Source of the DNA: Runella defluvii
Lineage (GTDB): Bacteria > Bacteroidota > Bacteroidia > Cytophagales > Spirosomataceae
Reading direction: 5' to 3'
DNA length: 64,000 nucleotides
Assembly: GCF_014195535.1 (NCBI RefSeq)
Contig: NZ_JACIBY010000010.1
Span: 186,001 to 250,000 of the forward strand
The notes under the pieces are model-generated. The model had not been told where the DNA came from. It ran no database searches and worked only from the letters and a program-made list of their open reading frames with translations. Position numbers and translations under genes: made by a program. This document shows, piece by piece, positions 1-64,000 of the stretch (the first letter of the stretch is position 1; each line of letters starts with the position of its first letter).

Positions 1-585
1 TTCAGTCAAGAAGGGTTTTTCGATGAGTTGGCGCACGCGGCCAACAAAGACCCATTGAAAGCTCGTTTGGAACTGATGAGCGATGCCCGTTTCAAAAAAG
101 TACTAGAAACGCTGGCCGAAAAAGCCAATTGGGGTGAAAAACTGCCTGCGGGACAGGGAAAAGGCATTGCAATTTTCAAATCGTTTGGAAGTATCAGTGC
201 CTGTTGCGTGACAGTAGCAAAACAAGGCACGGGCGTAAAAATCGAAAAAGTAGTGTCGGTGATTGACTGCGGTCATTACGTAAATCCCGATAACGTAAAA
301 GCCCAAACTGAAGGAAATATTGTGATGGGGATTACGGCTGCGGTGAAAAAAGGCATCACCTTTACCAATGGCCAATCAGACCATACCAACTTCCACCAGT
401 ACCAAGTGATGCGGATGAACGAAATGCCCAAAGTAGAAATTCATATTGTGGAAAGTGGTGCAGAGCCAGGAGGCGTAGGCGAACCAGGACTCCCGCCGAT
501 TGCCCCTGCATTGGCCAATGCCGTTTTTGCCGCCACAGGAAAACGCATTCGTCGATTGCCTTTTGACTTGAATACGTTGGCATAA
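1..585 (+). CDS. Molybdopterin-binding subunit of a xanthine dehydrogenase/isoquinoline oxidoreductase-type hydroxylase (3' part)
   Basis: The frame is open from the left edge and ends in TAA, so only the last 194 residues are visible. The text [19 protein letters not shown] and the late motif [18 protein letters not shown] are typical of the molybdopterin-cytosine-dinucleotide binding subunit of aldehyde oxidase/isoquinoline 1-oxidoreductase enzymes (IorB/CoxL-like). The Glu of GVGEPG (near nt 481) matches the catalytic base of the family. These enzymes hydroxylate aldehydes or N-heterocycles and work with a small [2Fe-2S] subunit, probably encoded to the left. The substrate cannot be read from this fragment. 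The gene ends at a shared terminator with the convergent GH43 gene. Confidence 0.85.
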
Positions 586-604
586 CTATTATCTCTTATT
601 TATC

Positions 605-635
605 AAAAAGCCCAATGAACTCATTGGGCTTTTTT
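605..635. terminator. Bidirectional intrinsic terminator
   Basis: A near-continuous inverted repeat, AAAAAGCCCAATGA then TCATTGGGCTTTTT with two bases between the arms, has A and T tracts on both sides. It lies between two convergent genes, so it can end transcripts from either strand. Confidence 0.9.
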
Positions 636-643
636 GATGGGGT

Positions 644-1642
644 TTAGTTTCTGACTCGCTTTGTTGGAATAATTACGGGTACAATGACCTCCTTTCCTTT
701 TACGCTAAACGTGTAAACATTGGCTTTTTCATCCCATTGTTTTACGACTGGTACAATGCGTGTCCTGCGCGGGCCTACTTTTTCTAAAGAATTGTGAATG
801 TGGTAAACATAATACAGTTGTTTGTCAAGTCCTTCAAACAGGTCTCCATGTCCTGAGCCGTTTTCACCAACGATTGAACGATGAATGATAGGATTGTTCT
901 TATATTTTACCCAAGGGCCGTAGGGCGAATCGGCCACGGCATAGCCAATGGCATAATCGATATTCTGGAAATGGTTGGCTGAATAAAACAGGTAATATTT
1001 ATTTTTCAATTTTATAACCGTAGGGCCTTCCATAATGGGGCCTGATTTAAAATTAGGCGTTGCCTCCCAAGATTCAGTTTGGTCAAAACATCTTTTCAGG
1101 GTTTCGGGTTTTATCTTTCTGGTTTTCAGGTCAAATTCGGCGGCATACAAGTAGTTTCCTCTGTCAAAACGGACACAATAGAGATAATATTTGCCGTCAG
1201 AATCCTTGAAAATATAGGAATCAATATTTTTCTCAGTGCCATCAATAGGCCCCACTTCTTTTTGCCTGTAGGGACCCAATAACGATTTTGATTCTGCCAA
1301 AACGGTTTGTTCATCGGCCGTATAGGTCATATAATAAGTGCCCTTATCTTTGAATAGTTGGGGTGCCCAGAAGCCCTTGGTGCCGAAGGTGTGGTCGCCT
1401 TTGGTCAGAACCATCCCCAGTGAATCTTTTGACTTCGCAGGGAGTGTCCATGTTTTCAGGTCTTTTGATTCTAAAAACGCAAATCCTTGCGGCCCATCGT
1501 TTCCACTTTTTGACCCAGTAAGGTAATACTTGCCTCCTTCTACATAGACGGTCACATCTGCAAAAAAAACTTCTCGCTTTGCCTGTGCTGATGCCTGTAG
1601 AGCGGAAAATAAAAGGAGAGGATAAATAAGAATTGATTTCAT
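644..1642 (-). CDS. Secreted glycoside hydrolase family 43 protein
   Basis: A 332-residue protein with an N-terminal signal peptide ending near SAQA. It has the five-bladed propeller pattern of GH43: Asp29 (FADVTV) as general base, Asp141 (NIDSYIF) as pKa modulator and Glu205 (IMEGPTV) as general acid, in the expected order and spacing. Family members cleave alpha-L-arabinofuranosides or beta-xylosides in plant polysaccharides. No carbohydrate-binding module follows, so this is a single-domain periplasmic or exported enzyme. It stands alone, convergent to the hydroxylase gene. The family assignment is firm; the exact substrate is not readable. Confidence 0.85.
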   Translation of the reverse strand: MKSILIYPLLLFSALQASAQAKREVFFADVTVYVEGGKYYLTGSKSGNDGPQGFAFLESKDLKTWTLPAKSKDSLGMVLTKGDHTFGTKGFWAPQLFKDKGTYYMTYTADEQTVLAESKSLLGPYRQKEVGPIDGTEKNIDSYIFKDSDGKYYLYCVRFDRGNYLYAAEFDLKTRKIKPETLKRCFDQTESWEATPNFKSGPIMEGPTVIKLKNKYYLFYSANHFQNIDYAIGYAVADSPYGPWVKYKNNPIIHRSIVGENGSGHGDLFEGLDKQLYYVYHIHNSLEKVGPRRTRIVPVVKQWDEKANVYTFSVKGKEVIVPVIIPTKRVRN

Positions 1643-1827
1643 TTTTTCGGGTTACGATTAGTTATTTTATCTGGTAAACTAAACGCTACCTACTTATCTA
1701 CTCAACGGCACCTCCTATTTATCCTGCCAGCCCGATAAAAAACGAGATGCTGCTGGTGGCTGTACTTCTACGATACGTATTGAAGACGTAAATATAATGT
1801 GTCTCAGGGCGTTCATAATCTCCCTTT

Positions 1828-1857
1828 TTTGTTTCAATGAAATTCCTCCTATATTTG
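1828..1857 (+). promoter_or_regulatory. Bacteroidota-type promoter for the acyl-CoA dehydrogenase gene
   Basis: TTTG at 1828-1831, then 18 bases, then TATATTTG at 1850-1857 fits the -33/-7 consensus of this phylum (TTTG and TAnnTTTG). The start codon lies 42 bases downstream. The rest of the gap 1643-1899 shows nothing else that I recognise. Confidence 0.6.
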
Positions 1858-1899
1858 CAAACCGTATGCTTGCATAATACCCAAAACACTTAACCTCCA

Positions 1900-3693
1900 A
1901 TGGCACAATACTATAGCCGTCGTAATCTCAACTTTTTACTTCACGAAGTATTCGACGCCGCCTCGCTTAACAAATACCCGTATTTCAATGCTCACGACCG
2001 CGAAACGATTGATATGACGATTGATGCGGTAACCCAAATCGGGGATAATTTGATGTATCCTTACTTACGCGACCTTGACCGTAATCCCCCCGAACTGCAT
2101 AACGGAAAAATGACGGTTCATCCAAAAGTGGGCGATTACCTCAAAGCGATGGGCGAAGCGGGTTTGATTGGAACAAGTTTTTCGTTTGAAGATGGTGGTC
2201 AACAACTGCCTGAAACGGTGAGTTCGTGCTTGGGCTTTATCGTCATGGCGGCCAACAATGGCATGATGTACACGGGTTTGACCTCAGGAGCCGCGGGGTT
2301 GATTAACTCGTTTGGTACGGATGAATTAAAACAAACCTACGTAGCCAACATGCTTTCGGGCAAATGGCAAGGAACGATGGCGTTGACCGAGCCTCAAGCG
2401 GGTAGCTCGCTTTCGGACATTACGTCCACTGCTGCTCCGCAAACCGATGGAAGCTATTTGGTTAAAGGGCAAAAAGTTTTTATCTCGGCGGGCGACCACG
2501 ACCAGTGTGAAAACATCATTCACTTGATGTTGGCGCGTATTGAAGGCGCTCCCAAAGGTACCAAAGGCATTTCGCTTTTTGTGGTGCCAAAATACCGCCT
2601 AGATGGCGCTGACAACGACGTGACTTCTACGGGAGTATATCATAAATTAGGACAACGAGGTGTGCCTGCCATGCACCTCACCATGGGCGACCGCGACGAC
2701 TGCCGTGGTTGGTTAGTGGGTGAGCCACACAAAGGGCTTTCGTACATGTTTCAGATGATGAACGAAGCGCGTATCGGCGTCGGGATGACGGGCGCGGCGA
2801 TTGCGTCGGCGGCTTATTGTGCATCGGTGCAGTACGCCAAAGAACGTCCACAAAGTCGCCGTTTGAACGAAAAAGGCGCATTGGATAGTCCGCAAATTCC
2901 GATTATTCAGCACCCCGATGTAAAACGGATGTTGCTTTTACAAAAAGCCGTAGTAGAAGGTTCACTGTCGTTGTTGCTTGAAACGGCGCGTTGTGTTGAC
3001 ATTGCCCACGCTAGTGAAGATCCCGAAGAGAAAGAAAAATACCACCTCATCCTCGAATTGTTGACGCCAATTGCGAAGACGTACCCTACCGAAATGGGTT
3101 TGGTAGCTGTGAGCAATGGCTTGCAAGTGCTTGGAGGTTACGGATTTACGGAAGATTTTCCTCTGGAGCAATACTACCGTGATATTCGTATTACGCCTAT
3201 TTACGAAGGTACTACGGGCATTCAGTCGCAGGATTTGTTGGGACGTAAAATGACCATGAAGGGCGGGAAACCTGCGCAATTGCTGTTTGCCGAAGTGGCA
3301 AAAACCATTGCTGAAGCCGAAACCCACGAGGAATTGAAGCCTTATGCCCAAAAGTTGAAAGCGGAGTTGGGACGTTTGCAAGAAGTAACGATGGCCTTGA
3401 TGCCGTATGCCATGCAGGGCGACATTGAGCGCTACTTGATGGATGCAACGTTGTTTATGGAAATGTTTGGGATTATTGCCGTGGCGTGGCAGTGGCTGAA
3501 ACAAGGAGTTGTGGCCAAAAATGCGCTCCTTACCCAACAACCTGAAGGCGACGAATTGGCATTTTACGAAAGCAAAATTCATACAATGAAGTTTTATTTC
3601 CACTACGAAGTGCCAAAAACGCTTGGATTGGCGGTTCGCTTAAAAGATACCGAAGTGTTGACCATTGAAACCGAAAAAGAGTTAGCACTTTAA
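1900..3693 (+). CDS. Acyl-CoA dehydrogenase (597-residue, long C-terminal-domain type)
   Basis: An FAD-dependent acyl-CoA dehydrogenase. The FAD/substrate loop TEPQAGSSLSDI lies at about residues 163-174, the conserved GGYGFTED at 412-419, and the catalytic-base segment IYEGTTGIQ carries Glu436. At 597 residues it is longer than the common 380-residue enzymes. It has an extra N-terminal helix region and a C-terminal domain, as in the DmdC/AcdB-like group that acts on short or modified acyl-CoAs. It is monocistronic, with its own promoter and a hairpin after the stop. Function is alpha,beta-dehydrogenation of an acyl-CoA with transfer to ETF; chain-length preference is unknown. Confidence 0.9.
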   Translation: MAQYYSRRNLNFLLHEVFDAASLNKYPYFNAHDRETIDMTIDAVTQIGDNLMYPYLRDLDRNPPELHNGKMTVHPKVGDYLKAMGEAGLIGTSFSFEDGGQQLPETVSSCLGFIVMAANNGMMYTGLTSGAAGLINSFGTDELKQTYVANMLSGKWQGTMALTEPQAGSSLSDITSTAAPQTDGSYLVKGQKVFISAGDHDQCENIIHLMLARIEGAPKGTKGISLFVVPKYRLDGADNDVTSTGVYHKLGQRGVPAMHLTMGDRDDCRGWLVGEPHKGLSYMFQMMNEARIGVGMTGAAIASAAYCASVQYAKERPQSRRLNEKGALDSPQIPIIQHPDVKRMLLLQKAVVEGSLSLLLETARCVDIAHASEDPEEKEKYHLILELLTPIAKTYPTEMGLVAVSNGLQVLGGYGFTEDFPLEQYYRDIRITPIYEGTTGIQSQDLLGRKMTMKGGKPAQLLFAEVAKTIAEAETHEELKPYAQKLKAELGRLQEVTMALMPYAMQGDIERYLMDATLFMEMFGIIAVAWQWLKQGVVAKNALLTQQPEGDELAFYESKIHTMKFYFHYEVPKTLGLAVRLKDTEVLTIETEKELAL

Positions 3694-3722
3694 AAGATAA
3701 AAATCAACAATTGAAAACCGAA

Positions 3723-3760
3723 GCAACAGTCCCGACAATTGTCGGGATTTGTTGTTTTTG
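3723..3760 (+). terminator. Hairpin terminator after the acyl-CoA dehydrogenase gene
   Basis: A perfect 16-base palindrome CCCGACAATTGTCGGG (3731-3746) is extended by outer arms CAACA/TTTGTTG and followed by a T-rich run. Probably an intrinsic terminator; the T tract is interrupted by one G. Confidence 0.6.
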
Positions 3761-3782
3761 AGGGACTTTGCTTTTAAGTTTG
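3752..3782 (+). promoter_or_regulatory. Promoter for the P-loop kinase gene
   Basis: TTG at 3752-3754, then 20 bases, then TAAGTTTG at 3775-3782, matching the phylum consensus. It starts inside the right flank of the preceding terminator and lies 23 bases before the ATG. Confidence 0.5.
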
Positions 3783-3805
3783 TGCTTTAACCTACCACAG
3801 ACAAA

Positions 3806-4321
3806 ATGATTATTGGTATCGGCGGCCGAAGCCGTTCTGGAAAAACTACCCTCGCCGAAACACTGGTTTGGCACGAACGTTCGCAAAACAAAAAGGCCAT
3901 TACGCTGCACCAAGACGATTTTGTGAACCGAATAGAAGACATCCCACTCGTTCGCGATCACATTGATTGGGAAATCCCTGCCTCGATTGACTTTGAATTG
4001 TTGCGTAAAACAGTCGCTTTTTTGCAGACTCAATTTGACGTTGTGGTGGTTGAAGGGTTTTTAGCGTTTGCCGATGCTGAATTAAATTCGATGTACGACC
4101 GCTGTTTTTTTACAGTTATTTCGGAAGAAACCTTTCGGATTCGGAAAGCGGCCGATACGCGCTGGGGGCAAGAGCCCGAATGGTACGTGACGTACATTTG
4201 GGAAAGTTTCTTAGCCTACGGCCAACCTCCTGCTTCGCTGGCCAATCTGATGGAGATTGATGGGGCAAAACCGTACCCAATGGAAGAAATTGTGGAGTTT
4301 TTGCGCCATTCTGGCAGTTAG
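3806..4321 (+). CDS. Uridine/nicotinamide-riboside-kinase-like P-loop protein
   Basis: A 171-residue protein with a Walker A loop GGRSRSGKT at residues 6-14, a kinase-like segment HQDDF near residue 37 and a Walker B-like strand VVVVEGFLAF. This layout matches small nucleoside kinases of the uridine kinase/NRK group, which phosphorylate a ribonucleoside using ATP. The substrate is not decided by the sequence. It is much shorter than phosphoribulokinases. It stands between two unrelated genes on the same strand and has its own promoter. Confidence 0.65.
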   Translation: MIIGIGGRSRSGKTTLAETLVWHERSQNKKAITLHQDDFVNRIEDIPLVRDHIDWEIPASIDFELLRKTVAFLQTQFDVVVVEGFLAFADAELNSMYDRCFFTVISEETFRIRKAADTRWGQEPEWYVTYIWESFLAYGQPPASLANLMEIDGAKPYPMEEIVEFLRHSGS

Positions 4322-4408
4322 TACATTTGTTAAGAAGCCATTTTGTCGTGAAAATGGGGTTGGTATGTGGTTTGTACTTGTATCATCACACAGCAACCAC
4401 TTACGACA

Positions 4409-4813
4409 ATGAAAGCAAAGATTGAAATTCCGCAAGATATAATTACCGCCATCGACTACGCCAATACCACCAACGGAGGTATGAGCGAGCCTACTTTGGC
4501 AGTGCAGCAAAACGAAGAAGGGTATGAAGTCAAAGTCAAAAAAGCAGGAGTAAGTGCCGACAACTTTGGCCTAGATGTCGTCAATGACCGTCTTTGGGTA
4601 TATCACTTCGTCGATCTTTTTGCCGAACGTCCCGAGGGACTAGACAACCTAAAAACAGCCCATACAATTGGTAGTTTGTTTTTGCCAAATGACGTGAATG
4701 TAGAGGAAATTGTGGCACGCTTTGATGCTCAAGCCAACGTGCTAAAAATTTCGATTCCCTTTAATCACGCCAAGCGAAACTTCCGTCGTCATATCGACAT
4801 TGAGAAATGGTAA
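4409..4813 (+). CDS. Hsp20/alpha-crystallin-like small protein
   Basis: A 134-residue protein. I chose the ATG at 4409 (MKAKIEI) because the 14 codons before it are not conserved-looking. The middle shows the beta-sandwich pattern of alpha-crystallin/CS-type domains: EEGYEVKVKKAGVSADNFGLDVVNDRLWV, then LFLPNDVNVEEIVARFDAQANVLKISIPF. These match the strands of an Hsp20 core in which a hydrophobic 'L-I-I/V' strand follows an exposed loop. The clear IXI C-terminal motif is replaced by ISI in LKISIPF. Likely a holdase chaperone or divergent relative. It is followed by a repeat pair and a strong terminator. Confidence 0.6.
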   Translation: MKAKIEIPQDIITAIDYANTTNGGMSEPTLAVQQNEEGYEVKVKKAGVSADNFGLDVVNDRLWVYHFVDLFAERPEGLDNLKTAHTIGSLFLPNDVNVEEIVARFDAQANVLKISIPFNHAKRNFRRHIDIEKW

Positions 4814-4872
4814 GTGCGAAGCGGCGCTCACACCCCGATTGACGTGCGAAGGGGTGCTCACACCCCGACGTA
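4814..4872. repeat. Tandem pair of about 30-bp near-identical repeats
   Basis: Unit 1 (4814-4843) and unit 2 (4844-4872) both begin GTGCGAAG and share GCTCACACCCCGA. They differ at a few positions only. The second copy also supplies the left arm of the terminator that follows, so the duplication may have arisen from copying a terminator arm. Confidence 0.6.
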
Positions 4873-4898
4873 TGCGGAAAACTGTGAGCACCCCTTTA
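4849..4898. terminator. Terminator shared by the Hsp20-like and OmpA genes
   Basis: AAGGGGTGCTCACA (4849-4862) pairs over 14 bp with TGTGAGCACCCCTT (4883-4896), separated by a 20-base loop. It lies between two convergent genes and is flanked by A and T runs. Confidence 0.75.
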
Positions 4899-4917
4899 TT
4901 TGAGTAAAATAGAGCCT

Positions 4918-6474
4918 TTATTTCTTCAAAATCTTGAACTCTACCCGACGGTTGATTTGGCGTCCTTCTTCGGTGTCGTTGGTGGCTTTTGGTTTGGCTT
5001 CTCCGTAGCCTTTACTTTGCACGCGGTCGGGTTCAATGCCCTTGCCAATAAAATATTCCCGTACTGAATCAGCACGTTCTTGCGAAAGTTTTAAGTTGGC
5101 AGCATCCGTACCAACGTTATCGGTATGCCCTCCAATTTCCATCACCAAGCCTGGATTTTCGTTGAAAGTGAGCACCATACGGTCTAGCTCAGCATTAGAT
5201 TCGGGACGTAAAGCTGCTTTACCAGTATCGAAAAAGAGGTTATTGAGTACCCCAACCGCATTGATTTCAATCGGTACAAGCGTAAGGTTGGTTCCGTTTA
5301 CTTCCTGAAACCCACCTTTCATGTTGGTAAGGTCGATGCTTTGAGCTTCGGCAATAAAGTCTTTCGCCACTGCCCGCACGCCATATTTCACACCCTTGGG
5401 CAACACAATTTTGTACTCTCCCGTGCGGGGGTCAGTTTGAGCAGTTCCCACTTCCGTACCATCAGCAAGGTTTTCGTAAATGATGCGAGCGTCAATCGGT
5501 TTACCCGTTTTGGTATCAACAACCTTTCCACTCACCAATGCTACTGGGTCAGGCGCAGGTACGATAGGTGCGGCAGAAGGCTCGTCCGATTTGATTTTAA
5601 TGCGAACGATGTCTCCTTTGCCGAGGGTATTTTTCTTTGAAACCATGTAGGCATAATCACCTGCTGCTGCAATGGCATAATAGGCATCGTAGCCATCGGT
5701 ATTGATAGCTGGGCCTAGATTGACAGGTTTTGACCAGCGCTTCCACGTTTTATCAATGCGTTTGGTATAATAAATATCGTTGCTACCTTGTCCCCCTGGG
5801 CGGTCGCTTGAAAAATAAATGGTGGCACCGTCAGAGGCCAAAAAGGGTGTTGTTTCCGTAAAATCGTCGGTATTTACTTCTACGCCGAGGGTTTGTGGTT
5901 TGGTCCAAGTGCCATTTTTTTGGAGAAAACTTACGTACAAATCGTCTTTGGTACTGCGTTTTTTCTCGCTAAAAGCCATGAGCAATGTTTTGCCATCGTT
6001 CGATAAAAAACCGCACATGTATTCGCCTTTACTCATTCCTTCCAATCCTGGAATATTCAATTTACTGGGAGCCGACCAGCCATTGACAGTACGCTTACTA
6101 AACGAAAATCCGCGCGTTTCGTAGGCACCACGGTCGTAAGCGCCCATAATCAGCAAGGTATTGCCATCGGGTGTGACACTGTACGCACAGTTGTATTCTT
6201 CTTTGTTGAGCGGAGGAGTCATTCGTTTGGCCAAACTCCATTGGCTATTTTGCCACTCCGAAAACCAAATGTCTTGGCTTCCTTCTTGACCGTGGGCGTT
6301 TTGGGGATGACTTACCCGCCCAAAATAGAGGGTTTTGCCGTCGGGAGAAATGACGGGGTTGATTTCGTTGTATTCGGAGTTGATGGCATTGCCCAAGTTT
6401 TCGACTTTAGGCTGGGCAAAAACAATCGCAGTTGGAAAAATAAAACAGCTAAAAGCAATAAGAGTTGACTTCAT
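4918..6474 (-). CDS. OmpA-family outer-membrane protein with PD40 propeller
   Basis: A 518-residue exported protein with a signal peptide ending near VFAQ. Residues ~35-300 hold several WD40/PD40 blades recognisable by repeated 'SPDGKTLYF'-like strands, including SDGATIYFSSDRPGGQGSND. A carboxypeptidase-regulatory-like (CnaB-type) beta domain follows at about 310-375. The last ~115 residues are an OmpA C-terminal domain with GGHTDNVG and QERADSVREYF, which binds peptidoglycan. Proteins of this layout in Bacteroidota anchor outer-membrane complexes to the cell wall; some (PorE type) belong to the T9SS, but this is not proved here. Its promoter region is shared with the divergent FAN1-like gene across the tandem repeat array. 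Confidence 0.85.
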   Translation of the reverse strand: MKSTLIAFSCFIFPTAIVFAQPKVENLGNAINSEYNEINPVISPDGKTLYFGRVSHPQNAHGQEGSQDIWFSEWQNSQWSLAKRMTPPLNKEEYNCAYSVTPDGNTLLIMGAYDRGAYETRGFSFSKRTVNGWSAPSKLNIPGLEGMSKGEYMCGFLSNDGKTLLMAFSEKKRSTKDDLYVSFLQKNGTWTKPQTLGVEVNTDDFTETTPFLASDGATIYFSSDRPGGQGSNDIYYTKRIDKTWKRWSKPVNLGPAINTDGYDAYYAIAAAGDYAYMVSKKNTLGKGDIVRIKIKSDEPSAAPIVPAPDPVALVSGKVVDTKTGKPIDARIIYENLADGTEVGTAQTDPRTGEYKIVLPKGVKYGVRAVAKDFIAEAQSIDLTNMKGGFQEVNGTNLTLVPIEINAVGVLNNLFFDTGKAALRPESNAELDRMVLTFNENPGLVMEIGGHTDNVGTDAANLKLSQERADSVREYFIGKGIEPDRVQSKGYGEAKPKATNDTEEGRQINRRVEFKILKK

Positions 6475-6574
6475 TTCAAAATGGAAGTTAGAGGCTTTTC
6501 TACGCTAAAAAGCGAATTTCGTACCATTTTAACGAAATAGTTGCTAAAATTGATATTCAAAACATTTTTGTGGG

Positions 6575-6582
6575 CAAACTTA
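6575..6582 (-). promoter_or_regulatory. -7 element for the OmpA/PD40 gene
   Basis: On the minus strand this reads TAAGTTTG, an exact TAnnTTTG match about 100 bases before the start codon. I see no well-spaced -33 element, so confidence is moderate. Confidence 0.4.
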
Positions 6583-6604
6583 CGACATTTGTCCGCAAAA
6601 GCGC

Positions 6605-7164
6605 GTGTCAGCGGTTACAATAACCGCTGGTCGGTTTCTCAAAACCGAATGTTGTGAACGAGGTTTTGAGAAACCTCGGTGTTGGATTTGAGAATCCAAC
6701 GGCACGTTTTTGTGTCAGCGGTTACAATAACCGCTGGTCGGTTTCTGAAAACCGAATGTTGTGAGCGAGGTTTTGAGAAACCTCAGTGTTGGATTTGAGA
6801 ATCCAACGGCACGCATTTGTGTCAGCGGTTACAATAACCGCTGGTCGGTTTCTCAAAACCGAATGTTGTGAGCGAAGTTTTGAGAAACCTCGGTGTTGGA
6901 TTTGAGAATCCAACGGCACGTTTTTGTGTCAGCGGTTACAATAACCGCTGGTCGGTTTCTGAAAACCGAATGTTGTGAACGAGGTTTTGAGAAACCTCAG
7001 TGTTGGATTTGAGAATCCAACGGCACGCATTTGAGAATCCAACGGCACGCATTTGCACGTTTTTGTGTCAGCGGTTACAATAACGGCTGGTCGGTTTCTG
7101 AAAACAAGAGTTGTGAACGAGGTTTTGAGAAACCTCAGTGTTGGATTTGAGAATCCAACGGCAC
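6605..7164. repeat. Array of five 107-bp units, each with four small inverted repeats
   Basis: Units begin at 6605, 6712, 6819, 6926 and 7065; the first four are exactly 107 bp apart. Each unit holds four hairpins: GCGGTTA/TAACCGC, CGGTTT/AAACCG, GAGGTTT/AAACCTC and TTGGATT/AATCCAA. The second and third hairpins are inverted repeats of each other (GGTTTCTCAAAACC and GGTTTTGAGAAACC), so they can instead pair into one 14-bp stem. Units 1 and 3 share one variant (CTCA loop, CTCGG, GCACGTTTTT tail) and units 2 and 4 another (CTGA, CTCAG, GCACGCATTT), so the true repeat is a 214-bp dimer. Unit 5 is decayed and is preceded by a 32-bp piece made of two unit tails (7033-7064). The array fills the gap 6583-7164 between divergent genes; no gene lies in it. 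Confidence 0.95.
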
Positions 7165-7218
7165 ACCTTTGCGATTCCAAAGCTACAATCAAACAATAAC
7201 CCATTCAAACCCTCACAA

Positions 7219-8928
7219 ATGGAGTCGCTAGTACCCAACGAAGCCACACCTCCCGTCGAACTTCCGCCCAAGTATTACCTTGATTACTTTTTGTTTCTGG
7301 TTGATTTTGTGGAAAAACTTTACGGAGAAATCCTCAATGAAGCCGAACAACAGTTTATCGCCGATTTTCGAGCGCTGTCGGAAGATGCTCAGTGCCTTTT
7401 TGTGCGATTCAGTAATCGGAGAGGGCTTTTTTTTAGAACCAATAAGTTGAAATACAATGAACTCGAAGATATTCCTGCGGCACTTTACGAACTGGAAGAA
7501 CGCGGTTTTATTGAACCTTTGGAGGTAAAACACGAAGCTTATGCCAGCGAAATCCTGAATTTATTTACCAAAGACGAATGGATAAAATTAGCACCTCCGA
7601 CTGAATTATCGCTCAAACCCCTCAAAAAGCCCGATTTGATTCGTTTTTTGAGTCATACGTTTACGTTTGAGCTATTGGTATCGCGCATCAATTCCCCCGA
7701 ATTGCTGGGGGAACCTGTGATTAAAGTAGGCTACGAAGTGGAGGTGATGATGCTAAAATTCTTGTTTTTTGGCAATCGTCATGCCGACATGACCGAGTTT
7801 GTGGTGCGTGATTTGGGCAAAGTGAATTTTGAACGTTACCGCGACGATGCTTACACGGCACGCTTTGGCACGCGCCAAGATGCTGAGGATAAATTTATGG
7901 TGTCGCTGACGGCGCAGCAATTCTATGAATTTCAGGAAGCAGCTACTCCGCCCGAAGAAATTTTCGATTGGTTTATGAACTGGCAATCGGCCTTGCATAC
8001 GCTCAGCGACGTAGCCCAACCTGGGTATGTCAAGCTGATAAACCGAGTGGGGGCGTTTTTGGAGCGACAAAAATTACCCGAACAAGCGCTAACGGTGTAT
8101 CAGTTGATCGACCAGATTCCGTCGCGGGAGCGTCGGGTTCGACTGCTGCATCGGATGGGGTTTGTGGAAGAGGCTATGGCGTTGTGCGAGGCGATTGCGC
8201 ATACCCCCCAAAATGCCGATGAACGTTTTTTTGCGCTTGATTTTCAGGAAAAAATTACGAGTACCAAAAAACGGGTGAAAAAGAGTGTCACGCGGTTTTT
8301 GCAAGAATCGAGCAGTGTACAAGTCCCGATTAGCTATCGGTATCGGGTCGAACAGGGAGTGGCTGACTATTTTGTAGAAAAAGGTTACGGGGCTGTTCAT
8401 GCCGAAAATTATCCATGGCGGGGGCTATTTGGGCTTATTTTTTGGGAAATTATTTACGATACTAACGTTCAGGCTATCCATCATCCCTTGCAACGGATGC
8501 CATCGGATTTTTACCAACCTGATTTTTACCGAAAACGTGCTCCCCAAATCCGTGAGCGACTGTCGGAGTTGGATACCAACGAAAAAGTTGCCCAAGTGCT
8601 TGAAAGTACGTTTATCGAAAAGTTTGGGATTGCCAACGTATTGGTCGATTGGAATGACATCTTGTTGGAATTGGTGAAATTGATTGCGCAAAGTCTCAGC
8701 CCGATGCAGCTGCGGGCTATTTTGCTCGAAATGGCGACGAATTTACGCGAAAACACCCGAGGTTTTCCCGATTTGATGGTGTGGAGCGAACAAGGACTGG
8801 AGCTCGTGGAAGTAAAGTCTCCGACCGACCACCTTTCGGCTCAGCAGCTGCATTGGATGCACTTCATGGCCGATTTGGGGGTCAATGCGCGGGTATTGCG
8901 CGTGGAATGGAAGGCCGATTTAGGCTAA
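7219..8928 (+). CDS. FAN1-like VRR-NUC structure-specific nuclease
   Basis: A 569-residue protein from the ATG at 7219; earlier in-frame codons lie in the repeat array and are unlikely to be translated. The C-terminus holds a VRR-NUC (PD-(D/E)XK) core, GFPDLMVW then LELVEVKSP, with Asp518, Glu531 and Lys533 as metal and catalytic residues. Upstream are features of FAN1: a winged-helix/SAP-like segment (FVRFSNRRGLFFRTNKL), a TPR-like helical middle, and the FAN1-type segment NYPWRGLFGLIFWEIIYD followed by PSDFYQPDFYRKR. FAN1 enzymes cut 5' flaps and unhook DNA interstrand cross-links. Bacterial homologues are known but patchy in distribution. It is monocistronic and directly behind the repeat array. 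Confidence 0.85.
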   Translation: MESLVPNEATPPVELPPKYYLDYFLFLVDFVEKLYGEILNEAEQQFIADFRALSEDAQCLFVRFSNRRGLFFRTNKLKYNELEDIPAALYELEERGFIEPLEVKHEAYASEILNLFTKDEWIKLAPPTELSLKPLKKPDLIRFLSHTFTFELLVSRINSPELLGEPVIKVGYEVEVMMLKFLFFGNRHADMTEFVVRDLGKVNFERYRDDAYTARFGTRQDAEDKFMVSLTAQQFYEFQEAATPPEEIFDWFMNWQSALHTLSDVAQPGYVKLINRVGAFLERQKLPEQALTVYQLIDQIPSRERRVRLLHRMGFVEEAMALCEAIAHTPQNADERFFALDFQEKITSTKKRVKKSVTRFLQESSSVQVPISYRYRVEQGVADYFVEKGYGAVHAENYPWRGLFGLIFWEIIYDTNVQAIHHPLQRMPSDFYQPDFYRKRAPQIRERLSELDTNEKVAQVLESTFIEKFGIANVLVDWNDILLELVKLIAQSLSPMQLRAILLEMATNLRENTRGFPDLMVWSEQGLELVEVKSPTDHLSAQQLHWMHFMADLGVNARVLRVEWKADLG

Positions 8929-8929
8929 A

Positions 8930-8966
8930 AAAAAACCTCCCGAAAGTTCAAAACTTTCGGGAGGTT
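8930..8966 (-). terminator. Terminator for the SIMPL gene (also stops the FAN1-like gene)
   Basis: AACCTCCCGAAAGTT (8934-8948) and AACTTTCGGGAGGTT (8952-8966) form a perfect 15-bp stem with a 3-base loop. On the minus strand a run of Ts follows the stem, so its main direction is the SIMPL gene; it may also stop plus-strand transcripts weakly. Confidence 0.9.
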
Positions 8967-8992
8967 GGAGTAGGTTGAAGATTGACAACCAA

Positions 8993-9715
8993 TTATTTAA
9001 TGCGGAACGTCGCATTCATACGGTAGCTGTACTTGATTTTTTCGTATTCAAGTCCACCGCCCGACTCAGGCATGGCATCAGCGGCCATCATTCGTACGTT
9101 GTACTGAGCTTGTTTGTACATCGGATAGACGTTGCCTTCTTCTACTTCGTGGATTTCGAGTACTTCGCCTAGTTTTTCACCGATCGACTCCAACAAATAG
9201 CCTGCTTTTTCCTTAGCCGCTTTGAGGGCGTTGATTTTTACTTGGCGGCGAAACTCCTCTTTTTTCGAGTGTTCGACCCGACTCATGTTTACGTATTCGA
9301 CGCCACGGTCATCGACTTTGGCCATGAGGTCGTTGATATTATTCGCGTTTGAAAGTTTCAGTTGAAATTGCTTGGCGGCCAAAAAGTGTTGGGGTTTTTT
9401 CTTGCCCGTCCATTCGCGGTAGCCTGTTACGCCACTGACCGAAAGATTTTCTTTGGGCAAACCTGCACTTTTAACGGCTTCAATCAGTTGCTTTTCAAGC
9501 GTTTCGAGCGATACTTTGTCTTTCTGATTTTTTTCGTCTTTAAAATATTCTTTCAACGAAATAGTGAAATAAAGCTCGTCGGGTACGATTTCGAGTTCGG
9601 CAGTGCCTGTCACCTCGATTTTTTTGATGGGGTCTTTGTCCACGGTGGTAGATGTTTGAGCAAACATGGATAGGCTTGATACAAGCAAAACGGCTGTTAA
9701 TACGAAACGTTTCAT
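8993..9715 (-). CDS. SIMPL-domain (DUF541) periplasmic protein
   Basis: A 240-residue protein with a signal peptide ending at MFAQ. It shows the SIMPL/DUF541 pattern: KKIEVTGTAELEIVPDELYFTISL near residues 31-54, and ALKAAKEKAGYLLESIGEKLGEVLEI near 175-200. The domain forms oligomeric periplasmic assemblies (BP26/YggE family). YggE is linked to oxidative-stress protection, but a biochemical role is not established. It has its own terminator and no obvious operon partner. The family call is firm and the function open. Confidence 0.85.
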   Translation of the reverse strand: MKRFVLTAVLLVSSLSMFAQTSTTVDKDPIKKIEVTGTAELEIVPDELYFTISLKEYFKDEKNQKDKVSLETLEKQLIEAVKSAGLPKENLSVSGVTGYREWTGKKKPQHFLAAKQFQLKLSNANNINDLMAKVDDRGVEYVNMSRVEHSKKEEFRRQVKINALKAAKEKAGYLLESIGEKLGEVLEIHEVEEGNVYPMYKQAQYNVRMMAADAMPESGGGLEYEKIKYSYRMNATFRIK

Positions 9716-9797
9716 GGTTAGTAAAGAAAAATTAGATGGTTTTGGGCTAAAAACGTCAAAGTAGTCCCCAAATTGTGAATAGTTTTGTTAATGATTC

Positions 9798-11783
9798 CTA
9801 ACGCTTCAAGGTGATTTTGGCGGTTTTCTGCACTTCTCCCGCCATGAGTCGGGCGTAGTAGGTGCCTTCGCTCATGAACTGTACATTGAAGTGAACGGTG
9901 TAATTCCCAGCTTCTTGCTGCTTGTTGACCACCAAAGCACCCACCCGCGTTCCGCGCGAATCATACACGTAAAGCGATACTTCGGCGGCTTCGGGTAAGC
10001 GGTAGCGAATGTTGATTTGTTGATTAAATGGATTCGGAAAAATTTGAAGAAACTCATCCGATTCGGTCGAAGCGATAGAAGTGCTTTGTGGTTTTGCAGG
10101 TGTTTTTTGTTCTTCCACTTCTTCTTCGTCGTCCTCTTCTTCTTCATTAGCGGCCGCAACGGCTTCCATTGGTTCTTCCGAATTAGCTACTATAGGCGCG
10201 TTCTTGAGTTGGGTTGCCAATGGTAGAATAATCTTTTCAGGCTCGGGCGCTGCCTCAATCGGTTTGGAATTGGTGGTTAAGCTACTGGCTTCCGTGGGTT
10301 GACTTTCGTTGTGCAGGCGATTAAAAGCACTCACCGTGTAGTTGTACTTGGTGTTGGGTTTTACTTGGGTATCGGTAAAACTGAAGGTAGATGCACCTTC
10401 GGTTTTTACCACAATGCTTCGAATGGCTTGGGCCGAGCGCAGGTCAATCGACGATTGTTGGCTGCTGCGATACACCACAAAATAGCGAGCTTTATCGCGC
10501 TCGGACGTCAACTGGTACGGAAAAGACCACGAGACAGTAACCGTGTTGTTATCGTTCAATTTTGCGGTTAGTTCTTTAGGGCTCGGTGGAGCTGCTTGGG
10601 TTTTCCAAGGCATGGCAGGCACCAACGCGGGACTTTGATACACTTCCTGACAAAGTGCATCGCAAAAGCGGTTGGGGTTGTTCCTAAGGGTTTTGGCGCT
10701 AAATAGAATACTTCCATGAACATTCTCAAACGAACGATTATAGCGCACTTGATTGGGCACTTCCAGCGGACGTTTCCAGTGGGAATCACTGTTGACTTTA
10801 TAAACGCCGTGGCCGATGTAGAGATGAGGTTCGGAGACGTTATCACTCCACCACGACACCAATTGGGCATAATTGGCGGTCGTACTTCCCATGCTCCAAT
10901 AGACTTGCGGGGCGATGTAGTCCACCCAGCCTTCTTGTACCCATTTACGAGAATCGGAAAAATTGCCCGAAAAAGCCTCAAAACCGCGTGAGTTGGAGCC
11001 TTCGGGCGAGCTGCTGCGGTTGCGCCAGATACCAAAAGGTGATACCCCAAATTTAATCCAAGGTTTGACGCGACGAATACTATCAGACACGGTTTTGACG
11101 AGCAAATTGACGTTATCGCGCCGCCAATCGGCTTTGTTGGTAAAACCTCGGCTGTAATTTTGGAAAGTTGCTTCGTCGTTGAGGCTTACTTTAGGAACGG
11201 GATACGGGTAAAAATAATCGTCGAAATGAATGCCGTCTAGGTCGTAGCGGCGAACGACGTCCATAACCACGCGGGTGACGAAGGTGCGCACTTCGGGCCG
11301 CCCTGGGTCGAGAATCCGTAGCGTTCCGTACGAAAGTAGCACATCGGGGTGCGTTTTGGCGATGTGGTTGGGTGCTAACGACGCCCGACGAATATCAGTA
11401 ACGGCGCGGTAGGGGTTTATCCAAGCGTGAATTTCAAGGTTACGCTTGCGGCATTCTTGAATGGCAAAAGCGAGCGGGTCATAGCCAGGAGATTGTCCTT
11501 GCTGCCCCGTTAGCCATTCCGACCAAGGTTCGAGCTTGCTTTCATAAACGGCGTCACAGGCGTTGCGAATTTGGAAAAAGACGGCATTTAACCCCCTTAG
11601 TTGAATCAAATCCAGTAAATCGCGAAGTTCTTGCTGCTGTTGCTGCGCCGATAGCCCTTTTTGAGAGGGCCAGTCAACATTGCCCACATTGGCAATCCAG
11701 ACCCCTCGAAACTCACGTTTGGGTTGGGCAAAAAGCGAACAACTAATCAGCAGTAAAAGAAGTGTATATTTCAAAAATGACAT
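9798..11783 (-). CDS. GHL10 (DUF187) glycosidase-like protein with T9SS sorting domain
   Basis: 661 residues from the ATG at 11783; a TTG five codons earlier is less likely. A signal peptide ending at LFAQ precedes EFRGVWIANVGNVDWPS, the start of a glycosyl-hydrolase-like family 10 TIM barrel, with HAWINPYRA and DGIHFDDYFYPYP as barrel motifs. A fibronectin III-like domain (about 400-510) and a very acidic linker, EEEEDDEEEVEE, follow. The last ~80 residues (IFPNPFNQQINIRYRLPE to AKITLKR) are a type-A T9SS sorting domain. So the protein is expected to be secreted by T9SS and attached to the surface. GHL10 members act on peptidoglycan or other glycans; the substrate is not settled. Confidence 0.88.
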   Translation of the reverse strand: MSFLKYTLLLLLISCSLFAQPKREFRGVWIANVGNVDWPSQKGLSAQQQQQELRDLLDLIQLRGLNAVFFQIRNACDAVYESKLEPWSEWLTGQQGQSPGYDPLAFAIQECRKRNLEIHAWINPYRAVTDIRRASLAPNHIAKTHPDVLLSYGTLRILDPGRPEVRTFVTRVVMDVVRRYDLDGIHFDDYFYPYPVPKVSLNDEATFQNYSRGFTNKADWRRDNVNLLVKTVSDSIRRVKPWIKFGVSPFGIWRNRSSSPEGSNSRGFEAFSGNFSDSRKWVQEGWVDYIAPQVYWSMGSTTANYAQLVSWWSDNVSEPHLYIGHGVYKVNSDSHWKRPLEVPNQVRYNRSFENVHGSILFSAKTLRNNPNRFCDALCQEVYQSPALVPAMPWKTQAAPPSPKELTAKLNDNNTVTVSWSFPYQLTSERDKARYFVVYRSSQQSSIDLRSAQAIRSIVVKTEGASTFSFTDTQVKPNTKYNYTVSAFNRLHNESQPTEASSLTTNSKPIEAAPEPEKIILPLATQLKNAPIVANSEEPMEAVAAANEEEEDDEEEVEEQKTPAKPQSTSIASTESDEFLQIFPNPFNQQINIRYRLPEAAEVSLYVYDSRGTRVGALVVNKQQEAGNYTVHFNVQFMSEGTYYARLMAGEVQKTAKITLKR

Positions 11784-11812
11784 GGTATGAAAGCTCAACG
11801 TAGAAAACCCTG

Positions 11813-11820
11813 CAAAATTA
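11813..11820 (-). promoter_or_regulatory. -7 element for the GHL10 gene
   Basis: Reads TAATTTTG on the minus strand, an exact TAnnTTTG match about 30 bases before the start. No clear -33 element at normal spacing. Confidence 0.4.
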
Positions 11821-11875
11821 ACGCCAATCTCTCACATAATGGTACGTTTGGGGAAGAACAAAGTCAGGGGAGGGG

Positions 11876-11913
11876 GAAAAAGAAATAGCCGAGACACTGC
11901 GAAGTGCCTCGGC
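11876..11913 (-). terminator. Terminator of the beta-helix lipoprotein gene
   Basis: GCCGAGACAC (11888-11897) and GTGCCTCGGC (11904-11913) pair with one mismatch. On the minus strand the stem is followed by TATTTCTTTTT. Its arms resemble those of the terminator at 14657-14680. Confidence 0.65.
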
Positions 11914-11941
11914 GTGGTATGAAGTAAAAGGGGAATAGTAA

Positions 11942-14536
11942 TTAAAACGAAACGGTATTCACCGTAGCCGAGCTCGACGTCGTGGTGGTTGACTTGAGCG
12001 TAGCGCCTGAGTTAGAATACGTTCCGCCCGTATATAGGCCCCATCCCGACGAGTTGCCTATGTAACTTCCGCCCGTGTACGTTCCGCCGAAGTAGATTTT
12101 ATACTGACCTCCTTTGGTTAAACTTGGATTTGAAAAATGGAAATAAGCCGAGGCCGTTTTGGGCTTAAACGTCAACAAGTCTTTCCCAGAGGCATCTTCA
12201 ATATGAATCAGAGAGGTAGTGGCTACAGATGCACTTGATTTGATAAACATTCCAACTTGGGTAGAGGCCGTTCCCATGGCTTTGGTCATGTTACTAGCTG
12301 GTTCGGCTCCAATCAAAAAGCCTCCATTGACCAAAAAGTTTCCATTGACGTCGATGTCCTCATTTCCGTTTGCAATAACCGTTCCGCCTGAAATAGTGAA
12401 GTTGCCATTACTGTCAATGGCATCGGAACCTGTCACAATCACAATCCCGCCGCTTACCGTCAATTGGCTGTTGTCGTTCGACTCGGTTCCGCCCGAAACG
12501 GTGCCATACGAGGTATTTAAGCCATCATTGGTTGCGGTTAAGTTAACAACTCCGCCTGCGATTTTAATAATAATGGATTCCATGGCTTCATATGATTTAG
12601 TAACGTTTACCGTGCCATCATTGATGGTAATCGACGTTTCTGACTTTAAGCCATCATCGGTAGCGGCAATGTTGAGTTCACCATTGTTCATCACAAAAGA
12701 ACCATCGCTCTTAAAACCTTTGGCTTCGCTGGTATTGGCCGTGTTATAGGTATATTTTGTCCCAGTAGCAGAAATAGTGGTGGTACCTCCGCTGATGGTT
12801 GCTGTTCCGTCAACGCTGATGCCTTTGGCACCCGTTCCTGTGCTGGTGACGGTTAATGTTCCGCCTTTGATGGCGAGGTTTTTGTCGCAGTTAATTCCCG
12901 CTGGGGCGGCAATGTCGGCGTCGGCTGTGTCGTAATAAGCTGCTCCAGAGGTGGTTATTTTAACCGTGCCCGAAGTAATGGTGCAATCGCCGCCCGTTTT
13001 GATTCCTTTAGAACCTTTGCCCGAAACGGTAAGTGTAACCGCATCGGTTGTGCCGATTGTCGTGTAACCTTCGCTTTTGATAGCGTTGCCTTTATCACCC
13101 GTCGTTGTGACCGTGATTTTACCTCCTTTTATCAATACATAAGGCGTAACGGCGGCATCAGTACCTTCGTAAGAGGCGGCAATTCCGTCGTTGACACTGT
13201 TGATGGTGACTACCCCGCCGTTGATAACAACGTAGCCTTCTTCGGCTTCGATGCCGTTACTTGTTGCGGCAGTTACGGTGACACTGCCGTTGTCCATTGC
13301 AAAATAATCATTGGCGTGAATACCATCGCTCGCTGCCGATTTGATGACGATATTGGCCTCGCTGACGTAAATGTAGTCGTCGGATACAATGGCGTGTTTG
13401 TTGTTACCCGTCACGTTCAGCGTACCTGTTCCCATAAAACTCAATTGTCCTTCGCCGAAAAGTGTTCCTTTTTGGTCTTCTGAGCTGGTGGCATAGGTGG
13501 TGCCATCGACAAGGGTGTTGGTTCCGATGACATTGATGGTTGCTTTTTTGCTCGACTGGCTATTGATGGCAGGGCCTGCGCTGTTGGTAATGCTAACGCC
13601 TTTGAGGGTGATGTTGAATTTGTATTCGCTGTAAATCTTAAAGCTGCCTTTGGTGGCAGTACCCGATAAAAGGTACACAATTTCTTTGGAGGTATTGGTT
13701 GATTTTACGGTGACATCAGCCCCGCTGGTAGTTACTGTTACGCCGTCGTTTTGGAAGGCATTACTAACAGAAGCACTGGTTCCTGAATAGGTAATCACAA
13801 CGGTGTCTTTGGCAGTAGAGGCGGTGCTTGAAGCACTGATAGTTACAGAAACTGTGCAGGTTTGTCCGCCCAAACTCAAGTTAAAAACAGCCGTGCCCGT
13901 CGAAGTAGGCGTTCCCGCAATGTTATAGACCAGCGTGCCCGAGCCATTCGCCAGTGTACCTGCCGCCAAAGTAGCCGTAAGCCCTTCTACGCCCGTCGAT
14001 GAAGCGGTGGAAACATCATAAGCACCGCCATTCCCGCCAGTGTAGGTGATGGTCACCGTACCCGTGTATGCTACGCCGTTGGTTCCTGTGGTAGGATTTA
14101 CGGTTCCCGTGAGCGTTGCGACACTCGCTTTTGAGGCAGTGACAGGCAATGCTATCGAACACGATTGCCCACCTAAATCAATGGCAAAGCTGGCCGTTCC
14201 TGCGGTCGAAGGAGTTCCTGTAATGACAAAAGCAGCCGTTCCGTTGCCGTTGGATAACGTACCCGCCGACAAGGTAGCAGTTAATCCCGTCACGCCTGTA
14301 GAAGCAATGGCCGTTCCTTCAGCGTAGGAGGCGCCGTTTCCGCCCGTATAGGGTACGCTCGCGGTGGCAGTAAACGAAGCTCCGCTTGTAGCAGAAGCTG
14401 AGAAGGTAGCACTTGAACAATTTAATGATGTGATGGTGGCAGCGTTTTCGGCGGTGATTTCCTTGTCTTTACAGGCTTGAAAAACCAAAATAAGGGCCAA
14501 GACAAAGCTCGCTACTGCAAAACGTTTTTGATTCAT
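11942..14536 (-). CDS. Cthe_2159-like (DUF4353) carbohydrate-binding beta-helix lipoprotein
   Basis: 864 residues from the ATG at 14536. A lipobox ends in LVFQAC, so it is a lipoprotein, probably surface-exposed. After a short spacer come two ~75-residue Ig-like repeats, each with a 'YTGGNGA' start, a 'GLTATLSAGTLSNG' middle and a 'GGQSC' end (about 50-205). The rest is a long run of short strands rich in Thr, Gly and Ile with 'INSQSSKKATINV', 'SDGIHANDYFAMDNG' and 'GGVVTINSVNDGI' turns. This is the right-handed beta-helix of the Cthe_2159/DUF4353 family, whose founder binds acidic polysaccharide and cellulose. Ligand here unknown. Confidence 0.85.
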   Translation of the reverse strand: MNQKRFAVASFVLALILVFQACKDKEITAENAATITSLNCSSATFSASATSGASFTATASVPYTGGNGASYAEGTAIASTGVTGLTATLSAGTLSNGNGTAAFVITGTPSTAGTASFAIDLGGQSCSIALPVTASKASVATLTGTVNPTTGTNGVAYTGTVTITYTGGNGGAYDVSTASSTGVEGLTATLAAGTLANGSGTLVYNIAGTPTSTGTAVFNLSLGGQTCTVSVTISASSTASTAKDTVVITYSGTSASVSNAFQNDGVTVTTSGADVTVKSTNTSKEIVYLLSGTATKGSFKIYSEYKFNITLKGVSITNSAGPAINSQSSKKATINVIGTNTLVDGTTYATSSEDQKGTLFGEGQLSFMGTGTLNVTGNNKHAIVSDDYIYVSEANIVIKSAASDGIHANDYFAMDNGSVTVTAATSNGIEAEEGYVVINGGVVTINSVNDGIAASYEGTDAAVTPYVLIKGGKITVTTTGDKGNAIKSEGYTTIGTTDAVTLTVSGKGSKGIKTGGDCTITSGTVKITTSGAAYYDTADADIAAPAGINCDKNLAIKGGTLTVTSTGTGAKGISVDGTATISGGTTTISATGTKYTYNTANTSEAKGFKSDGSFVMNNGELNIAATDDGLKSETSITINDGTVNVTKSYEAMESIIIKIAGGVVNLTATNDGLNTSYGTVSGGTESNDNSQLTVSGGIVIVTGSDAIDSNGNFTISGGTVIANGNEDIDVNGNFLVNGGFLIGAEPASNMTKAMGTASTQVGMFIKSSASVATTSLIHIEDASGKDLLTFKPKTASAYFHFSNPSLTKGGQYKIYFGGTYTGGSYIGNSSGWGLYTGGTYSNSGATLKSTTTTSSSATVNTVSF

Positions 14537-14650
14537 GGTATCAGATGGTAAAAAGAGTATTGGTGTATCTATGTGTGTGTACTTTTGAGATTTACGTGCC
14601 TTTTTGCGTTTGCGTTGCAGTTGGAGGCTGTTCCTTGGGGAATAAAACAC

Positions 14651-14680
14651 AAAAAAGCCGAGACCATTGCGGGCCTCGGC
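14651..14680 (-). terminator. Terminator of the M1 peptidase gene
   Basis: GCCGAGACC (14657-14665) pairs with GGCCTCGGC (14672-14680), including one G-T pair. On the minus strand TTTTTTGTGTTT follows. It lies in the leader of the next gene (start 14536), so that gene needs a promoter beyond it or depends on read-through. Confidence 0.75.
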
Positions 14681-14700
14681 TGGAAATGAAAGTCACTTGA

Positions 14701-16680
14701 TTAGTTCTCGTCGGGAGAAATGTAGCGAGCAGGTCGCCACGTATTATTGCGAGGGTTGACGTCAGGGGTTTTTGAATCTGGGTCAATCGTGACCGATTTA
14801 AGCGGCCCTTTGGTCGGGGCTTTAAACGTCCACGAACCACTGCGTTGAAAAACCTCAACAGGGAGTTGAATCCGCGTTTTTTTACCGTTAGTTTCTTCCA
14901 ATTCTACGACGGCTGGTAAAGCCCACTGTTCTAAGTTTTCAATCGTAATGATAGAACCTTTGGCGGGACTTTGTTCTACGTATTGTACTTCTTTGACGGC
15001 TTGGTCGAGTTTGTAGTTTTCGTAAAACCATCCTTTCCAAAACCAACCCAAATCTTCGCCCGTGCCATCTTCCATGCTACGGAAAAAGTCGTAAGGGGTA
15101 GGGTGTTTAAAAGCCCAACGTTTTACGTACTGTTTAAAAGCATAATCGAAACGGTCGCGGCCTACTACCACTTCCCGCAGAATCTTGAGGCCAATCGCAG
15201 GCTTGTAATACGCATCCCAACCAAGATTAGTCGTTTTGATAACGTCTGGAATGGTAATGATAGGGTCGGCGCCGTCGCGGAAAAGCGTAGGGGCAATGTT
15301 CTGGATATCGTCCAAACGGTCTTGGTTGTACTCGCCGTCGTTGAATGCCTCGGTTGAAAGCATGTTGATAAAAGTATTAAAACCTTCGTCCATCCACGCA
15401 AATTTACGCTCGTTGTTTCCCACAATCATCGGAAACCAAGTATGCCCAAATTCGTGGTCGGTAACGCCCCAAAGCGATTCTTTTTTGTCGTTGTGGGCGC
15501 AAAAAACGATGCCAGGGTATTCCATCCCACCCACAATTCCTGCCACGTTACTGGCGACGGGGTAGGGGTATTCGAGTAAATATTTTGAATAAAATTCTAA
15601 ACAACCTTTTACGTATTCTGTGGAGCGTCCCCAACTGTCATTACCCGCACTTTCGACAGGGTACACCGACTGCGCCAAAGCAGGTTTACCGCTGGGAAGG
15701 TTCATTTTGGCGGCATCCCAAACAAATGACTGCGAAGTAGCCCAGGCTACGTCGCGGGCGTTAGTACAACGGAAGCGCCACGTGAGCATTCCTTCTTGTT
15801 TGGGGCGAGAGTTTTTGTCTTTCACCTCTTTTTCGGTGCGAATCATCACCGTTTTGTCGCTTTTACGGGCTTCTTCAAGGCGTTTGAGTTGCTCCGAAGT
15901 GAGTACTTCGGTAGGGTTGAGCAATTCACCCGAACCTACCACAATGTGGTTCCAAGGTACGGTGACGCTGTATTCATAATCGCCATAATCTAAGTAAAAT
16001 TCGCCCGCGCCAAGGTAGGGCAATACGTTCCAGCCTTCGATGTCATCAAAAACGCACATGCGAGGATACCACTGCGCCATTTCGTAAACTATGCCGTTGC
16101 GCGTGTCGAGTTTTCCCATGCGGTCGGAGGCGTACGACGGAATTTTAAACGAATAAGTGACTTTGACTTTGATAACGTCGCCACCCGACTTGAGCGGCTC
16201 GGCTAGGCGAATCTGCATACGGGTATCATCGACAATGTACTCGGCAGGTGCCGCTTTGCCTTTTCCTTGCTGGACGGTCACGGTGCTAACCACGTAGCCG
16301 CCCTCAAACCCCGAATTGCCATAACGCCCACCACTGAGCGGCGTTGTTTTGCCGCTGCGAGAGTTATCGTTGAAGGCGTTTTGGTCGAGTTGGAGCCAGA
16401 GGAAAGGGAGCGTTTCGGGGCTGTTGTTGGTGTACGTAATTTCTACTTCACCGCTGACTTGATTAGCGCCCTCATCGAGGGTAGCTGCAATTTTATAGTC
16501 GGCACGATTTTGCCAATAACGAGGCCCTGGAGCACCGCTTCCTGTTCGAAACTCATTGGCAGGTTGGTAGTTAAACAATGGGTTAAATAATACGTGTGGA
16601 TCGTATTTGGAGGTCGTGGGTTGGGCATGGCTCAACGTGGCAAGACCAATTAAAAATAAAAGACAGAGTTGTCGAAACAT
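14701..16680 (-). CDS. Secreted M1-family zinc metallopeptidase
   Basis: 659 residues from the ATG at 16680, which begins a good signal peptide ending at LSHAQ. The exopeptidase-type motif is GGMEYPG (about 384-390). The zinc motif HEFGH is at 409-413 with the third ligand Glu432, 18 residues later, giving the HEXXH-X18-E pattern of gluzincins. The first ~330 residues form the beta-sandwich domain typical of M1 enzymes. Such proteins trim N-terminal residues of peptides; many exported Bacteroidota members feed on protein. It lies divergent from the G3E gene across a short palindrome-rich gap. Confidence 0.9.
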
Positions 16681-16750
16681 TTTAGTGAAATTTGCAGAAA
16701 AACGAAGGTAAAACAGAATTGTTGTAAAACGTAACAAAGACAATTAGAAT

Positions 16751-16785
16751 CGCCAATTTTGGGCGTATTTTCCCCCAATTTGGGG
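16751..16785. promoter_or_regulatory. Two phased palindromes before the metal chaperone gene
   Basis: CGCCAATTTTGGGCG (16751-16765) and CCCCAATTTGGGG (16773-16785) are related palindromes with centres 21 bp apart, two helical turns. They lie 22 bases before the ATG at 16808, in the gap to the divergent peptidase gene. Their position and phasing suggest a pair of operators. Zinc regulation would be plausible from the gene's family, but these are not a known Zur consensus that I can vouch for. Confidence 0.45.
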
Positions 16786-16807
16786 TAAAAGAAAAAAATA
16801 AGAACGT

Positions 16808-17824
16808 ATGGCATTACAAAAAATACCCGTCAATTTGATCACAGGTTTTTTGGGCGTAGGCAAAACGACAACGCTCCAAAATATCCTCAAACGCAAACCC
16901 GCCGATGAACGCTGGGCGGTGATTATCAATGAATTTGGGTCGGTTTCCATTGACCACACGCCTTTTGCGGGTGCGGACGAAAATGGACTAGTAGTGAAAG
17001 AGGTCGCGGGGGGCTGCATTTGTTGCTCCGCCAATCTGCCCATGCAAATGACCCTGACGCTGGTGCTGCGCCAAATCAAGCCGCATCGGATTTTGATTGA
17101 GCCCACGGGAATGGGGCATCCAGAGGCCATTTTGGACATGCTTCGTGGAAAATTTTTGAAAGACGTACTTGATATTCGGGCGACGGTGTGCTTGGTGGAC
17201 CCTCGGCAATGGGACAAAGAGGAATACCGCGAGCACGAGACGTTCATTGACCAAATTACGCTTTCCGATGTGTTGATTGCCAACAAAATAGACCTCGCAG
17301 GGGAAGAATTGACGCGTGAGTTTTTGGGCTGGGCCAAAGAACTGTTTCCGCCGAAGATTCTAATTGGAGCGGTCGCACAGGGCGATGTTGACCCTCATTG
17401 GTTGAATATCGAGCCTTTTCCCAATCGCAAAGCGTTGCACCCCAATGCCCATGAGCACGAACATCACCACCACCATCATCACGATGAAGCACACGACTTA
17501 CCGATTCCTGAAGTGGGCAAGCCGTTGATGAAAGAAAGCCACGGTTTAGGAAGATACAGCTGCGGTTGGGTATTCTCGCCCGATGAGGTCTTTGATTTGC
17601 AAAAGTTAAAAGCTTGGGTGACTTCCCTTAAACATGTCGAACGAGTAAAAGGAGCGTTTCGGACGGGCGTCGATTGGGTCTTGATTAATTCAGTTCGAGG
17701 CGAGTTTTCGATTGAGTACCTTGCTTACCGCCGCGACAGCCGCGTGGAGTGCATCGGAGGTAACCCGCTTCCGTGGAAGACCTTGGAAGAAGGTTTGAAA
17801 GGTTGTTTGTTGGAACAAAAATAA
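16808..17824 (+). CDS. COG0523/CobW-type G3E GTPase metal chaperone
   Basis: A 338-residue SIMIBI GTPase. The P-loop GFLGVGKTT starts at residue 13. The metal-binding CxCC motif is at 70-73 (GGCICC). A G4-type NKID sequence follows at about 158. A His-rich stretch near residues 214-230 (HEHEHHHHHHHDEAHD) precedes the C-terminal CobW_C domain. These features define COG0523 proteins that deliver metal, most often zinc, to target enzymes. The target here is unknown. The gene is 6 bases ahead of a membrane protein gene, likely one operon, and follows a pair of phased palindromes. Confidence 0.9.
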   Translation: MALQKIPVNLITGFLGVGKTTTLQNILKRKPADERWAVIINEFGSVSIDHTPFAGADENGLVVKEVAGGCICCSANLPMQMTLTLVLRQIKPHRILIEPTGMGHPEAILDMLRGKFLKDVLDIRATVCLVDPRQWDKEEYREHETFIDQITLSDVLIANKIDLAGEELTREFLGWAKELFPPKILIGAVAQGDVDPHWLNIEPFPNRKALHPNAHEHEHHHHHHHDEAHDLPIPEVGKPLMKESHGLGRYSCGWVFSPDEVFDLQKLKAWVTSLKHVERVKGAFRTGVDWVLINSVRGEFSIEYLAYRRDSRVECIGGNPLPWKTLEEGLKGCLLEQK

Positions 17825-17830
17825 CCCAAC

Positions 17831-19108
17831 ATGAAAAAAAACGTTGGGATAGCGATGGGTTTGAGCGCCATGGTGTACTTGACGTACGCGATGGTGCAGC
17901 CCACGTATTCCTACGAACTGTTGGATAGGCGTTTTGACGCCCATAAATACGCGGAAAGCTATCGGTATTTTCGAGGTCTTACGCCTGAATATCTCTCTTC
18001 TTTTCCGTTCAATACCCGAATTTTGAGCCCGTGGTTGGCAGCGCATTTTCCCTTCCATGACCTAAAAATGGATTTTGTCGGCCTCAATGGTCTGTTTGTG
18101 GTGCTGACTGTGGGGCTACTGACGTTGATTTGGCAACGACTACATCTTCGCCTTTCAGTGATTGGACTGGGATTGTTTTGGCTACTTTTTCATTGGAAAG
18201 GACTGGTGCGCATGTACCTGCCCGACCCCGTAACGGCAGATGTGGGAAGCTATTTTTGGTTAACGCTCTTGCTGTTTTTTGGGGTTGTAGAAAATAAAAA
18301 ATGGCTTTTTATAGTGCTTGTGGCCGCTTTAGGAACGCTACAAAAGGAGTCTTTTATTGCCGTCATTGGCTGTATAGCTTTGTGGAATGGGGTGAATAGC
18401 TTTGTTTTCAACCAGTCAAAACGCCCTTTTTTTATTGCATTATTAGCCCTATTGGTGGCCTTGTTGGCACATTCCATAGCTTCACATTTTTTCCCGCCCC
18501 CCACGTCCGATTGGCGAAATAACTCCCTAGTAACATTGCTTCGGGTGGCAAAAAGGTACTTGGTAGAACCAGAATTATTAGCGCGGATTCCCATAAGCTG
18601 GTTATTGGCCTTTGGAACGTTGTGGCTATCTGCCTCACCCAATAAGCGTTTTATTTCTCTCCCCTGGAAGGAGAAAAGCGTTCAAAATTCCCCTCTCCTG
18701 CAAGGAGAGGGGGACTCAGGGGGTGAGGTGAGTGCCTATTTACAATTCCAGGTGGTTTTATGGCTGTTTCTCAGCGTGTTTGGAGGCGGTGATACGAGCC
18801 GAATTTTATTTAACGGAATGCCGTTTGTGTTGACATTTTTGCTGGTACGCTTAAACCAGCAGCCTACTTGGGTCACTGGCTACGTGTTTCTGATGTCGCT
18901 GCCGTTGATGCGTTTGTACGAAGTAGAACCTGACCTTGGGCGTTTTCCTAGCGAAACACATCGCTGGTGCGTAGAGTGCTGGACTGTCAGCGAAAGTTGG
19001 GGCTACGCGGTGTATGCTTTGGCGGTCTTAGCGGGTTATTATTACCTTTTGCGACATTTTAACGTCATTGGCGGTCGTAAAACGCAGGACATACAAGCCC
19101 GCAGGTAA
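17831..19108 (+). CDS. Polytopic membrane protein of unknown function, with an inserted repeat
   Basis: 425 residues with about ten hydrophobic segments, such as LNGLFVVLTVGLLTLIW and FFIALLALLVALLAHSIA. I do not recognise a family with certainty; the shape recalls bacterial integral membrane proteins of the glycosyltransferase or EpsG class, but no motif proves it. Residues about 276-302 (PWKEK...GEGDSGGEV) are polar and lie where a loop joins two helices. They are encoded by a palindromic repeat (see the repeat entry). The stop overlaps the convergent FG-GAP gene by 81 bases. The 6-base gap to the G3E gene implies co-transcription. Confidence 0.7.
   Translation: MKKNVGIAMGLSAMVYLTYAMVQPTYSYELLDRRFDAHKYAESYRYFRGLTPEYLSSFPFNTRILSPWLAAHFPFHDLKMDFVGLNGLFVVLTVGLLTLIWQRLHLRLSVIGLGLFWLLFHWKGLVRMYLPDPVTADVGSYFWLTLLLFFGVVENKKWLFIVLVAALGTLQKESFIAVIGCIALWNGVNSFVFNQSKRPFFIALLALLVALLAHSIASHFFPPPTSDWRNNSLVTLLRVAKRYLVEPELLARIPISWLLAFGTLWLSASPNKRFISLPWKEKSVQNSPLLQGEGDSGGEVSAYLQFQVVLWLFLSVFGGGDTSRILFNGMPFVLTFLLVRLNQQPTWVTGYVFLMSLPLMRLYEVEPDLGRFPSETHRWCVECWTVSESWGYAVYALAVLAGYYYLLRHFNVIGGRKTQDIQARR
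18657..18735. repeat. Palindromic interspersed element inside a coding sequence
   Basis: The core CCCCTCTCCT (18690-18699) and AGGAGAGGGG (18703-18712) form a 10-bp stem with a 3-base loop. It is followed by GGACTCAGGGGGTGAGGT and preceded by a second, weaker arm pair CTCTCCCCT/AAGGAGA (18657-18676). This layout matches small palindromic elements usually seen between genes in Bacteroidota. Here it is in frame and codes for about 26 polar residues in a membrane protein. Confidence 0.7.
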
Positions 19109-21319
19109 TTTGCTGGTATCCATTGGGAGCTCGGTAGTGGCTTGTGGAACAACGAGGCTGCGGATGAATTGTCCACTGATGGAAAACAACTCAAGCGTTC
19201 CTTTTTCGGGAACTTGGGCGTAAAGAAAGTTGGAAGTAGGATTTGGATACACGATAAACTCCAGCTCGTTGCCAGTGGGAGTGCCCTTGGGTGAGTTGTT
19301 TTTCAAAAAACGAATCCCACCCGTATTGCTGCCAATAAGGAGTTCAGGCAGTTGGTCGCCGTTGATATCACCTACCGCAGGGAAGAGCCCCACGCCAATG
19401 CGGATAAATTCAGATTTATTGCTAAATGCGTTGAAAATGAGGTTGCTGTCGCTTTTAAACGTAGTCAGTGTGGTAAAGTTTTGGTAAACACGCAAGCGAC
19501 CCAGCAAATCCCCCATGATAAGTTCGGGTTTTTGGTCAGCATTGAGGTCGGCTACGACCATTCCTTGGGCTCGGCGTTCAAAATCAACGTCAATTCCGCC
19601 AAAAGCTTCACTTTTAAGTTCGTAGATGGGGGATGCCGTACTTCCCACATTTTGATGGAACTCCACATTCCCCGAATTTTTACTCACCAGTACGTCTAGT
19701 TTTCCATCCTTATCAATGTCATAGTAGAGCAAGTTTTCGCCGTTGGTAAAGTTTTTAGGAAGCGGCATTTTGGTGATTCGACTCGTATCTAGCCGCATTG
19801 CTTGTCCACGTGGGGCGAGATTAGGCAGGTAGCGAATGTCCATTCCTCTAAAAGTATTGGCCCAAAAGCCCAAATCAGTAGTGCCATCGCCGTTCAAATC
19901 CGCAAAAAAAGGTTTGGCATTGACCATACTCACGTTTTCTTTTTTAAAAAGCTGGGCGCTCAGCCCGAGAAAGTCTTCATTGATAAATTCAAAGGCTGCT
20001 TGGGTGGCGTTACCTGTATTTCGGAAAAACGCAATGCCTGCCCGATAGCCATCGGTGGCGCGTAAACCACCGTAACCCGCGACTAAATCTAAGTCACCAT
20101 CGCCATCAATATCCGCCAAGGCAGGGGTGGCGTTCTCTCCCAAATCAATCATCCCATCTTGGAGAAAATCCATTTGACGATAGGTAAACTTAGGGTTGGT
20201 AGTGGTTCCTTCGTTTTTATACAACCAATTGGATTGCCGCAAATTGAGCAACGGATTGGTCGCAATGTCGGTACTGCTGGGGCTGGCAATCAAGTCCTTT
20301 TGGCCATCTCCGTCGATGTCTTCTAAATAAGGAGAAGGAAAAACGGGGAAATTGATGGGGGTGACGGCAGGGAAGGAAGCTTGAGCACTGCCAATCAGTG
20401 CCGCCATTCCGTTTCCACCTACATTGGTCAGCATCACTACGTTGTCACAAGCAACGTGGCCGTGCAGGACGTCTTTTTTGCCGTCGCCGTTGAGGTCGCC
20501 GACCCAAAGGGTGTTTCCTGCGTGGGCAATGCGCGCGTTGGAGAGGTTTTGAAGCGCAACGTCGATAGGTGGAAGATTAAAAAGATATTGGTCACAAAAG
20601 GAAGTAGCGCTGAAGCGTCCCCAATTGTTGGTGGTTTTCTTAAAAATGAACGGAGTTGTACTTTTTTGCTCTTTGCTAAAATTTTGATGAAGTTCGACCG
20701 AAGTCCCCGTAAAATCGAAAGTCAGAATGTCAATGTCTCCGTCGTCGTCGATGTCGGCAATCGCGGGTAAGTCGGTGGAAGGAACGTATAAGTTGATATT
20801 TCCTGAAAAACCTTGCGTAAGAATGGGGTCAGCAATGAGTGACCACGAAAAACCGTTGGAGGTAGCTACATTTCTAAAAACCCGAATACCGCCGTTGGTG
20901 CTGGTAAAAAGGTCTTTGCGGCCATCTTGGTCAAAATCAACCAGCAACATCCAATGAAGCATGTCCGCTGGGAAGCGTGTTTCGTACTCAGGGGCGTGTT
21001 TCCATTGCAATCCAGTGGCTTGCGGTACGGCCAAAAAAGTATTGACGGAATGGCTTGAACGTTCAAAAACCACCAAATCTTCGACCCCATCGTCGTTGAG
21101 GTGCATCTTAGAAAACTGAGCATTGTTTAGCCCACCCGCCCAAGGGTTAAGAAGCTTTTTTTCCTGCATTGTCACGGGAACGGCATTATCCCACTGAAAA
21201 GAAAACGACTGAGCCAATGCCGAGAAAGTCGTGCATACACCTAAAATAATTCCCACCAAACCGCGACAAGCGCAGAAATGGACGAGTGGTGTGGTGAAAT
21301 TTGGTAGCAGAAGCTTCAT
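19028..21319 (-). CDS. FG-GAP/VCBS repeat protein with T9SS sorting domain
   Basis: A 763-residue exported protein with a signal sequence in the first ~40 residues. At least seven blades carry the calcium-binding 'D-x-D-x-D-G' motifs of FG-GAP/VCBS propellers, such as DFDQDGRKDL, DIDDDGDIDI, DLNGDGKKDV, DIDGDGDLDL, DLNGDGTTDL and DIDKDGKLDV. The last ~75 residues (FIVYPNPTSNFLYAQVPE to KVIITR) are a type-A T9SS C-terminal domain. So it is a T9SS cargo bound for the surface, likely an adhesin-like or integrin-type propeller. Its 3' end overlaps the membrane protein gene on the other strand. Confidence 0.88.
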   Translation of the reverse strand: MKLLLPNFTTPLVHFCACRGLVGIILGVCTTFSALAQSFSFQWDNAVPVTMQEKKLLNPWAGGLNNAQFSKMHLNDDGVEDLVVFERSSHSVNTFLAVPQATGLQWKHAPEYETRFPADMLHWMLLVDFDQDGRKDLFTSTNGGIRVFRNVATSNGFSWSLIADPILTQGFSGNINLYVPSTDLPAIADIDDDGDIDILTFDFTGTSVELHQNFSKEQKSTTPFIFKKTTNNWGRFSATSFCDQYLFNLPPIDVALQNLSNARIAHAGNTLWVGDLNGDGKKDVLHGHVACDNVVMLTNVGGNGMAALIGSAQASFPAVTPINFPVFPSPYLEDIDGDGQKDLIASPSSTDIATNPLLNLRQSNWLYKNEGTTTNPKFTYRQMDFLQDGMIDLGENATPALADIDGDGDLDLVAGYGGLRATDGYRAGIAFFRNTGNATQAAFEFINEDFLGLSAQLFKKENVSMVNAKPFFADLNGDGTTDLGFWANTFRGMDIRYLPNLAPRGQAMRLDTSRITKMPLPKNFTNGENLLYYDIDKDGKLDVLVSKNSGNVEFHQNVGSTASPIYELKSEAFGGIDVDFERRAQGMVVADLNADQKPELIMGDLLGRLRVYQNFTTLTTFKSDSNLIFNAFSNKSEFIRIGVGLFPAVGDINGDQLPELLIGSNTGGIRFLKNNSPKGTPTGNELEFIVYPNPTSNFLYAQVPEKGTLELFSISGQFIRSLVVPQATTELPMDTSKLPAGLYVLRFTTANDVKMSQKVIITR

Positions 21320-21371
21320 TCGTTGTTCAATTTTTCTTTAGCAAAATCGTTACACAACAAAAAACGTTTTT

Positions 21372-22457
21372 ATGGCCCAAAAAGTGTTACCTAGACTCTT
21401 ACTCAACGGACTTTTCATTCATTTTGTTTGGGGTTTGTCAACGGCATTGGCGCAGCCAAAGTACCATAATCTAGTGCTTGAAGGGGGTGGGATTCGCGGC
21501 GTGGCGTATTGTGGAGCGTTGCAAGAATTGGAACAAAGAGGGATGTTGCACCATATTCGTCGCATTGGCGGAACGTCAGCGGGTGCCATTCAAGCGTCGT
21601 TGCTGTCAGTAGGGTATTCGGCAGCAGAATTGACAGACTTGGTTTCTGAGATGAAAGTGGAGTCGTTCAACGACGGTCAATACATTTTTGTGGGAGGGGC
21701 TCAGCGATTGGTGGAGCGTTTTGGCTGGTACCGAGGCGATGCGTTTCGACGCTGGATGGGTGAAAAGATTGAGATTAGAACGGGTAATTCGGGGTTGACT
21801 TTTGGGGAACTGCATGAACTCGCCCAACGCGACAGCTGCCTCAAAGATTTGTACGTAACGGTGACCAACCTCACGCAGCAAAAACCAATGGTGTTGTCGT
21901 ACGAGAATTTCCCCAACCTCGCGATTGCGGATGCGGTACGGGCGTCCATGTCGATTCCTTTGTATTACTGTGCGGTGTTTATGGATAGTACGGGGCGTTT
22001 TTATTCGCGCCCTCCGCGCACGGTTCCCGCCGACGTGCTGGTGGACGGCGGGTTGTTGCTCAATTATCCGATTGGTTTGTTTGACCAAAACCGCTTTTTG
22101 AGTCAACCGCAGCCCCAATTGTCGCCCGATGCCTACGTTTTTAACCACGAAACCCTCGGTTTGCGCCTCGAAAGTGCCGAGCAAATCAAGGCCGATGCCC
22201 AGAACTTCGGGTTAGCGCCTTACCCCATTCGCAGTTTCAAAACCTACATGGGGGCGTTTTATAACCTTGTTTCGGAAGCTGCCAATCGAGCCAGTTTTCG
22301 CCCTGAAGATTTAAAACGAACGATTTCGATTGATTTTCAGAGCATTGGCGTTAAAGTCCGAAAGCTATCTTTGTTGGAAAAAAATACGTTGATTGAAAGC
22401 GGTAAAAAAGGTGTTTGTGATTTTTGTAAACCCACCACCACGACCTCAGAGAATTGA
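21372..22457 (+). CDS. Exported patatin-like phospholipase
   Basis: A 361-residue protein with a signal peptide ending near ALAQP. The patatin elements are all visible: the oxyanion loop LEGGGIRGVAYCGAL (36-50), the nucleophile elbow GTSAG with Ser69, and the Asp of DGG (Asp225), which completes the Ser-Asp dyad. Such enzymes hydrolyse acyl ester bonds of phospholipids or neutral lipids. Bacteroidota have membrane-bound relatives of PlpD; this one lacks a visible C-terminal barrel. Its 3' end overlaps the convergent HAD gene by 12 bases. Confidence 0.88.
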   Translation: MAQKVLPRLLLNGLFIHFVWGLSTALAQPKYHNLVLEGGGIRGVAYCGALQELEQRGMLHHIRRIGGTSAGAIQASLLSVGYSAAELTDLVSEMKVESFNDGQYIFVGGAQRLVERFGWYRGDAFRRWMGEKIEIRTGNSGLTFGELHELAQRDSCLKDLYVTVTNLTQQKPMVLSYENFPNLAIADAVRASMSIPLYYCAVFMDSTGRFYSRPPRTVPADVLVDGGLLLNYPIGLFDQNRFLSQPQPQLSPDAYVFNHETLGLRLESAEQIKADAQNFGLAPYPIRSFKTYMGAFYNLVSEAANRASFRPEDLKRTISIDFQSIGVKVRKLSLLEKNTLIESGKKGVCDFCKPTTTTSEN

Positions 22458-23144
22458 CATCAACTCGTTCAAATGCTGCACATCGTAGGTGGGTGTTTGC
22501 TCAAATTTTAGGCTTTTGGGGTTGTAAAAAGCAGCATCGATGCCAAAACGGAGCGCTCCCATAATGTCAGCTTCCCAATTGTCGCCAATCATCAAACTTT
22601 CTTCCGAGCGGGCGTTGGCGGAGCGAAGTGCAAACTCAAAAATCTGGGCATCAGGCTTTTTAGCCCCTGCTTTTTCATTGGTAATGACGTGCTCAAAATA
22701 CTGCTGAATGCCCGAACTGGCCATTTTGGAGGCTTGAATCGAATCAAAACCGTTGGTGACGATGTGGAGTTGGTAGTTTTTGTTGGCACAATAATCCAGT
22801 AATTCCACGGCGCCATCGAGCAAATGAGCTTTTTGAGGTAAAAGCCGCAAGTATTCTTCTCCCATGTCTTTTCCAACGGCGAGGTTATCGACGTTGAGCG
22901 CCTCAAAGACCAATCTAAAACGATTTTCACGAATAAAACCGTGGGCAATGTGGCCACGGTCGAAATCGGCCCAAAGTTGCGTATTGATTTCAATAAAGGT
23001 TTTGACAAAATCGCCAAGCGATAAAATACCGTGGTTATGCAGTTCAAACGTATGGTAAATTTCAGAAAGAGATTCGGCCGAATTACGCTCAAAATCCCAT
23101 AAAGTGTGATCGAGGTCGAAAAAAAGATGCTTGTAAGTAGGCAT
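22446..23144 (-). CDS. HAD-superfamily phosphatase, YjjG type
   Basis: A 232-residue cytoplasmic protein. Motif I FFDLDHTLWDF gives the nucleophile Asp10 and acid Asp12. Motif II is IVTNGF, the Lys motif lies in ITNEKAGAKKPD, and motif III is MIGDNWEADIMGA. The 'FFDLDHTLWDFE' start is typical of YjjG noncanonical pyrimidine nucleotidases, which dephosphorylate dUMP, dTMP and modified pyrimidine nucleotides and so clean the nucleotide pool. It is divergent from the MOSC gene. A TATTTTTG element (minus strand, 23179-23172) could serve as its -7 box. Confidence 0.85.
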   Translation of the reverse strand: MPTYKHLFFDLDHTLWDFERNSAESLSEIYHTFELHNHGILSLGDFVKTFIEINTQLWADFDRGHIAHGFIRENRFRLVFEALNVDNLAVGKDMGEEYLRLLPQKAHLLDGAVELLDYCANKNYQLHIVTNGFDSIQASKMASSGIQQYFEHVITNEKAGAKKPDAQIFEFALRSANARSEESLMIGDNWEADIMGALRFGIDAAFYNPKSLKFEQTPTYDVQHLNELMSIL

Positions 23145-23203
23145 TGTGGACAGCTAGGTTGCTATTTTTTCCAAAAATACGAAAATCGACGTTACTTTGT
23201 TTT

Positions 23204-24049
23204 ATGAACACTTCACTCATTCTTTCCGACATTTACATTTATCCCGTCAAATCATTGGGCGCAATTCGGGTTTCGCAGGCCGAAGTCGAAGAGCGGGGGA
23301 TACGCTTTGATCGCCGTTGGGTGGTGATTGATGACACCAATCGTTTTGTAACTCAGCGCCAACATCCGACCATGGCGCTAATTGAGGTAACCTTGACCGA
23401 CCATGGCTTGGAACTTCGACACCGTACGCGGGACTTGGGGGCCTTAACCGTACCTGCACTTCCTGAAACCTTCGATTTGGTACCTGTGACCGTTTGGGAC
23501 GATACCATCGAAGCCGTCGTAGTCAACGACACCTGTAACCGTTGGCTGACGGAGGCGTTGGGTTTTTCGGTGCGTTTAATGTATTTGCCTGATACTTCGC
23601 CGCGTTTGGCTGATCCAGATTACGCCCCTTTCGACGTCAACGTAAGCTTTGCCGATGGCTTTCCTTTTTTGTTGATTGGCCAATCTTCGTTAGATGATTT
23701 AAACACTCGACTGCTCGACGCAGTTTCTATGGTACGCTTTCGCCCCAACTTTGTTTTTGAAGGAGGCGAGCCTTACGACGAAGACCAATGGTACGAGTTT
23801 ACGATAGGAGGAATCCGCTTCTACGGCGTAAAACCTTGTGCCCGCTGTATTCTGACCACGGTTGACCCAGAAAAAGGGGAGATTTCGGGCAAAGAACCTT
23901 TGCGTACGCTGTCCAGCTATCGAAAGAGAAACAATAAGATTTTCTTTGGCCAAAACGTCGTCACGCAAGAATCGGGTCGTATTAAAGTAGGAGATGAGGT
24001 CGTGGTCGTTAGTCGGAAGGTGCGTTATACAATGAGTGAAGGAATTTAA
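23204..24049 (+). CDS. MOSC-domain molybdenum-cofactor protein (mARC-like)
   Basis: 281 residues from the ATG at 23204. An N-terminal MOSC beta-barrel begins at IYPVKSLGAIRV, and the MOSC domain proper at about 125-275 has FLLIGQSSLDDLN and MVRFRPNFVFEGG. The conserved molybdenum-ligand cysteine lies in KPCARC. The layout matches mARC/YcbX proteins, which reduce N-hydroxylated compounds through a sulfurated Mo-cofactor. A TTACTTTG element ends only 4 bases before the ATG, which hints at a very short or leaderless transcript. The next gene begins 27 bases downstream. Confidence 0.88.
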   Translation: MNTSLILSDIYIYPVKSLGAIRVSQAEVEERGIRFDRRWVVIDDTNRFVTQRQHPTMALIEVTLTDHGLELRHRTRDLGALTVPALPETFDLVPVTVWDDTIEAVVVNDTCNRWLTEALGFSVRLMYLPDTSPRLADPDYAPFDVNVSFADGFPFLLIGQSSLDDLNTRLLDAVSMVRFRPNFVFEGGEPYDEDQWYEFTIGGIRFYGVKPCARCILTTVDPEKGEISGKEPLRTLSSYRKRNNKIFFGQNVVTQESGRIKVGDEVVVVSRKVRYTMSEGI

Positions 24050-24076
24050 CGAACGGACGGGAAGTCTGTAACACAA

Positions 24077-25546
24077 ATGAAAACAGCAGCGGTCATTGGC
24101 GCAGGAATTGCAGGCATTGCAACGAGCATTCGGCTGGCCAATAAGGGGTATGAAGTGCACGTTTTTGAGGCCAACACCTATCCAGGAGGTAAACTGTCGA
24201 GTTTTGAATTAAACGGTTATCGTTTCGACGCGGGGCCGTCGTTGTTTACCATGCCGCAGTTGGTCGATGAGCTTTTTCGTTTGTCGGGAAAAGACCCCAA
24301 AGCCTATTTTGATTATATTCGATTAGAAGAAGTGTGTCGGTATTTTTGGGACGATGGGGTTCGACTAACGGCCCATGCCGACCAGCAAAAGTTTGCGCAA
24401 GCGCTCGAACAAACGCTGGGAGTACCCGCCCAAGACGTGTTGGAACACTTGGACGACAGCGCCCTAAAATACGATGTTACCGAGAAGCTGTTTTTACACC
24501 GCTCGTTGCATAAATTGGGGACGTATTTTAACCGAGATGCGCTCAAAGGTTACGCAAATTTGCACCGTTTAGACGCTTTTACCACCATGAACCGCGCCAA
24601 CGAACGGCGGTTTTCTAATCCACGGGTGGTACAATTGTTCAACCGTTATGCTACCTACAACGGTTCTAACCCCTACGAAACTCCCGCGACGATGAACATC
24701 ATCCCGCATTTGGAGTACAACATTGGGGCATTTTTTCCAAAAAAAGGAATGGTGGACATCACCGATAGTTTGGTAAAATTAGCGCAGGACTTGGGCGTGA
24801 CGTTTCATTTCGGAACGAAAGTAACCAACATTTTAACGGAAGACAATCAGGTAAAAGGGTTACAGCTAACTAATAACGGAAAAGTAGAAGAGCGAACCTT
24901 CGATGTCGTCGTCTCTAACATGGATGTAGTGAATACCTTTCGCAAATTACTACCCAACGCCCGCCAACCTGAACGTATCTTGCGTCAACCCAAATCAAGT
25001 TCGGCCTTGATTTTTTATTGGGGGGTAAAAAAGCAATTTAACGAACTAGAGCTTCACAACATCTTCTTTTCCAACGATTACCGTACAGAATTTGAGCATT
25101 TATTTCAAAAGAAAACCATTTATTCTGACCCGACCGTTTACATCAATATTACTTCCAAATATAAACCTGACGACGCGCCAGCGGGAGGTGAAAACTGGTT
25201 TGTAATGGTCAATGCCCCCAATAACGAAGGACAGGATTGGGACGCTCTCATTGCCCAAACGCGGGAAGCAATTGTGCAGAAATTAAGCCATAATTTAGGA
25301 GTTAACTTAGCCGAATTGATTGAGTGTGAGGCGATTTTAGACCCGCGCACCATCGAATCTAAGACGTCAAGTTCGCAGGGAGCACTGTATGGCAATAGCT
25401 CCAACAATCGCTTTGCGGCGTTTCTTCGTCACGCCAATTTTTCCCGTCAGTTCAAAAACCTTTACTTTGTAGGAGGAAGCGTACACCCTGGAGGCGGAAT
25501 TCCGCTGGCGATTTTGTCGGCTAAAATTGCGACCGCCGAGCTTTGA
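24077..25546 (+). CDS. Carotenoid desaturase, CrtI/CrtD family
   Basis: A 489-residue FAD enzyme with the dinucleotide-binding start VIGAGIAGIATSIRLANKGYEV, then YPGGKLSSFELNGYRFDAGPSLF, and a C-terminal FAD-binding signature YFVGGSVHPGGGIPLAILSAKIAT. These place it in the phytoene-desaturase family. FDAGPSLFTMP and the absence of the usual plus-strand neighbours crtB/crtI favour CrtD (1-hydroxycarotenoid 3,4-desaturase) over CrtI, but this is inference. It would act at the membrane on pigment precursors. It follows the MOSC gene by 27 bases and is probably co-transcribed with it, without an obvious functional link. Confidence 0.75.
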   Translation: MKTAAVIGAGIAGIATSIRLANKGYEVHVFEANTYPGGKLSSFELNGYRFDAGPSLFTMPQLVDELFRLSGKDPKAYFDYIRLEEVCRYFWDDGVRLTAHADQQKFAQALEQTLGVPAQDVLEHLDDSALKYDVTEKLFLHRSLHKLGTYFNRDALKGYANLHRLDAFTTMNRANERRFSNPRVVQLFNRYATYNGSNPYETPATMNIIPHLEYNIGAFFPKKGMVDITDSLVKLAQDLGVTFHFGTKVTNILTEDNQVKGLQLTNNGKVEERTFDVVVSNMDVVNTFRKLLPNARQPERILRQPKSSSALIFYWGVKKQFNELELHNIFFSNDYRTEFEHLFQKKTIYSDPTVYINITSKYKPDDAPAGGENWFVMVNAPNNEGQDWDALIAQTREAIVQKLSHNLGVNLAELIECEAILDPRTIESKTSSSQGALYGNSSNNRFAAFLRHANFSRQFKNLYFVGGSVHPGGGIPLAILSAKIATAEL

Positions 25547-25625
25547 TAAAGTTCGGGTAAAGGGTATTTTTAGGCGCGATTTTTGCAATAAATCCTTGAA
25601 TCTGATACCCTTTTGAAAAAATAAG

Positions 25626-26645
25626 TTGAACAGGAAGAAACGTGTGTTTGGGCAGACTACCTTGTGGGCCGTGATGGGGGTTTTGGTAGTGGGAGCAAGT
25701 TTTGCGCAACAGGTGCCACATTATTCGCAGTATTTACAAAATCATTTTCTCATCAACCCTGCCGTAGCTGGAATCGAAAGCTATGCCGATGCCCGAGTGG
25801 GCTATCGACAGCAGTGGGGCGGCCTCGAAGATGCGCCTCGAACGTTTTATTTGACGGCTCACCTGCCTTTGGGCAATCCTGATTTTAGCATAGAACCCGC
25901 TTCGTCTCCTCGTTTTCGTTTTGGGCGAGAACGGTATTCGTCGCAGCCCGATGCGCACGCAGGGGCAGGGCTGACGGTGGTGCGGGACCAAACGGGGCCG
26001 TGGACGCGGTTTTCGATGGGCGCAACGGGCGCCTATCATTATCCAATAAATGAAGAGTGGCAGGTAAGCGCAGGGCTAACGGCAGGGCTAAGTCAGCATA
26101 CGCTTGATTTTGACCAAATCCGTTTGGCAAATCCACAAGACCCGTTGGTGGCATCGGGAAAACTATCCGTCATTCGTCCCGACCTAAACGCGGGCGTTTG
26201 GGTGTATTCGACCGATTTCTTTGGTGGGTTTTCGGTAAACCAACTTTGGCCTTCAACGCTCTCCTTTAAAAACAGTAGCAGCAATTGGCAAGGCAAGGTC
26301 GTTCCTCACTTTTTTCTGACGGCGGGGTATCGTTTACCGTTGGTGGAAGATTGGGATTTTACCCCTTCTGTTTTGCTAAAAAAAGCACCTAGTGCGCCGC
26401 TATCTTGGGATTTGAATTTAAAAATAAGCTATTCTTCCGATTGGTGGTTTGGGGCTTCCTACCGCCAATTAGAGTCTTTTACGGCTTTTTTTGGGGCAAA
26501 AGTAGCTCAGCAATTGAGGGTTAATTATACCTATGAGTACCCCATTTCTACGCTACAAGTGGCTACGAGAGGGTCGCACGAAATTACGCTGGGAGTCACG
26601 CTTGGCCCACGAAGTCACTATACTTCTTCGCGCACTTTTTGGTAA
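25626..26645 (+). CDS. PorP/SprF-family outer-membrane protein
   Basis: A 339-residue protein with a signal peptide ending at SFAQ. The mature start QVPHYSQYLQNHFLINPAVAGIESYADARVGYRQQW is the hallmark of the PorP/SprF family, in which 'Y.QY..N...INPA.AG' opens an outer-membrane barrel of about 300 residues. These proteins serve the type IX secretion system, often paired with a specific large cargo. The only start that gives a full signal peptide is TTG at 25626; the first in-frame ATG is 16 codons later and would cut into it. The stop is 5 bases from that of the convergent lipoprotein gene. Confidence 0.82.
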   Translation: MNRKKRVFGQTTLWAVMGVLVVGASFAQQVPHYSQYLQNHFLINPAVAGIESYADARVGYRQQWGGLEDAPRTFYLTAHLPLGNPDFSIEPASSPRFRFGRERYSSQPDAHAGAGLTVVRDQTGPWTRFSMGATGAYHYPINEEWQVSAGLTAGLSQHTLDFDQIRLANPQDPLVASGKLSVIRPDLNAGVWVYSTDFFGGFSVNQLWPSTLSFKNSSSNWQGKVVPHFFLTAGYRLPLVEDWDFTPSVLLKKAPSAPLSWDLNLKISYSSDWWFGASYRQLESFTAFFGAKVAQQLRVNYTYEYPISTLQVATRGSHEITLGVTLGPRSHYTSSRTFW

Positions 26646-26650
26646 TAGAA

Positions 26651-27796
26651 TCACTCTTTTCGGTAAAAATCTTGGAGGCGTTTGCGCAGCCGCGATGCCA
26701 GTGACTTGCTCATGTCTCGGAAAAAATCAGTATCCGAAGGCGGAAAAAGGTTTTTGGAAGTAGTCAGCACTTTGCCGTTCAAGGCCCGGGTGTCTCCGCT
26801 AAACTCATGCCATTCGTCGGCCCAATCTGCCCAATCGTTGATATGATCAGAATGAAGCGGGCGCTCGGTGTCCAAATCAATGATTTTGAACTCTAACCGA
26901 CAACTCGCTGACAACTCCCGACGGTGCGTAGTGAGGCTTCCTTTTACCTTTTCCATCACGTCCACCTCGGTGGTATCATTGATTTTTTTGGTGCCTACTT
27001 TGTACGTTTCGTTACTTTCAACGGTCGTACAACTCGACGACAAAGTTTCGCTTTGGGAGCTGTATTTGGTAAAACTAAGTTGAATCAAATGATGAGGCGG
27101 AATGCTGTCGTAACGAGCAACGGCAGGAGGGTAAAAGCGGACTAATTCGTGCGGTTGGCGAGTATCAAATAGCGCATCTGCTAGTTTCTCCTCCAAATAC
27201 CTGTAGTCATTCTTGGAAAGTGAATGCACGTCCTTAAAAGGCTCAATCACCACCCGCAGCGTAGCATATTCTTTGGCTAACGGCAGTAATTTCTCCACGT
27301 CTTTGTACGACGACCGCAGTTGTTTCACTTTTGTAAAATGAGCAAAAGCTTCCTTACAGGCTTGGCGGTTGCCTTGTTGCTTAAACGCGAGAATCCCTGC
27401 TTCGTAGCGTTCGGCGGCGGCGAGGTCGCGTACCTGTTCTATACTTTCGGTGTAAGGGCGAGGCAGGGGCTGAATCAGCGAACGACAAGCCGTACACTTC
27501 GAAAACTGTTGAAAGTTTTGTTGTAAACGCTGGTATTGGTACAAGACATCTTCCCATTTAAAGGGTTGATTGTTCCTGATTTGTAACTGTATGTTGTCTT
27601 GATGAATCCGTTCCTGCGCTTGGTAGGCAGCGATGAAGACCTTCGCTGCTTTGGTATGCGAAGGCCGTTTGGTCAAGCGGTACGACGATTGCTTAATAGC
27701 AAGGTCGAGCCTGCCTTTTTTGAGGGCTGTTTCGCCCGTAGCGCATCGGACAAAAAGCGAAGCAATTACTAGCAAAAGTAAAGAGGGGGCTTTCAT
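26651..27796 (-). CDS. Lipoprotein of unknown function
   Basis: A 381-residue protein with a lipobox ending LFVRC. The N-terminal half is helical and tetratricopeptide-like (LDLAIKQSSYRLTKRPSHTKAAKVFIAAYQ), with two Cys in CTACRS. The C-terminal half is beta-rich and reads like a shell around a repeated idea of 'symbolic arithmetic' in no known family: SESCTTVESNETYKVGTKKINDTTEVDVMEKVKGS, then EFKIIDLDTERPL. I cannot place it. Its own promoter (see 27819-27850) and a stop 5 bases from the PorP/SprF stop suggest it is a separate unit, not a T9SS partner. Confidence 0.65.
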   Translation of the reverse strand: MKAPSLLLLVIASLFVRCATGETALKKGRLDLAIKQSSYRLTKRPSHTKAAKVFIAAYQAQERIHQDNIQLQIRNNQPFKWEDVLYQYQRLQQNFQQFSKCTACRSLIQPLPRPYTESIEQVRDLAAAERYEAGILAFKQQGNRQACKEAFAHFTKVKQLRSSYKDVEKLLPLAKEYATLRVVIEPFKDVHSLSKNDYRYLEEKLADALFDTRQPHELVRFYPPAVARYDSIPPHHLIQLSFTKYSSQSETLSSSCTTVESNETYKVGTKKINDTTEVDVMEKVKGSLTTHRRELSASCRLEFKIIDLDTERPLHSDHINDWADWADEWHEFSGDTRALNGKVLTTSKNLFPPSDTDFFRDMSKSLASRLRKRLQDFYRKE

Positions 27797-27818
27797 AACT
27801 ATTCATGGCTTATTAGTT

Positions 27819-27850
27819 CAAAAATAACGAAATTTTTGGAGGTCTGTCAA
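27819..27850 (-). promoter_or_regulatory. Promoter of the unknown lipoprotein gene
   Basis: On the minus strand: TTG (27850-27848), 21 bases, then TATTTTTG (27826-27819), 22 bases before the start codon. Good match to the consensus. Confidence 0.55.
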
Positions 27851-27912
27851 CCATTCATCCCAAAAGGTTGTTTGTATTGGAAGTTGACACTCAAAAAACT
27901 TTTTTGTTTTGT

Positions 27913-28926
27913 ATGAAAGCCGCTATTCTTCCAGAAATCAAACAAACCGTTACGGTACAAGAAGTTGAAAAACCAAGCGCGGGCACGGGTGAAGTGCTGG
28001 TGCAAATCAAAGCCGCCGCCCTCAATCACCGCGACGTTTTTATTCAGCAAGGTCTTTATCCTGGGATTAAACTCCCCGCCGTTTTAGGCTCCGACGGTGC
28101 AGGTACGGTGGTAGAAGTAGGAGAAGGAGTTTCGGAAGAATGGCTAGGGAAAGATGTTATTATTAACCCGTCGCACAATTGGGGAGAAAATCCTGCTTTT
28201 TACAGCAAAAGCTTCAAAATTTTGGGAATGCCCGACCACGGAACATTTGCCGAATACCTGAAAGTTGAAGCAAAATACCTTGCCACAAAACCTACCCATT
28301 TGTCGTACGAAGCCGCCGCGGCCGTGCCATTGGCTGGCTTGACGGGTTGGCGGGCACTCATGTCGCGCGCAGGTATGAAAGCAGGCGATCGTGTGCTGGT
28401 GACTGGTATCGGTGGCGGAGTAGCGCTGTTTGTGCTTCAGTTTGCAGTAGCGGCGGGGGCTGAGGTATGGGTAACGTCGGGTTCGGACGAAAAAATTGCC
28501 AAGGCAGTTGCGTTGGGAGCCAAAGGCGGCGTGAATTACAAAGATGCCAACTGGGCCAAAAACCTAATCGCCGCCACGGGTGGCGACCGTAGTGGGTATT
28601 TCAACATCATCATCGACAGTGCAGGCGGGGCAAGTTTTGCCAAATTGATAGATGTGGCCACGGCAGGAGCAAGTATTTGTTTTTTTGGCGGAACTACGGG
28701 GAACATTACCGACATCGTGCCTGGGAAGGTATTTTTTAAACAACTCAATATATATGGGTCAACAATGGGGACGGAGGCAGAATTTGCCGATATGATTCAC
28801 TTCTTAGCCGCGCACAAAATTGAGCCTATTGTGGATCAAGTGTTTGCCTTAGAAGAGATTGAAACCGCCTTACAACACATGGATAGTGGTGCCCAATTTG
28901 GGAAGATTGTCCTGAAAGTTGGATGA
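27913..28926 (+). CDS. Medium-chain dehydrogenase/reductase, quinone-oxidoreductase-like
   Basis: 337 residues from the ATG at 27913. The GroES-like domain starts MKAAILPEIK and includes AAALNHRDVFIQQGLYPG and LGSDGAGTVVEVG. The Rossmann domain has VLVTGIGGGVALFVLQFAVAAGAEVWVT, so NADPH is the likely cofactor. The structural-zinc cysteine set of alcohol dehydrogenases is absent, which points to the zinc-free quinone oxidoreductase branch despite the usual family name 'zinc-binding dehydrogenase'. A TTG-N19-CTTTTTTG pattern ends 6 bases before the ATG, so the transcript may be nearly leaderless. Substrate unknown. Confidence 0.85.
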   Translation: MKAAILPEIKQTVTVQEVEKPSAGTGEVLVQIKAAALNHRDVFIQQGLYPGIKLPAVLGSDGAGTVVEVGEGVSEEWLGKDVIINPSHNWGENPAFYSKSFKILGMPDHGTFAEYLKVEAKYLATKPTHLSYEAAAAVPLAGLTGWRALMSRAGMKAGDRVLVTGIGGGVALFVLQFAVAAGAEVWVTSGSDEKIAKAVALGAKGGVNYKDANWAKNLIAATGGDRSGYFNIIIDSAGGASFAKLIDVATAGASICFFGGTTGNITDIVPGKVFFKQLNIYGSTMGTEAEFADMIHFLAAHKIEPIVDQVFALEEIETALQHMDSGAQFGKIVLKVG

Positions 28927-28950
28927 TTGCCCTGAAAGCCAGTAACTTTG
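28919..28950 (+). promoter_or_regulatory. Promoter of rlmN
   Basis: TTG (28919-28921), 21 bases, then TAACTTTG (28943-28950), an exact consensus -7. It overlaps the end of the preceding gene, whose stop is at 28926. Confidence 0.6.
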
Positions 28951-28960
28951 CAGAAAATAA

Positions 28961-28993
28961 GACAGTTTGGCTCATCGCAATGGCCAAACTGTC
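28961..28993 (+). promoter_or_regulatory. Stem-loop at the 5' end of the rlmN mRNA
   Basis: GACAGTTTGGC (28961-28971) and GCCAAACTGTC (28983-28993) form a perfect 11-bp stem with an 11-base loop. It sits just after the predicted start of transcription and ends 11 bases before the ATG at 29005. This could protect the 5' end, control translation, or be a protein site. There is no T tract, so it is not a normal terminator. Confidence 0.6.
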
Positions 28994-29004
28994 GTCTTTA
29001 TAAC

Positions 29005-30072
29005 ATGATAGAAACAACAACCATAAAAAAGCAAGATATTCGTAAACTGTCGGTAGCACAGTTGAAAGACTGGTTAGCGGCCCACGGGGAACAAGGTTTT
29101 CGTGCTAAACAAATTGCAGAATGGCTGTGGAAAAAATCTGCCACGTCGTTTGAACAAATGAGTAACCTCTCGCTCAAAACGAGGGAGTTATTGGATACCC
29201 ATTTTGAAATAAAGTCCATCGCAACGGCCAAATCCCAAAAAAGCTCGGACGGAACCATCAAGTCGGCCTTCCGACTGCATGATAGCCATCTAATTGAAGG
29301 GGTCTTGATTCCTGCCGACGACCGTATGACGGCCTGTGTGTCGAGCCAAGTAGGGTGTTCGCTGACGTGTAAGTTTTGTGCGACGGGCTACATGGATCGT
29401 AAACGTAACCTCGACGCGGCTGAAATGTACGACCAAGTGGTGGCTATCGACCGCCAAGCCAAGGAAAACTACGGAATTCCTTTGTCGAACATTGTATATA
29501 TGGGAATGGGTGAACCCCTGCTCAATTATGCCAATGTAATCGAATCAGTGGAAAAAATCACTTCGCCCGATGGATTGGGAATGTCGCCCAAACGAATTAC
29601 GGTTTCTACGGCGGGTATCGCCAAAATGATTACCAAACTAGGTGACGATGGTGTAAAGTTTAACTTGGCATTGTCGCTTCACGCGGCCAACGATGAAAAG
29701 CGCAACAAAATCATGCCCATCAATGAGTCGAATTCGTTGAAAAACTTGGCGGAGGCGTTGCAGCATTTTTACCGTAAAACCCAAAATCGCATTACGTTTG
29801 AATACATTGTGTTTCACAATTTCAACGATACGATTCAGGATGCCAGAGAATTGTGGGAGTTCACCAAAAAAGTGCCTTCAAAAGTAAACATCATCGAATA
29901 CAACCCTATTGCCGAAGCCGATTTCAAAAACACGGGGGTCGATAAGCTGACGCAGTTTGCCAAGTTTTTGGAAGACAAAGGGGTAGTAGTCAACGTACGC
30001 CGCAGCCGAGGTAAAGACATTGATGCCGCCTGTGGGCAATTGGCTAATCGCGAAAAATCGGAACAAGAGTAA
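29005..30072 (+). CDS. rlmN: Dual-specificity rRNA/tRNA adenine-C2 methyltransferase
   Basis: 355 residues from the ATG at 29005. The radical-SAM motif CSLTCKFC follows TACVSSQVG and ligates the [4Fe-4S] cluster. The mechanistic Cys of the C-terminal CGQL motif near the end accepts the methyl group. RlmN methylates A2503 of 23S rRNA and A37 of some tRNAs and affects translation fidelity. The length is normal for the family. It is alone in its transcript, with a promoter overlapping the preceding gene and a strong leader hairpin. Confidence 0.95.
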   Translation: MIETTTIKKQDIRKLSVAQLKDWLAAHGEQGFRAKQIAEWLWKKSATSFEQMSNLSLKTRELLDTHFEIKSIATAKSQKSSDGTIKSAFRLHDSHLIEGVLIPADDRMTACVSSQVGCSLTCKFCATGYMDRKRNLDAAEMYDQVVAIDRQAKENYGIPLSNIVYMGMGEPLLNYANVIESVEKITSPDGLGMSPKRITVSTAGIAKMITKLGDDGVKFNLALSLHAANDEKRNKIMPINESNSLKNLAEALQHFYRKTQNRITFEYIVFHNFNDTIQDARELWEFTKKVPSKVNIIEYNPIAEADFKNTGVDKLTQFAKFLEDKGVVVNVRRSRGKDIDAACGQLANREKSEQE

Positions 30073-30365
30073 GGTTTGGATTTCTAACCCCATGCTTTTA
30101 AGCTGGGGTTAAGTAGTTGCGCATAAATTTTAGTGTATTAATTGTTTATTTCGCTTCGGCGAAGCGAAACCTTTGTAGTAGTAATCCGCCCATAAAGTTA
30201 GAATCCTTTTGCTTCGGAGAAGCATAACTCGTTGGCTTTTGTTATGCTTCTCCGAAGCAAAAATTTAAAAAAACTCCTGCTGCTACTACAAATGTTGCGC
30301 CTCTACCGAGGCTACATTGTATTACTCAAAAACTTTTGATTAGCTACTTAACTGTGCTTTAGCAC
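30073..30365. repeat. Palindrome-rich gap between rlmN and the DUF5009 gene
   Basis: The 293-bp convergent gap has no gene. From left to right it holds: an imperfect palindrome from AACCCC to GGGGTT (30086-30110); TTTCGCTTCG/CGAAGCGAAA (30149-30169); a 22-bp perfect stem (30207-30228 with 30241-30262, loop of 12) that pairs around GCTTCGGAGAAGC; outer arms TTTGTAGTAG (30172-30181) and CTACTACAAA (30283-30292) that nest around it; and GTGCTTTAGCAC (30354-30365). A further pair TTAAGTAG/CTACTTAA spans most of the gap. Confidence 0.85.
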
Positions 30366-31490
30366 CTACACTTTCAAAAAGACTTTCTTCTTATAAAGGA
30401 AGTACAAAACGAGCCACTCGACTACGACAAATCCGATGTGATAAAATACTTTCTGGAAGGGTTCCGAGAAATACTTGACGATTCCTACAAACAAGTGCTC
30501 CGAAGTATAATGAAAATCGAAGAAACTATCGCTCATATATATAAGGATGGAGTTCATACCAATAACGGCTAGTACCCACGCCCAACGGTTCCAGTTTTGA
30601 ACGTCAATAATCCAGTAAAAAATGGATAATAAAACGAGGCTCCAGCCACCTACAAACAACACAAACGAGCTCGTCCAAAGGTTTTTATTGATGGGAAAAA
30701 CGTAATCCCAAAGTTTTCCTAGCACTAAAAATACGATGCCTACCACAAACAAATAAAGCGTTTTTTGTTGGCGGCTTGTAGAGCGTTCATCGGCGTGGAG
30801 TAAATTTCCCGCAAAAATTCCCAATAATCCCGTAGCAATGGCAGGGAAGGTAGAAAACAAACCTTCGGGGTCGTGGATGCCTTTGTGCAAATGCCCTGGA
30901 ATAATCAGGTGATCAAGATAACTCACTGGATTACACTCCATCGTCATGTGACCTGCTCCGCAACCTGGCACTGGGACAAGCATCACAAAGGCCCAATAGC
31001 CCAGCAACAGCGAAACAAACCAAATGTATTGCGCTTTTGTGCTGAAATAAAGGTAAATGATTTGGGCAAACATCCCTGCCAAACCAATCCGAGCCAAAAC
31101 ACTTGGGAAGCGCATTTCGGACAAGGGTTTAATCTCTAATCCATTGTTATAAATAATACCCAGCAAAACGAGCGTGAGTCCGCGTTGGATGATTTTGCGA
31201 AGCAACTGTGAGCGGTCGGCACCTTGCTCCATACGGCGGCCAAGTGAAAAAGGGGTTGAAACACCCGCCAAAAACAAGAACAAAGGAAAAATAAGGTCAT
31301 ACGCTCGAAAGCCGTTCCATTCGGGGTGTGAGAGCTGTTCGGCCATTAAGATGGCTCCCGTCCAGCCAGTGGCTTCGGCCAGCGAATGAAAAATGTTTTC
31401 GCCTCCCGCAATCCAGAACATATCAAAGCCTCGCAAGGCATCGAGCGACAGTAACCGTTTGGGGCGAGAATCGGTAGAAGGTGAATTCAT
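30366..31490 (-). CDS. DUF5009/HGSNAT-like membrane acyltransferase-type protein
   Basis: 374 residues with about ten transmembrane helices. The N-terminal RLLSLDALRGFDMFWIAGGE and the AYDLIFPLFLFLAGVSTPFSLG helix are the signature of the YeiB/HGSNAT/DUF5009 group, whose human member moves acetyl groups across the lysosomal membrane to heparan glucosamine. Bacterial NagX-type relatives are linked to glucosamine sugar use. Acetyl transfer to a sugar in the periplasm is likely but not proved. The gene is monocistronic. GACCTTTG on the minus strand (31540-31533) could be its -7 box. Confidence 0.78.
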   Translation of the reverse strand: MNSPSTDSRPKRLLSLDALRGFDMFWIAGGENIFHSLAEATGWTGAILMAEQLSHPEWNGFRAYDLIFPLFLFLAGVSTPFSLGRRMEQGADRSQLLRKIIQRGLTLVLLGIIYNNGLEIKPLSEMRFPSVLARIGLAGMFAQIIYLYFSTKAQYIWFVSLLLGYWAFVMLVPVPGCGAGHMTMECNPVSYLDHLIIPGHLHKGIHDPEGLFSTFPAIATGLLGIFAGNLLHADERSTSRQQKTLYLFVVGIVFLVLGKLWDYVFPINKNLWTSSFVLFVGGWSLVLLSIFYWIIDVQNWNRWAWVLAVIGMNSILIYMSDSFFDFHYTSEHLFVGIVKYFSEPFQKVFYHIGFVVVEWLVLYFLYKKKVFLKV

Positions 31491-31555
31491 AGGGGTAGAT
31501 TAGATAATTCGGGTTTTAGAAAGGTACGCTCACAAAGGTCGAATGTACTATTTAC

Positions 31556-31990
31556 TTATCCTTCAAATTTGGCCGTGACGTGTGAGCCATCGCAATAAGG
31601 CTTGTTGCCCGATTGGCCACAACGGCAAAAAGCAGTTACTTGTGATTTTTTGGTTTCGTTGCCTGCTGCGTCTTTGACCTTTAAGTTGCCATAGACCAAC
31701 AAAGGCCCTTTAGGAAGAATTTCGATGATGGTTTCAGTTTCTACTTCTACGGGTTCTTGCTCTTCTACTTGGGTATTCATAAAATAAGATAAAGCCCCCG
31801 AAGGGCATTTCTGGATTTGCTCCACAATAGCGACAGTGCTTCCACCTTCAGTTGTTATCCAAGGGCGTTTGCGTGGGTCGAAAACGGTAGGAAGCCCTCG
31901 AAAACAAATGGCAGAGTGAACACAGAGGTGCGGTTGCCACACAACGGTTACTTCGCCATTGGTGTAATGTTTGGTAATTTGCTTTTCCAT
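31556..31990 (-). CDS. Fused divergent 4Fe-4S (Fer4_19) and CDGSH iron-sulfur protein
   Basis: 144 residues from the ATG at 31990. The N-terminal part has WQPHLCVHSAICFRGLPTVFD and IEQIQKCPSGALSYF-like text, matching the divergent mono-cluster domain usually called Fer4_19. The C-terminal part, CRCGQSGNKPYCDGSH, has the exact CXCX2SX3PXCDGSH motif of CDGSH proteins that bind a redox-active [2Fe-2S] cluster by three Cys and one His. Two clusters in one small protein suggest an electron carrier or sensor. It lies upstream-adjacent to prfA, with its own region. Confidence 0.88.
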   Translation of the reverse strand: MEKQITKHYTNGEVTVVWQPHLCVHSAICFRGLPTVFDPRKRPWITTEGGSTVAIVEQIQKCPSGALSYFMNTQVEEQEPVEVETETIIEILPKGPLLVYGNLKVKDAAGNETKKSQVTAFCRCGQSGNKPYCDGSHVTAKFEG

Positions 31991-32067
31991 GTGATAAGGT
32001 AAGATGATAAAGGGAACAAAAACTACGAAATCTAACGAAAATCTGTCATGCCCGCTACGATGTGGCA

Positions 32068-32101
32068 CAAAAAAACCTGACAGCATTTTCTGCTGTCAGG
32101 T
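32068..32101 (-). terminator. Terminator of prfA
   Basis: ACCTGACAGCA (32075-32085) and TGCTGTCAGGT (32091-32101) form a perfect 11-bp stem. On the minus strand TTTTTTTGTG follows, so it ends prfA, which lies at 32120-33196. Confidence 0.9.
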
Positions 32102-32119
32102 GGTATAAATGTGAGCGTG

Positions 32120-33196
32120 TTATGCCGTGATTCCTTCTTTCATGCGTTCGGCATTGTCGGCAATCCGAAGTTGCTCAATAAAATCGCCAATTTCACCTTC
32201 CATAAAGGCAGGTAAGTTGTAAATGGTGTAACCAATGCGGTGGTCTGTCACGCGGCTTTGGGGGTAGTTATAGGTACGAATTTTATCCGAACGGTCACCA
32301 CTTCCGACCAACGACTTACGCTGCGACGAAACGGCTTCGTTTTGCTTCTTCAACTCCATTTCGTATAGTTTTGAACGAAGCATGTTCATGGCGCGCTCGC
32401 GGTTACCGTGTTGACTACGTTCTACCTGACATACCACCACGATGCCCGTTGGTTTGTGGGTAAGTTGTACTTTGGTTTCTACCTTGTTGACGTTCTGTCC
32501 ACCTGCACCTCCCGAACGCGAAGTGATGATTTCGATGTCGGCAGGGTTGATTTCTACTTCTTCGACGTCTTCTACTTCTGGCAATACCGCTACCGTCGCC
32601 GCCGAAGTGTGTACCCGTCCTTGCGATTCGGTCACAGGAACGCGCTGTACGCGGTGTGCCCCTGATTCAAATTTGAGCTTACCGTACACGTCTTCGCCGA
32701 TGATACTGGCAATAATTTCTTTGTAGCCGCCCGTACTTCCTTCGGTAAAGTCCATGATTTCGACTTTCCAGCCCATGCGGTCACAAAAACGCTGATACAT
32801 GCGGAACAAATCTCCCGCAAAAATCGCCGCTTCATCCCCACCTGTACCACCACGCACCTCAAGGATGATATTGTGGCTGTCGTTGGGATCTTTAGGAATC
32901 AACATATCTTTGAGCGTTGCTTCAAGCTCTTCGGCTTGCGGTTGAAGCTCTGTCAATTCCGCTTTGGCCATATCGCGCATTTCTTCGTCGCTTTCGTTGG
33001 CAACGAGGTCTTTAGCGCCTTCGATGTCGCTCAGTACTTTTTTGTACGCTTGGTACTTCTGTACGATTTTGTCTAAGTCTTTGTATTCTTTGCTCAATTT
33101 TGAAAAGCGCTTTTGGTCAGAAACGACCTCAGGCTGCACAATTTGTTGCGAGACCTCTTCGAAACGCTCTTTTATAGCTTCTAACTGTTCTAACAT
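32120..33196 (-). CDS. prfA: Peptide chain release factor 1
   Basis: A 358-residue class-I release factor. [15 protein letters not shown] holds the GGQ motif that triggers peptide release, and [14 protein letters not shown] has the PVT tripeptide of RF1, which recognises UAA and UAG. The PXT text and the length separate it from RF2 (SPF motif). It is followed by its own terminator and preceded by TACCTTTG on the minus strand (33314-33307), about 110 bases upstream, which could be its promoter. Confidence 0.96.
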
Positions 33197-33306
33197 TGGT
33201 ATTTTGTGTTTCTTTGATGACTACATAGCCCCGCAGATAATCAGAAGTTTGGCCTTGCGAGGGGGTATGTAGAGCAGATACTCTGATGAAATCCGTTTTG
33301 AATATA

Positions 33307-33314
33307 CAAAGGTA
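33307..33314 (-). promoter_or_regulatory. -7 element for prfA
   Basis: Reads TACCTTTG on the minus strand, an exact TAnnTTTG match about 110 bases before the start codon. I see no -33 element at a proper distance. Confidence 0.45.
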
Positions 33315-33368
33315 CGACAAAAATACATTTCACCCACTTTGGGGGAAGCGTAAACCCTCAGTTACCAA

Positions 33369-33376
33369 TACTTTTG
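33369..33376 (+). promoter_or_regulatory. -7 element for the sensor kinase gene
   Basis: TACTTTTG matches the consensus and lies 9 bases before the ATG at 33386, so the mRNA would be almost leaderless. The -33 element is not clear; the nearest TTTG (33338-33341) is too far. Confidence 0.35.
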
Positions 33377-33385
33377 TTTGAAAGT

Positions 33386-36217
33386 ATGAAAACGAAACTA
33401 CTCATCGGGCTTATGTGGATGTGGGCGGCTTGGGCAAACGCTGCGCCACCGATTGGCTTTGACTTTTGGAATCACCTAGGAACCAACGAGGGATTAAGCC
33501 AAAATGAAGTCCACTGTATTTTACAAGACCACCGTGGTTTGATGTGGTTTGGGACGCAAGATGGCCTCAATTGCTACGATGGGCAGCGAGTGCAGGTCTT
33601 TCGTCAAGCGCCTTTTGATTCTACCTCCTTGTCCGATGATTTTATCACGACGCTTCACGAAGACTCCAAACAGCGTTTTTGGGTAGGTACTGCCAAGGGG
33701 CTCAACTGCTATGATTTTGCCAAAGGGACGTTTCGACGTAGTTCGCAGCTCAAAACGGTCATTTTACAAATCATTGAAGATAAAAATAAGGCCATTTGGG
33801 TTCAGACAAAAACGACTTGGTGGGTTATGGCCACCAATGAAACGGAGTTTAAGGTAACAAAACGCAGTCCTGACGATGCGAAAAAAGCATTATTGGCTCA
33901 AATTACCCCCTTACTTCCTGCGAAGGTATCCGTTTCTTCGCTTATAACCGACCACCTGGGCATTGTGTGGGTCGGAACGCGCGGCCAAGGCATCTATCGG
34001 TTTCGCTATGAAGCGGATAAGCAGCAATACGTGCCTTTAGATGCTTTTGACGAAGATTTTTTTGATACCAATGGTTTGAAAAGTAGCCATATTACTTGTT
34101 TGTACGAGGGAAATGAGGCCGATGAAGATATTGTTTGGATAGGAACGCGCGAAGCGGGCGTGCAATTATACAGTCGTTCCAAAAACACTTTTAAGCATTG
34201 GGAACGCCTTTTTACCCAAGAATCGGCAGCTACTCGTACGTTTTTTGGGTTAACGACCGATAAAAAAGGGCATCTGTGGGTGGGTTCTTATTCTGGCTTG
34301 TACCGTATTCATCGGGCAACGCACGACATCCGAACGTACAAAACGCCCCCCAATACCATCGTCGAAACCTCTTTGGAAGATACACAGGGTAGTTTTTGGG
34401 TAGGAGGAAACACGGGGTTGTTTCATTTGGACAATACCCAGCAGCAATTTGAAACGTTTAATCTGCCACTGTACGAAGGTCATCAGCCGTGGGTGTTGCG
34501 AATTTATGAAGACCCAAGCCAACAAGTTTGGGTCGGGACGCGGGGCTACTTGGCACAAATTGACCCGCAAAAAAAAGTTCGTACGTGGAAAGAGCTGCCT
34601 GTTTCTAAGACCACCAAAGCAAAGTTGGAATCAGTAGGAACGATTCAGCGTGACGCCAAAGGAGGAATGTGGATTGGAATGCGGCAAGGACTTATCTATT
34701 GGCCTTCCCCAACTCAGTACGCACGTTTGTTTCAAAACAACCCCAACGATGCCAAGTCGCTCATCAGTAATATGATTTTGGACGTGCACGTGGACGCCAA
34801 ACAGCGCGTTTGGATTTGCTCAGCCAAGGGGTTGAGCTTGGCAAAACACCAAGATGGAAAGGTAGAGTTTGAACATTTTACCGAAAAAAATGGCCTTACC
34901 AATTCGTTTGTCTATGGTGCCATGAGCGATAAAGCAGGGGATTTGTGGTTGACGACCAACGGCGGGCTTATTCGCTTCAATCCTGAAAAGAAAACATTTC
35001 GCACCTACACCAGCCAAGATGGCTTGGGAGGCTTGGAGTTCAATTCGGGAGGGTTTCATCGCAGCCCCGATGGGGAGTTTTTTGTGGGTGGAAACGGAAT
35101 GTTGCTCAGTTTTCGCCCCGATGAATTGGTGATAAACAAGCACCTCCCACGGATTTTGCTACGTTCTTTTAAAAAGTTTGAAAAACCAGTTGTTCATTTA
35201 GATAGCATCATTGCGAGCGGTCAGCCCATTCGTTTAGACTACGACGAAAACTTTTTCTCCTTTGAGTGGGCAGCATTGGACTATACCAATCCTTCAAGCA
35301 ATCAGTTTGCATACCGTCTCGAAGGATTTGATAAGGACTGGGTCTATACGGGCACGCGCCGCTTTGTCGATTTTACTAATCTTAATCCTGGCAACTATAA
35401 ATTATGGGTAAAGGCGGCCAATAACGAAGGAAAGTGGAACGACCGAGATTACCTACAACTATCGCTGGTGATTACCCCGCCTTTTTGGAAAACGTGGTGG
35501 TTTTATGGACTCCTTTTTCTATTGGTGGCGGCAGTGGCAAAACTGCTGTATGATAATCATGTTCGACAACTGCTTGCCCTTGAGCGAGCGAAATTGGAGG
35601 AAAACGAGCGCGTTCGGAAACTAGCTGCCCAAGATTTGCACGATGAGTTTGGAAATACCCTCACGCGGATTTCCCTCTTGACCGAATTAGTAAAAAACCG
35701 AATGAATGGCCAAGTGGGAGGTGAAGTAGGGGAGTTGTTGACCAAAATCAGCGACAATGCCAATCGGATGTACCAAGGAACCAAAGATTTTATTTGGGCG
35801 ATTAACCCCGAACACGATAGCCTGTATGAAATCGCGGTTCGTTTGAAAGACTTTGGGGACGACGTTTTTGACAAAACAGGAATACGATTTAACGTAGAAG
35901 GATTAAACGATGCGCTTCGTGGCGTCAATTTGCCTACGGGTGCAAGTCGGCATTTGGTGCTTTTGTTCAAAGAAGCCATGAGCAACACCCTCAAACACGC
36001 TCAAGCGACCGAAACAACCCTTTCGTTTGTCCCCACTCCTGACTTATTGCGCATCGAATGGCAAGACAATGGCCGAGGCGTGGACTTAGAACGAAGCCGA
36101 CCAGGAAATGGCTTGATGAATATTCAAACGCGGGCCGAAAAAATTGGCGGTGTAGCGACACTCACTTCGCCTAAACACGGAGGTTTTGTCGTTTTATTTG
36201 AGCGGCCTTGTGCATAA
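33386..36217 (+). CDS. Sensor histidine kinase with periplasmic Reg_prop propeller and Y_Y_Y domain
   Basis: 943 residues from the ATG at 33386. A signal peptide is followed by about fourteen propeller repeats with 'GLSQNEVHCILQDHRGLMWFGTQDGL'-type blades (Reg_prop, residues ~30-590). A Y_Y_Y domain (FRLEGFD-like segment at ~640-700) and one transmembrane helix near 700-722 come next. The kinase core has the phosphoacceptor His752 in QDLHDEFGNTLTRISLL, as in the NarL-partner HisKA_3 family, and an HATPase with DNGRGVDLE and GNGLMNI. This is the classical two-component form, not the hybrid. The partner regulator is 25 bases downstream. Ligand is probably a glycan, by family analogy. Confidence 0.9.
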   Translation: MKTKLLIGLMWMWAAWANAAPPIGFDFWNHLGTNEGLSQNEVHCILQDHRGLMWFGTQDGLNCYDGQRVQVFRQAPFDSTSLSDDFITTLHEDSKQRFWVGTAKGLNCYDFAKGTFRRSSQLKTVILQIIEDKNKAIWVQTKTTWWVMATNETEFKVTKRSPDDAKKALLAQITPLLPAKVSVSSLITDHLGIVWVGTRGQGIYRFRYEADKQQYVPLDAFDEDFFDTNGLKSSHITCLYEGNEADEDIVWIGTREAGVQLYSRSKNTFKHWERLFTQESAATRTFFGLTTDKKGHLWVGSYSGLYRIHRATHDIRTYKTPPNTIVETSLEDTQGSFWVGGNTGLFHLDNTQQQFETFNLPLYEGHQPWVLRIYEDPSQQVWVGTRGYLAQIDPQKKVRTWKELPVSKTTKAKLESVGTIQRDAKGGMWIGMRQGLIYWPSPTQYARLFQNNPNDAKSLISNMILDVHVDAKQRVWICSAKGLSLAKHQDGKVEFEHFTEKNGLTNSFVYGAMSDKAGDLWLTTNGGLIRFNPEKKTFRTYTSQDGLGGLEFNSGGFHRSPDGEFFVGGNGMLLSFRPDELVINKHLPRILLRSFKKFEKPVVHLDSIIASGQPIRLDYDENFFSFEWAALDYTNPSSNQFAYRLEGFDKDWVYTGTRRFVDFTNLNPGNYKLWVKAANNEGKWNDRDYLQLSLVITPPFWKTWWFYGLLFLLVAAVAKLLYDNHVRQLLALERAKLEENERVRKLAAQDLHDEFGNTLTRISLLTELVKNRMNGQVGGEVGELLTKISDNANRMYQGTKDFIWAINPEHDSLYEIAVRLKDFGDDVFDKTGIRFNVEGLNDALRGVNLPTGASRHLVLLFKEAMSNTLKHAQATETTLSFVPTPDLLRIEWQDNGRGVDLERSRPGNGLMNIQTRAEKIGGVATLTSPKHGGFVVLFERPCA

Positions 36218-36242
36218 TTAAACTAAAAATCAGTTACTTAAC

Positions 36243-36866
36243 ATGATAAAAACACGCCTTTGTTTGGTCGAAGACGACTACATTATCCGAGAAGGCTTTG
36301 CGGCACTTTTAAGTCAGACGCCTGATTTTGAGGTGGTAGGAGCCTATTCTAACTGCGAAGATTACCTCAAAAATCTAGCCAATGACCGCCCCGACGTTGT
36401 TTTGATGGATTTGGAACTACCTCGCATGGGAGGAGTGGAAGGGATTGAACGTACCAAAAAACTCCGCCCCCAAACCCAGCTCATCGTCGTGACGGTATAT
36501 GAAAACGATGGTTTAGTGTTCAAGGCGTTGTGTGCAGGAGCGGGAGGCTATTTGACCAAAAATATGCCCCCAAGTCGTTTGATTGACGCCATTCGAGAAA
36601 TCCGCCAAGGCGGAGCGCCCATGAGTACCAATATCGCTCGAATGGTGGTTGCGTCCTTCCAAAAAAATTACCAATCGCCCCTAACTGCCCGCGAAACGGA
36701 GGTGTTAGAGCGAATTGCCCAAGGAAAAAGCTACACGACCATTGCCGATGAGCTGTTTGTCGATAAAGAAACGATTCGGACTCACATCAAAAATATTTAC
36801 TGGAAGTTAGAGGTTCATTCAAAGGCAGAAGCGATAGAAAAAGCGCGCAAAGAAAAATTGATTTAG
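36243..36866 (+). CDS. NarL/LuxR-family response regulator
   Basis: 207 residues. The receiver domain has acidic EDDY at 9-12, phosphoacceptor Asp56 in VLMDLELPRMGG and a Lys in YLTKNMPP near 105. The C-terminal LuxR-type HTH is LTARETEVLERIAQGKSYTTIADELFVDKETIRTHIKNIYWKLEVHS. It is the natural partner of the HisKA_3 kinase 25 bases before it, and the two form an operon. The regulated genes are unknown; the CotH gene about 115 bases downstream is a candidate. Confidence 0.92.
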   Translation: MIKTRLCLVEDDYIIREGFAALLSQTPDFEVVGAYSNCEDYLKNLANDRPDVVLMDLELPRMGGVEGIERTKKLRPQTQLIVVTVYENDGLVFKALCAGAGGYLTKNMPPSRLIDAIREIRQGGAPMSTNIARMVVASFQKNYQSPLTARETEVLERIAQGKSYTTIADELFVDKETIRTHIKNIYWKLEVHSKAEAIEKARKEKLI

Positions 36867-36981
36867 AAGAAATCCGCAAGAATAAATAGTATTTTGCATC
36901 AAAACAGAAAAAGTCAGCGTAATCCAAACTAACTAGCTGAACTTAAGCCCTATTTCTGACACCCTTCTCTTTGATGCTTGT

Positions 36982-38340
36982 ATGAAACCTATTCACGCAC
37001 TTGTTGTCGTTAGCCTTTTGGTAGGAATAATCGTAAGCTGTAAAAATCCAGAAGAAACTACGCCCGACCATGCTGGATTGTCCGATTGGACGGACGAAAC
37101 TCACGGAAAGAAAGCCGATGCTAACTATTCGGTTGTTTTCCCACAAGATAACGTCAATTCGTTAGAAATTAGGATGACGAAAGACGACTGGACGGCCATC
37201 CGTGCCGATATGAAAACACTGAAAGGTTCCGATTTTGGCGTGGGGGGAACTGGTGGCGGAGGTGGTGGAGTCAATACAACTACCGAACCGCGTTATGTGG
37301 CGGTTTCGATGAAATTTAACGGAAAAGAGTGGTACAAAGTAGGTTTTCGACTAAAAGGAAACTCAAGCTTATCATCTATTTGGCGAGCGGGTATCTACAA
37401 ATTACCGTTTCGGTTAAAAATGGATGAATTTGAAGACCAGTATCCCGCAATTTTAGACCAACGGTTTTATGGATTTAAGGAGTTGTCGATGTCGCCTGCT
37501 TTTAAGGACAACTCACTTATTCGAGAAAAAGTAACGGCTGATATTTTTCGAATGGCGGGAATTCCTGCGGCGCAAACGGCCTTCTACAAAGTCTATATTG
37601 ATTTTGGCGAAGGACTAAAATACTGCGGGGTTTATACCATGCTCGAAACCATCGAAGACGAAATGCTCAAGGCTCAGTTTGGAGAAGATAAGGGGAACGT
37701 ATATAAACCAGAATCAAACTTCACGACCTTTAATCAAACTCAGTTTGAGAAAAAAAACAACGAAGATTTGGCTGATTGGAGTGATATTCAAGCGACGATA
37801 ACGGCACTTAATGCGCCTATCCGAACGTCAAACCCAGTCCAGTGGCGTACTAATCTTGAAAAAGTATTCAACGTTGACCACTTTATAAAATGGTTAGCTG
37901 TTAACACAACCATGGTCAATTGGGATACGTACGGAGCCATGGCGCACAACCATTATCTATACAACCATTCCTCGAAAAAACTAACGTGGATTCCGTGGGA
38001 TAACAACGAAGCCTTGACCAGTAATGCAAGAGTCCAGCTTTCCTTGGCGGGTGTTGCGGCTTCTTGGCCCTTGATTCGGTACATTGCCGACGATGCAGTG
38101 TATTATCAAAAATACAAAACGTACGTGAAAGACTTCAACGATAACGTCTTTACGACCGCGAAAATGAACGCGCTTTTTGATAAAAATACAAACCTGATTA
38201 CCCCATTCGTAAACGGCACCGAGAAAGAACAAGCACCGTATTCAAATCTTACCAATACGACAAGCTTTACGGCAGCGCTTCCATCGTTGAAACAGCATGT
38301 TGTCGCTCGAAATCAAGCTGTTGCTAGCTTTGTTCCTTGA
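36982..38340 (+). CDS. CotH-family lipoprotein
   Basis: 452 residues. The lipobox is VGIIVSCKNPEE, so it is a lipoprotein. The CotH kinase-like core runs from RYVAVSMKFNGKEWYKVGFRLKGNSS to the end: IREKVTADIFRMAGIPAAQTAFYKVYIDFG, YCGVYTMLETIEDEMLKAQFG and IPWDNNEAL, the last of which holds the metal-binding Asp. CotH-like proteins are atypical protein kinases of the outer coat of spores, and in Gram-negative bacteria are found on the surface. A Gly-rich run (GVGGTGGGGGGV) precedes the core. The function here is open. Confidence 0.85.
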   Translation: MKPIHALVVVSLLVGIIVSCKNPEETTPDHAGLSDWTDETHGKKADANYSVVFPQDNVNSLEIRMTKDDWTAIRADMKTLKGSDFGVGGTGGGGGGVNTTTEPRYVAVSMKFNGKEWYKVGFRLKGNSSLSSIWRAGIYKLPFRLKMDEFEDQYPAILDQRFYGFKELSMSPAFKDNSLIREKVTADIFRMAGIPAAQTAFYKVYIDFGEGLKYCGVYTMLETIEDEMLKAQFGEDKGNVYKPESNFTTFNQTQFEKKNNEDLADWSDIQATITALNAPIRTSNPVQWRTNLEKVFNVDHFIKWLAVNTTMVNWDTYGAMAHNHYLYNHSSKKLTWIPWDNNEALTSNARVQLSLAGVAASWPLIRYIADDAVYYQKYKTYVKDFNDNVFTTAKMNALFDKNTNLITPFVNGTEKEQAPYSNLTNTTSFTAALPSLKQHVVARNQAVASFVP

Positions 38341-38346
38341 GAGGTG

Positions 38347-39210
38347 TCAATAATAGCACTTGAGTTTGCGGCGCTCCGCACGGCGGGCTTGGGTTCCCAA
38401 GAGATATTCTGCCCGAAAAGATAAAAAACCGTACGAATCTTTTACTTTGGGGTTTCCGCGTTGCGCACCTGCCTCATTTCTAACAGGATACCCTGTTGGA
38501 AGTGTCGCAGGGTCAAGCTCTGGGCGGCGATCAGAAAGTTGGAGTGCAAGTTCAGACATTCCTGTCGGATTAGGATAAACTGTACTGACGTCGTCCAAAT
38601 AGTCGGAGTTCGCGTAGTTATTACTCAACTCGACGGCAAAACTCCAACGCTCGTTGAACTTCCAAGAGGTACCAATCCCGATGACCCCAATGCGCACATT
38701 GCGTTTATAGGCAACACCTTCCGTTTGTAGCGGTGCAAGGCTATGCCAAGTTCCTTGGTACTGTGCTTTAGGGGTAATGCGAGTGATTCCGATTCCACCA
38801 AATAAATAAGGATTCACTGCCCGTTCATCGTGATAACGGAACAAATCTGCTTGTAGTCCCACATACCCAGCAGGGTTGTCCGAACGAAACGAAAGATTAT
38901 TGTACCAAATAGGCCCGCCTTCTTGTTTTCCAGAAATACGATAAAAGTCAATTTCTCCGCGTACCGAAAAGCGTTCGGCCAACCGATAAGTAATGGCCGC
39001 CGCAATGTGAGGTTGAATAAAGCGCAAATCAGTTTTTGCGCGCATGTCGCCCATGTAATAGGAAATACCAGTTCCCACACTAAGTTTTACAACGCCAAAA
39101 GCAGGAGTATTACGATACAGGTGAGAATTACGGGACGATTGGGCTAGAACAGATACAGAACCAATCACACATACCAACAAACTAGCCAATCGAAGAGGGA
39201 GTTGTGTCAT
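38347..39210 (-). CDS. Outer-membrane beta-barrel protein, DUF6089/PorG-like
   Basis: 287 residues with a signal peptide ending at VLAQ. It has 8-10 amphipathic strands ending in aromatics (VVKLSVGTGISYYMGDMR, VGLQADLFRYHD, YLFGGIGITRI, FAVELSNNYANSDYLDDVST). The NSDYLDDVSTVYPNP text is typical of the PorG/DUF6089 outer-membrane family, some of whose members belong to the T9SS. It is not adjacent to other T9SS genes. TAACTTTG on the minus strand (39270-39263) is a likely -7 box. The stop is 7 bases from the end of the CotH gene, convergent. Confidence 0.75.
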   Translation of the reverse strand: MTQLPLRLASLLVCVIGSVSVLAQSSRNSHLYRNTPAFGVVKLSVGTGISYYMGDMRAKTDLRFIQPHIAAAITYRLAERFSVRGEIDFYRISGKQEGGPIWYNNLSFRSDNPAGYVGLQADLFRYHDERAVNPYLFGGIGITRITPKAQYQGTWHSLAPLQTEGVAYKRNVRIGVIGIGTSWKFNERWSFAVELSNNYANSDYLDDVSTVYPNPTGMSELALQLSDRRPELDPATLPTGYPVRNEAGAQRGNPKVKDSYGFLSFRAEYLLGTQARRAERRKLKCYY

Positions 39211-39354
39211 ATTTTACGGGTTAAGCCTCGTATGTTTACAGCGACAATAACGAAAATGATGCCAAAGTTAATATGGATTTAGGTAGAATTTGCGAAAAGA
39301 AGGCGTAACTGCCTCAAAAACAAAAAAATATTTTTTCTTTTTTGTTGCAATGTA

Positions 39355-39385
39355 TTGTAATATTGAACAATAATTAAGACCTTTG
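39355..39385 (+). promoter_or_regulatory. Upstream promoter P1 of the ribosomal operon
   Basis: TTG (39355-39357), 20 bases, then GACCTTTG (39378-39385). Its -7 element and spacing are identical in form to P2. It precedes a terminator. Confidence 0.5.
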
Positions 39386-39517
39386 CAAGCCTTTTCAAAA
39401 GACGTATATTTTCTAGTCAAGACATACATTGGGTGAAGGTCCTGAATTAAGGAAACCGCATCTGAGTTCAAAGCAAAAATTTAGCTAGTTTATTAGCTTT
39501 AATTTGGTTGCAACTGA

Positions 39518-39548
39518 AGTCAGGTGTTCTATCATCTGACTTTTTTTG
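39518..39548 (+). terminator. Intrinsic terminator/attenuator in the ribosomal operon leader
   Basis: AGTCAGGTG (39518-39526) pairs with CATCTGACT (39533-39541), 9 bp including one G-T pair. It is followed by eight Ts (39541-39547 plus the stem T). No plus-strand gene precedes it, so it should act on RNA from P1. Confidence 0.8.
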
Positions 39549-39577
39549 TGTCTTTAGAAAATAAATACGAAGGCTAA

Positions 39578-39609
39578 TTTGGAATGCAAAAATATAATGT
39601 TGACCTTTG
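39578..39609 (+). promoter_or_regulatory. Promoter P2 of the ribosomal operon
   Basis: TTTG (39578-39581), 20 bases, then GACCTTTG (39602-39609). The start of rplC is 48 bases downstream. Confidence 0.6.
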
Positions 39610-39657
39610 CAGTCCATTTTGTAAAATAAATTGTATAACCTGCTGTAAATCAAAAAG

Positions 39658-40278
39658 ATGTCTGGTTTAATAGGAAAAAAAATCGGAATGACAAGCGTGT
39701 ACAATGCGGACGGGCAGGCTCTGGCGTGTACGGTTATTGAAGCTGGTCCTTGTGTTGTAACGCAAGTAAAAACCGAAGAAACCGATGGATACCAAGCTAT
39801 TCAGCTCGGTTTCGGTGAGAAGAAAGAAAAACACACGACTCAGCCGCTCATGGGTCACTTCAAAAAAGCAGGAACTACTCCTAAGCGCAAGCTCGTCGAG
39901 TTCAAAGAGTTCACACAAGAACTTGCTTTGGGTCAGACGTTGGAAGTTGCTGACGTTTTTATTGAAGGAGACTTTGTGGACGTGGTTGGAACTGCCAAAG
40001 GTCGTGGTTTTCAAGGTGTTGTAAAGCGTCATGGCTTTGGTGGGGTTGGAGGCCAAACTCACGGTCAGCACAACCGTCAACGTCACCCAGGTTCGATTGG
40101 GGCTTGTTCGTTTCCGTCGCGTGTATTCAAAGGAATTCGCATGGCAGGTCGTATGGGTAACAACCGTGTGAAGGTTCAAAACCTCAAAGTGTTGAAGGTA
40201 ATCCCTGGGCAGAATATCGTCGTTATCAGTGGCTCAGTGCCAGGTGCGAAGAATTCGTTTGTAATCATTGAAAAGTAA
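39658..40278 (+). CDS. rplC: 50S ribosomal protein L3
   Basis: 206 residues beginning [19 protein letters not shown], the usual L3 start, with the Gly-rich loop [20 protein letters not shown]-type segment that reaches toward the peptidyl-transferase centre. L3 binds 23S rRNA early in assembly. This is the first gene of the operon here. In most bacteria rpsJ comes first. The A-rich leader has no Shine-Dalgarno sequence, as is usual in this phylum. Confidence 0.97.
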
Positions 40279-40303
40279 TCAATCGCAACGGCGAATCAAG
40301 ACA

Positions 40304-40933
40304 ATGGAACTTTCAGTATTAAATATAAAAGGACAAGCGACTGGTAAAACAGTCTCTCTTTCCGATGAAGTGTTCGGCATCGAGCCAAATGAGCACGTAG
40401 TATATTTGGATGTGAAACAGTACTTGGCCAATCAACGTCAAGGTACTCACAAGTCAAAAGAGCGTGCCGAGGTTTCTTATTCAACTAGAAAAATCAAGCG
40501 CCAAAAGGGAACTGGTGGAGCTCGTGCGGGTTCAATCAAGTCGCCAGTATTCGTAGGTGGTGGCCGTGTATTCGGTCCTAGACCACGCGATTATAGCTTC
40601 AAATTGAATAAAAAAGTAAAAGCGTTGGCGCGTAAGTCAGTGCTTTCACAGAAAGCTAAAGCAAACGGTATTTCGGTAGTAGAAGACTTTACGTTTGATG
40701 CTCCAAAAACAAAACAATACCTTTCGTTTTTGAGCGCGCTTTCACTTACTGGTAAGAAAACACTTCTTATTTTGCCAGAATACAATAACAACGTGTATTT
40801 GTCAGGACGTAACATTCCTAAAACAAATATCACTACAGCAGGTGATGTTAATACATACGACCTTATGAATGCTGAGGTGTTGTTAATCAGTGAAACAGCG
40901 GTGTCGAAGTTAGAAAATCTCTTGAACAAGTAA
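40304..40933 (+). CDS. rplD: 50S ribosomal protein L4
   Basis: 209 residues. I chose the ATG at 40304 ([10 protein letters not shown]), since an earlier ATG at 40268 overlaps the L3 gene and adds residues not seen in L4. The exit-tunnel loop [16 protein letters not shown] and [11 protein letters not shown] are intact. L4 lines the peptide tunnel, and in E. coli it also represses its own operon. The gap to L3 is 25 bases. Confidence 0.96.
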
Positions 40934-40937
40934 GACA

Positions 40938-41228
40938 ATGAGTGTACTTAAGCGACCAATATTGACCGAAAAAGCTACTGCTCTTAGCAACTTGGGCAAG
41001 TATGTATTTGAGGTAACAAAAACTGCCAATAAAATTGAAATCGCCAACGCCATCGAAAAGATGTACGGCGTGAAAGTAGCGAGTGTGGATACAATGCGCT
41101 CGATTGGTAGAAAGAAAACAAGAATGTCACGCGGTAAGGCCATTAGTGGTATTACTTCAACGTACAAAAAGGCCATTGTGACATTGAAAGCAGGCGAGAT
41201 TATTGATATCTACGCTGATATTGTTTAA
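40938..41228 (+). CDS. rplW: 50S ribosomal protein L23
   Basis: 96 residues, starting MSVLKRPILTEKATALSNLGKYVFEVTKTANK, the L23 core with the conserved T-E-K. It sits at the tunnel exit and docks trigger factor and SRP. Four bases separate it from rplD, so translational coupling is likely. Confidence 0.96.
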   Translation: MSVLKRPILTEKATALSNLGKYVFEVTKTANKIEIANAIEKMYGVKVASVDTMRSIGRKKTRMSRGKAISGITSTYKKAIVTLKAGEIIDIYADIV

Positions 41229-41264
41229 TAAACCGTTGAAGTAGCAAATAATTGAACAACAACA

Positions 41265-42089
41265 ATGGGAGTCATTAAGCTCAAACCAACAACTCCAGGT
41301 CAGCGCTACCGTACGGCTCCGTCGTTTGACGAAATTACGACCGACAAGCCAGAAAAAAGCTTGTTAGCCCCTATCAAAAAGACAGGTGGACGTAACAGCC
41401 AAGGTCGTCGTACTGCTCGTTACATTGGCGGTGGTCACAAGCGCATGTACCGTATCATCGATTTCAAGCGTAATAAATTGGACGTACCAGGTACTGTAAT
41501 GACAGTAGAATACGATCCAAACCGTTCAGCTCGTATCGCATTGGTAGAGTACCAAGATGGTGAAAAACGCTACATCCTTGCTCCACAAGGAATTGCTGTA
41601 GGACAAACAATTATCTCTGGAAGCGAAGTAGCTCCAGAAGTAGGAAACGCTCTTCCGCTTGCTGTGATGCCAATCGGTACAATTGTCCACAACGTGGAAT
41701 TGCACCCAGGCAAAGGAGGTCAGCTCGTTCGTAGTGCGGGAACTTACGCTCAGTTAGTAGCACGTGATGGTAAATATGCAGTATTGCGTATGCCATCAAG
41801 CGAAATGCGGATGGTTCTTGCAGTATGTAAGGCAACGGTAGGTTCAGTATCTAACCCCGATCACATGAACGTGAGCCTTGGTAAGGCAGGTCGTAAGCGT
41901 TGGTTAGGTATTCGTCCACGTGTACGTGGGGTTGCGATGAACCCAGTCGATCACCCAATGGGTGGTGGTGAAGGTCGTGCGTCAGGTGGTCACCCACGTT
42001 CTCGTACGGGCTTATATGCGAAGGGTAAAAAGACCCGTACTCCGAAAAAGTATTCTAACCGTTTGATTATTAGCAAACGTAAAAAATAA
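41265..42089 (+). CDS. rplB: 50S ribosomal protein L2
   Basis: 274 residues. It has the L2 OB-fold and the C-terminal segment [22 protein letters not shown], which includes the conserved His near the peptidyl-transferase region. L2 is one of the largest and most conserved proteins of the large subunit and is needed to join the subunits. It follows rplW by 36 bases. Confidence 0.97.
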
Positions 42090-42099
42090 TCGAAGATAA

Positions 42100-42378
42100 A
42101 TGGGACGTTCGATAAAAAAAGGACCATATATTGATTTCCGTCTGCAAATTAAAGTAGATGCCATGAATGATTCAGGCAAGAAATCAGTAATCAAGACTTG
42201 GTCAAGACGCAGTACAATCTCCCCAGATTTTATTGGTCACACTTTTGCAGTACACAACGGAAACAAGTTTATCCCAGTGTACGTAACCGAAAACATGGTT
42301 GGGCATAAGTTGGGCGAATTCTCTCCTACGCGCAATTTCCGTGGGCACATTGCCAAAAAGGACAAAGGTAAGCGATAG
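42100..42378 (+). CDS. rpsS: 30S ribosomal protein S19
   Basis: 92 residues beginning [15 protein letters not shown] with the family motif [21 protein letters not shown]19 forms part of the 30S head and contacts S13 and the 50S subunit. Ten bases after rplB. Confidence 0.97.
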
Positions 42379-42395
42379 TAATAGTCACAAAGAAA

Positions 42396-42764
42396 ATGGA
42401 AGCAAGAGCTATATTAAGAAACGTACCCACTTCACCTCGTAAAATGCGGTTAGTAGCCGACATGATTCGGGGCCAGAAAGTGAGCCGCGCATTGGCGATT
42501 TTGCAGTATCAGCCACAGGCTGCCGCTCCGGTTTTGAAAAAAGTTTTGATGTCAGCCGTAGCTAACTGGCAACAGCTCAACGAGGATACTAAACTTGAAG
42601 ACGCTGAACTGTATGTAAAGACAGTATTCGTTGACGGCGGTACTATGTTGAAGCGTCTGCGTCCGGCTCCTCAAGGCCGTGCCTATCGCGTTCGTAAGCG
42701 TTCAAACCACATTACACTTGTGGTAGATGATGCATCAGCAGAATTAATCCAACAAGAAGCCTAA
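42396..42764 (+). CDS. rplV: 50S ribosomal protein L22
   Basis: 122 residues with the conserved start [20 protein letters not shown] and the tunnel hairpin [23 protein letters not shown]. It lines the exit tunnel opposite L4 and is a macrolide-resistance site. The gap to rpsS is 17 bases. Confidence 0.97.
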
Positions 42765-42780
42765 AAATTTTCAATAACGA

Positions 42781-43593
42781 ATGGGACAGAAAGTTAATCC
42801 TGTAGGTCTGCGACTCGGTATCGTCCGTGGTTGGGAATCAAGCTGGTACGGCGGACGTGAGTTTGCTGACAAGTTGATTGAAGATGAGCAGATCCGCAAA
42901 TATATTTCCGCTCGTATTCCAAAAGGCGCCATCTCTAAAGTAGTAATTGAACGTACTTTGAAGCGCATTACGCTTACGATTCACACGGCTCGCCCAGGTA
43001 TCGTAATCGGTAAAGGTGGAAACGAGGTAGATAAAATCAAAGAAGAGCTTAAAAAGATTACGGGTAAAGATATCCAAATCAACATCTACGAAATCAAGCG
43101 TCCTGAAATTGATGCTAAATTGGTAGGTGAATCAATCGCTCAACAACTTGAAAACCGTATCTCTTATCGTCGTGCCATGAAGCAAGCAATTTCTTCGGCA
43201 ATGCGTGTAGGAGCACAAGGTATCAAAGTTCGTGTCTCAGGTCGTCTAGGCGGTGCTGAAATGGCACGTACCGAAGAGTACAAAGAAGGTCGCGTGCCTT
43301 TGCATACACTTCGTGCTGATATCGATTACGCTATCTCAGAAGCTTTGACCGTCTATGGAAAGATTGGAATCAAAGTATGGGTTTTCAAAGGTGAAATCTT
43401 TGGAAAGCGTGACTTATCACCAATCAGCGGTGGTGCAGCAGCAGCAGAACGTAGCGGTGGAAATGACCGTGGCGGAGAGCGTGGCGACCGTCGTAGAGGT
43501 GGTGGTGACCGCGAAGGTGGTGACCGTCGTGGTGGAAACGGTGGCGGCAATAAAAACCGCAACAACAACAACAACCGTAACAAGAAAAAGTAA
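42781..43593 (+). CDS. rpsC: 30S ribosomal protein S3 with extended disordered tail
   Basis: 270 residues, about 40-55 more than the usual E. coli type. The KH domain ([19 protein letters not shown]) and the C-terminal S3 domain ([32 protein letters not shown]) are intact to about residue 213. The rest, from [17 protein letters not shown] to [10 protein letters not shown], is an Arg-Gly-Asn-rich low-complexity tail. S3 lies at the mRNA entry of the 30S. The tail recalls RGG boxes that bind RNA, which is an inference. Sixteen bases after rplV. Confidence 0.96.
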
Positions 43594-43643
43594 TTATCGA
43601 AAGCAAACGGGTCTTAGTTGACACCGAATAATACTGCTGAACC

Positions 43644-44078
43644 ATGTTACAACCGAAAAGAACCAAGTTCCGCAAACAACAAAAAAGCAAAGGGTCTGAA
43701 AAAGGCATGGCTACTCGTGGCCACCAAATTGCTTTCGGTACGTTTGCCATTAAAGCGCTCGAACCTGGCTGGATTACAGCCCGTCAGATTGAGGCAGCTC
43801 GTATCTCAGTTACCCGTGCAATGAAACGTGAAGGTCAAGTGTGGATTCGTATCTTCCCAGATAAGCCAATCACAAAGAAGCCTCTCGAAGTACGTATGGG
43901 TAAAGGAAAAGGTGCTCCTGAGTATTGGGTAGCCCCAGTAAAAGCGGGTACAATCTTATTTGAAGCCACAGGTGTGTCACTCGAATTAGCTAATGAAGCT
44001 CTTCGTTTAGCCGCTCAGAAGCTTCCCGTTAAGACTAAGTTCGTAGTTCGTCGCGATCATCAAGAAGAAGCAGAATAA
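43644..44078 (+). CDS. rplP: 50S ribosomal protein L16
   Basis: 144 residues with [32 protein letters not shown] at the start and the [19 protein letters not shown] motif. L16 shapes the A-site of the large subunit. The gap to rpsC is 50 bases, the widest in this first block. Confidence 0.97.
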
Positions 44079-44089
44079 GTATTAGTCAA

Positions 44090-44290
44090 ATGAAAAATAG
44101 TGAAATAAAAGCGCTAACGGTAGAACAATTGACGCAAACTATTGCTGAAGAGCAAGATCGTCTTTTAAAGTTAAAGTTTGCTCATGCCGTATCTCCGATC
44201 GAAAACCCGATGCGTATTCGCAATACGCGCCGCCTAATAGCTAGGTTGATCACGGAATTGTCGGCTAAAAATAAAGTCGCAAGCGCGTAA
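44090..44290 (+). CDS. rpmC: 50S ribosomal protein L29
   Basis: 66 residues forming the two-helix hairpin of L29; the second helix PIENPMRIRNTRRLIARLITEL is the family signature. It sits near the tunnel exit beside L23. Eleven bases after rplP. Confidence 0.95.
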   Translation: MKNSEIKALTVEQLTQTIAEEQDRLLKLKFAHAVSPIENPMRIRNTRRLIARLITELSAKNKVASA

Positions 44291-44329
44291 TAATGGTCAG
44301 GAGACCCCAATTGTAAAATAACCGACACA

Positions 44330-44608
44330 ATGGAGGCAGCAGCACAAACAACCGTAGAAAGAAATTTACGCAAAGTCAGAGTTGGCCGCGTAGTAAGCAA
44401 CAAAATGGAGAAATCTTGCGTTGTCGCGGTAGAGCGTAAAGTAAAGCACCCGAAATACGGTAAGTTTATGAAAAAAACTACCAAATTAATGGTGCATGAC
44501 GAAAATAATGAGTGTGGCATTGGCGATACAATTCGCGTAATGGAAACACGCCCACTCAGTAAGAATAAGCGTTGGAGATTAGTCGAAATCATTGAAAAAG
44601 CGAAATAA
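44330..44608 (+). CDS. rpsQ: 30S ribosomal protein S17
   Basis: 92 residues with an OB-fold; [35 protein letters not shown] is a clear S17 core. It binds 16S rRNA early in assembly. The stop codon is 2 bases from the rplN start. Confidence 0.96.
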
Positions 44609-44610
44609 CA

Positions 44611-44979
44611 ATGGTACAGCAAGAATCAAGACTGTCTGTTGCTGATAATAGTGGAGCGAAAGAAGTACTTGTCATCCGTGTATTGGGTGGTACTGGCAAG
44701 CGCTACGCATCTATCGGTGACAAAGTTGTGGTGACAGTTAAACAGGCAATTCCTTCGGGCAACATAAAGAAAGGTACAGTTTCTAAGGCCGTTGTTGTTC
44801 GTACCAAGAAAGAAATCCGTCGTAAAGATGGTTCTTACATTCGATTCGAGGATAACGCCGTCGTGTTACTCAACAACCAAGACGAACCACGTGGTACCCG
44901 TATTTTTGGGCCCGTTGCTCGTGAGTTGCGTGAGAAAAACTTTATGAAAATTGTTTCATTGGCACCTGAAGTATTGTAA
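44611..44979 (+). CDS. rplN: 50S ribosomal protein L14
   Basis: 122 residues beginning [27 protein letters not shown], with DNSGA the family mark. L14 bridges to the 30S subunit. Two bases after rpsQ and three before rplX, so these three genes are tightly coupled. Confidence 0.97.
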
Positions 44980-44982
44980 GCA

Positions 44983-45336
44983 ATGGAAAGAAAATTCAAC
45001 AAACAGCCCAAGTTGCACATTCGTACTGGAGACTCAGTAGAAGTGATAGCTGGTAACTCAAAAGGCCAGTCGGGCAAAATCACCAAAGTGTTGGTTGAAA
45101 AACAGCGTGCGATTGTGGAAGGTGTTAACCTTGTCACAAAACACGTTAAGCCAACTGCCGCGAATCCTCAAGGTGAGCTTAAAAAGATAGAAGGATCAAT
45201 TCATATCAGTAACTTGATGTTGATTGACCCAGCTACTGGTAAGCCAACCCGCACAGGACGCAAGCTCAACGAGCAAGGGAAACTACAGCGCTATTCAAAA
45301 GAATCAGGGAAATTTATCCCAGATCCTTCAAAGTAG
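44983..45336 (+). CDS. rplX: 50S ribosomal protein L24
   Basis: 117 residues with the KOW motif ([25 protein letters not shown]) near the start. L24 starts 50S assembly and lies near the tunnel exit. A short hairpin TGTGG/CCACA lies in the 59-base gap before rplE. Confidence 0.96.
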
Positions 45337-45395
45337 TTTTCGTTTGTCACTTATAAATTAACTGTGGGTCGGAAATCCACAAACTAATAATCAAA

Positions 45396-45950
45396 ATGGC
45401 AACTACGAGATTAAAAGAGAAATACACGAAGGAAGTCGTTTCTCACTTGCATGAGAAGTTCCAATACAAATCAATTATGCAAGTACCACACCTTGATAAA
45501 ATTGTTATCAATAAAGGTATTGGTGCTGCTGTATCTGACAAGAAATTGATTGATGCTGGATTGGAAGAAATCACACTTATTGCAGGTCAGAAGGCAGTTC
45601 CAACAATGTCTAAGAAGGCGGTCTCTAACTTTAAGTTACGCGAAAAAATGCCAATCGGCGTGAAAGTAACGCTTCGTGGAGACAAAATGTACGAATTCTT
45701 AGATCGTCTAACAAGCATCGCTTTACCACGTGTTCGTGACTTCCAAGGAATTAGCGACAAAGGCTTTGATGGCCGCGGTAACTACACATTCGGTGTAAAA
45801 GAGCAAATTATCTTCCCTGAAATTCAAATTGACAAAGTGAATAAGATTTCAGGTATGGATATTACATTCGTAACCTCTGCAAAGACAGATGAAGAAAGCT
45901 ACGAATTGTTGAAATCTCTTGGTATGCCCTTTACAAAAGGTAAAAAATAA
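45396..45950 (+). CDS. rplE: 50S ribosomal protein L5
   Basis: 184 residues with [14 protein letters not shown]-type start and [20 protein letters not shown]5 binds 5S rRNA and contacts the P-site tRNA. It is followed by rpsN after 27 bases. Confidence 0.97.
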
Positions 45951-45977
45951 GAATCCCTTTTTCAACGAAATAAGGAA

Positions 45978-46247
45978 ATGGCGAAAGAATCAGTAAAAGC
46001 AAGAGAATTGAAAAAGCAAAAGCTAGTTGCTAAGTACGCTGAAAAGCGTGCTGCTTTGAAAGAAGCTGGTGACTGGGAAGGTTTAGACAAATTGCCACGT
46101 AGTTCATCGGCAGTTCGTTTGCATAACCGTTGCCGCCTTACAGGCCGTCCAAGAGGATACATGCGCAAGTTTGGTATTTGCCGTGTTGTTTTCCGCGAAA
46201 TGGCTTCTCAAGGAAAAATTCCTGGCGTAACCAAAGCAAGTTGGTAA
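45978..46247 (+). CDS. rpsN: 30S ribosomal protein S14 (zinc-free type)
   Basis: 89 residues, the longer S14 form that lacks the two CXXC pairs of the zinc-binding type. The C-terminal half [48 protein letters not shown] is typical. S14 sits in the 30S head. The 78-base gap before rpsH holds a promoter. Confidence 0.96.
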
Positions 46248-46255
46248 AAATCGCT

Positions 46256-46285
46256 TTTGTTTTCAAAATCAATTCCGTAACTTTG
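46256..46285 (+). promoter_or_regulatory. Internal promoter upstream of rpsH
   Basis: TTTG (46256-46259), 18 bases, then TAACTTTG (46278-46285), an exact consensus. It lies in the 78-base gap between rpsN and rpsH, followed by a small CCCTT/AAGGG hairpin. CGTAACTTTGC also occurs before secY. Confidence 0.65.
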
Positions 46286-46325
46286 CAGCCCTTTTACAGA
46301 AGGGAAGCAACAAATCAGTAGAGAA

Positions 46326-46724
46326 ATGATAACCGATCCCATAGCAGACTATCTGACGAGAATCAGAAACGCCATAAGGGCGAAGCACCGGGTTGTGGAA
46401 ATACCTGCTTCTAACATTAAGAAGGAGATTACTAAGGTACTCTACGATAAAGGCTTTATCCAGAACTACAAGTTCGAGGAGACAGGCCCGCAGGGTACTA
46501 TTAAGATTGCCTTGAAATACAACCCAGTAACAAAGCAGTCTGCCATTGTTGATTTACAACGTGTAAGTAAGCCAGGACTTCGTAAGTACTCTGGTTCAGC
46601 AGAAATGCCACGCGTTTTGAATGGTCTTGGCGTTGCAATTGTATCTACCTCAAAAGGGGTAATGACTGACAAAGAAGCTCGCGTACTTAACGTGGGTGGA
46701 GAAGTGCTGTGTTACGTTTACTGA
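46326..46724 (+). CDS. rpsH: 30S ribosomal protein S8
   Basis: 132 residues beginning [22 protein letters not shown], with the C-terminal [25 protein letters not shown]8 organises the 16S central domain, and in E. coli it represses the spc operon by binding its mRNA. Start of an internally promoted segment. Confidence 0.97.
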
Positions 46725-46740
46725 TAAAACCTGAAAGAAA

Positions 46741-47298
46741 ATGTCACGTATAGGAAAGAAGCCGATAACGCTACCTGCAAACGTTACAATATCAGTGTCA
46801 GACGATAACGTCGTGACCGTTAAAGGGCCTAAAGGCTCATTAACTCGTGATATTGACCGTGATATCAAGGTGGAAGTAGAGGGCAGCGAGTTGACAGTTG
46901 TTCGTCCAACTGAGCAAAAACGTCACAAAGCATTGCACGGACTTTACCGTGCACTCATTAATAACATGGTTGTGGGCGTAAGCGAAGGGTATAAAGCACA
47001 ATTAGAAATTGTAGGGGTAGGTTACAAAGCCTCTGTTAACAATAATATTTTGGAGCTTAGCCTTGGATACTCACACGGTATCTATTTCGCAGTACCTTCA
47101 GAAGTGAAGGTAAGCGCAACGATGGAAAAAGGACAAAACCCGAAAGTATTCTTAGAGTGTATTGATAAGGAACTACTCGGGCAAATCGCGGCGAAAATTC
47201 GTTCGTTCCGCAAGGTTGAACCTTACAAAGGTAAAGGTATTCGTTTTGTGGGTGAGCAAATCAGACGTAAGGCTGGTAAAGCTGCTGCTAAGAAGTAA
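46741..47298 (+). CDS. rplF: 50S ribosomal protein L6
   Basis: 185 residues with the double L6 fold: MSRIGKKPITLPANVTISV and the second-half GYSHGIYFAVP plus KVEPYKGKGIRFVGEQIRRKAGKA. It lies by the sarcin-ricin loop region. Sixteen bases after rpsH. Confidence 0.97.
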   Translation: MSRIGKKPITLPANVTISVSDDNVVTVKGPKGSLTRDIDRDIKVEVEGSELTVVRPTEQKRHKALHGLYRALINNMVVGVSEGYKAQLEIVGVGYKASVNNNILELSLGYSHGIYFAVPSEVKVSATMEKGQNPKVFLECIDKELLGQIAAKIRSFRKVEPYKGKGIRFVGEQIRRKAGKAAAKK

Positions 47299-47327
47299 TC
47301 AGTAATCTGAAAAAATTGTAAGCAATC

Positions 47328-47681
47328 ATGGCTTCAGTAAAAAGCGAAAGAAGACAGCGCATCAAATACCGGATTCGGAAAAAAGTAGAAGGAACTTCAG
47401 AAAAGCCTCGCCTTTCTGTTTTCCGCTCAAACGCTCGTATTTATGCGCAGGTAATTGATGATACAAAAGGTCTAACATTAGTCTCTGCTTCATCTCTTGA
47501 ACTTGATGCTACAAAAGCGAGTGTCAATGTTGAAGATGCAAAGAATGTAGGTCTTAAATTGGCCGAAAAAGCACTCGCAGCAGGCGTAAGTGCGGTTGTA
47601 TTTGACCGCAATGGTTATTTGTATCATGGGAAAGTAAAAGCATTGGCAGACGGCGCTCGTGAGGGTGGTCTCAAATTCTAA
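47328..47681 (+). CDS. rplR: 50S ribosomal protein L18
   Basis: 117 residues with [35 protein letters not shown], the standard L18 start. It binds 5S rRNA with L5. The stop is 6 bases from rpsE. Confidence 0.97.
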
Positions 47682-47687
47682 AAAGAT

Positions 47688-48203
47688 ATGTCAAACAGTA
47701 TCAAACCTTTGAAATACAACGAAGCTGACCTTAAAGAAAAGGTAGTAGCTATCAACCGTGTTGCCAAAGTAGTAAAAGGTGGACGCCGCTTTAGCTTCTC
47801 TGCAATCGTAGTCGTTGGAGATGGCAAAGGCGTTGTAGGTTACGGATTAGGAAAAGCTAACGAAGTAACTGACGCCATTGCAAAAGGAATTGAAGACGCG
47901 AAGAAAAACCTCGTGCAAGTTCCACTTCTTAAAGGAACAGTTCCTCACGAAATGCACGGAAAATTCAGCGGTGGCTTAGTATTTGTTAAGCCAGCAGCTC
48001 CAGGTACTGGAGTTATCGCAGGTGGTGCGATGCGTGCCGTATTAGAAGCCGCAGGTGTACACGACGTATTAGCCAAGTCAAAAGGTTCTTCTAACCCTCA
48101 CAACGTAGTGAAGGCAACAATTGACGCGCTTCTTAAAATGAGAGCTCCGCACCAAGTTGCATTCCAACGTGGAGTAAAGTTGGCCACAGTGTTTAATGGA
48201 TAA
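47688..48203 (+). CDS. rpsE: 30S ribosomal protein S5
   Basis: 171 residues with the dsRNA-binding-like [33 protein letters not shown] and the S5 C-terminal domain. Alterations in this protein affect decoding accuracy. Six bases after rplR. Confidence 0.97.
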
Positions 48204-48215
48204 TCTTTTGAGACA

Positions 48216-48395
48216 ATGTCAAAGATAAGAATTACACAAGTTAGAAGTATGATTGGCCGTCCAGGAGACCAGAAACGCACTCTTGCTGCTTTAGGTCTTG
48301 GCAAAATCAATCGTAGTGTCGAGATTAATGTGAATCCAGCCCTTGAAGGTATGATTCGCAAGGTAGATCATTTAGTGAAAATTGAAGAGATTTAA
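48216..48395 (+). CDS. rpmD: 50S ribosomal protein L30
   Basis: A 59-residue frame beginning MSKIRITQVRSMIGRPG and ending VDHLVKIEEI. It has the L30 pattern of a KIRITQVRS strand and IGRPGDQKRTLAALGLGKI turn. It is easy to miss owing to its size but fits exactly between rpsE (12 bases away) and rplO (14 bases), the expected place. Confidence 0.95.
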   Translation: MSKIRITQVRSMIGRPGDQKRTLAALGLGKINRSVEINVNPALEGMIRKVDHLVKIEEI

Positions 48396-48409
48396 TCCGC
48401 GATATAGCA

Positions 48410-48856
48410 ATGAATCTTAGCGCATTGAAACCAGCTTCAGGCTCGGTAAAAACAAAAAAACGTTTGGGTAGAGGTCAAGGTTCAGGAATGGGCGGAACTT
48501 CTACACGCGGACACAAGGGGGCGCAGTCTCGTTCGGGATATAGCCAAAAAAGTCACTTTGAAGGTGGACAGATGCCGCTTCAAAGACGAGTACCTAAATT
48601 CGGTTTTAAGAATATCAACCGCGTTGAATACAAAGCTCTTAATTTGGATGCAATCCAAGCAGTTGTTGAAAAAACAAATGCTACTGTAATCGATATTGAG
48701 ACACTTTACAGCAATGGATTGGTATCTAAAACAGACTTAGTAAAAGTGCTTAATCGTGGCGAATTAAAAGCTGCTGTTGAAGTAAAAGTTCACGCTTTTT
48801 CTAAGACTGCTGCCGAAGCTATCGAAAAAGCAGGTGGTAAAGCGGTTACATTATAA
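48410..48856 (+). CDS. rplO: 50S ribosomal protein L15
   Basis: 148 residues, Gly- and Arg-rich at the N-terminus (RLGRGQGSGMGGTSTRGHKGAQSRSG), followed by the L15 fold. It binds 23S rRNA late in assembly. A 62-base gap with a promoter leads to secY. Confidence 0.97.
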   Translation: MNLSALKPASGSVKTKKRLGRGQGSGMGGTSTRGHKGAQSRSGYSQKSHFEGGQMPLQRRVPKFGFKNINRVEYKALNLDAIQAVVEKTNATVIDIETLYSNGLVSKTDLVKVLNRGELKAAVEVKVHAFSKTAAEAIEKAGGKAVTL

Positions 48857-48858
48857 TC

Positions 48859-48885
48859 TTGATTCAAAAGATTTTCGTAACTTTG
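48859..48885 (+). promoter_or_regulatory. Internal promoter upstream of secY
   Basis: TTG (48859-48861), 16 bases, then TAACTTTG (48878-48885), exact -7 consensus. It has the same CGTAACTTTGC core as the promoter before rpsH. Spacing is slightly short. Confidence 0.5.
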
Positions 48886-48918
48886 CCTGATTTTTTACAC
48901 AGGTAAATCTAAAAACGC

Positions 48919-50232
48919 ATGAAACGGTTTATACAGACCTTAAAAAATATCTTTTCAATCGAAGAGCTTAGAAGTAGAATTCTTTATACTCTTCTATTGA
49001 TCGCGGTCTATCGCCTTGGTTCGTACATCGTACTTCCAGGTATTGATAGTGACAAGCTTGAGGTGAATAATTCAGGTCTTTTAGGCTTATTAGATACCTT
49101 CCTCGGTGGTGCATTTACGAAAGCATCTATCTTTGCGCTAGGTATTATGCCTTACATTTCTGCGTCAATTGCCATTCAGTTATTGACAATGGCGTTGCCT
49201 TACTTTCAAAAAATGCAGAAAGAAGGAGAGTCTGGACGGAAGAAACTTAATCAGATTACGCGTGTATTAACAATCTTTGTTACCATCGCACAATCGGTAA
49301 GTTATTTACAAACAACCATCTCTTCGGAAGCTTTATTGATTGATCGTGCAGCTTTCACCATTTCAGCCGTGTTTATCCTTACTGCAGGAACAATATTCTG
49401 TATGTGGTTAGGTGAACGTATCACTGACAAGGGAATTGGAAACGGAACATCAATGTTGATTATGATTGGGATTGTGTCTCGTTTTCCAAAAGCAATTGTT
49501 CAGGAAGGTGCTTCACGCGGTAGTGGTGGTCTGTTGATTTTTGTTGCAGAAATTGTTGCTCTCTTTGTGGTGGTAATGTTTGCAGTAGCATTGACTCAAG
49601 CAGTACGTCGAGTACCTATTCAGTATGCAAAACAGGTGGTTGGTAACAAGGTAATGGGGGGTCAACGCCAGTACTTGCCTTTGAAACTTAACACGTCAGG
49701 AGTAATGCCAATCATTTTTGCGCAAGCATTGATGTTTATCCCATCACTAGTGGCTGGTTTGTTTGCAGAGAAAAGTGATGTAGCTAGTTCTATTGCTACA
49801 ACATTCAACGACTACACGACTTGGCAGTACAATGTATTGTTTGCAACTTTGATTATTGTCTTTACTTTCTTTTATACGGCGATTGCTATTAGCCCACAAC
49901 AAATATCAGACGATATGAAGCGTGGGGGTGGTTTTATCCCAGGTGTAAAACCGGGTATTGCTACATCTGATTTCATCGCTACTGTATTAGACCGAATCAC
50001 ATTGCCAGGAGGGATTTTGTTAGCAGTTGTTGCTATCTTACCATCACTTGCAAGTATGTCAGGTATGACAAGAGAGTTTTCTCAATTCTTTGGTGGAACT
50101 TCGCTTCTTATCTTAGTAGGTGTTGTACTTGATACATTACAACAAGTAGAAAGCTACTTATTGATGAAGCATTATGAAGGCTTGATGAAGTCAGGGCGCG
50201 TGAAAGGACGTACTGAGACTGTAGCTGCCTAA
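48919..50232 (+). CDS. secY: Protein translocase subunit SecY
   Basis: 437 residues with ten transmembrane helices. Conserved segments include the plug/TM2 region GGAFTKASIFALGIMPYISASIAIQLLT, TM4 onward with GNGTSMLIMIGIVSR, and the cytosolic loop PQQISDDMKRGGGFIPGVKPG. SecY forms the core channel for Sec-dependent export. It lies in the standard position between rplO and map, with its own likely promoter. Confidence 0.97.
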   Translation: MKRFIQTLKNIFSIEELRSRILYTLLLIAVYRLGSYIVLPGIDSDKLEVNNSGLLGLLDTFLGGAFTKASIFALGIMPYISASIAIQLLTMALPYFQKMQKEGESGRKKLNQITRVLTIFVTIAQSVSYLQTTISSEALLIDRAAFTISAVFILTAGTIFCMWLGERITDKGIGNGTSMLIMIGIVSRFPKAIVQEGASRGSGGLLIFVAEIVALFVVVMFAVALTQAVRRVPIQYAKQVVGNKVMGGQRQYLPLKLNTSGVMPIIFAQALMFIPSLVAGLFAEKSDVASSIATTFNDYTTWQYNVLFATLIIVFTFFYTAIAISPQQISDDMKRGGGFIPGVKPGIATSDFIATVLDRITLPGGILLAVVAILPSLASMSGMTREFSQFFGGTSLLILVGVVLDTLQQVESYLLMKHYEGLMKSGRVKGRTETVAA

Positions 50233-50240
50233 TAAAGAAG

Positions 50241-51035
50241 ATGATTTTTCTCAAGTCAGAAGAAGAAGTACTACTCATTAAGGAAAGTGCCCAGCTGTTA
50301 GGCAAAGCACATGCAGAAGTAGCTAAATGGATTAAACCAGGCGTGGCTACAAAGCAGCTCGATAAAGTTGCTGATGAGTTTATCAGAGACCATAAAGGGC
50401 ATCCGTCATTTAAAGGTTACAATGGTTTTCCCTCGGCACTTTGTATTTCTTTGAATGATATTGTGGTTCACGGTTTTCCAAGCCAGTACCAACTAAAGGA
50501 AGGCGATATTATTTCGATTGATTGTGGCGTAAAGTTAAATGGGTTTCATAGCGATAGTGCTTATACATATCCGATTGGAAATGTGAGTCCTGAAGTTTCA
50601 AACCTCCTTAAAAGAACAAAACAGTCGCTTTATTTAGGTATTGAACAAGCAGTTGAAGGCAAACGAGTAGGAGATATAGGATATGCTGTCCAAACCTATG
50701 TTGAAAAGTTTGGATACGGTGTTGTAAGAGAATTAGTTGGGCATGGTGTAGGCCGAAACCTGCACGAAGGACCAGAAGTTCCAAATTACGGAAAAAAAGG
50801 ACAAGGCCCTCGGCTAAGAGAAGGAATCGTTATTGCTATCGAACCAATGATTACACTTGGAAAACGTAATGTAGTTCAAGAAAAAGATGGTTGGACGATT
50901 AGAACAACGGATAGAAAACCAGCGGCTCACTTTGAACACACAGTATTGGTTCGAAAAGGTAAAGCTGAAATTCTTACAACGTTTAAGTATATCGAAGAAG
51001 TAACCCAAAATACGACGTTAATGGTAAGCGTCTAA
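50241..51035 (+). CDS. map: Type I methionine aminopeptidase
   Basis: 264 residues of the pita-bread fold. Metal ligands are visible: Asp in DIISIDCGVKLNGFHSDSAYTYPIG (two Asp), His in LVGHGVGRNLHEGPE, and Glu in IAIEPMITLG plus a C-terminal Glu in HFEHTVLV. It removes the initiator Met from new proteins. Eight bases after secY. Confidence 0.96.
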   Translation: MIFLKSEEEVLLIKESAQLLGKAHAEVAKWIKPGVATKQLDKVADEFIRDHKGHPSFKGYNGFPSALCISLNDIVVHGFPSQYQLKEGDIISIDCGVKLNGFHSDSAYTYPIGNVSPEVSNLLKRTKQSLYLGIEQAVEGKRVGDIGYAVQTYVEKFGYGVVRELVGHGVGRNLHEGPEVPNYGKKGQGPRLREGIVIAIEPMITLGKRNVVQEKDGWTIRTTDRKPAAHFEHTVLVRKGKAEILTTFKYIEEVTQNTTLMVSV

Positions 51036-51056
51036 TTTTCCTTACCAAAAGAGTAT

Positions 51057-51275
51057 ATGGCAAAACAAGGACTCATCGAAGTTGACGGAATAATCGTAGA
51101 AGCACTCTCAAATGCAATGTTTAGAGTACAACTCGAAAACAAGCATGAAGTAATTGCTCACATTTCCGGAAAGATGCGAATGAATTATATCAAGATTTTG
51201 CAGGGTGATCGAGTGAAATTAGAGATGTCGCCTTATGACTTATCTAAAGCTCGAATTATCTATCGGTATAAATAA
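51057..51275 (+). CDS. infA: Translation initiation factor IF-1
   Basis: 72 residues, the normal IF-1 length, with the OB-fold text [53 protein letters not shown]-1 blocks the A site during initiation. It follows map by 21 bases; 92 bases separate it from rpmJ. Confidence 0.97.
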
Positions 51276-51300
51276 AGGTAACAACTTGATAATAGATAGT

Positions 51301-51337
51301 AGGGCTTTAAGTAGTTCGTTTTGATTTTGAAAGTCCT
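51301..51337 (+). promoter_or_regulatory. Hairpin between infA and rpmJ
   Basis: AGGGCTTT (51301-51308) pairs with AAAGTCCT (51330-51337), with a G-T pair. A further TGATTTTG/CAAAATCA pair lies close by. No T tract follows. Structure is visible; function is not. Confidence 0.4.
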
Positions 51338-51367
51338 ATCGTCTAAAATCCAAAATCAAATACAAAA

Positions 51368-51484
51368 ATGAAAGTAAAAGCGTCTATTAAAAAGCGCAGT
51401 GCTGAATGTAAAGTGATTCGCCGTAAAGGTAAACTTTACGTGATCAACAAGAAAAATCCCAAGTACAAACAAAGACAAGGATAA
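51368..51484 (+). CDS. rpmJ: 50S ribosomal protein L36 (zinc-free type)
   Basis: A 38-residue frame starting [21 protein letters not shown] and ending KYKQRQG. It is the usual L36 length and sits in the classical slot before rpsM, 8 bases away. Only one Cys remains and the CXXC-X12-C-X4-H zinc ligands are lost, so this is a Cys-poor form. Confidence 0.95.
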
Positions 51485-51492
51485 TTTAAGAT

Positions 51493-51870
51493 ATGGCACG
51501 TATTGCAGGTGTTGACATTCCAGACAAAAAACGTGGCGAAATCTCGCTTACTTACATCTTCGGAATTGGACGTAGCTCCGCTCGTAGAATTTTGGAAAAA
51601 GCTGGAATTAGTTACGACAAAAAAGTAGCTGAATGGTCGGACGAAGAAGCTAATGCTATTCGTGGAATCATTAATGGTGAATTTACTACTGAAGGCGCCC
51701 TTCGCTCAGAAGTTCAGTTGAGCATCAAGCGCTTGATGGACATCGGTTGTTACCGTGGCTTGCGTCACCGTAAAGGTCTTCCTTTGCGTGGACAAAGAAC
51801 GAAGAACAATAGCCGTACTCGTAAAGGTAAGCGTAAGACTGTAGCGAATAAGAAGAAGGCTACGAAGTAA
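51493..51870 (+). CDS. rpsM: 30S ribosomal protein S13
   Basis: 125 residues with [26 protein letters not shown] at the N-terminus and the basic tail [22 protein letters not shown]13 touches the P-site tRNA and 50S L5. It opens the alpha-operon block. Confidence 0.97.
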
Positions 51871-51884
51871 TTCATAATTGTTAA

Positions 51885-51926
51885 CTGTTGTCCGTTATTT
51901 GTTTGAAATAATGAGTAGGATAACAG
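51885..51926 (+). promoter_or_regulatory. Hairpin between rpsM and rpsK
   Basis: CTGTTGTCC (51885-51893) pairs with GGATAACAG (51918-51926), 9 bp with one G-T pair. Inside it TTATTT can pair with AAATAA. It lies in an 85-base gap and has no T tract. Confidence 0.5.
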
Positions 51927-51955
51927 ATAACTGCTAACAGATACCGATTAAAACA

Positions 51956-52351
51956 ATGGCTCAAAATAAGCGTAAGGATAAAGCAAAAAAGCGCGTTGTA
52001 CAAGTGGAGCAAGTGGGTCAAATTCACATTAGAGCTTCCTTCAACAACATTATCATCTCAGTTACCAATTTGTCTGGTCAAGTTATCTCTTGGGGATCAG
52101 CTGGTAAAATGGGCTTCAAAGGCTCAAAGAAAAATACGCCCTATGCTGCCCAAACAGCCGCTCAAAGCTGTGCCCAAGTAGCATATGACCTTGGAATGCG
52201 TAAAGCAGAAGTGTTTGTAAAAGGACCAGGTTCTGGACGTGAGTCTGCTATCCGTACCGTACAAAACGTAGGTATTGAAGTGACTACCATCAAGGACATT
52301 ACTCCACTACCTCACAATGGCTGCCGCCCTCCAAAGCGCAGAAGAGTATAA
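51956..52351 (+). CDS. rpsK: 30S ribosomal protein S11
   Basis: 131 residues with [37 protein letters not shown], the classic S11 core, and [26 protein letters not shown] at the end. It lies on the 30S platform near the mRNA exit. An 85-base structured gap precedes it. Confidence 0.97.
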
Positions 52352-52369
52352 TCTTTAAGATTTTATAAC

Positions 52370-52434
52370 ACCGTACGAACAATCAGCAATTTGGACACTG
52401 GGGTTGCTAGATTGTTCCTACGGTAATTTTTGTG
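52370..52434 (+). promoter_or_regulatory. Large stem-loop upstream of rpsD
   Basis: Left arm ACCGTACGAACAATC (52370-52384) and right arm GATTGTTCCTACGGT (52410-52424) pair over 15 bp with one mismatch. An inner AGCAA (52385-52389)/TTGCT (52404-52408) extends the stem. AATTTTTGTG follows, so it resembles an intrinsic terminator or attenuator. It lies 21 bases before the rpsD start codon region, in a 103-base gap. Confidence 0.75.
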
Positions 52435-52454
52435 TTTATTCTAAATCAATTCAC

Positions 52455-53066
52455 ATGGCACGTTATACAGGTCCGAAATCGAAGATTTCACGTCGTTTTG
52501 GTGAGGCTATCCTAGGGCCAAGCAAAGCACTTAGTAAAAAGAACTACCCTCCAGGCCAACACGGCAGAGGGCGTCGTAGCAAGAAGTCAGAATATGCACT
52601 TCAATTGCAAGAAAAACAAAAGGTAAAATATACTTACGGTATTTTGGAGCGTCAGTTCCGTAACCTTTTCCACCGTGCAGCAGTACGTGAAGGTATCACA
52701 GGTGAAAACTTGCTTAAACTTTGCGAAGCACGTCTTGACAACACAGTATATCGTTTAGGAATTGCTCCTACTCGTCGTGCTGCTCGTCAGTTGGTTACTC
52801 ACAAACACATCACTATTGATGGCGAAGTCGTAAACGTACCTTCGTACTCGTTGCGCCCAGGCCAAGTAGTTGGCGTTCGTGAGAAATCAAAATCACTTGA
52901 AACTATCAACGATAGCATCGTAGCTCGTACAGCTGCCGCAAAACGTTTTAACTGGCTTGAGTGGGATAACGGTTTGATGGTTGGTAAGTTTGTTCAGTAC
53001 CCAGAACGTGATCAGATTCCTGAAAACGTGAACGAGCAAGCTATCGTCGAATTGTATTCGAAATAG
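52455..53066 (+). CDS. rpsD: 30S ribosomal protein S4
   Basis: 203 residues from the ATG at 52455 ([19 protein letters not shown]). The S4 RNA-binding domain is [39 protein letters not shown]4 starts 30S assembly, and in E. coli it represses the alpha operon by binding an mRNA pseudoknot. A large leader hairpin lies just upstream of this gene here. The zinc-binding N-terminal cysteines of some S4 proteins are absent. Confidence 0.97.
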
Positions 53067-53080
53067 TCTTAAATTATTCT

Positions 53081-53126
53081 ACAAAACCCTTGTGGGGTGG
53101 ATTACCACGTCAAGGGTTTTGTTTTT
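53081..53126 (+). terminator. First attenuator-like hairpin before rpoA
   Basis: ACAAAACCCTTG (53081-53092) pairs perfectly with CAAGGGTTTTGT (53111-53122), 12 bp, loop of 18 with a small inner TGG/CCA pair. A run of five Ts (53122-53126) follows. Confidence 0.75.
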
Positions 53127-53152
53127 GTATGTTTAGAAAAACATACTTTTTT
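53127..53152 (+). terminator. Second attenuator-like hairpin before rpoA
   Basis: GTATGTTT (53127-53134), loop AGAA, AAACATAC (53139-53146), then six Ts (53147-53152): a compact intrinsic terminator directly behind the first one. A third palindrome GCGGTTAATAACCGC (53153-53167) follows, still 30 bases before the rpoA ATG. Confidence 0.75.
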
Positions 53153-53197
53153 GCGGTTAATAACCGCTCTTCGGACTCTAAAAAAACTGCTAATCCT

Positions 53198-54187
53198 ATG
53201 TCTATTTTAGCATTCCAAATGCCTGACAAGGTCGTAATGGAAAAAGCCGACGACTTTCACGGGTTGTTTGAGTTCAAGCCGCTGGAAAAAGGTTTCGGTG
53301 TAACAATAGGAAATGCGTTACGTCGTATCCTGCTTTCATCGCTGGAAGGCTACGCTATCATTAGCGTTCGTTTTCCAAGTGTTCTTCATGAATTCTCTTC
53401 GATTGAGGGAGTTGTTGAAGATGTTACCGAAATCATCTTGAACCTCAAAATGGTTCGTTTCAAGAAGGTTTCGGAATTGGTTGATAACAAAATCTCGGTA
53501 AGTGTGAAAAACCAATCGGTGGTGACAGCTGGCGACATCGCTAAGTTTACATCATCGTTTCAGGTTTTGAATCCTGACCTCGTTATCTGTCACATCGACG
53601 ACCAAATGACTTTCGAAATGGAGATTATCCTTGAGAAAGGTCGTGGTTATGTCCCTGCTGACGAACCTCGTACATTGGAATTACCGATTGGTCATATTCC
53701 AATTGACGCCATTTACACACCAATCAAAAACGTTAAGTACAGCGTAGAAAATACGCGCGTAGAGCAGAAAACTGACTACGAAAAACTACTTATTGAGGTT
53801 ACCACGGATGGGTCTATCCACCCAGAAGAAGCCCTCAAAGGCGCTGCTTACATCTTGATTCAACACTTTATGTTGTTCTCTGATCAAACGATGACGTTTG
53901 AAACTCAGAAAAATGACGAAGTGAGCGAAGTAGATGAAGAAATGTTGCGTATGCGTAAGTTGTTGAAAACGCCTTTGGCTGACCTCGACTTATCAGTACG
54001 TGCTTATAACTGTCTTAAATCGGCAGACATCAAAACTCTTGGTGATTTGGCTAGACTCGAAGTGGCTGATATGATGAAGTTCCGTAACTTCGGTAAAAAG
54101 TCATTGACTGAGTTGGAGCAATTAATTGCTGAGAAGAATTTGACGTTTGGTATGGACGTAGCGAAATACCGCCTCGACGAAGACTAA
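53198..54187 (+). CDS. rpoA: RNA polymerase alpha subunit
   Basis: 329 residues from the ATG at 53198 ([14 protein letters not shown]). The N-terminal dimerisation domain has [22 protein letters not shown]. The C-terminal domain (about 245-320) contains the alpha-CTD helices [46 protein letters not shown]. It scaffolds RNA polymerase and contacts activators. Terminator-like hairpins flank it on both sides, so its level may be set apart from the ribosomal genes. The gap to rpsD is 131 bases. Confidence 0.97.
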
Positions 54188-54195
54188 AATCTTTC

Positions 54196-54226
54196 GACCT
54201 TTCTCTGCAAAGAGAAAGGTCTTTTT
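54196..54226 (+). terminator. Terminator-like hairpin between rpoA and rplQ
   Basis: GACCTTTCTCT (54196-54206) and AGAGAAAGGTC (54211-54221) form a perfect 11-bp stem with loop GCAA, followed by five Ts. A textbook intrinsic terminator, although rplQ follows in the same direction 73 bases later. Confidence 0.85.
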
Positions 54227-54298
54227 ATGTATTGTTCAACCGGTTAGTATTCTGAAGCGCGGTTGCCGCAGCTCGAAGCTAATCAAAAACTCAAACTA

Positions 54299-55042
54299 AT
54301 GAGACACGGTAAAAAAGACAACCATTTGGGGCGTACCTCCTCACACCGTAGTGCCTTACTACGTAACATGGCTTCGTCATTGATTATCCACAAGCGTATC
54401 GAAACTACTTTAGCGAAAGCAAAAGAACTCAAAAAATATGTTGAGCCCCTTTTGACTCGCTCTAAAGAAGATACTACGCACAACCGCCGTATCGTTTTCT
54501 CTTACATCCCTGAGAAAGAGGTTGTAAAAGAATTGTTCAGTACAGTTGCTGACAAAATCGCCAACCGTCCTGGAGGTTACACTCGTATCATCAAATTGGG
54601 TACTCGTCAAGGTGACGCTGCCGAAGTTTGTATGATTGAGCTAGTTGACTTCAACGAAACGCTCCTCGCTGCGGTTGAAGAAAAAGCAGCAAAAACACGT
54701 CGTAGTCGTCGTGGTGGTAAAAAAGCTGAAACTGAAGTAAAAGCTTCTGCACCAGTTGTGGAAGAAGTTGCTGCTGAAACAGCGGAAGTAACTGCTGCTG
54801 ATGACCTTGAAATCATCGAAGGAATTGGTCCAAAAATTGCAAGCGCGCTTGTAGCAGCGGGTGTAACAACCTTTGCTCAATTGGCAGACTCAACTCCTGA
54901 AGCAATTCAAGAAATCGTATCGGCTGCAGGTATCGGTTCTAAGAGCCCTGCCACATGGCCTCAGCAAGCTGCCCTCGCTCGCGATGGTAAATTTGATGAA
55001 TTGAAAGCTTGGCAAGACGAATTAAACGGAGGCCAAGAATAA
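54299..55042 (+). CDS. rplQ: 50S ribosomal protein L17 fused to a helix-hairpin-helix tail
   Basis: 247 residues from the ATG at 54299 ([17 protein letters not shown]), about twice the E. coli L17. Residues 1-120 are a complete L17 ([23 protein letters not shown] and [22 protein letters not shown]). An Ala/Glu-rich linker (121-167) follows, then [31 protein letters not shown] (169-199). This is a helix-hairpin-helix of the kind that binds DNA or RNA without sequence specificity; similar tails occur on some Bacteroidota ribosomal proteins. The last 35 residues look helical. It is the last gene of the operon, behind a terminator-like hairpin. Confidence 0.93.
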
Positions 55043-55091
55043 CTTTTCTCAGAATTACTTTTATAAAATGAAGAAAAGTTAAAATACAGAA

Positions 55092-55122
55092 GGGGTTAAA
55101 CGAAAGTTTAGCCCCTTTTTTT
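55092..55122 (+). terminator. Terminator of the ribosomal operon
   Basis: GGGGTTAAAC (55092-55101) and GTTTAGCCCC (55106-55115) pair with one G-T pair around a GAAA loop, then seven Ts. The end of the superoperon. Confidence 0.9.
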
Positions 55123-55161
55123 GGAAATTTGCAAAACAAATTATTCAACACCAACTAAAAA

Positions 55162-56262
55162 ATGGGTTCTCAACAACCAGCACTCTTACTTCTCGAAGAC
55201 GGAACAGCCCTCAGAGGGTTGGCGCTTGGCAAAATTGGTACAATGGGTGGCGAAATTTGCTTCAACACAGGTATGACTGGCTATCAGGAAATTTATACTG
55301 ATCCTTCGTACTTTGGGCAAATTGTGGTCAACACCAATTCTCACATTGGTAACTACGGTGTACAGTTGGACAGCGAGGAAGAATCAAATTCTGTAAAAAT
55401 TAGCGGGATGGTTTGCAACTCTTTCTCGCGTATTTATTCTCGCAAAACAGCTGACTTTTCGCTCCAAACGTATTTTGAAAAAGCAAATATCGTTGGAATT
55501 AGCGAAGTGGATACCCGCCAATTGGTACGTCACGTTCGCCAACAAGGGGTAATGAACGCAATCATTTCGTCCGAAATCTTGGACGAAAAAACACTCATGG
55601 AGCACTTAAAAGAAGTGCCTAACATGGCAGGTTTGGAGTTGTCGTCGGTAGTTTCTACGAAAGTGCCTTACTTCATGGGCGATGAAACAACGGCGCAGTA
55701 CCGAATCGCGGTGATGGATTATGGTATCAAAAAAAGTATCCTTTTGAACATGACGCAACGCGGCTGCTACTGCAAGGTGTTCCCAGCTAAAACTCCTTTT
55801 GAAGAAGTGATGGCTTGGAATCCTGACGGTTTCTTTATCTCAAATGGCCCGGGTGACCCGTCGTCAATGCCGTATGCTGTCGAAACAGTTCAGAAGTTTT
55901 TGGGTACCAACAAACCCATTTTTGGAATTTGTTTGGGGCACCAAATCCTTGCGTTGGCAAGTGGAATTTCTACTTACAAAATGCACCACGGTCACCGCGG
56001 ATTGAACCACCCCGTGAAAAACTTCCAAACGGGACTTTGTGAGATTACTTCACAGAACCACGGTTTTGCAGTAAGCCCAGAAGAAATCGAAGCGCATCCT
56101 GATGTGGAAGTGACGCACATCAACCTCAATGATAAAACCATTGAAGGCATTAAGCGGAAAGATAAGCCTGCATTTTCAGTACAGTATCACCCTGAAGCAT
56201 CGCCAGGCCCGCACGATTCACGCTATTTGTTCGACAATTTTATTGAGTTGTTTAAAGCATAA
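55162..56262 (+). CDS. carA: Carbamoyl-phosphate synthase small (glutaminase) subunit
   Basis: 366 residues. The N-terminal half is the CPSase small-chain domain (GGEICFNTGMTGYQEIYTDPSYFGQIV). The class-I glutamine amidotransferase domain has the nucleophile Cys in FGICLGHQILALA and the HPE pair in VQYHPEASPGPHD. It releases ammonia from glutamine for the large subunit CarB in pyrimidine and arginine synthesis; carB is not in the window. It is monocistronic with a terminator on both sides, so carB must lie elsewhere. Confidence 0.96.
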   Translation: MGSQQPALLLLEDGTALRGLALGKIGTMGGEICFNTGMTGYQEIYTDPSYFGQIVVNTNSHIGNYGVQLDSEEESNSVKISGMVCNSFSRIYSRKTADFSLQTYFEKANIVGISEVDTRQLVRHVRQQGVMNAIISSEILDEKTLMEHLKEVPNMAGLELSSVVSTKVPYFMGDETTAQYRIAVMDYGIKKSILLNMTQRGCYCKVFPAKTPFEEVMAWNPDGFFISNGPGDPSSMPYAVETVQKFLGTNKPIFGICLGHQILALASGISTYKMHHGHRGLNHPVKNFQTGLCEITSQNHGFAVSPEEIEAHPDVEVTHINLNDKTIEGIKRKDKPAFSVQYHPEASPGPHDSRYLFDNFIELFKA

Positions 56263-56280
56263 AAAATCAAAGTAATATCC

Positions 56281-56312
56281 AAAAAACTCCCCAAATCCTT
56301 GGGGAGTTTTTT
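56281..56312 (+). terminator. Terminator of carA
   Basis: AAAAAACTCCCCAA (56281-56294) and TTGGGGAGTTTTTT (56299-56312) form a 14-bp stem with loop ATCC, ending in Ts. Confidence 0.9.
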
Positions 56313-56375
56313 GCTTTAAAAGGCTTTTGTAAAGTGTTGACTTTTACCAGTTCACTCTTAAATACGTTTCACTTT

Positions 56376-58031
56376 ATGAAAGCTAATCGCCGAAGTTTTA
56401 TTCAGACGCTGGGGCTTAGTGCCGCAACGGCGGGAGTAAGTACCCCGCTTGCTTCTAGTGCGCAACCAATCAACGTTCAGCCAAAAGAGGATGAGCAAAT
56501 TTTATTTGTTGGCGATAACATCGCCGTCGCAAATACAGCCTATGGCCGAGTCAGAGGGTTTATTTTGAGAGGTGTTCATACTTTTCTAGGAATCCCGTAT
56601 GGGGCAGATACCTCGGGTGCAAATCGGTTTATGCCACCTCAAAAACCAACGTCGTGGACGGAGGTGCGTCCTGCTGTATGGTGGGGAAATACGGCACCTC
56701 AAATCATGGAAAAGCGGTATGCTGACCAATACGCTTCATTTGTTGACCATTGGAACTACGACGATGTAAGCGAAGATTGCCTTCGGATAAATGTCTGGAC
56801 GCCTGCATTAGATACCAAAAAACGCCCAGTCGTTGTATGGCTGCACGGCGGTGGATTTGTTAATGGAAATGGTATCGAGCAAGATGGGTATCATGGAGAG
56901 AACTTGAGTCGAATGGGGAATGTCGTATTTTGTTCCCTCAACCACCGTCTTGGGGCGTTAGGTTTTACCAGCATCGCGGGAGTAGGAGGTGAAAAGTTTG
57001 CTGCTTCAGGTAATGTTGGTATGTTAGATATTGTTGCAGCCCTTGAATGGGTACGGGACAATATCGCCAACTTTGGAGGAGATGCCTCTAACGTTACAAT
57101 CATTGGACAATCGGGCGGTGGGGCAAAAGTTTGCACCTTGATGGCAATGCCATCGGCCAAAGGGCTGTTTCATAAAGCGGTGGCATTGAGTGGGTCATCG
57201 TTAGGAGGGGTAAACAAAGAATACGCCGAGAAATTGGGGGCAATGGTGCTCAAAGAAGCGGGGCTAGGCGCGAATGAAATTGATAAATTACAGCAAATAC
57301 CGTGGCGTGAGTACATAGATATTGCCAATCGTGCCGTAGCCAAAATGGCCGAAGAGGCAAAGCGGTTGAACCTAACGCGAGGAGGGTTTAGTCCTGTAGC
57401 AGATGGAACGTTTTTATCGGCGACGCCTTTTTATAGCGATTCGGCGCACTTTTCAGCCGATATTCCGATGATTATCTCCACAACCTTCAACGAACAGTCG
57501 CCGAGTAGGGTTGATTCCGCACTCGAAAAAGTATCGATGAATGATGTCAAAGAAAAATTGAAAGTGCGTTTTGGCGAAAAGTCGGGAGAAGTAGCGGATG
57601 CTTATTCAAAAACATTCCCTGATAAAAAGCCAGTCGAAATTTGGTCGATGATATTAAGTAATCGTAAAAATGCAATTGCGACTGCCGATGCCAAGGTAAA
57701 ACAAAAAGCGCCTGTGTATGTGGCTTGGTTTGGGTGGCAACCCCCTCTTTTTGATGGGCGAATGCGGGCTTTCCACTGCGACGATATTTGTTTTTGGTTT
57801 TATAATACCGATTTGATGCTCACGCACACGGGTGGGGGAGCGCGACCAAGACGGCTTGCAGAGAAAATGGCCAAATCGTTTGTCAATTTTGCACGGACAG
57901 GAAACCCCAACGGAGGTGGCCTGCCCAATTGGCCACAATACACCACAGGAAAAGGAGAAACAATGATTCTTGATGATGTACCAGTAGTAAAAAATGACCC
58001 CGACCGCGACGCAAGAAAGTCGTTAGCATAA
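56376..58031 (+). CDS. Tat-exported type-B carboxylesterase
   Basis: 551 residues from the ATG at 56376. The N-terminus NRRSFIQTLGLSAATAG is a twin-arginine signal, so it is exported folded. The alpha/beta-hydrolase core has VVVWLHGGGFVNGNG (oxyanion hole) and the elbow IGQSGGGAK with Ser246. These are the marks of the carboxylesterase type-B family, which also holds para-nitrobenzyl esterases. A His in FHCDDICFWF could complete the triad. It hydrolyses esters; the substrate is unknown. It is monocistronic, between two terminators. Confidence 0.87.
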   Translation: MKANRRSFIQTLGLSAATAGVSTPLASSAQPINVQPKEDEQILFVGDNIAVANTAYGRVRGFILRGVHTFLGIPYGADTSGANRFMPPQKPTSWTEVRPAVWWGNTAPQIMEKRYADQYASFVDHWNYDDVSEDCLRINVWTPALDTKKRPVVVWLHGGGFVNGNGIEQDGYHGENLSRMGNVVFCSLNHRLGALGFTSIAGVGGEKFAASGNVGMLDIVAALEWVRDNIANFGGDASNVTIIGQSGGGAKVCTLMAMPSAKGLFHKAVALSGSSLGGVNKEYAEKLGAMVLKEAGLGANEIDKLQQIPWREYIDIANRAVAKMAEEAKRLNLTRGGFSPVADGTFLSATPFYSDSAHFSADIPMIISTTFNEQSPSRVDSALEKVSMNDVKEKLKVRFGEKSGEVADAYSKTFPDKKPVEIWSMILSNRKNAIATADAKVKQKAPVYVAWFGWQPPLFDGRMRAFHCDDICFWFYNTDLMLTHTGGGARPRRLAEKMAKSFVNFARTGNPNGGGLPNWPQYTTGKGETMILDDVPVVKNDPDRDARKSLA

Positions 58032-58055
58032 CCTGTTATTTGCAGGGTATTTTTG

Positions 58056-58087
58056 GCCGTACCTACGCTTTTGTGGGTGCGGCTTTT
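58056..58087 (+). terminator. Terminator of the carboxylesterase gene
   Basis: GCCGTACCTAC (58056-58066) and GTGGGTGCGGC (58073-58083) pair over 11 bp with two G-T pairs, then four Ts. Weaker than the others in the window. Confidence 0.65.
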
Positions 58088-58114
58088 GCCTAATTTTATA
58101 TTCCTTAACCTCAC

Positions 58115-59035
58115 ATGAAAAATTACCTTTATACCTTATCCATCATTGTAGCGGCAACACTTGCCCTATTTTTCCCTCAAACTTTTACCCAAATTGGGGA
58201 CTTTCAATTAAAAACCCTTATCGTTCCGCTCTTGCAGATTATCATGTTTGGCATGGGAACGACCATGAGCCCAAAAGACTTTGAAGCGGTTGTGAAATCT
58301 CCCAAAAGTGTCATCATTGGCCTTGTTTGTCAATTCACTATTATGCCCTTGGTGGGTTATACTTTGGCCGTAAGTTTTGATTTTCCTGCTGAAATTGCGG
58401 CGGGAATAATTCTAATTGGTTGTTCACCGAGCGGTTTAGCCTCAAACGTGATGGCGTACATTGCCAAGGCAAATGTGGCTTTATCGCTGACTATTACTTC
58501 TTGTGCAACCCTGATGGCTCCCATTCTTACTCCTCTTTTGATGAAATTATTGGGCGGGTCATTTATCGAAATTGATTTTATGAAGATGATGATTGAAATC
58601 CTAAAAATCATCATTTTGCCCATCGGTGTGGGGTTGGCCGTGAATAAAATCTTTAGAAACCAAACCGCATTTCTAAACAAATACATGCCTTTGGTTTCAA
58701 TGGCAGGAATTGCCGTTATTATTTGTATCATTACGGCTGCAGGACGAGAGAGCTTGTTGAAGGTAGGAGGGATACTCATTGTGTGTACATTGATTCATAA
58801 TTTGACAGGGTATGTGTTGGGGTATTGGAGCGCGCGATTATTGAAACTTCCCGAACAAGATTGCCGAACAGTCGCTATTGAAGTAGGTTTGCAAAATGGA
58901 GGTTTAGCCTCAGGAATTGCGCTCCAAATGGGGAAAGTAGCAACGGTAGGTTTAGCTCCAGCATTGTTTGGCCCAATTATGAACATTACAGGGTCATTGT
59001 TGGCGAGTTGGTGGAGTAAAAAACCAACCGAATAA
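58115..59035 (+). CDS. BASS-family bile acid:sodium-type symporter
   Basis: 306 residues with nine to ten transmembrane helices, starting at FPQTFTQIGDFQLKTLIVPLLQIIMFGMGTTMSPKDF. The conserved loop GLVCQFTIMPLVGY and the ligand-site segment ILIGCSPSGLASNVMAYIAKANVALSLTITSCATLMAPILTPLLMK contain the crossing helices that bind sodium in ASBT homologues. Bacterial members import organic acids such as pyruvate, pantoate or bile-acid-like anions. The substrate is not indicated by the sequence. The SDR gene starts 25 bases downstream, so they form an operon, which may hint at shared metabolism. Confidence 0.85.
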   Translation: MKNYLYTLSIIVAATLALFFPQTFTQIGDFQLKTLIVPLLQIIMFGMGTTMSPKDFEAVVKSPKSVIIGLVCQFTIMPLVGYTLAVSFDFPAEIAAGIILIGCSPSGLASNVMAYIAKANVALSLTITSCATLMAPILTPLLMKLLGGSFIEIDFMKMMIEILKIIILPIGVGLAVNKIFRNQTAFLNKYMPLVSMAGIAVIICIITAAGRESLLKVGGILIVCTLIHNLTGYVLGYWSARLLKLPEQDCRTVAIEVGLQNGGLASGIALQMGKVATVGLAPALFGPIMNITGSLLASWWSKKPTE

Positions 59036-59060
59036 GTAGGTAGAACTAAGAAGCGAATAC

Positions 59061-59834
59061 ATGAAAGAAAAAGAGTTTAGTGGCCAAGTAGCGATTGTAA
59101 CGGGGGCTGGCCAAGGAATTGGCCTAGAAATAGCCCGTCAGTTGGCAGAACGGGGAGCGGCGGTTGTGCTAAACGACCTCGATCAAACATTGTCGGACGA
59201 AGGAGCGCTTGCCATTCAGCAGCAAGGAGGAAATTGTATCAGTTATCCAGGAAATGCGGCCGACGTTGATTTTGTGCAAGCAATGGTAGCCGAGGCTGTG
59301 AAGGTCTTTGGAAAACTGACGACAGTCGTGGCAAATGCAGGTATGACGACGTTTGGTGACTTTTTTGAGTATCGCCCAGAATCGCTTCAGCAGCTGTTAG
59401 ATTTGAACATTAGGGGTAGTTTCTTCCTGACCCAAGCGGCGGCGCGTCAGATGCGCCTACAGGGGCAAGGAGGGCGTGTGTTGTTGATGTCGTCGGTAAC
59501 AGGCCACCAAGCACACCAATTTTTGGCAGCTTATGGCATGACCAAAGCGGCCCTCGAAATGCTAGCGAAGAGTTTGGTGGTGGAGCTGTCTCCCTATGGG
59601 ATTACCATTAATGCCGTAGCACCAGGCGCGACAATGACGGAACGCACGGCTGAAGATCCAGCCTATAACCAAACGTGGAGTAAAATTACACCCATGGGGC
59701 GCCCTGCAACTGTGCAAGATATTGCCAATGCGGCATTGTTTCTGGTCTCGCCAGGGGCAGGCCACGTGACTGGGCAGTCGTTGGTTGTAGATGGAGGCTG
59801 GACGTCGGTGAGCCCGTCGCCTTATCATTCGTAG
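59061..59834 (+). CDS. Short-chain dehydrogenase/reductase
   Basis: 257 residues. The cofactor loop is TGAGQGIG (14-21) and an Asp in NDLDQ after beta-2 suggests NAD(H). The catalytic Ser lies in LLMSSVTG and Tyr/Lys in YGMTKAAL. The C-terminal GQSLVVDGGWTS is typical of classical SDRs. It follows the BASS transporter by 25 bases and ends before a strong terminator. A sugar or hydroxy-acid dehydrogenase role is plausible from the operon. Confidence 0.9.
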   Translation: MKEKEFSGQVAIVTGAGQGIGLEIARQLAERGAAVVLNDLDQTLSDEGALAIQQQGGNCISYPGNAADVDFVQAMVAEAVKVFGKLTTVVANAGMTTFGDFFEYRPESLQQLLDLNIRGSFFLTQAAARQMRLQGQGGRVLLMSSVTGHQAHQFLAAYGMTKAALEMLAKSLVVELSPYGITINAVAPGATMTERTAEDPAYNQTWSKITPMGRPATVQDIANAALFLVSPGAGHVTGQSLVVDGGWTSVSPSPYHS

Positions 59835-59849
59835 CTTTCACATGGACAC

Positions 59850-59884
59850 AAAAAAAGGAGCTGTTTTGGCAGCTCCTTTTTTTG
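59850..59884. terminator. Bidirectional terminator between the SDR gene and rpmE2
   Basis: A-tract, GGAGCTG (59857-59863), loop TTTTGG, CAGCTCC (59870-59876), T-tract. The 7-bp stem with A and T tracts serves both convergent genes. Confidence 0.9.
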
Positions 59885-59905
59885 TGGTAAAAAAACGAAC
59901 AAGAA

Positions 59906-60148
59906 TTATCTCTTTCCGTATTTTCTAAGGAATTTGTCAACACGACCAGCCGTGTCAAGCAATGTATTTTTACCAGTGTAGAACGGGTGTGACTGAGAAG
60001 TTACCTCGGCCTTGAACACAGGGTAAGTTTTTCCTTCAAACTCGATAGTGTCTTTTGTTGGGGCGCAAGAACGTGTTACGAACTTGTCATCAGTTGCTAA
60101 ATCCCAAAATACGATTTCTCTGTAATCTGGATGAATTCCTTTTTTCAT
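59906..60148 (-). CDS. rpmE2: 50S ribosomal protein L31 type B
   Basis: 80 residues starting [27 protein letters not shown], with the C-terminal [24 protein letters not shown]. The type-B form is zinc-free, with only one Cys, and in many bacteria replaces zinc-binding L31 when zinc is scarce. Here it is likely the standard L31. TATCTTTG on the minus strand (60207-60200), 52 bases upstream, is its likely promoter. It ends at a shared bidirectional terminator. Confidence 0.95.
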
Positions 60149-60199
60149 TTCTGTATCAGCGCTTTATGATGTTACGATGCTTTGTTTCAAAACGGGACG

Positions 60200-60226
60200 C
60201 AAAGATAGTAACTTTTTGAAAATCAA
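60200..60226 (-). promoter_or_regulatory. Promoter of rpmE2
   Basis: On the minus strand: TTG (60226-60224), 16 bases, then TATCTTTG (60207-60200), an exact -7 match. Confidence 0.5.
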
Positions 60227-60288
60227 AAAAGTATCCTCCCAAAGAAGTTTGGTAAAAATATTTATATTGCATCAAACGAATGTAAAGT

Positions 60289-62397
60289 ATGACAAATTCG
60301 AGTGTACATTATCGTGCATGTAATCTTTGCGAGGCCATTTGCGGCCTTGAAATCCACTACACGGGTCATCAAGTGGTTTCGATAGCAGGAGATAAAAGCG
60401 ATCCGTTTAGCCGTGGGCATGTTTGTCCCAAGGCCGTGGCATTGAAAGATATTTATGAAGATCCCAATCGTTTGAAGAAACCCGTGCGCCGAACCGCTGC
60501 TGGATGGGAGGAAATAACGTGGGAAGAAGCGTTGGAGGAAGTCGCGGCCCGTTTGGGGAAAATTCAGGCAAGTGATGGCTCTGATGCAGTCGCAATGTAT
60601 GCGGGAAATCCATCGGTGCATAATTCTGGGACGTATTTGGCAGGAACGAATCTGATGAGGGCGTTGAAGACAAAAAACATTTTCTCTGCCACTTCGGCCG
60701 ACCAATTACCCCACCATTTTGCTGCTTGGCAGCAGTTTGGACATCCCTTTTTACTACCCATTCCTGACATTGATCGTACCGATTTTTGGTTGATTTTGGG
60801 AGCCAACCCCCTTGCCTCTAATGGAAGTTTGATGACCGCACCTGACGTGGCAAATCGTTTGAAAGCGATTCAACAGCGCGGTGGCAAAGTGGTGGTCGTT
60901 GACCCGCGTTATACCGAAACTGCCACCAAGGCCGACGCCCATTTCTTCATTCGTCCTGCTACGGATGTATTCTTATTGTTGGCTATGTTACAGGTGATTT
61001 TTGAAGAAAAACTAGAAAAAGTGCCAGCCTATGCTGATGGATTGGAGGAGTTGAAAGCGCTAGTAGCGGCTTTTTCACCTGAACAGGTAACTGAACGTAC
61101 GGGGATTGAAACAGCACACATTCGACAGTTGGCTAGGGAGTTTGCCAATGCCCCATCGGCGGTTGCGTATGGGAGAATTGGGTTGTCAACCCAAGCTTTT
61201 GGAGGCGCTTGTCAATGGTTGGTGAATGCCCTCAACTGTGTCACTGGAAACCTTGATAAAGCGGGTGGAGCCATGTTTACCCAGCCTGCCATGGATATTT
61301 TAGCTGCCTCCAAAGGGGAGTACAACAAATACAACCGTTACCAAAGTCGGGTACGTGGATTGCCTGAGTTCATGGGTGAACTTCCCGTTTCGACCTTGGC
61401 AGAAGAAATTTTGACGGAAGGTGAGGGACAAATAAAAGCGCTGATTACGAGTTGCGGAAACCCAATTCTCTCGACGCCAAACGGGCAGCAGTTGGATCGG
61501 GCGTTTGAAACGTTGGAATTTATGGTTTCCATCGACATCTATATCAATGAAACAACCCGCCATGCCCACCTCATTTTACCCCCTGCGACAGGCTTGGAAG
61601 TAGCGCATTATGATTTGACTTTTAATGCCTTGGCCATCCGAAATGTAGCACGATGGTCGGAGCCATTATTTTCCAAAGAAACAGGTACGAAATATGATTG
61701 GGAGATTTTTCAGGAACTAACAGCTCGTTTGACGGGCCATTATTCTCCCTCATTTACTCCCGAAGACCCGCACGCAAAAGTCGATTTAGCCCTGCGTTTT
61801 GGGAAATATAAATTAAGTTTAGATACGCTTCGACAACATCCGCACGGCTTGGATTTGGGAGCTTTAGAACCCTGTTTACCCGCACGTTTGCAGACTTCAA
61901 ATAAAAAAGTTGGGTTGGCGCCACCGTTATTGGTCAAAGATGTAGAACGAATCAAAAAAGCGTTGGCACAACCTGCGTCTTCAGATTTTGATTTATTGCT
62001 TATCAATCGACGCCATGTTCGAGATAACAATTCGTGGATGCACAATTCAGAACGCTTGGTGAAGGGACGTAACCGTTGTACACTATTGATGCACCCACAA
62101 GATGCCCAACAACGAGGGATTGAAACGGGAGCGAAAGTCGAGGTACTATCACGGGTAGGAGAACTGAAGGTAGAGGTGGAACTGACCGAAAAAATAATGC
62201 GAGGGGTGGTGAGTTTGCCGCACGGTTATGGGCATGGGCGAGGCGGAGTTAGGCTAAATGTGGCGCAGGCTCACGCAGGGGTTAGCGTAAATGACTTAAC
62301 GGATGAACAAGTGCTGGATGACTTGACGGGGAATGCAGTATTTGGAGGCGTGCCAGTACGTGTACAAAACTGCTATGATTTGCGGAGTTTTGTATAA
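60289..62397 (+). CDS. Molybdopterin oxidoreductase with [4Fe-4S] cluster
   Basis: 702 residues of the DMSO-reductase superfamily. Cys11, Cys14, Cys18 and Cys46 (RACNLCEAICGL and GHVCPK) ligate an N-terminal [4Fe-4S] cluster. Bis-MGD contact segments follow, such as YAGNPSVHNSGTYLAG and LILGANPLASNG. The C-terminal domain starts at LLINRRHVRDNNSWMHN, which is the MGD-binding swivelling barrel. There is no Tat signal, so it is cytoplasmic. The metal-ligand residue lies in the segment around FSATSADQLPHH and is not an obvious Cys/SeC. The substrate is not readable, so it may be formate-dehydrogenase-like or a reductase of another kind. No partner subunit adjoins it. Confidence 0.85.
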   Translation: MTNSSVHYRACNLCEAICGLEIHYTGHQVVSIAGDKSDPFSRGHVCPKAVALKDIYEDPNRLKKPVRRTAAGWEEITWEEALEEVAARLGKIQASDGSDAVAMYAGNPSVHNSGTYLAGTNLMRALKTKNIFSATSADQLPHHFAAWQQFGHPFLLPIPDIDRTDFWLILGANPLASNGSLMTAPDVANRLKAIQQRGGKVVVVDPRYTETATKADAHFFIRPATDVFLLLAMLQVIFEEKLEKVPAYADGLEELKALVAAFSPEQVTERTGIETAHIRQLAREFANAPSAVAYGRIGLSTQAFGGACQWLVNALNCVTGNLDKAGGAMFTQPAMDILAASKGEYNKYNRYQSRVRGLPEFMGELPVSTLAEEILTEGEGQIKALITSCGNPILSTPNGQQLDRAFETLEFMVSIDIYINETTRHAHLILPPATGLEVAHYDLTFNALAIRNVARWSEPLFSKETGTKYDWEIFQELTARLTGHYSPSFTPEDPHAKVDLALRFGKYKLSLDTLRQHPHGLDLGALEPCLPARLQTSNKKVGLAPPLLVKDVERIKKALAQPASSDFDLLLINRRHVRDNNSWMHNSERLVKGRNRCTLLMHPQDAQQRGIETGAKVEVLSRVGELKVEVELTEKIMRGVVSLPHGYGHGRGGVRLNVAQAHAGVSVNDLTDEQVLDDLTGNAVFGGVPVRVQNCYDLRSFV

Positions 62398-62442
62398 CTT
62401 CAAGCCCCATTTTCACGTTTTAAAAAGAAAAATCGCTTCATC

Positions 62443-64000
62443 ATGCACTTTCGTTTTTACTTGATTTTCTGTGTGTCGGCACTGATTGGGTCAACTATGT
62501 ATGCCCAGCGCTCGCCACTATATTCGACCGAACAGCAGCAAAAGATTAGAAATGTACGACAATCAATTGATAATCAATACCGACTAGCGGCGGCTGAGTT
62601 GCAGCAATTAGCAAAGAAGAATAATTGGGTAGAACGACAGTCCTTTCCCGATGGGTCGGTGATGATTCTGGCAGGGGTAAGCGAAACGGGACAACCTTTG
62701 TATGATATTACCACGACCAACGTTGGGGCTGCCTTCACAACACGCACAAATACACTTTATAACGATGGCGGCCTTGGACTAAATTTGACAGGAGGTAGTG
62801 CGCCGATGAAAGACCGCTTGGCAATATGGGACGGTGGACAGGTACTTGGAACGCACACCGAACTGGCAGGGCGTGTGACTCAGGTAGATAATGTTACAAC
62901 GACAGATGCCCACGCTACGCACGTCAGTGGAACCATGATCGCAACGGGGGTGAATCCTCGGGCTAAAGGAATGTCGAATGCCGCGACGCTTTTGGCCCAT
63001 GATTTTAGCAACGATACCCCAGAAATGGTCAACTTGGCCCCTGATGTGTTGATTTCTAACCATTCTTACGGAACAGTTTCTGGCTGGCGTTATAATTCAG
63101 CCCGCCCTGGTACCGATGTGAACCGTAAATGGGAATGGTACGGCGATTCAACGGTTAATGAGCAATACGACTATAAAATGGGGTTCTACGACACCCGCGC
63201 GCGAGAATGGGATCGTGTTGCTTATAACGCGCCCTATTATTTAATTGTCAATGCCGCAGGAAATGCAAGAGGCTCAAATGGCCCTCCTGCGGGAACGCCG
63301 TATTTTTTGGGAGGCTCAACTCGGACTAGCACCATCCAACGAGCTAATCAGGATGGATATGATTTGATTGCGACCTACGGGAATGCCAAAAATATCTTGA
63401 CGGTGGGTGCGGTGAGTGTGTTAAGCAATGGCTACAACCAAATTTCAGACCCCCGAATTTCAAGTTTTAGTAGTTGGGGACCGACGGACGATGGTCGCAT
63501 TAAACCCGATATTGTAGGCGTTGGAGTGAGTGTTTTTTCGACAACGTCCACGTCCAATAACGCTTATACAGTGCTCAGTGGCACCTCAATGGCATCGCCA
63601 AACGTATCAGGGTCGTTGTTTTTGTTACAGGAACTTTATCAGCAGCAAAACAAGAAATTTATGCGTTCGTCAACGCTGAAAGGCTTGGCAATTCATACCG
63701 CCGACGATGCGGGTAATCCTGGGCCTGACTATCAATATGGCTGGGGGCTTTTGAATATGAAGCAGGCTGCCGAAGTGATATTGAACCGTGATTTGAACCA
63801 TGTATTGACAGAGCGTACGCTGGCGATCAATGAAGTTTATAGTACGCAAGTGGTTGCGTCGGGACGTGGTCCGTTGGTGGCTACCATTTGCTGGACGGAC
63901 CCCGAAGCCCAAGCGAGTAGCGTATCGGCGGCGAATTTCAACAACCGAACTCCCAAACTAATTAATGACCTAGACATACGTGTGAGTGATGGAACGATGG
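62443..64000 (+). CDS. S8 subtilisin-like serine peptidase (5' part)
   Basis: The frame is open from ATG 62443 to the right edge: 519 codons and no stop. A signal peptide ends at MYAQ. The catalytic triad of S8 enzymes is visible: Asp130 in LAIWDGG, His157 in DAHATHVSGTM (HATH), and Ser382 in SGTSMASPNVSG. The prodomain-like segment runs to about residue 110. The protein resembles large subtilases of Bacteroidota, which often end in a T9SS sorting domain; that end is not visible. Such enzymes degrade extracellular protein. The gap of 45 bases after the molybdopterin gene does not show a clear promoter. Confidence 0.9.
   Translation, partial: MHFRFYLIFCVSALIGSTMYAQRSPLYSTEQQQKIRNVRQSIDNQYRLAAAELQQLAKKNNWVERQSFPDGSVMILAGVSETGQPLYDITTTNVGAAFTTRTNTLYNDGGLGLNLTGGSAPMKDRLAIWDGGQVLGTHTELAGRVTQVDNVTTTDAHATHVSGTMIATGVNPRAKGMSNAATLLAHDFSNDTPEMVNLAPDVLISNHSYGTVSGWRYNSARPGTDVNRKWEWYGDSTVNEQYDYKMGFYDTRAREWDRVAYNAPYYLIVNAAGNARGSNGPPAGTPYFLGGSTRTSTIQRANQDGYDLIATYGNAKNILTVGAVSVLSNGYNQISDPRISSFSSWGPTDDGRIKPDIVGVGVSVFSTTSTSNNAYTVLSGTSMASPNVSGSLFLLQELYQQQNKKFMRSSTLKGLAIHTADDAGNPGPDYQYGWGLLNMKQAAEVILNRDLNHVLTERTLAINEVYSTQVVASGRGPLVATICWTDPEAQASSVSAANFNNRTPKLINDLDIRVSDGTM

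Follow-up and report, generated by a model that had tools for sequence, protein, structure and literature searches.

The array at positions 6605–7164 of the window (the whole stretch of Runella defluvii DNA analysed here, 64,000 nucleotides) is in all likelihood a tandem array of REPINs, BIME-like in form, whose cognate RAYT (REP-associated tyrosine transposase, here a domesticated transposase acting on single strands) is encoded elsewhere in the genome. This reading is built on a repeat family with one architecture and one spacing, on covariation within its stems, on RAYT genes that lie inside arrays, and on core numbers that follow intact RAYT genes. The surprise is in where constraint falls: hairpin stems drift freely, while the spacing from tag to loop stays fixed.

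Tandem Repeats Finder reports a period of 107 bp in 4.0 copies over 6605–7027 (95% matches, score 783); the whole array (no strand is assigned to it or to its units) consists of four 107-bp units and a fifth that has decayed. The units start at 6605, 6712, 6819 and 6926. The first-pass annotation had counted four exact 107-bp steps: the period is exact, but four units leave three such steps between starts. Units 1 (6605–6711) and 3 (6819–6925, with a single mismatch in hairpin H3) are of type A, units 2 (6712–6818, with CTGA as the H2 loop) and 4 (6926–7027) of type B. Partial 22-bp repeats of the H4/CAC end (Tandem Repeats Finder; 2.2 copies, 7007–7055) precede the fifth unit (7065–7164), which is decayed, as had been noted: H1 has a mismatch and H2 is damaged. 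The ABAB alternation, and with it growth by a 214-bp dimer, is borne out by identities of 99% at the 214-bp step vs. 95% at the 107-bp step.

All four units carry the four hairpins ascribed to them (the hairpin script demands perfect stems, and misses H3 of unit 3 and both H1 and H2 of unit 5). Unit 1 reads GTG–H1(+)–H2(+)–linker–H3(-)–H4(-)–CAC. On the plus strand the GTG tag (6605–6607) is followed by 10 nt (6608–6617) and then, at 6618, by the loop of H1 (6609–6629; hairpin A of the plus REP, with a 9-bp stem and the loop CAA); H2 (6631–6648; hairpin B) has a CTCA loop 17 nt past loop A. On the minus strand lie H3 (6659–6678; hairpin B of the minus REP), H4 (6681–6700; hairpin A, its loop CTCA on that strand) and CAC (6703–6705), which is the GTG tag of the minus REP, 10 nt from the H4 loop. 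H2 and H3 had been described as mutual inverted repeats, and an inverted-repeat comparison finds them to be so, position for position.

A coding array was rejected, 107 not being divisible by three. Integron attC sites were also considered and seem unlikely: H4 is similar to the attC core-site consensus, yet the units are not separated by cassette genes. CRISPR arrays share with this one their tandem palindromic direct repeats; the units here, however, abut one another, repeat wholly and lack spacers, and CRISPR, already dismissed in the first-pass annotation, was rejected. Elsewhere in the window there is an imperfect short tandem repeat at 43481–43522, with a period of about 18–21 (Tandem Repeats Finder score 50).

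The design recurs throughout the genome. The 14-base core GGTTTTGAGAAACC occurs exactly 251 times in 8.0 Mb (reversed control: 0), and one unit used as query gives 266 matches. The loci examined – the window and 50 fetched stretches, chosen from arrays among the matches listed – account for 198 of the 251 cores. A count based on a 12-base inner core, and made without L130, L137 and L139 (where the exact core is absent), gives 57 clusters in these loci: 26 have at least three cores, 12 have two and 19 have a single core. Further copies were what the first-pass annotation had staked its reading on, and on this point it stands; it had also rightly named an 'interspersed element' and a 'protein-binding array' among its options. 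The design is common to the sites and the stems are private to each. According to crude ORF calls, with background frequency forming no part of the comparison, 51 of the 57 clusters lie between ORFs: by gene context 30 are tandem, 17 convergent and 4 divergent, with 4 inside ORFs and 2 at edges.

When a CTCA loop is read as + and a TGAG loop as -, arrays run ++--++-- (e.g. L106, L131 and L138); solitary ++, solitary -- and single hairpins also occur. Since arrays take the form of such strings, the unit is best described as two REPs facing each other (++--), with two hairpins each: that is, as a REPIN. Two members stand out on contig C2. At L104:1476–1547 the family CTCA core tips a perfect 34-bp stem, far longer than that of other members, and in L006 (near 228100–228230) a run of N, either masked or unresolved, lies within an array.

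Spacing is the strictest feature of the family. Among 349 distinct hairpins from 51 loci – a set that includes the tag-less second hairpins of REPs – 204 have a GTG separated from the loop by exactly 10 nt; the distance is 9 nt in 7, 11 nt in 3 and 12 nt in 18, and on the mirror side 8 have GTG at 10 nt. At least one hairpin with this arrangement (GTG-10-loop) is present in 50 of the 51 loci. The tag's fourth base is variable: what is kept is GTG alone, and not the tetranucleotide GT[AG]G. A second hairpin on the same strand is present within 60 nt of 129 of 212 A hairpins (there is none for the other 83), and in 102 of these 129 pairs the gap from loop to loop is 17, 18 or 19 nt. Of 89 distinct same-strand doublets (33 loci), 85 have a GTG no more than 8 nt away from the first hairpin on its 5' side, and 13 have one equally near the second hairpin on its 3' side. 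The inner arm takes 25 forms in the first hairpin and in the second is most often GAGGTTT; the loop is CTCA in 23 of 45 distinct types of first hairpin (otherwise mostly CTCC, CTTA or CAA) and in 42 of 45 types of second. To judge from these sequences, the series GTG, 10 nt, loop, 17–19 nt, CTCA defines the REP more than the sequence of its stem does.

Such free stems bear on the idea of a domesticated array that binds a host protein (a nucleoid protein, gyrase or a regulator) and owes only its origin to RAYT. Binding of host proteins is known for enterobacterial REPs, and this lends the idea some appeal; in the present family, however, a double-stranded site would be limited to core plus tag, and presence at the locus in the window is not conserved, which makes a host-protein array quite improbable.

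Stems vary and remain paired. With sequences anchored on the loop and the inner four pairs (205 exact anchors in 48 of 51 sources) and expectations drawn from column make-up, position 2 outward is Watson-Crick in 106 of 121 globally distinct hairpins (32% expected), with all four pair types represented, and position 3 in 93 of 121 (30% expected). As to the fold switch seen by the first-pass annotation – four hairpins or one 14-bp stem – the long stem can form in isolated strands: folded alone, the type-A unit 1 takes the long stem and the type-B unit 2 the separate hairpins, DNA fold energies lying well beyond those of shuffled sequences (z -7.7 and -7.8; 0 of 200 shuffles each). The type-B change from CTCA to CTGA falls, moreover, in the H2 loop, and weakens the long stem, as had been claimed, with the local hairpin unaffected. 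A 14-bp stem of this kind is, however, the necessary outcome when one hairpin core is present in two inverted copies. Local and cross pairing were compared in inward-facing neighbours of the own genome (80 pairs, 66 of them distinct). Local pairing is found in 57 and 58 of the 66 at position 2 (reached by 0 of 2000 shuffles) and in 57 and 47 at position 3 (above all 2000), whereas pairing across hairpins is found in 24 and 15 at position 2 (shuffled means 21.3 and 18.3) and in 14 and 15 at position 3 (23.1 and 23.5); position 1, nearly always G-C, is uninformative. Fold energies for 76 units (under another definition of distinct than that of the 66 pairs) favor the long fold in 31 and the local fold in 31, with 14 within 1 kcal/mol. 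A fold switch kept by evolution is thus not supported: H2-H3 pairing outside the shared core is at shuffle level and the energies are tied overall. Compensatory change across copies is abundant, but it is located in the local stems and not in the long one. The earlier interpretation holds for the array, its dimer growth and the exclusion of CRISPR; its emphasis on the fold switch does not hold, the switch not being maintained by evolution.

The same data weigh upon a regulatory RNA, in which transcribed units would toggle between four hairpins and one long stem and so control a neighboring gene. The array does lie between divergent genes, OmpA/PD40 on one side and FAN1-like on the other, and unit 1 does take the long stem in isolation; set against this are cross pairing at shuffle level beyond the shared core, the rarity of family clusters in divergent regions (4 of 57), an Rfam scan of the window that gave no match at gathering thresholds, and the absence of an array ahead of the FAN1-like gene in eight of 11 genus genomes. 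A regulatory RNA is, in our view, highly improbable, and the case carries a caution: a repeat may show strong stem covariation, and what looks like a fold switch, without being a riboswitch-like RNA.

Changes within arrays speak to how arms are kept matched. Among 925 cells there are 33 one-sided stem changes and 8 double changes that are still paired, in a grouping that mixes some hairpin roles; the pattern is suggestive, but not decisive, of template switching or selection. Loop flips (TGAG vs. CTCA with the stem unchanged) are clear in a unit of L168 (genome G010), at L145:3339 (the RAYT locus of G003) and at the L114 site (L183 of G007 vs. the own genome, G000); other listed flips may reflect mixed roles. 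Template switching or an inversion of the hairpin would be expected to give flips of this kind, and the excerpts consulted of two papers on template switching in inverted repeats give arm matching and loop inversion as known effects (PMC8604942, PMC8794818).

The array's cognate enzyme is very probably the RAYT encoded at C4:567261–567803, outside the window, with the REPs as its presumed substrate. The genome has eight Y1_Tnp matches (one under the cut-off); this RAYT scores 101.6 bits against a cut-off of 80 for NCBIfam NF047646. Its gene sits among arrays of the family design, with cores on both flanks, and two further RAYT-like genes (L037, C2:562207; L038, C1:854756) have no cores beside them. 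A sequence search of the PDB returns TnpAREP (4er8; E 2.1e-4) as sole match, while a weak AlphaFold model (pLDDT 59) retrieves Y1 transposases, 4er8 included, at E about 0.02 and none at 0.001. In an alignment of five proteins (query: 181 residues) NHIH is present in all five; the Y motif is YMHNNP in three Runella proteins and YIHNNP in the other two; the W motif takes the forms IWDD, IWED and IWEE, with D or E after W and the WQ motif absent. From H62 and H64 to Y138 is 74–76 residues.

Cores and RAYT were then counted in 59 genomes (own included), a RAYT orthologue or remnant being defined by at least 48% identity. Ten of the 59 have at least 10 cores: 251 in G000, 211 and 208 in its congeners G010 and G003 (the latter Runella limosa DSM 17973), 35 each in G001 and G012, 31 in G016, 26 in G002, 20 in G007, 18 in G009 and 16 in G011. 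RAYT is intact in G000, G010, G003 and G016 (251, 211, 208 and 31 cores) and broken or partial in G001, G002 and G007; no orthologue was found in G012, G009 and G011 despite their 35, 18 and 16 cores, and the link between RAYT and cores rests, therefore, on assumed loss in these three. An orthologue or remnant is thus present in 7 of the 10 genomes with at least 10 cores vs. 1 (G056) of the 49 others (Fisher p 2.7e-6, a value that ignores kinship and uses thresholds set after the tables were seen). Four congeners (G004, G005, G006 and G008) have zero cores and no orthologue, only distant RAYT relatives or none. Core number follows intact RAYT among these genomes, which are related and hence not independent. 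In G010, G003 and G016 the RAYT gene lies between units carrying the same cores; the remnant in G002 has a single family hairpin within the surrounding 3 kb.

Among 150 genomes of the taxonomic family the two-hairpin Runella pattern is found in nine, all of the window's genus (control: 0), and is absent from the five genomes outside the genus that have a RAYT match at E <= 1e-30 (G016, G073, G086, G158 and G167; G158 is Spirosoma validum, and G016 and G167 carry the same genus label). S. arboris and a Microscillaceae MAG also have RAYT relatives; those in Bacteroidales MAGs are far ones. In an out-of-sample comparison, the GTG-10-loop spacing is found beside the RAYT relative in G016, G167, G073, S. 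arboris, the Microscillaceae MAG and G056, the last with two-hairpin units of its own on both flanks (GTG-10-CTCA, followed after 19 nt by another CTCA). The spacing thus extends to Spirosoma, to the Microscillaceae MAG and to a genome from another family within the order. In the Microscillaceae MAG 9 of 10 GTTGGATT-CTCA hairpins upstream of the gene have GTG at 10 nt, and a similar hairpin downstream is without it. Beside far relatives ATG replaces GTG at 10 nt (2 of 4 hairpins in G086, and both flanks in Bacteroidales MAGs). No such spacing was found beside the gene in G006, whose RAYT relative is of 33% identity, or in S. validum, where the relative is accompanied by a 25-bp hairpin. Of the cases outside Runella, only G056 and a single Spirosoma-type REP clearly have a second hairpin. 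As to form, the Microscillaceae array (L154:4505–4974) is of a simpler type, a head-to-tail series of single GTG-tagged hairpins before the RAYT relative with a step of about 29–30 bp and the 10-nt spacing of Runella; in S. validum (L153, L195) the RAYT gene is directly adjoined by a 25-bp stem whose tip is CTTA.

Different unit counts at shared sites show that unit number changes between species; the first-pass annotation had proposed to compare copy number between strains. The array at the window site counts five units in G000, four in G010 and three, the last of them cut short, in G003. The four units of the orthologous array in G010 do not alternate; growth by the 214-bp dimer therefore probably came after the G000 and G010 lineages split, as far as these sequences tell. 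The array is absent at this site in 8 of 11 comparable genomes of the genus (own included; G001, where the locus ends nearby, and G004, which has other sequence there, stand outside the comparison): G002, G005, G006, G008, G009, G011 and G012 have none upstream of the FAN1-like gene, and G007 has no array but shares with G003, where it adjoins the array, a small gene with a GYGD motif (which we take to be a potassium-channel filter). In several congeners (L082, L147, L081 and L086; G003, G007 and G006) this gene separates the OmpA/PD40 gene from the FAN1-like one; it is missing from G000 and G010, the array being in its place. At the only two other sites compared, L138 and L114, G007 – its RAYT partial – has one degenerate element, single and decayed, and G000 two to three units. 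No precisely empty site for a whole array was found; at the window site the G007 flank differs by a gene. As far as the host is concerned, the array here is probably a passive insertion, with OmpA/PD40 and FAN1-like genes on either side.

Passive palindromic satellites, spread by slippage and template switching alone and with RAYT a coincidental neighbor, would fit both the variation in array size among species and the flipped loops in unchanged stems; such satellites would nonetheless leave unexplained the dispersal to dozens of sites, the strict spacing of GTG, 10 nt and loop, and the fact that RAYT genes of several species lie within or next to such hairpins, and we consider this account unlikely. 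Under the REPIN account, RAYT would read the tag and loops at fixed spacing on single-stranded DNA (the lagging strand), and would cut and rejoin REPs, seeding new sites at which units then multiply by tandem duplication; the hairpin arms would stay complementary owing to template switching inside the hairpin, to selection for recognition by RAYT, or to both. Mobilisation of REPs by RAYT is proposed here by analogy: the model of reading and rejoining draws on the known chemistry of TnpAREP, which, according to the consulted parts of two papers, processes REP hairpins that bear a 5' motif in single-stranded form (PMC8266576, PMC6006769). More tentatively, and as a possibility toward which we do not yet lean, the REP may be self-diversifying: RAYT would recognise geometry (GTG, a 10-nt ruler, a CTCA-type loop, and a second CTCA hairpin 17–19 nt on) and not the stem, such that arrays drift by template switching and stay substrates. 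In either form the family amounts to a natural mutagenesis, in which hundreds of hairpins with varied stems and fixed spacing predict the features that RAYT reads; in the portion of the literature examined, recognition of REPs by RAYTs has so far been worked out for single-hairpin REPs of proteobacteria.

Among the matches listed for RAYT or REPIN with Bacteroidetes, Runella or Spirosoma, so far as their available text extends, the element is not described. One of the closest known systems is the REPIN/BIME and TnpAREP of, e.g., Escherichia coli (the REPtron): both consist of inverted pairs of short palindromes, mostly extragenic and in many copies, with RAYT flanked by them. The Runella REP, however, has two hairpins where that of E. 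coli has one, its tag is GTG where the classical tag is GT[AG]G, and its stems vary from array to array while the spacing is fixed. A narrow length from tag to loop is shared with the REPs of subclass 2.5, for which the sections consulted give 10–13 nt for foot plus stem (PMC6006769); those REPs, unlike the present ones, are short single hairpins with the canonical tetranucleotide, mostly from Xanthomonads and Pseudomonads. Also close is TnpAY1 subclass 2.6 (RAYT group 5) of Bacteroidetes, with a median of 179 aa and the motifs NH[LIV]H, YIH[QN]NP and WQ, whose flanking structures, found by hand and recurrent in the genome, lack GT[AG]G (PMC6006769, in the same sections). The Runella RAYT resembles this subclass in its Bacteroidetes host, its length of about 180 aa, its NHIH, nearly in its Y motif (Y..NNP) and in the recurrent structures, and differs in having W followed by D or E in place of WQ; its HuH-to-Y distance of 74–76 falls between the 58–67 of most subclasses and the median of 82 for subclass 2.6 (PMC6006769, likewise), and what its sequence suggests is resemblance, not membership. 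In those sections the structures of subclass 2.6 are termed atypical and weaker, their anatomy not being given (Quentin et al. 2018, PMC6006769): the Runella REPs supply a concrete anatomy for one type of 'atypical' structure beside the RAYTs of Bacteroidetes.
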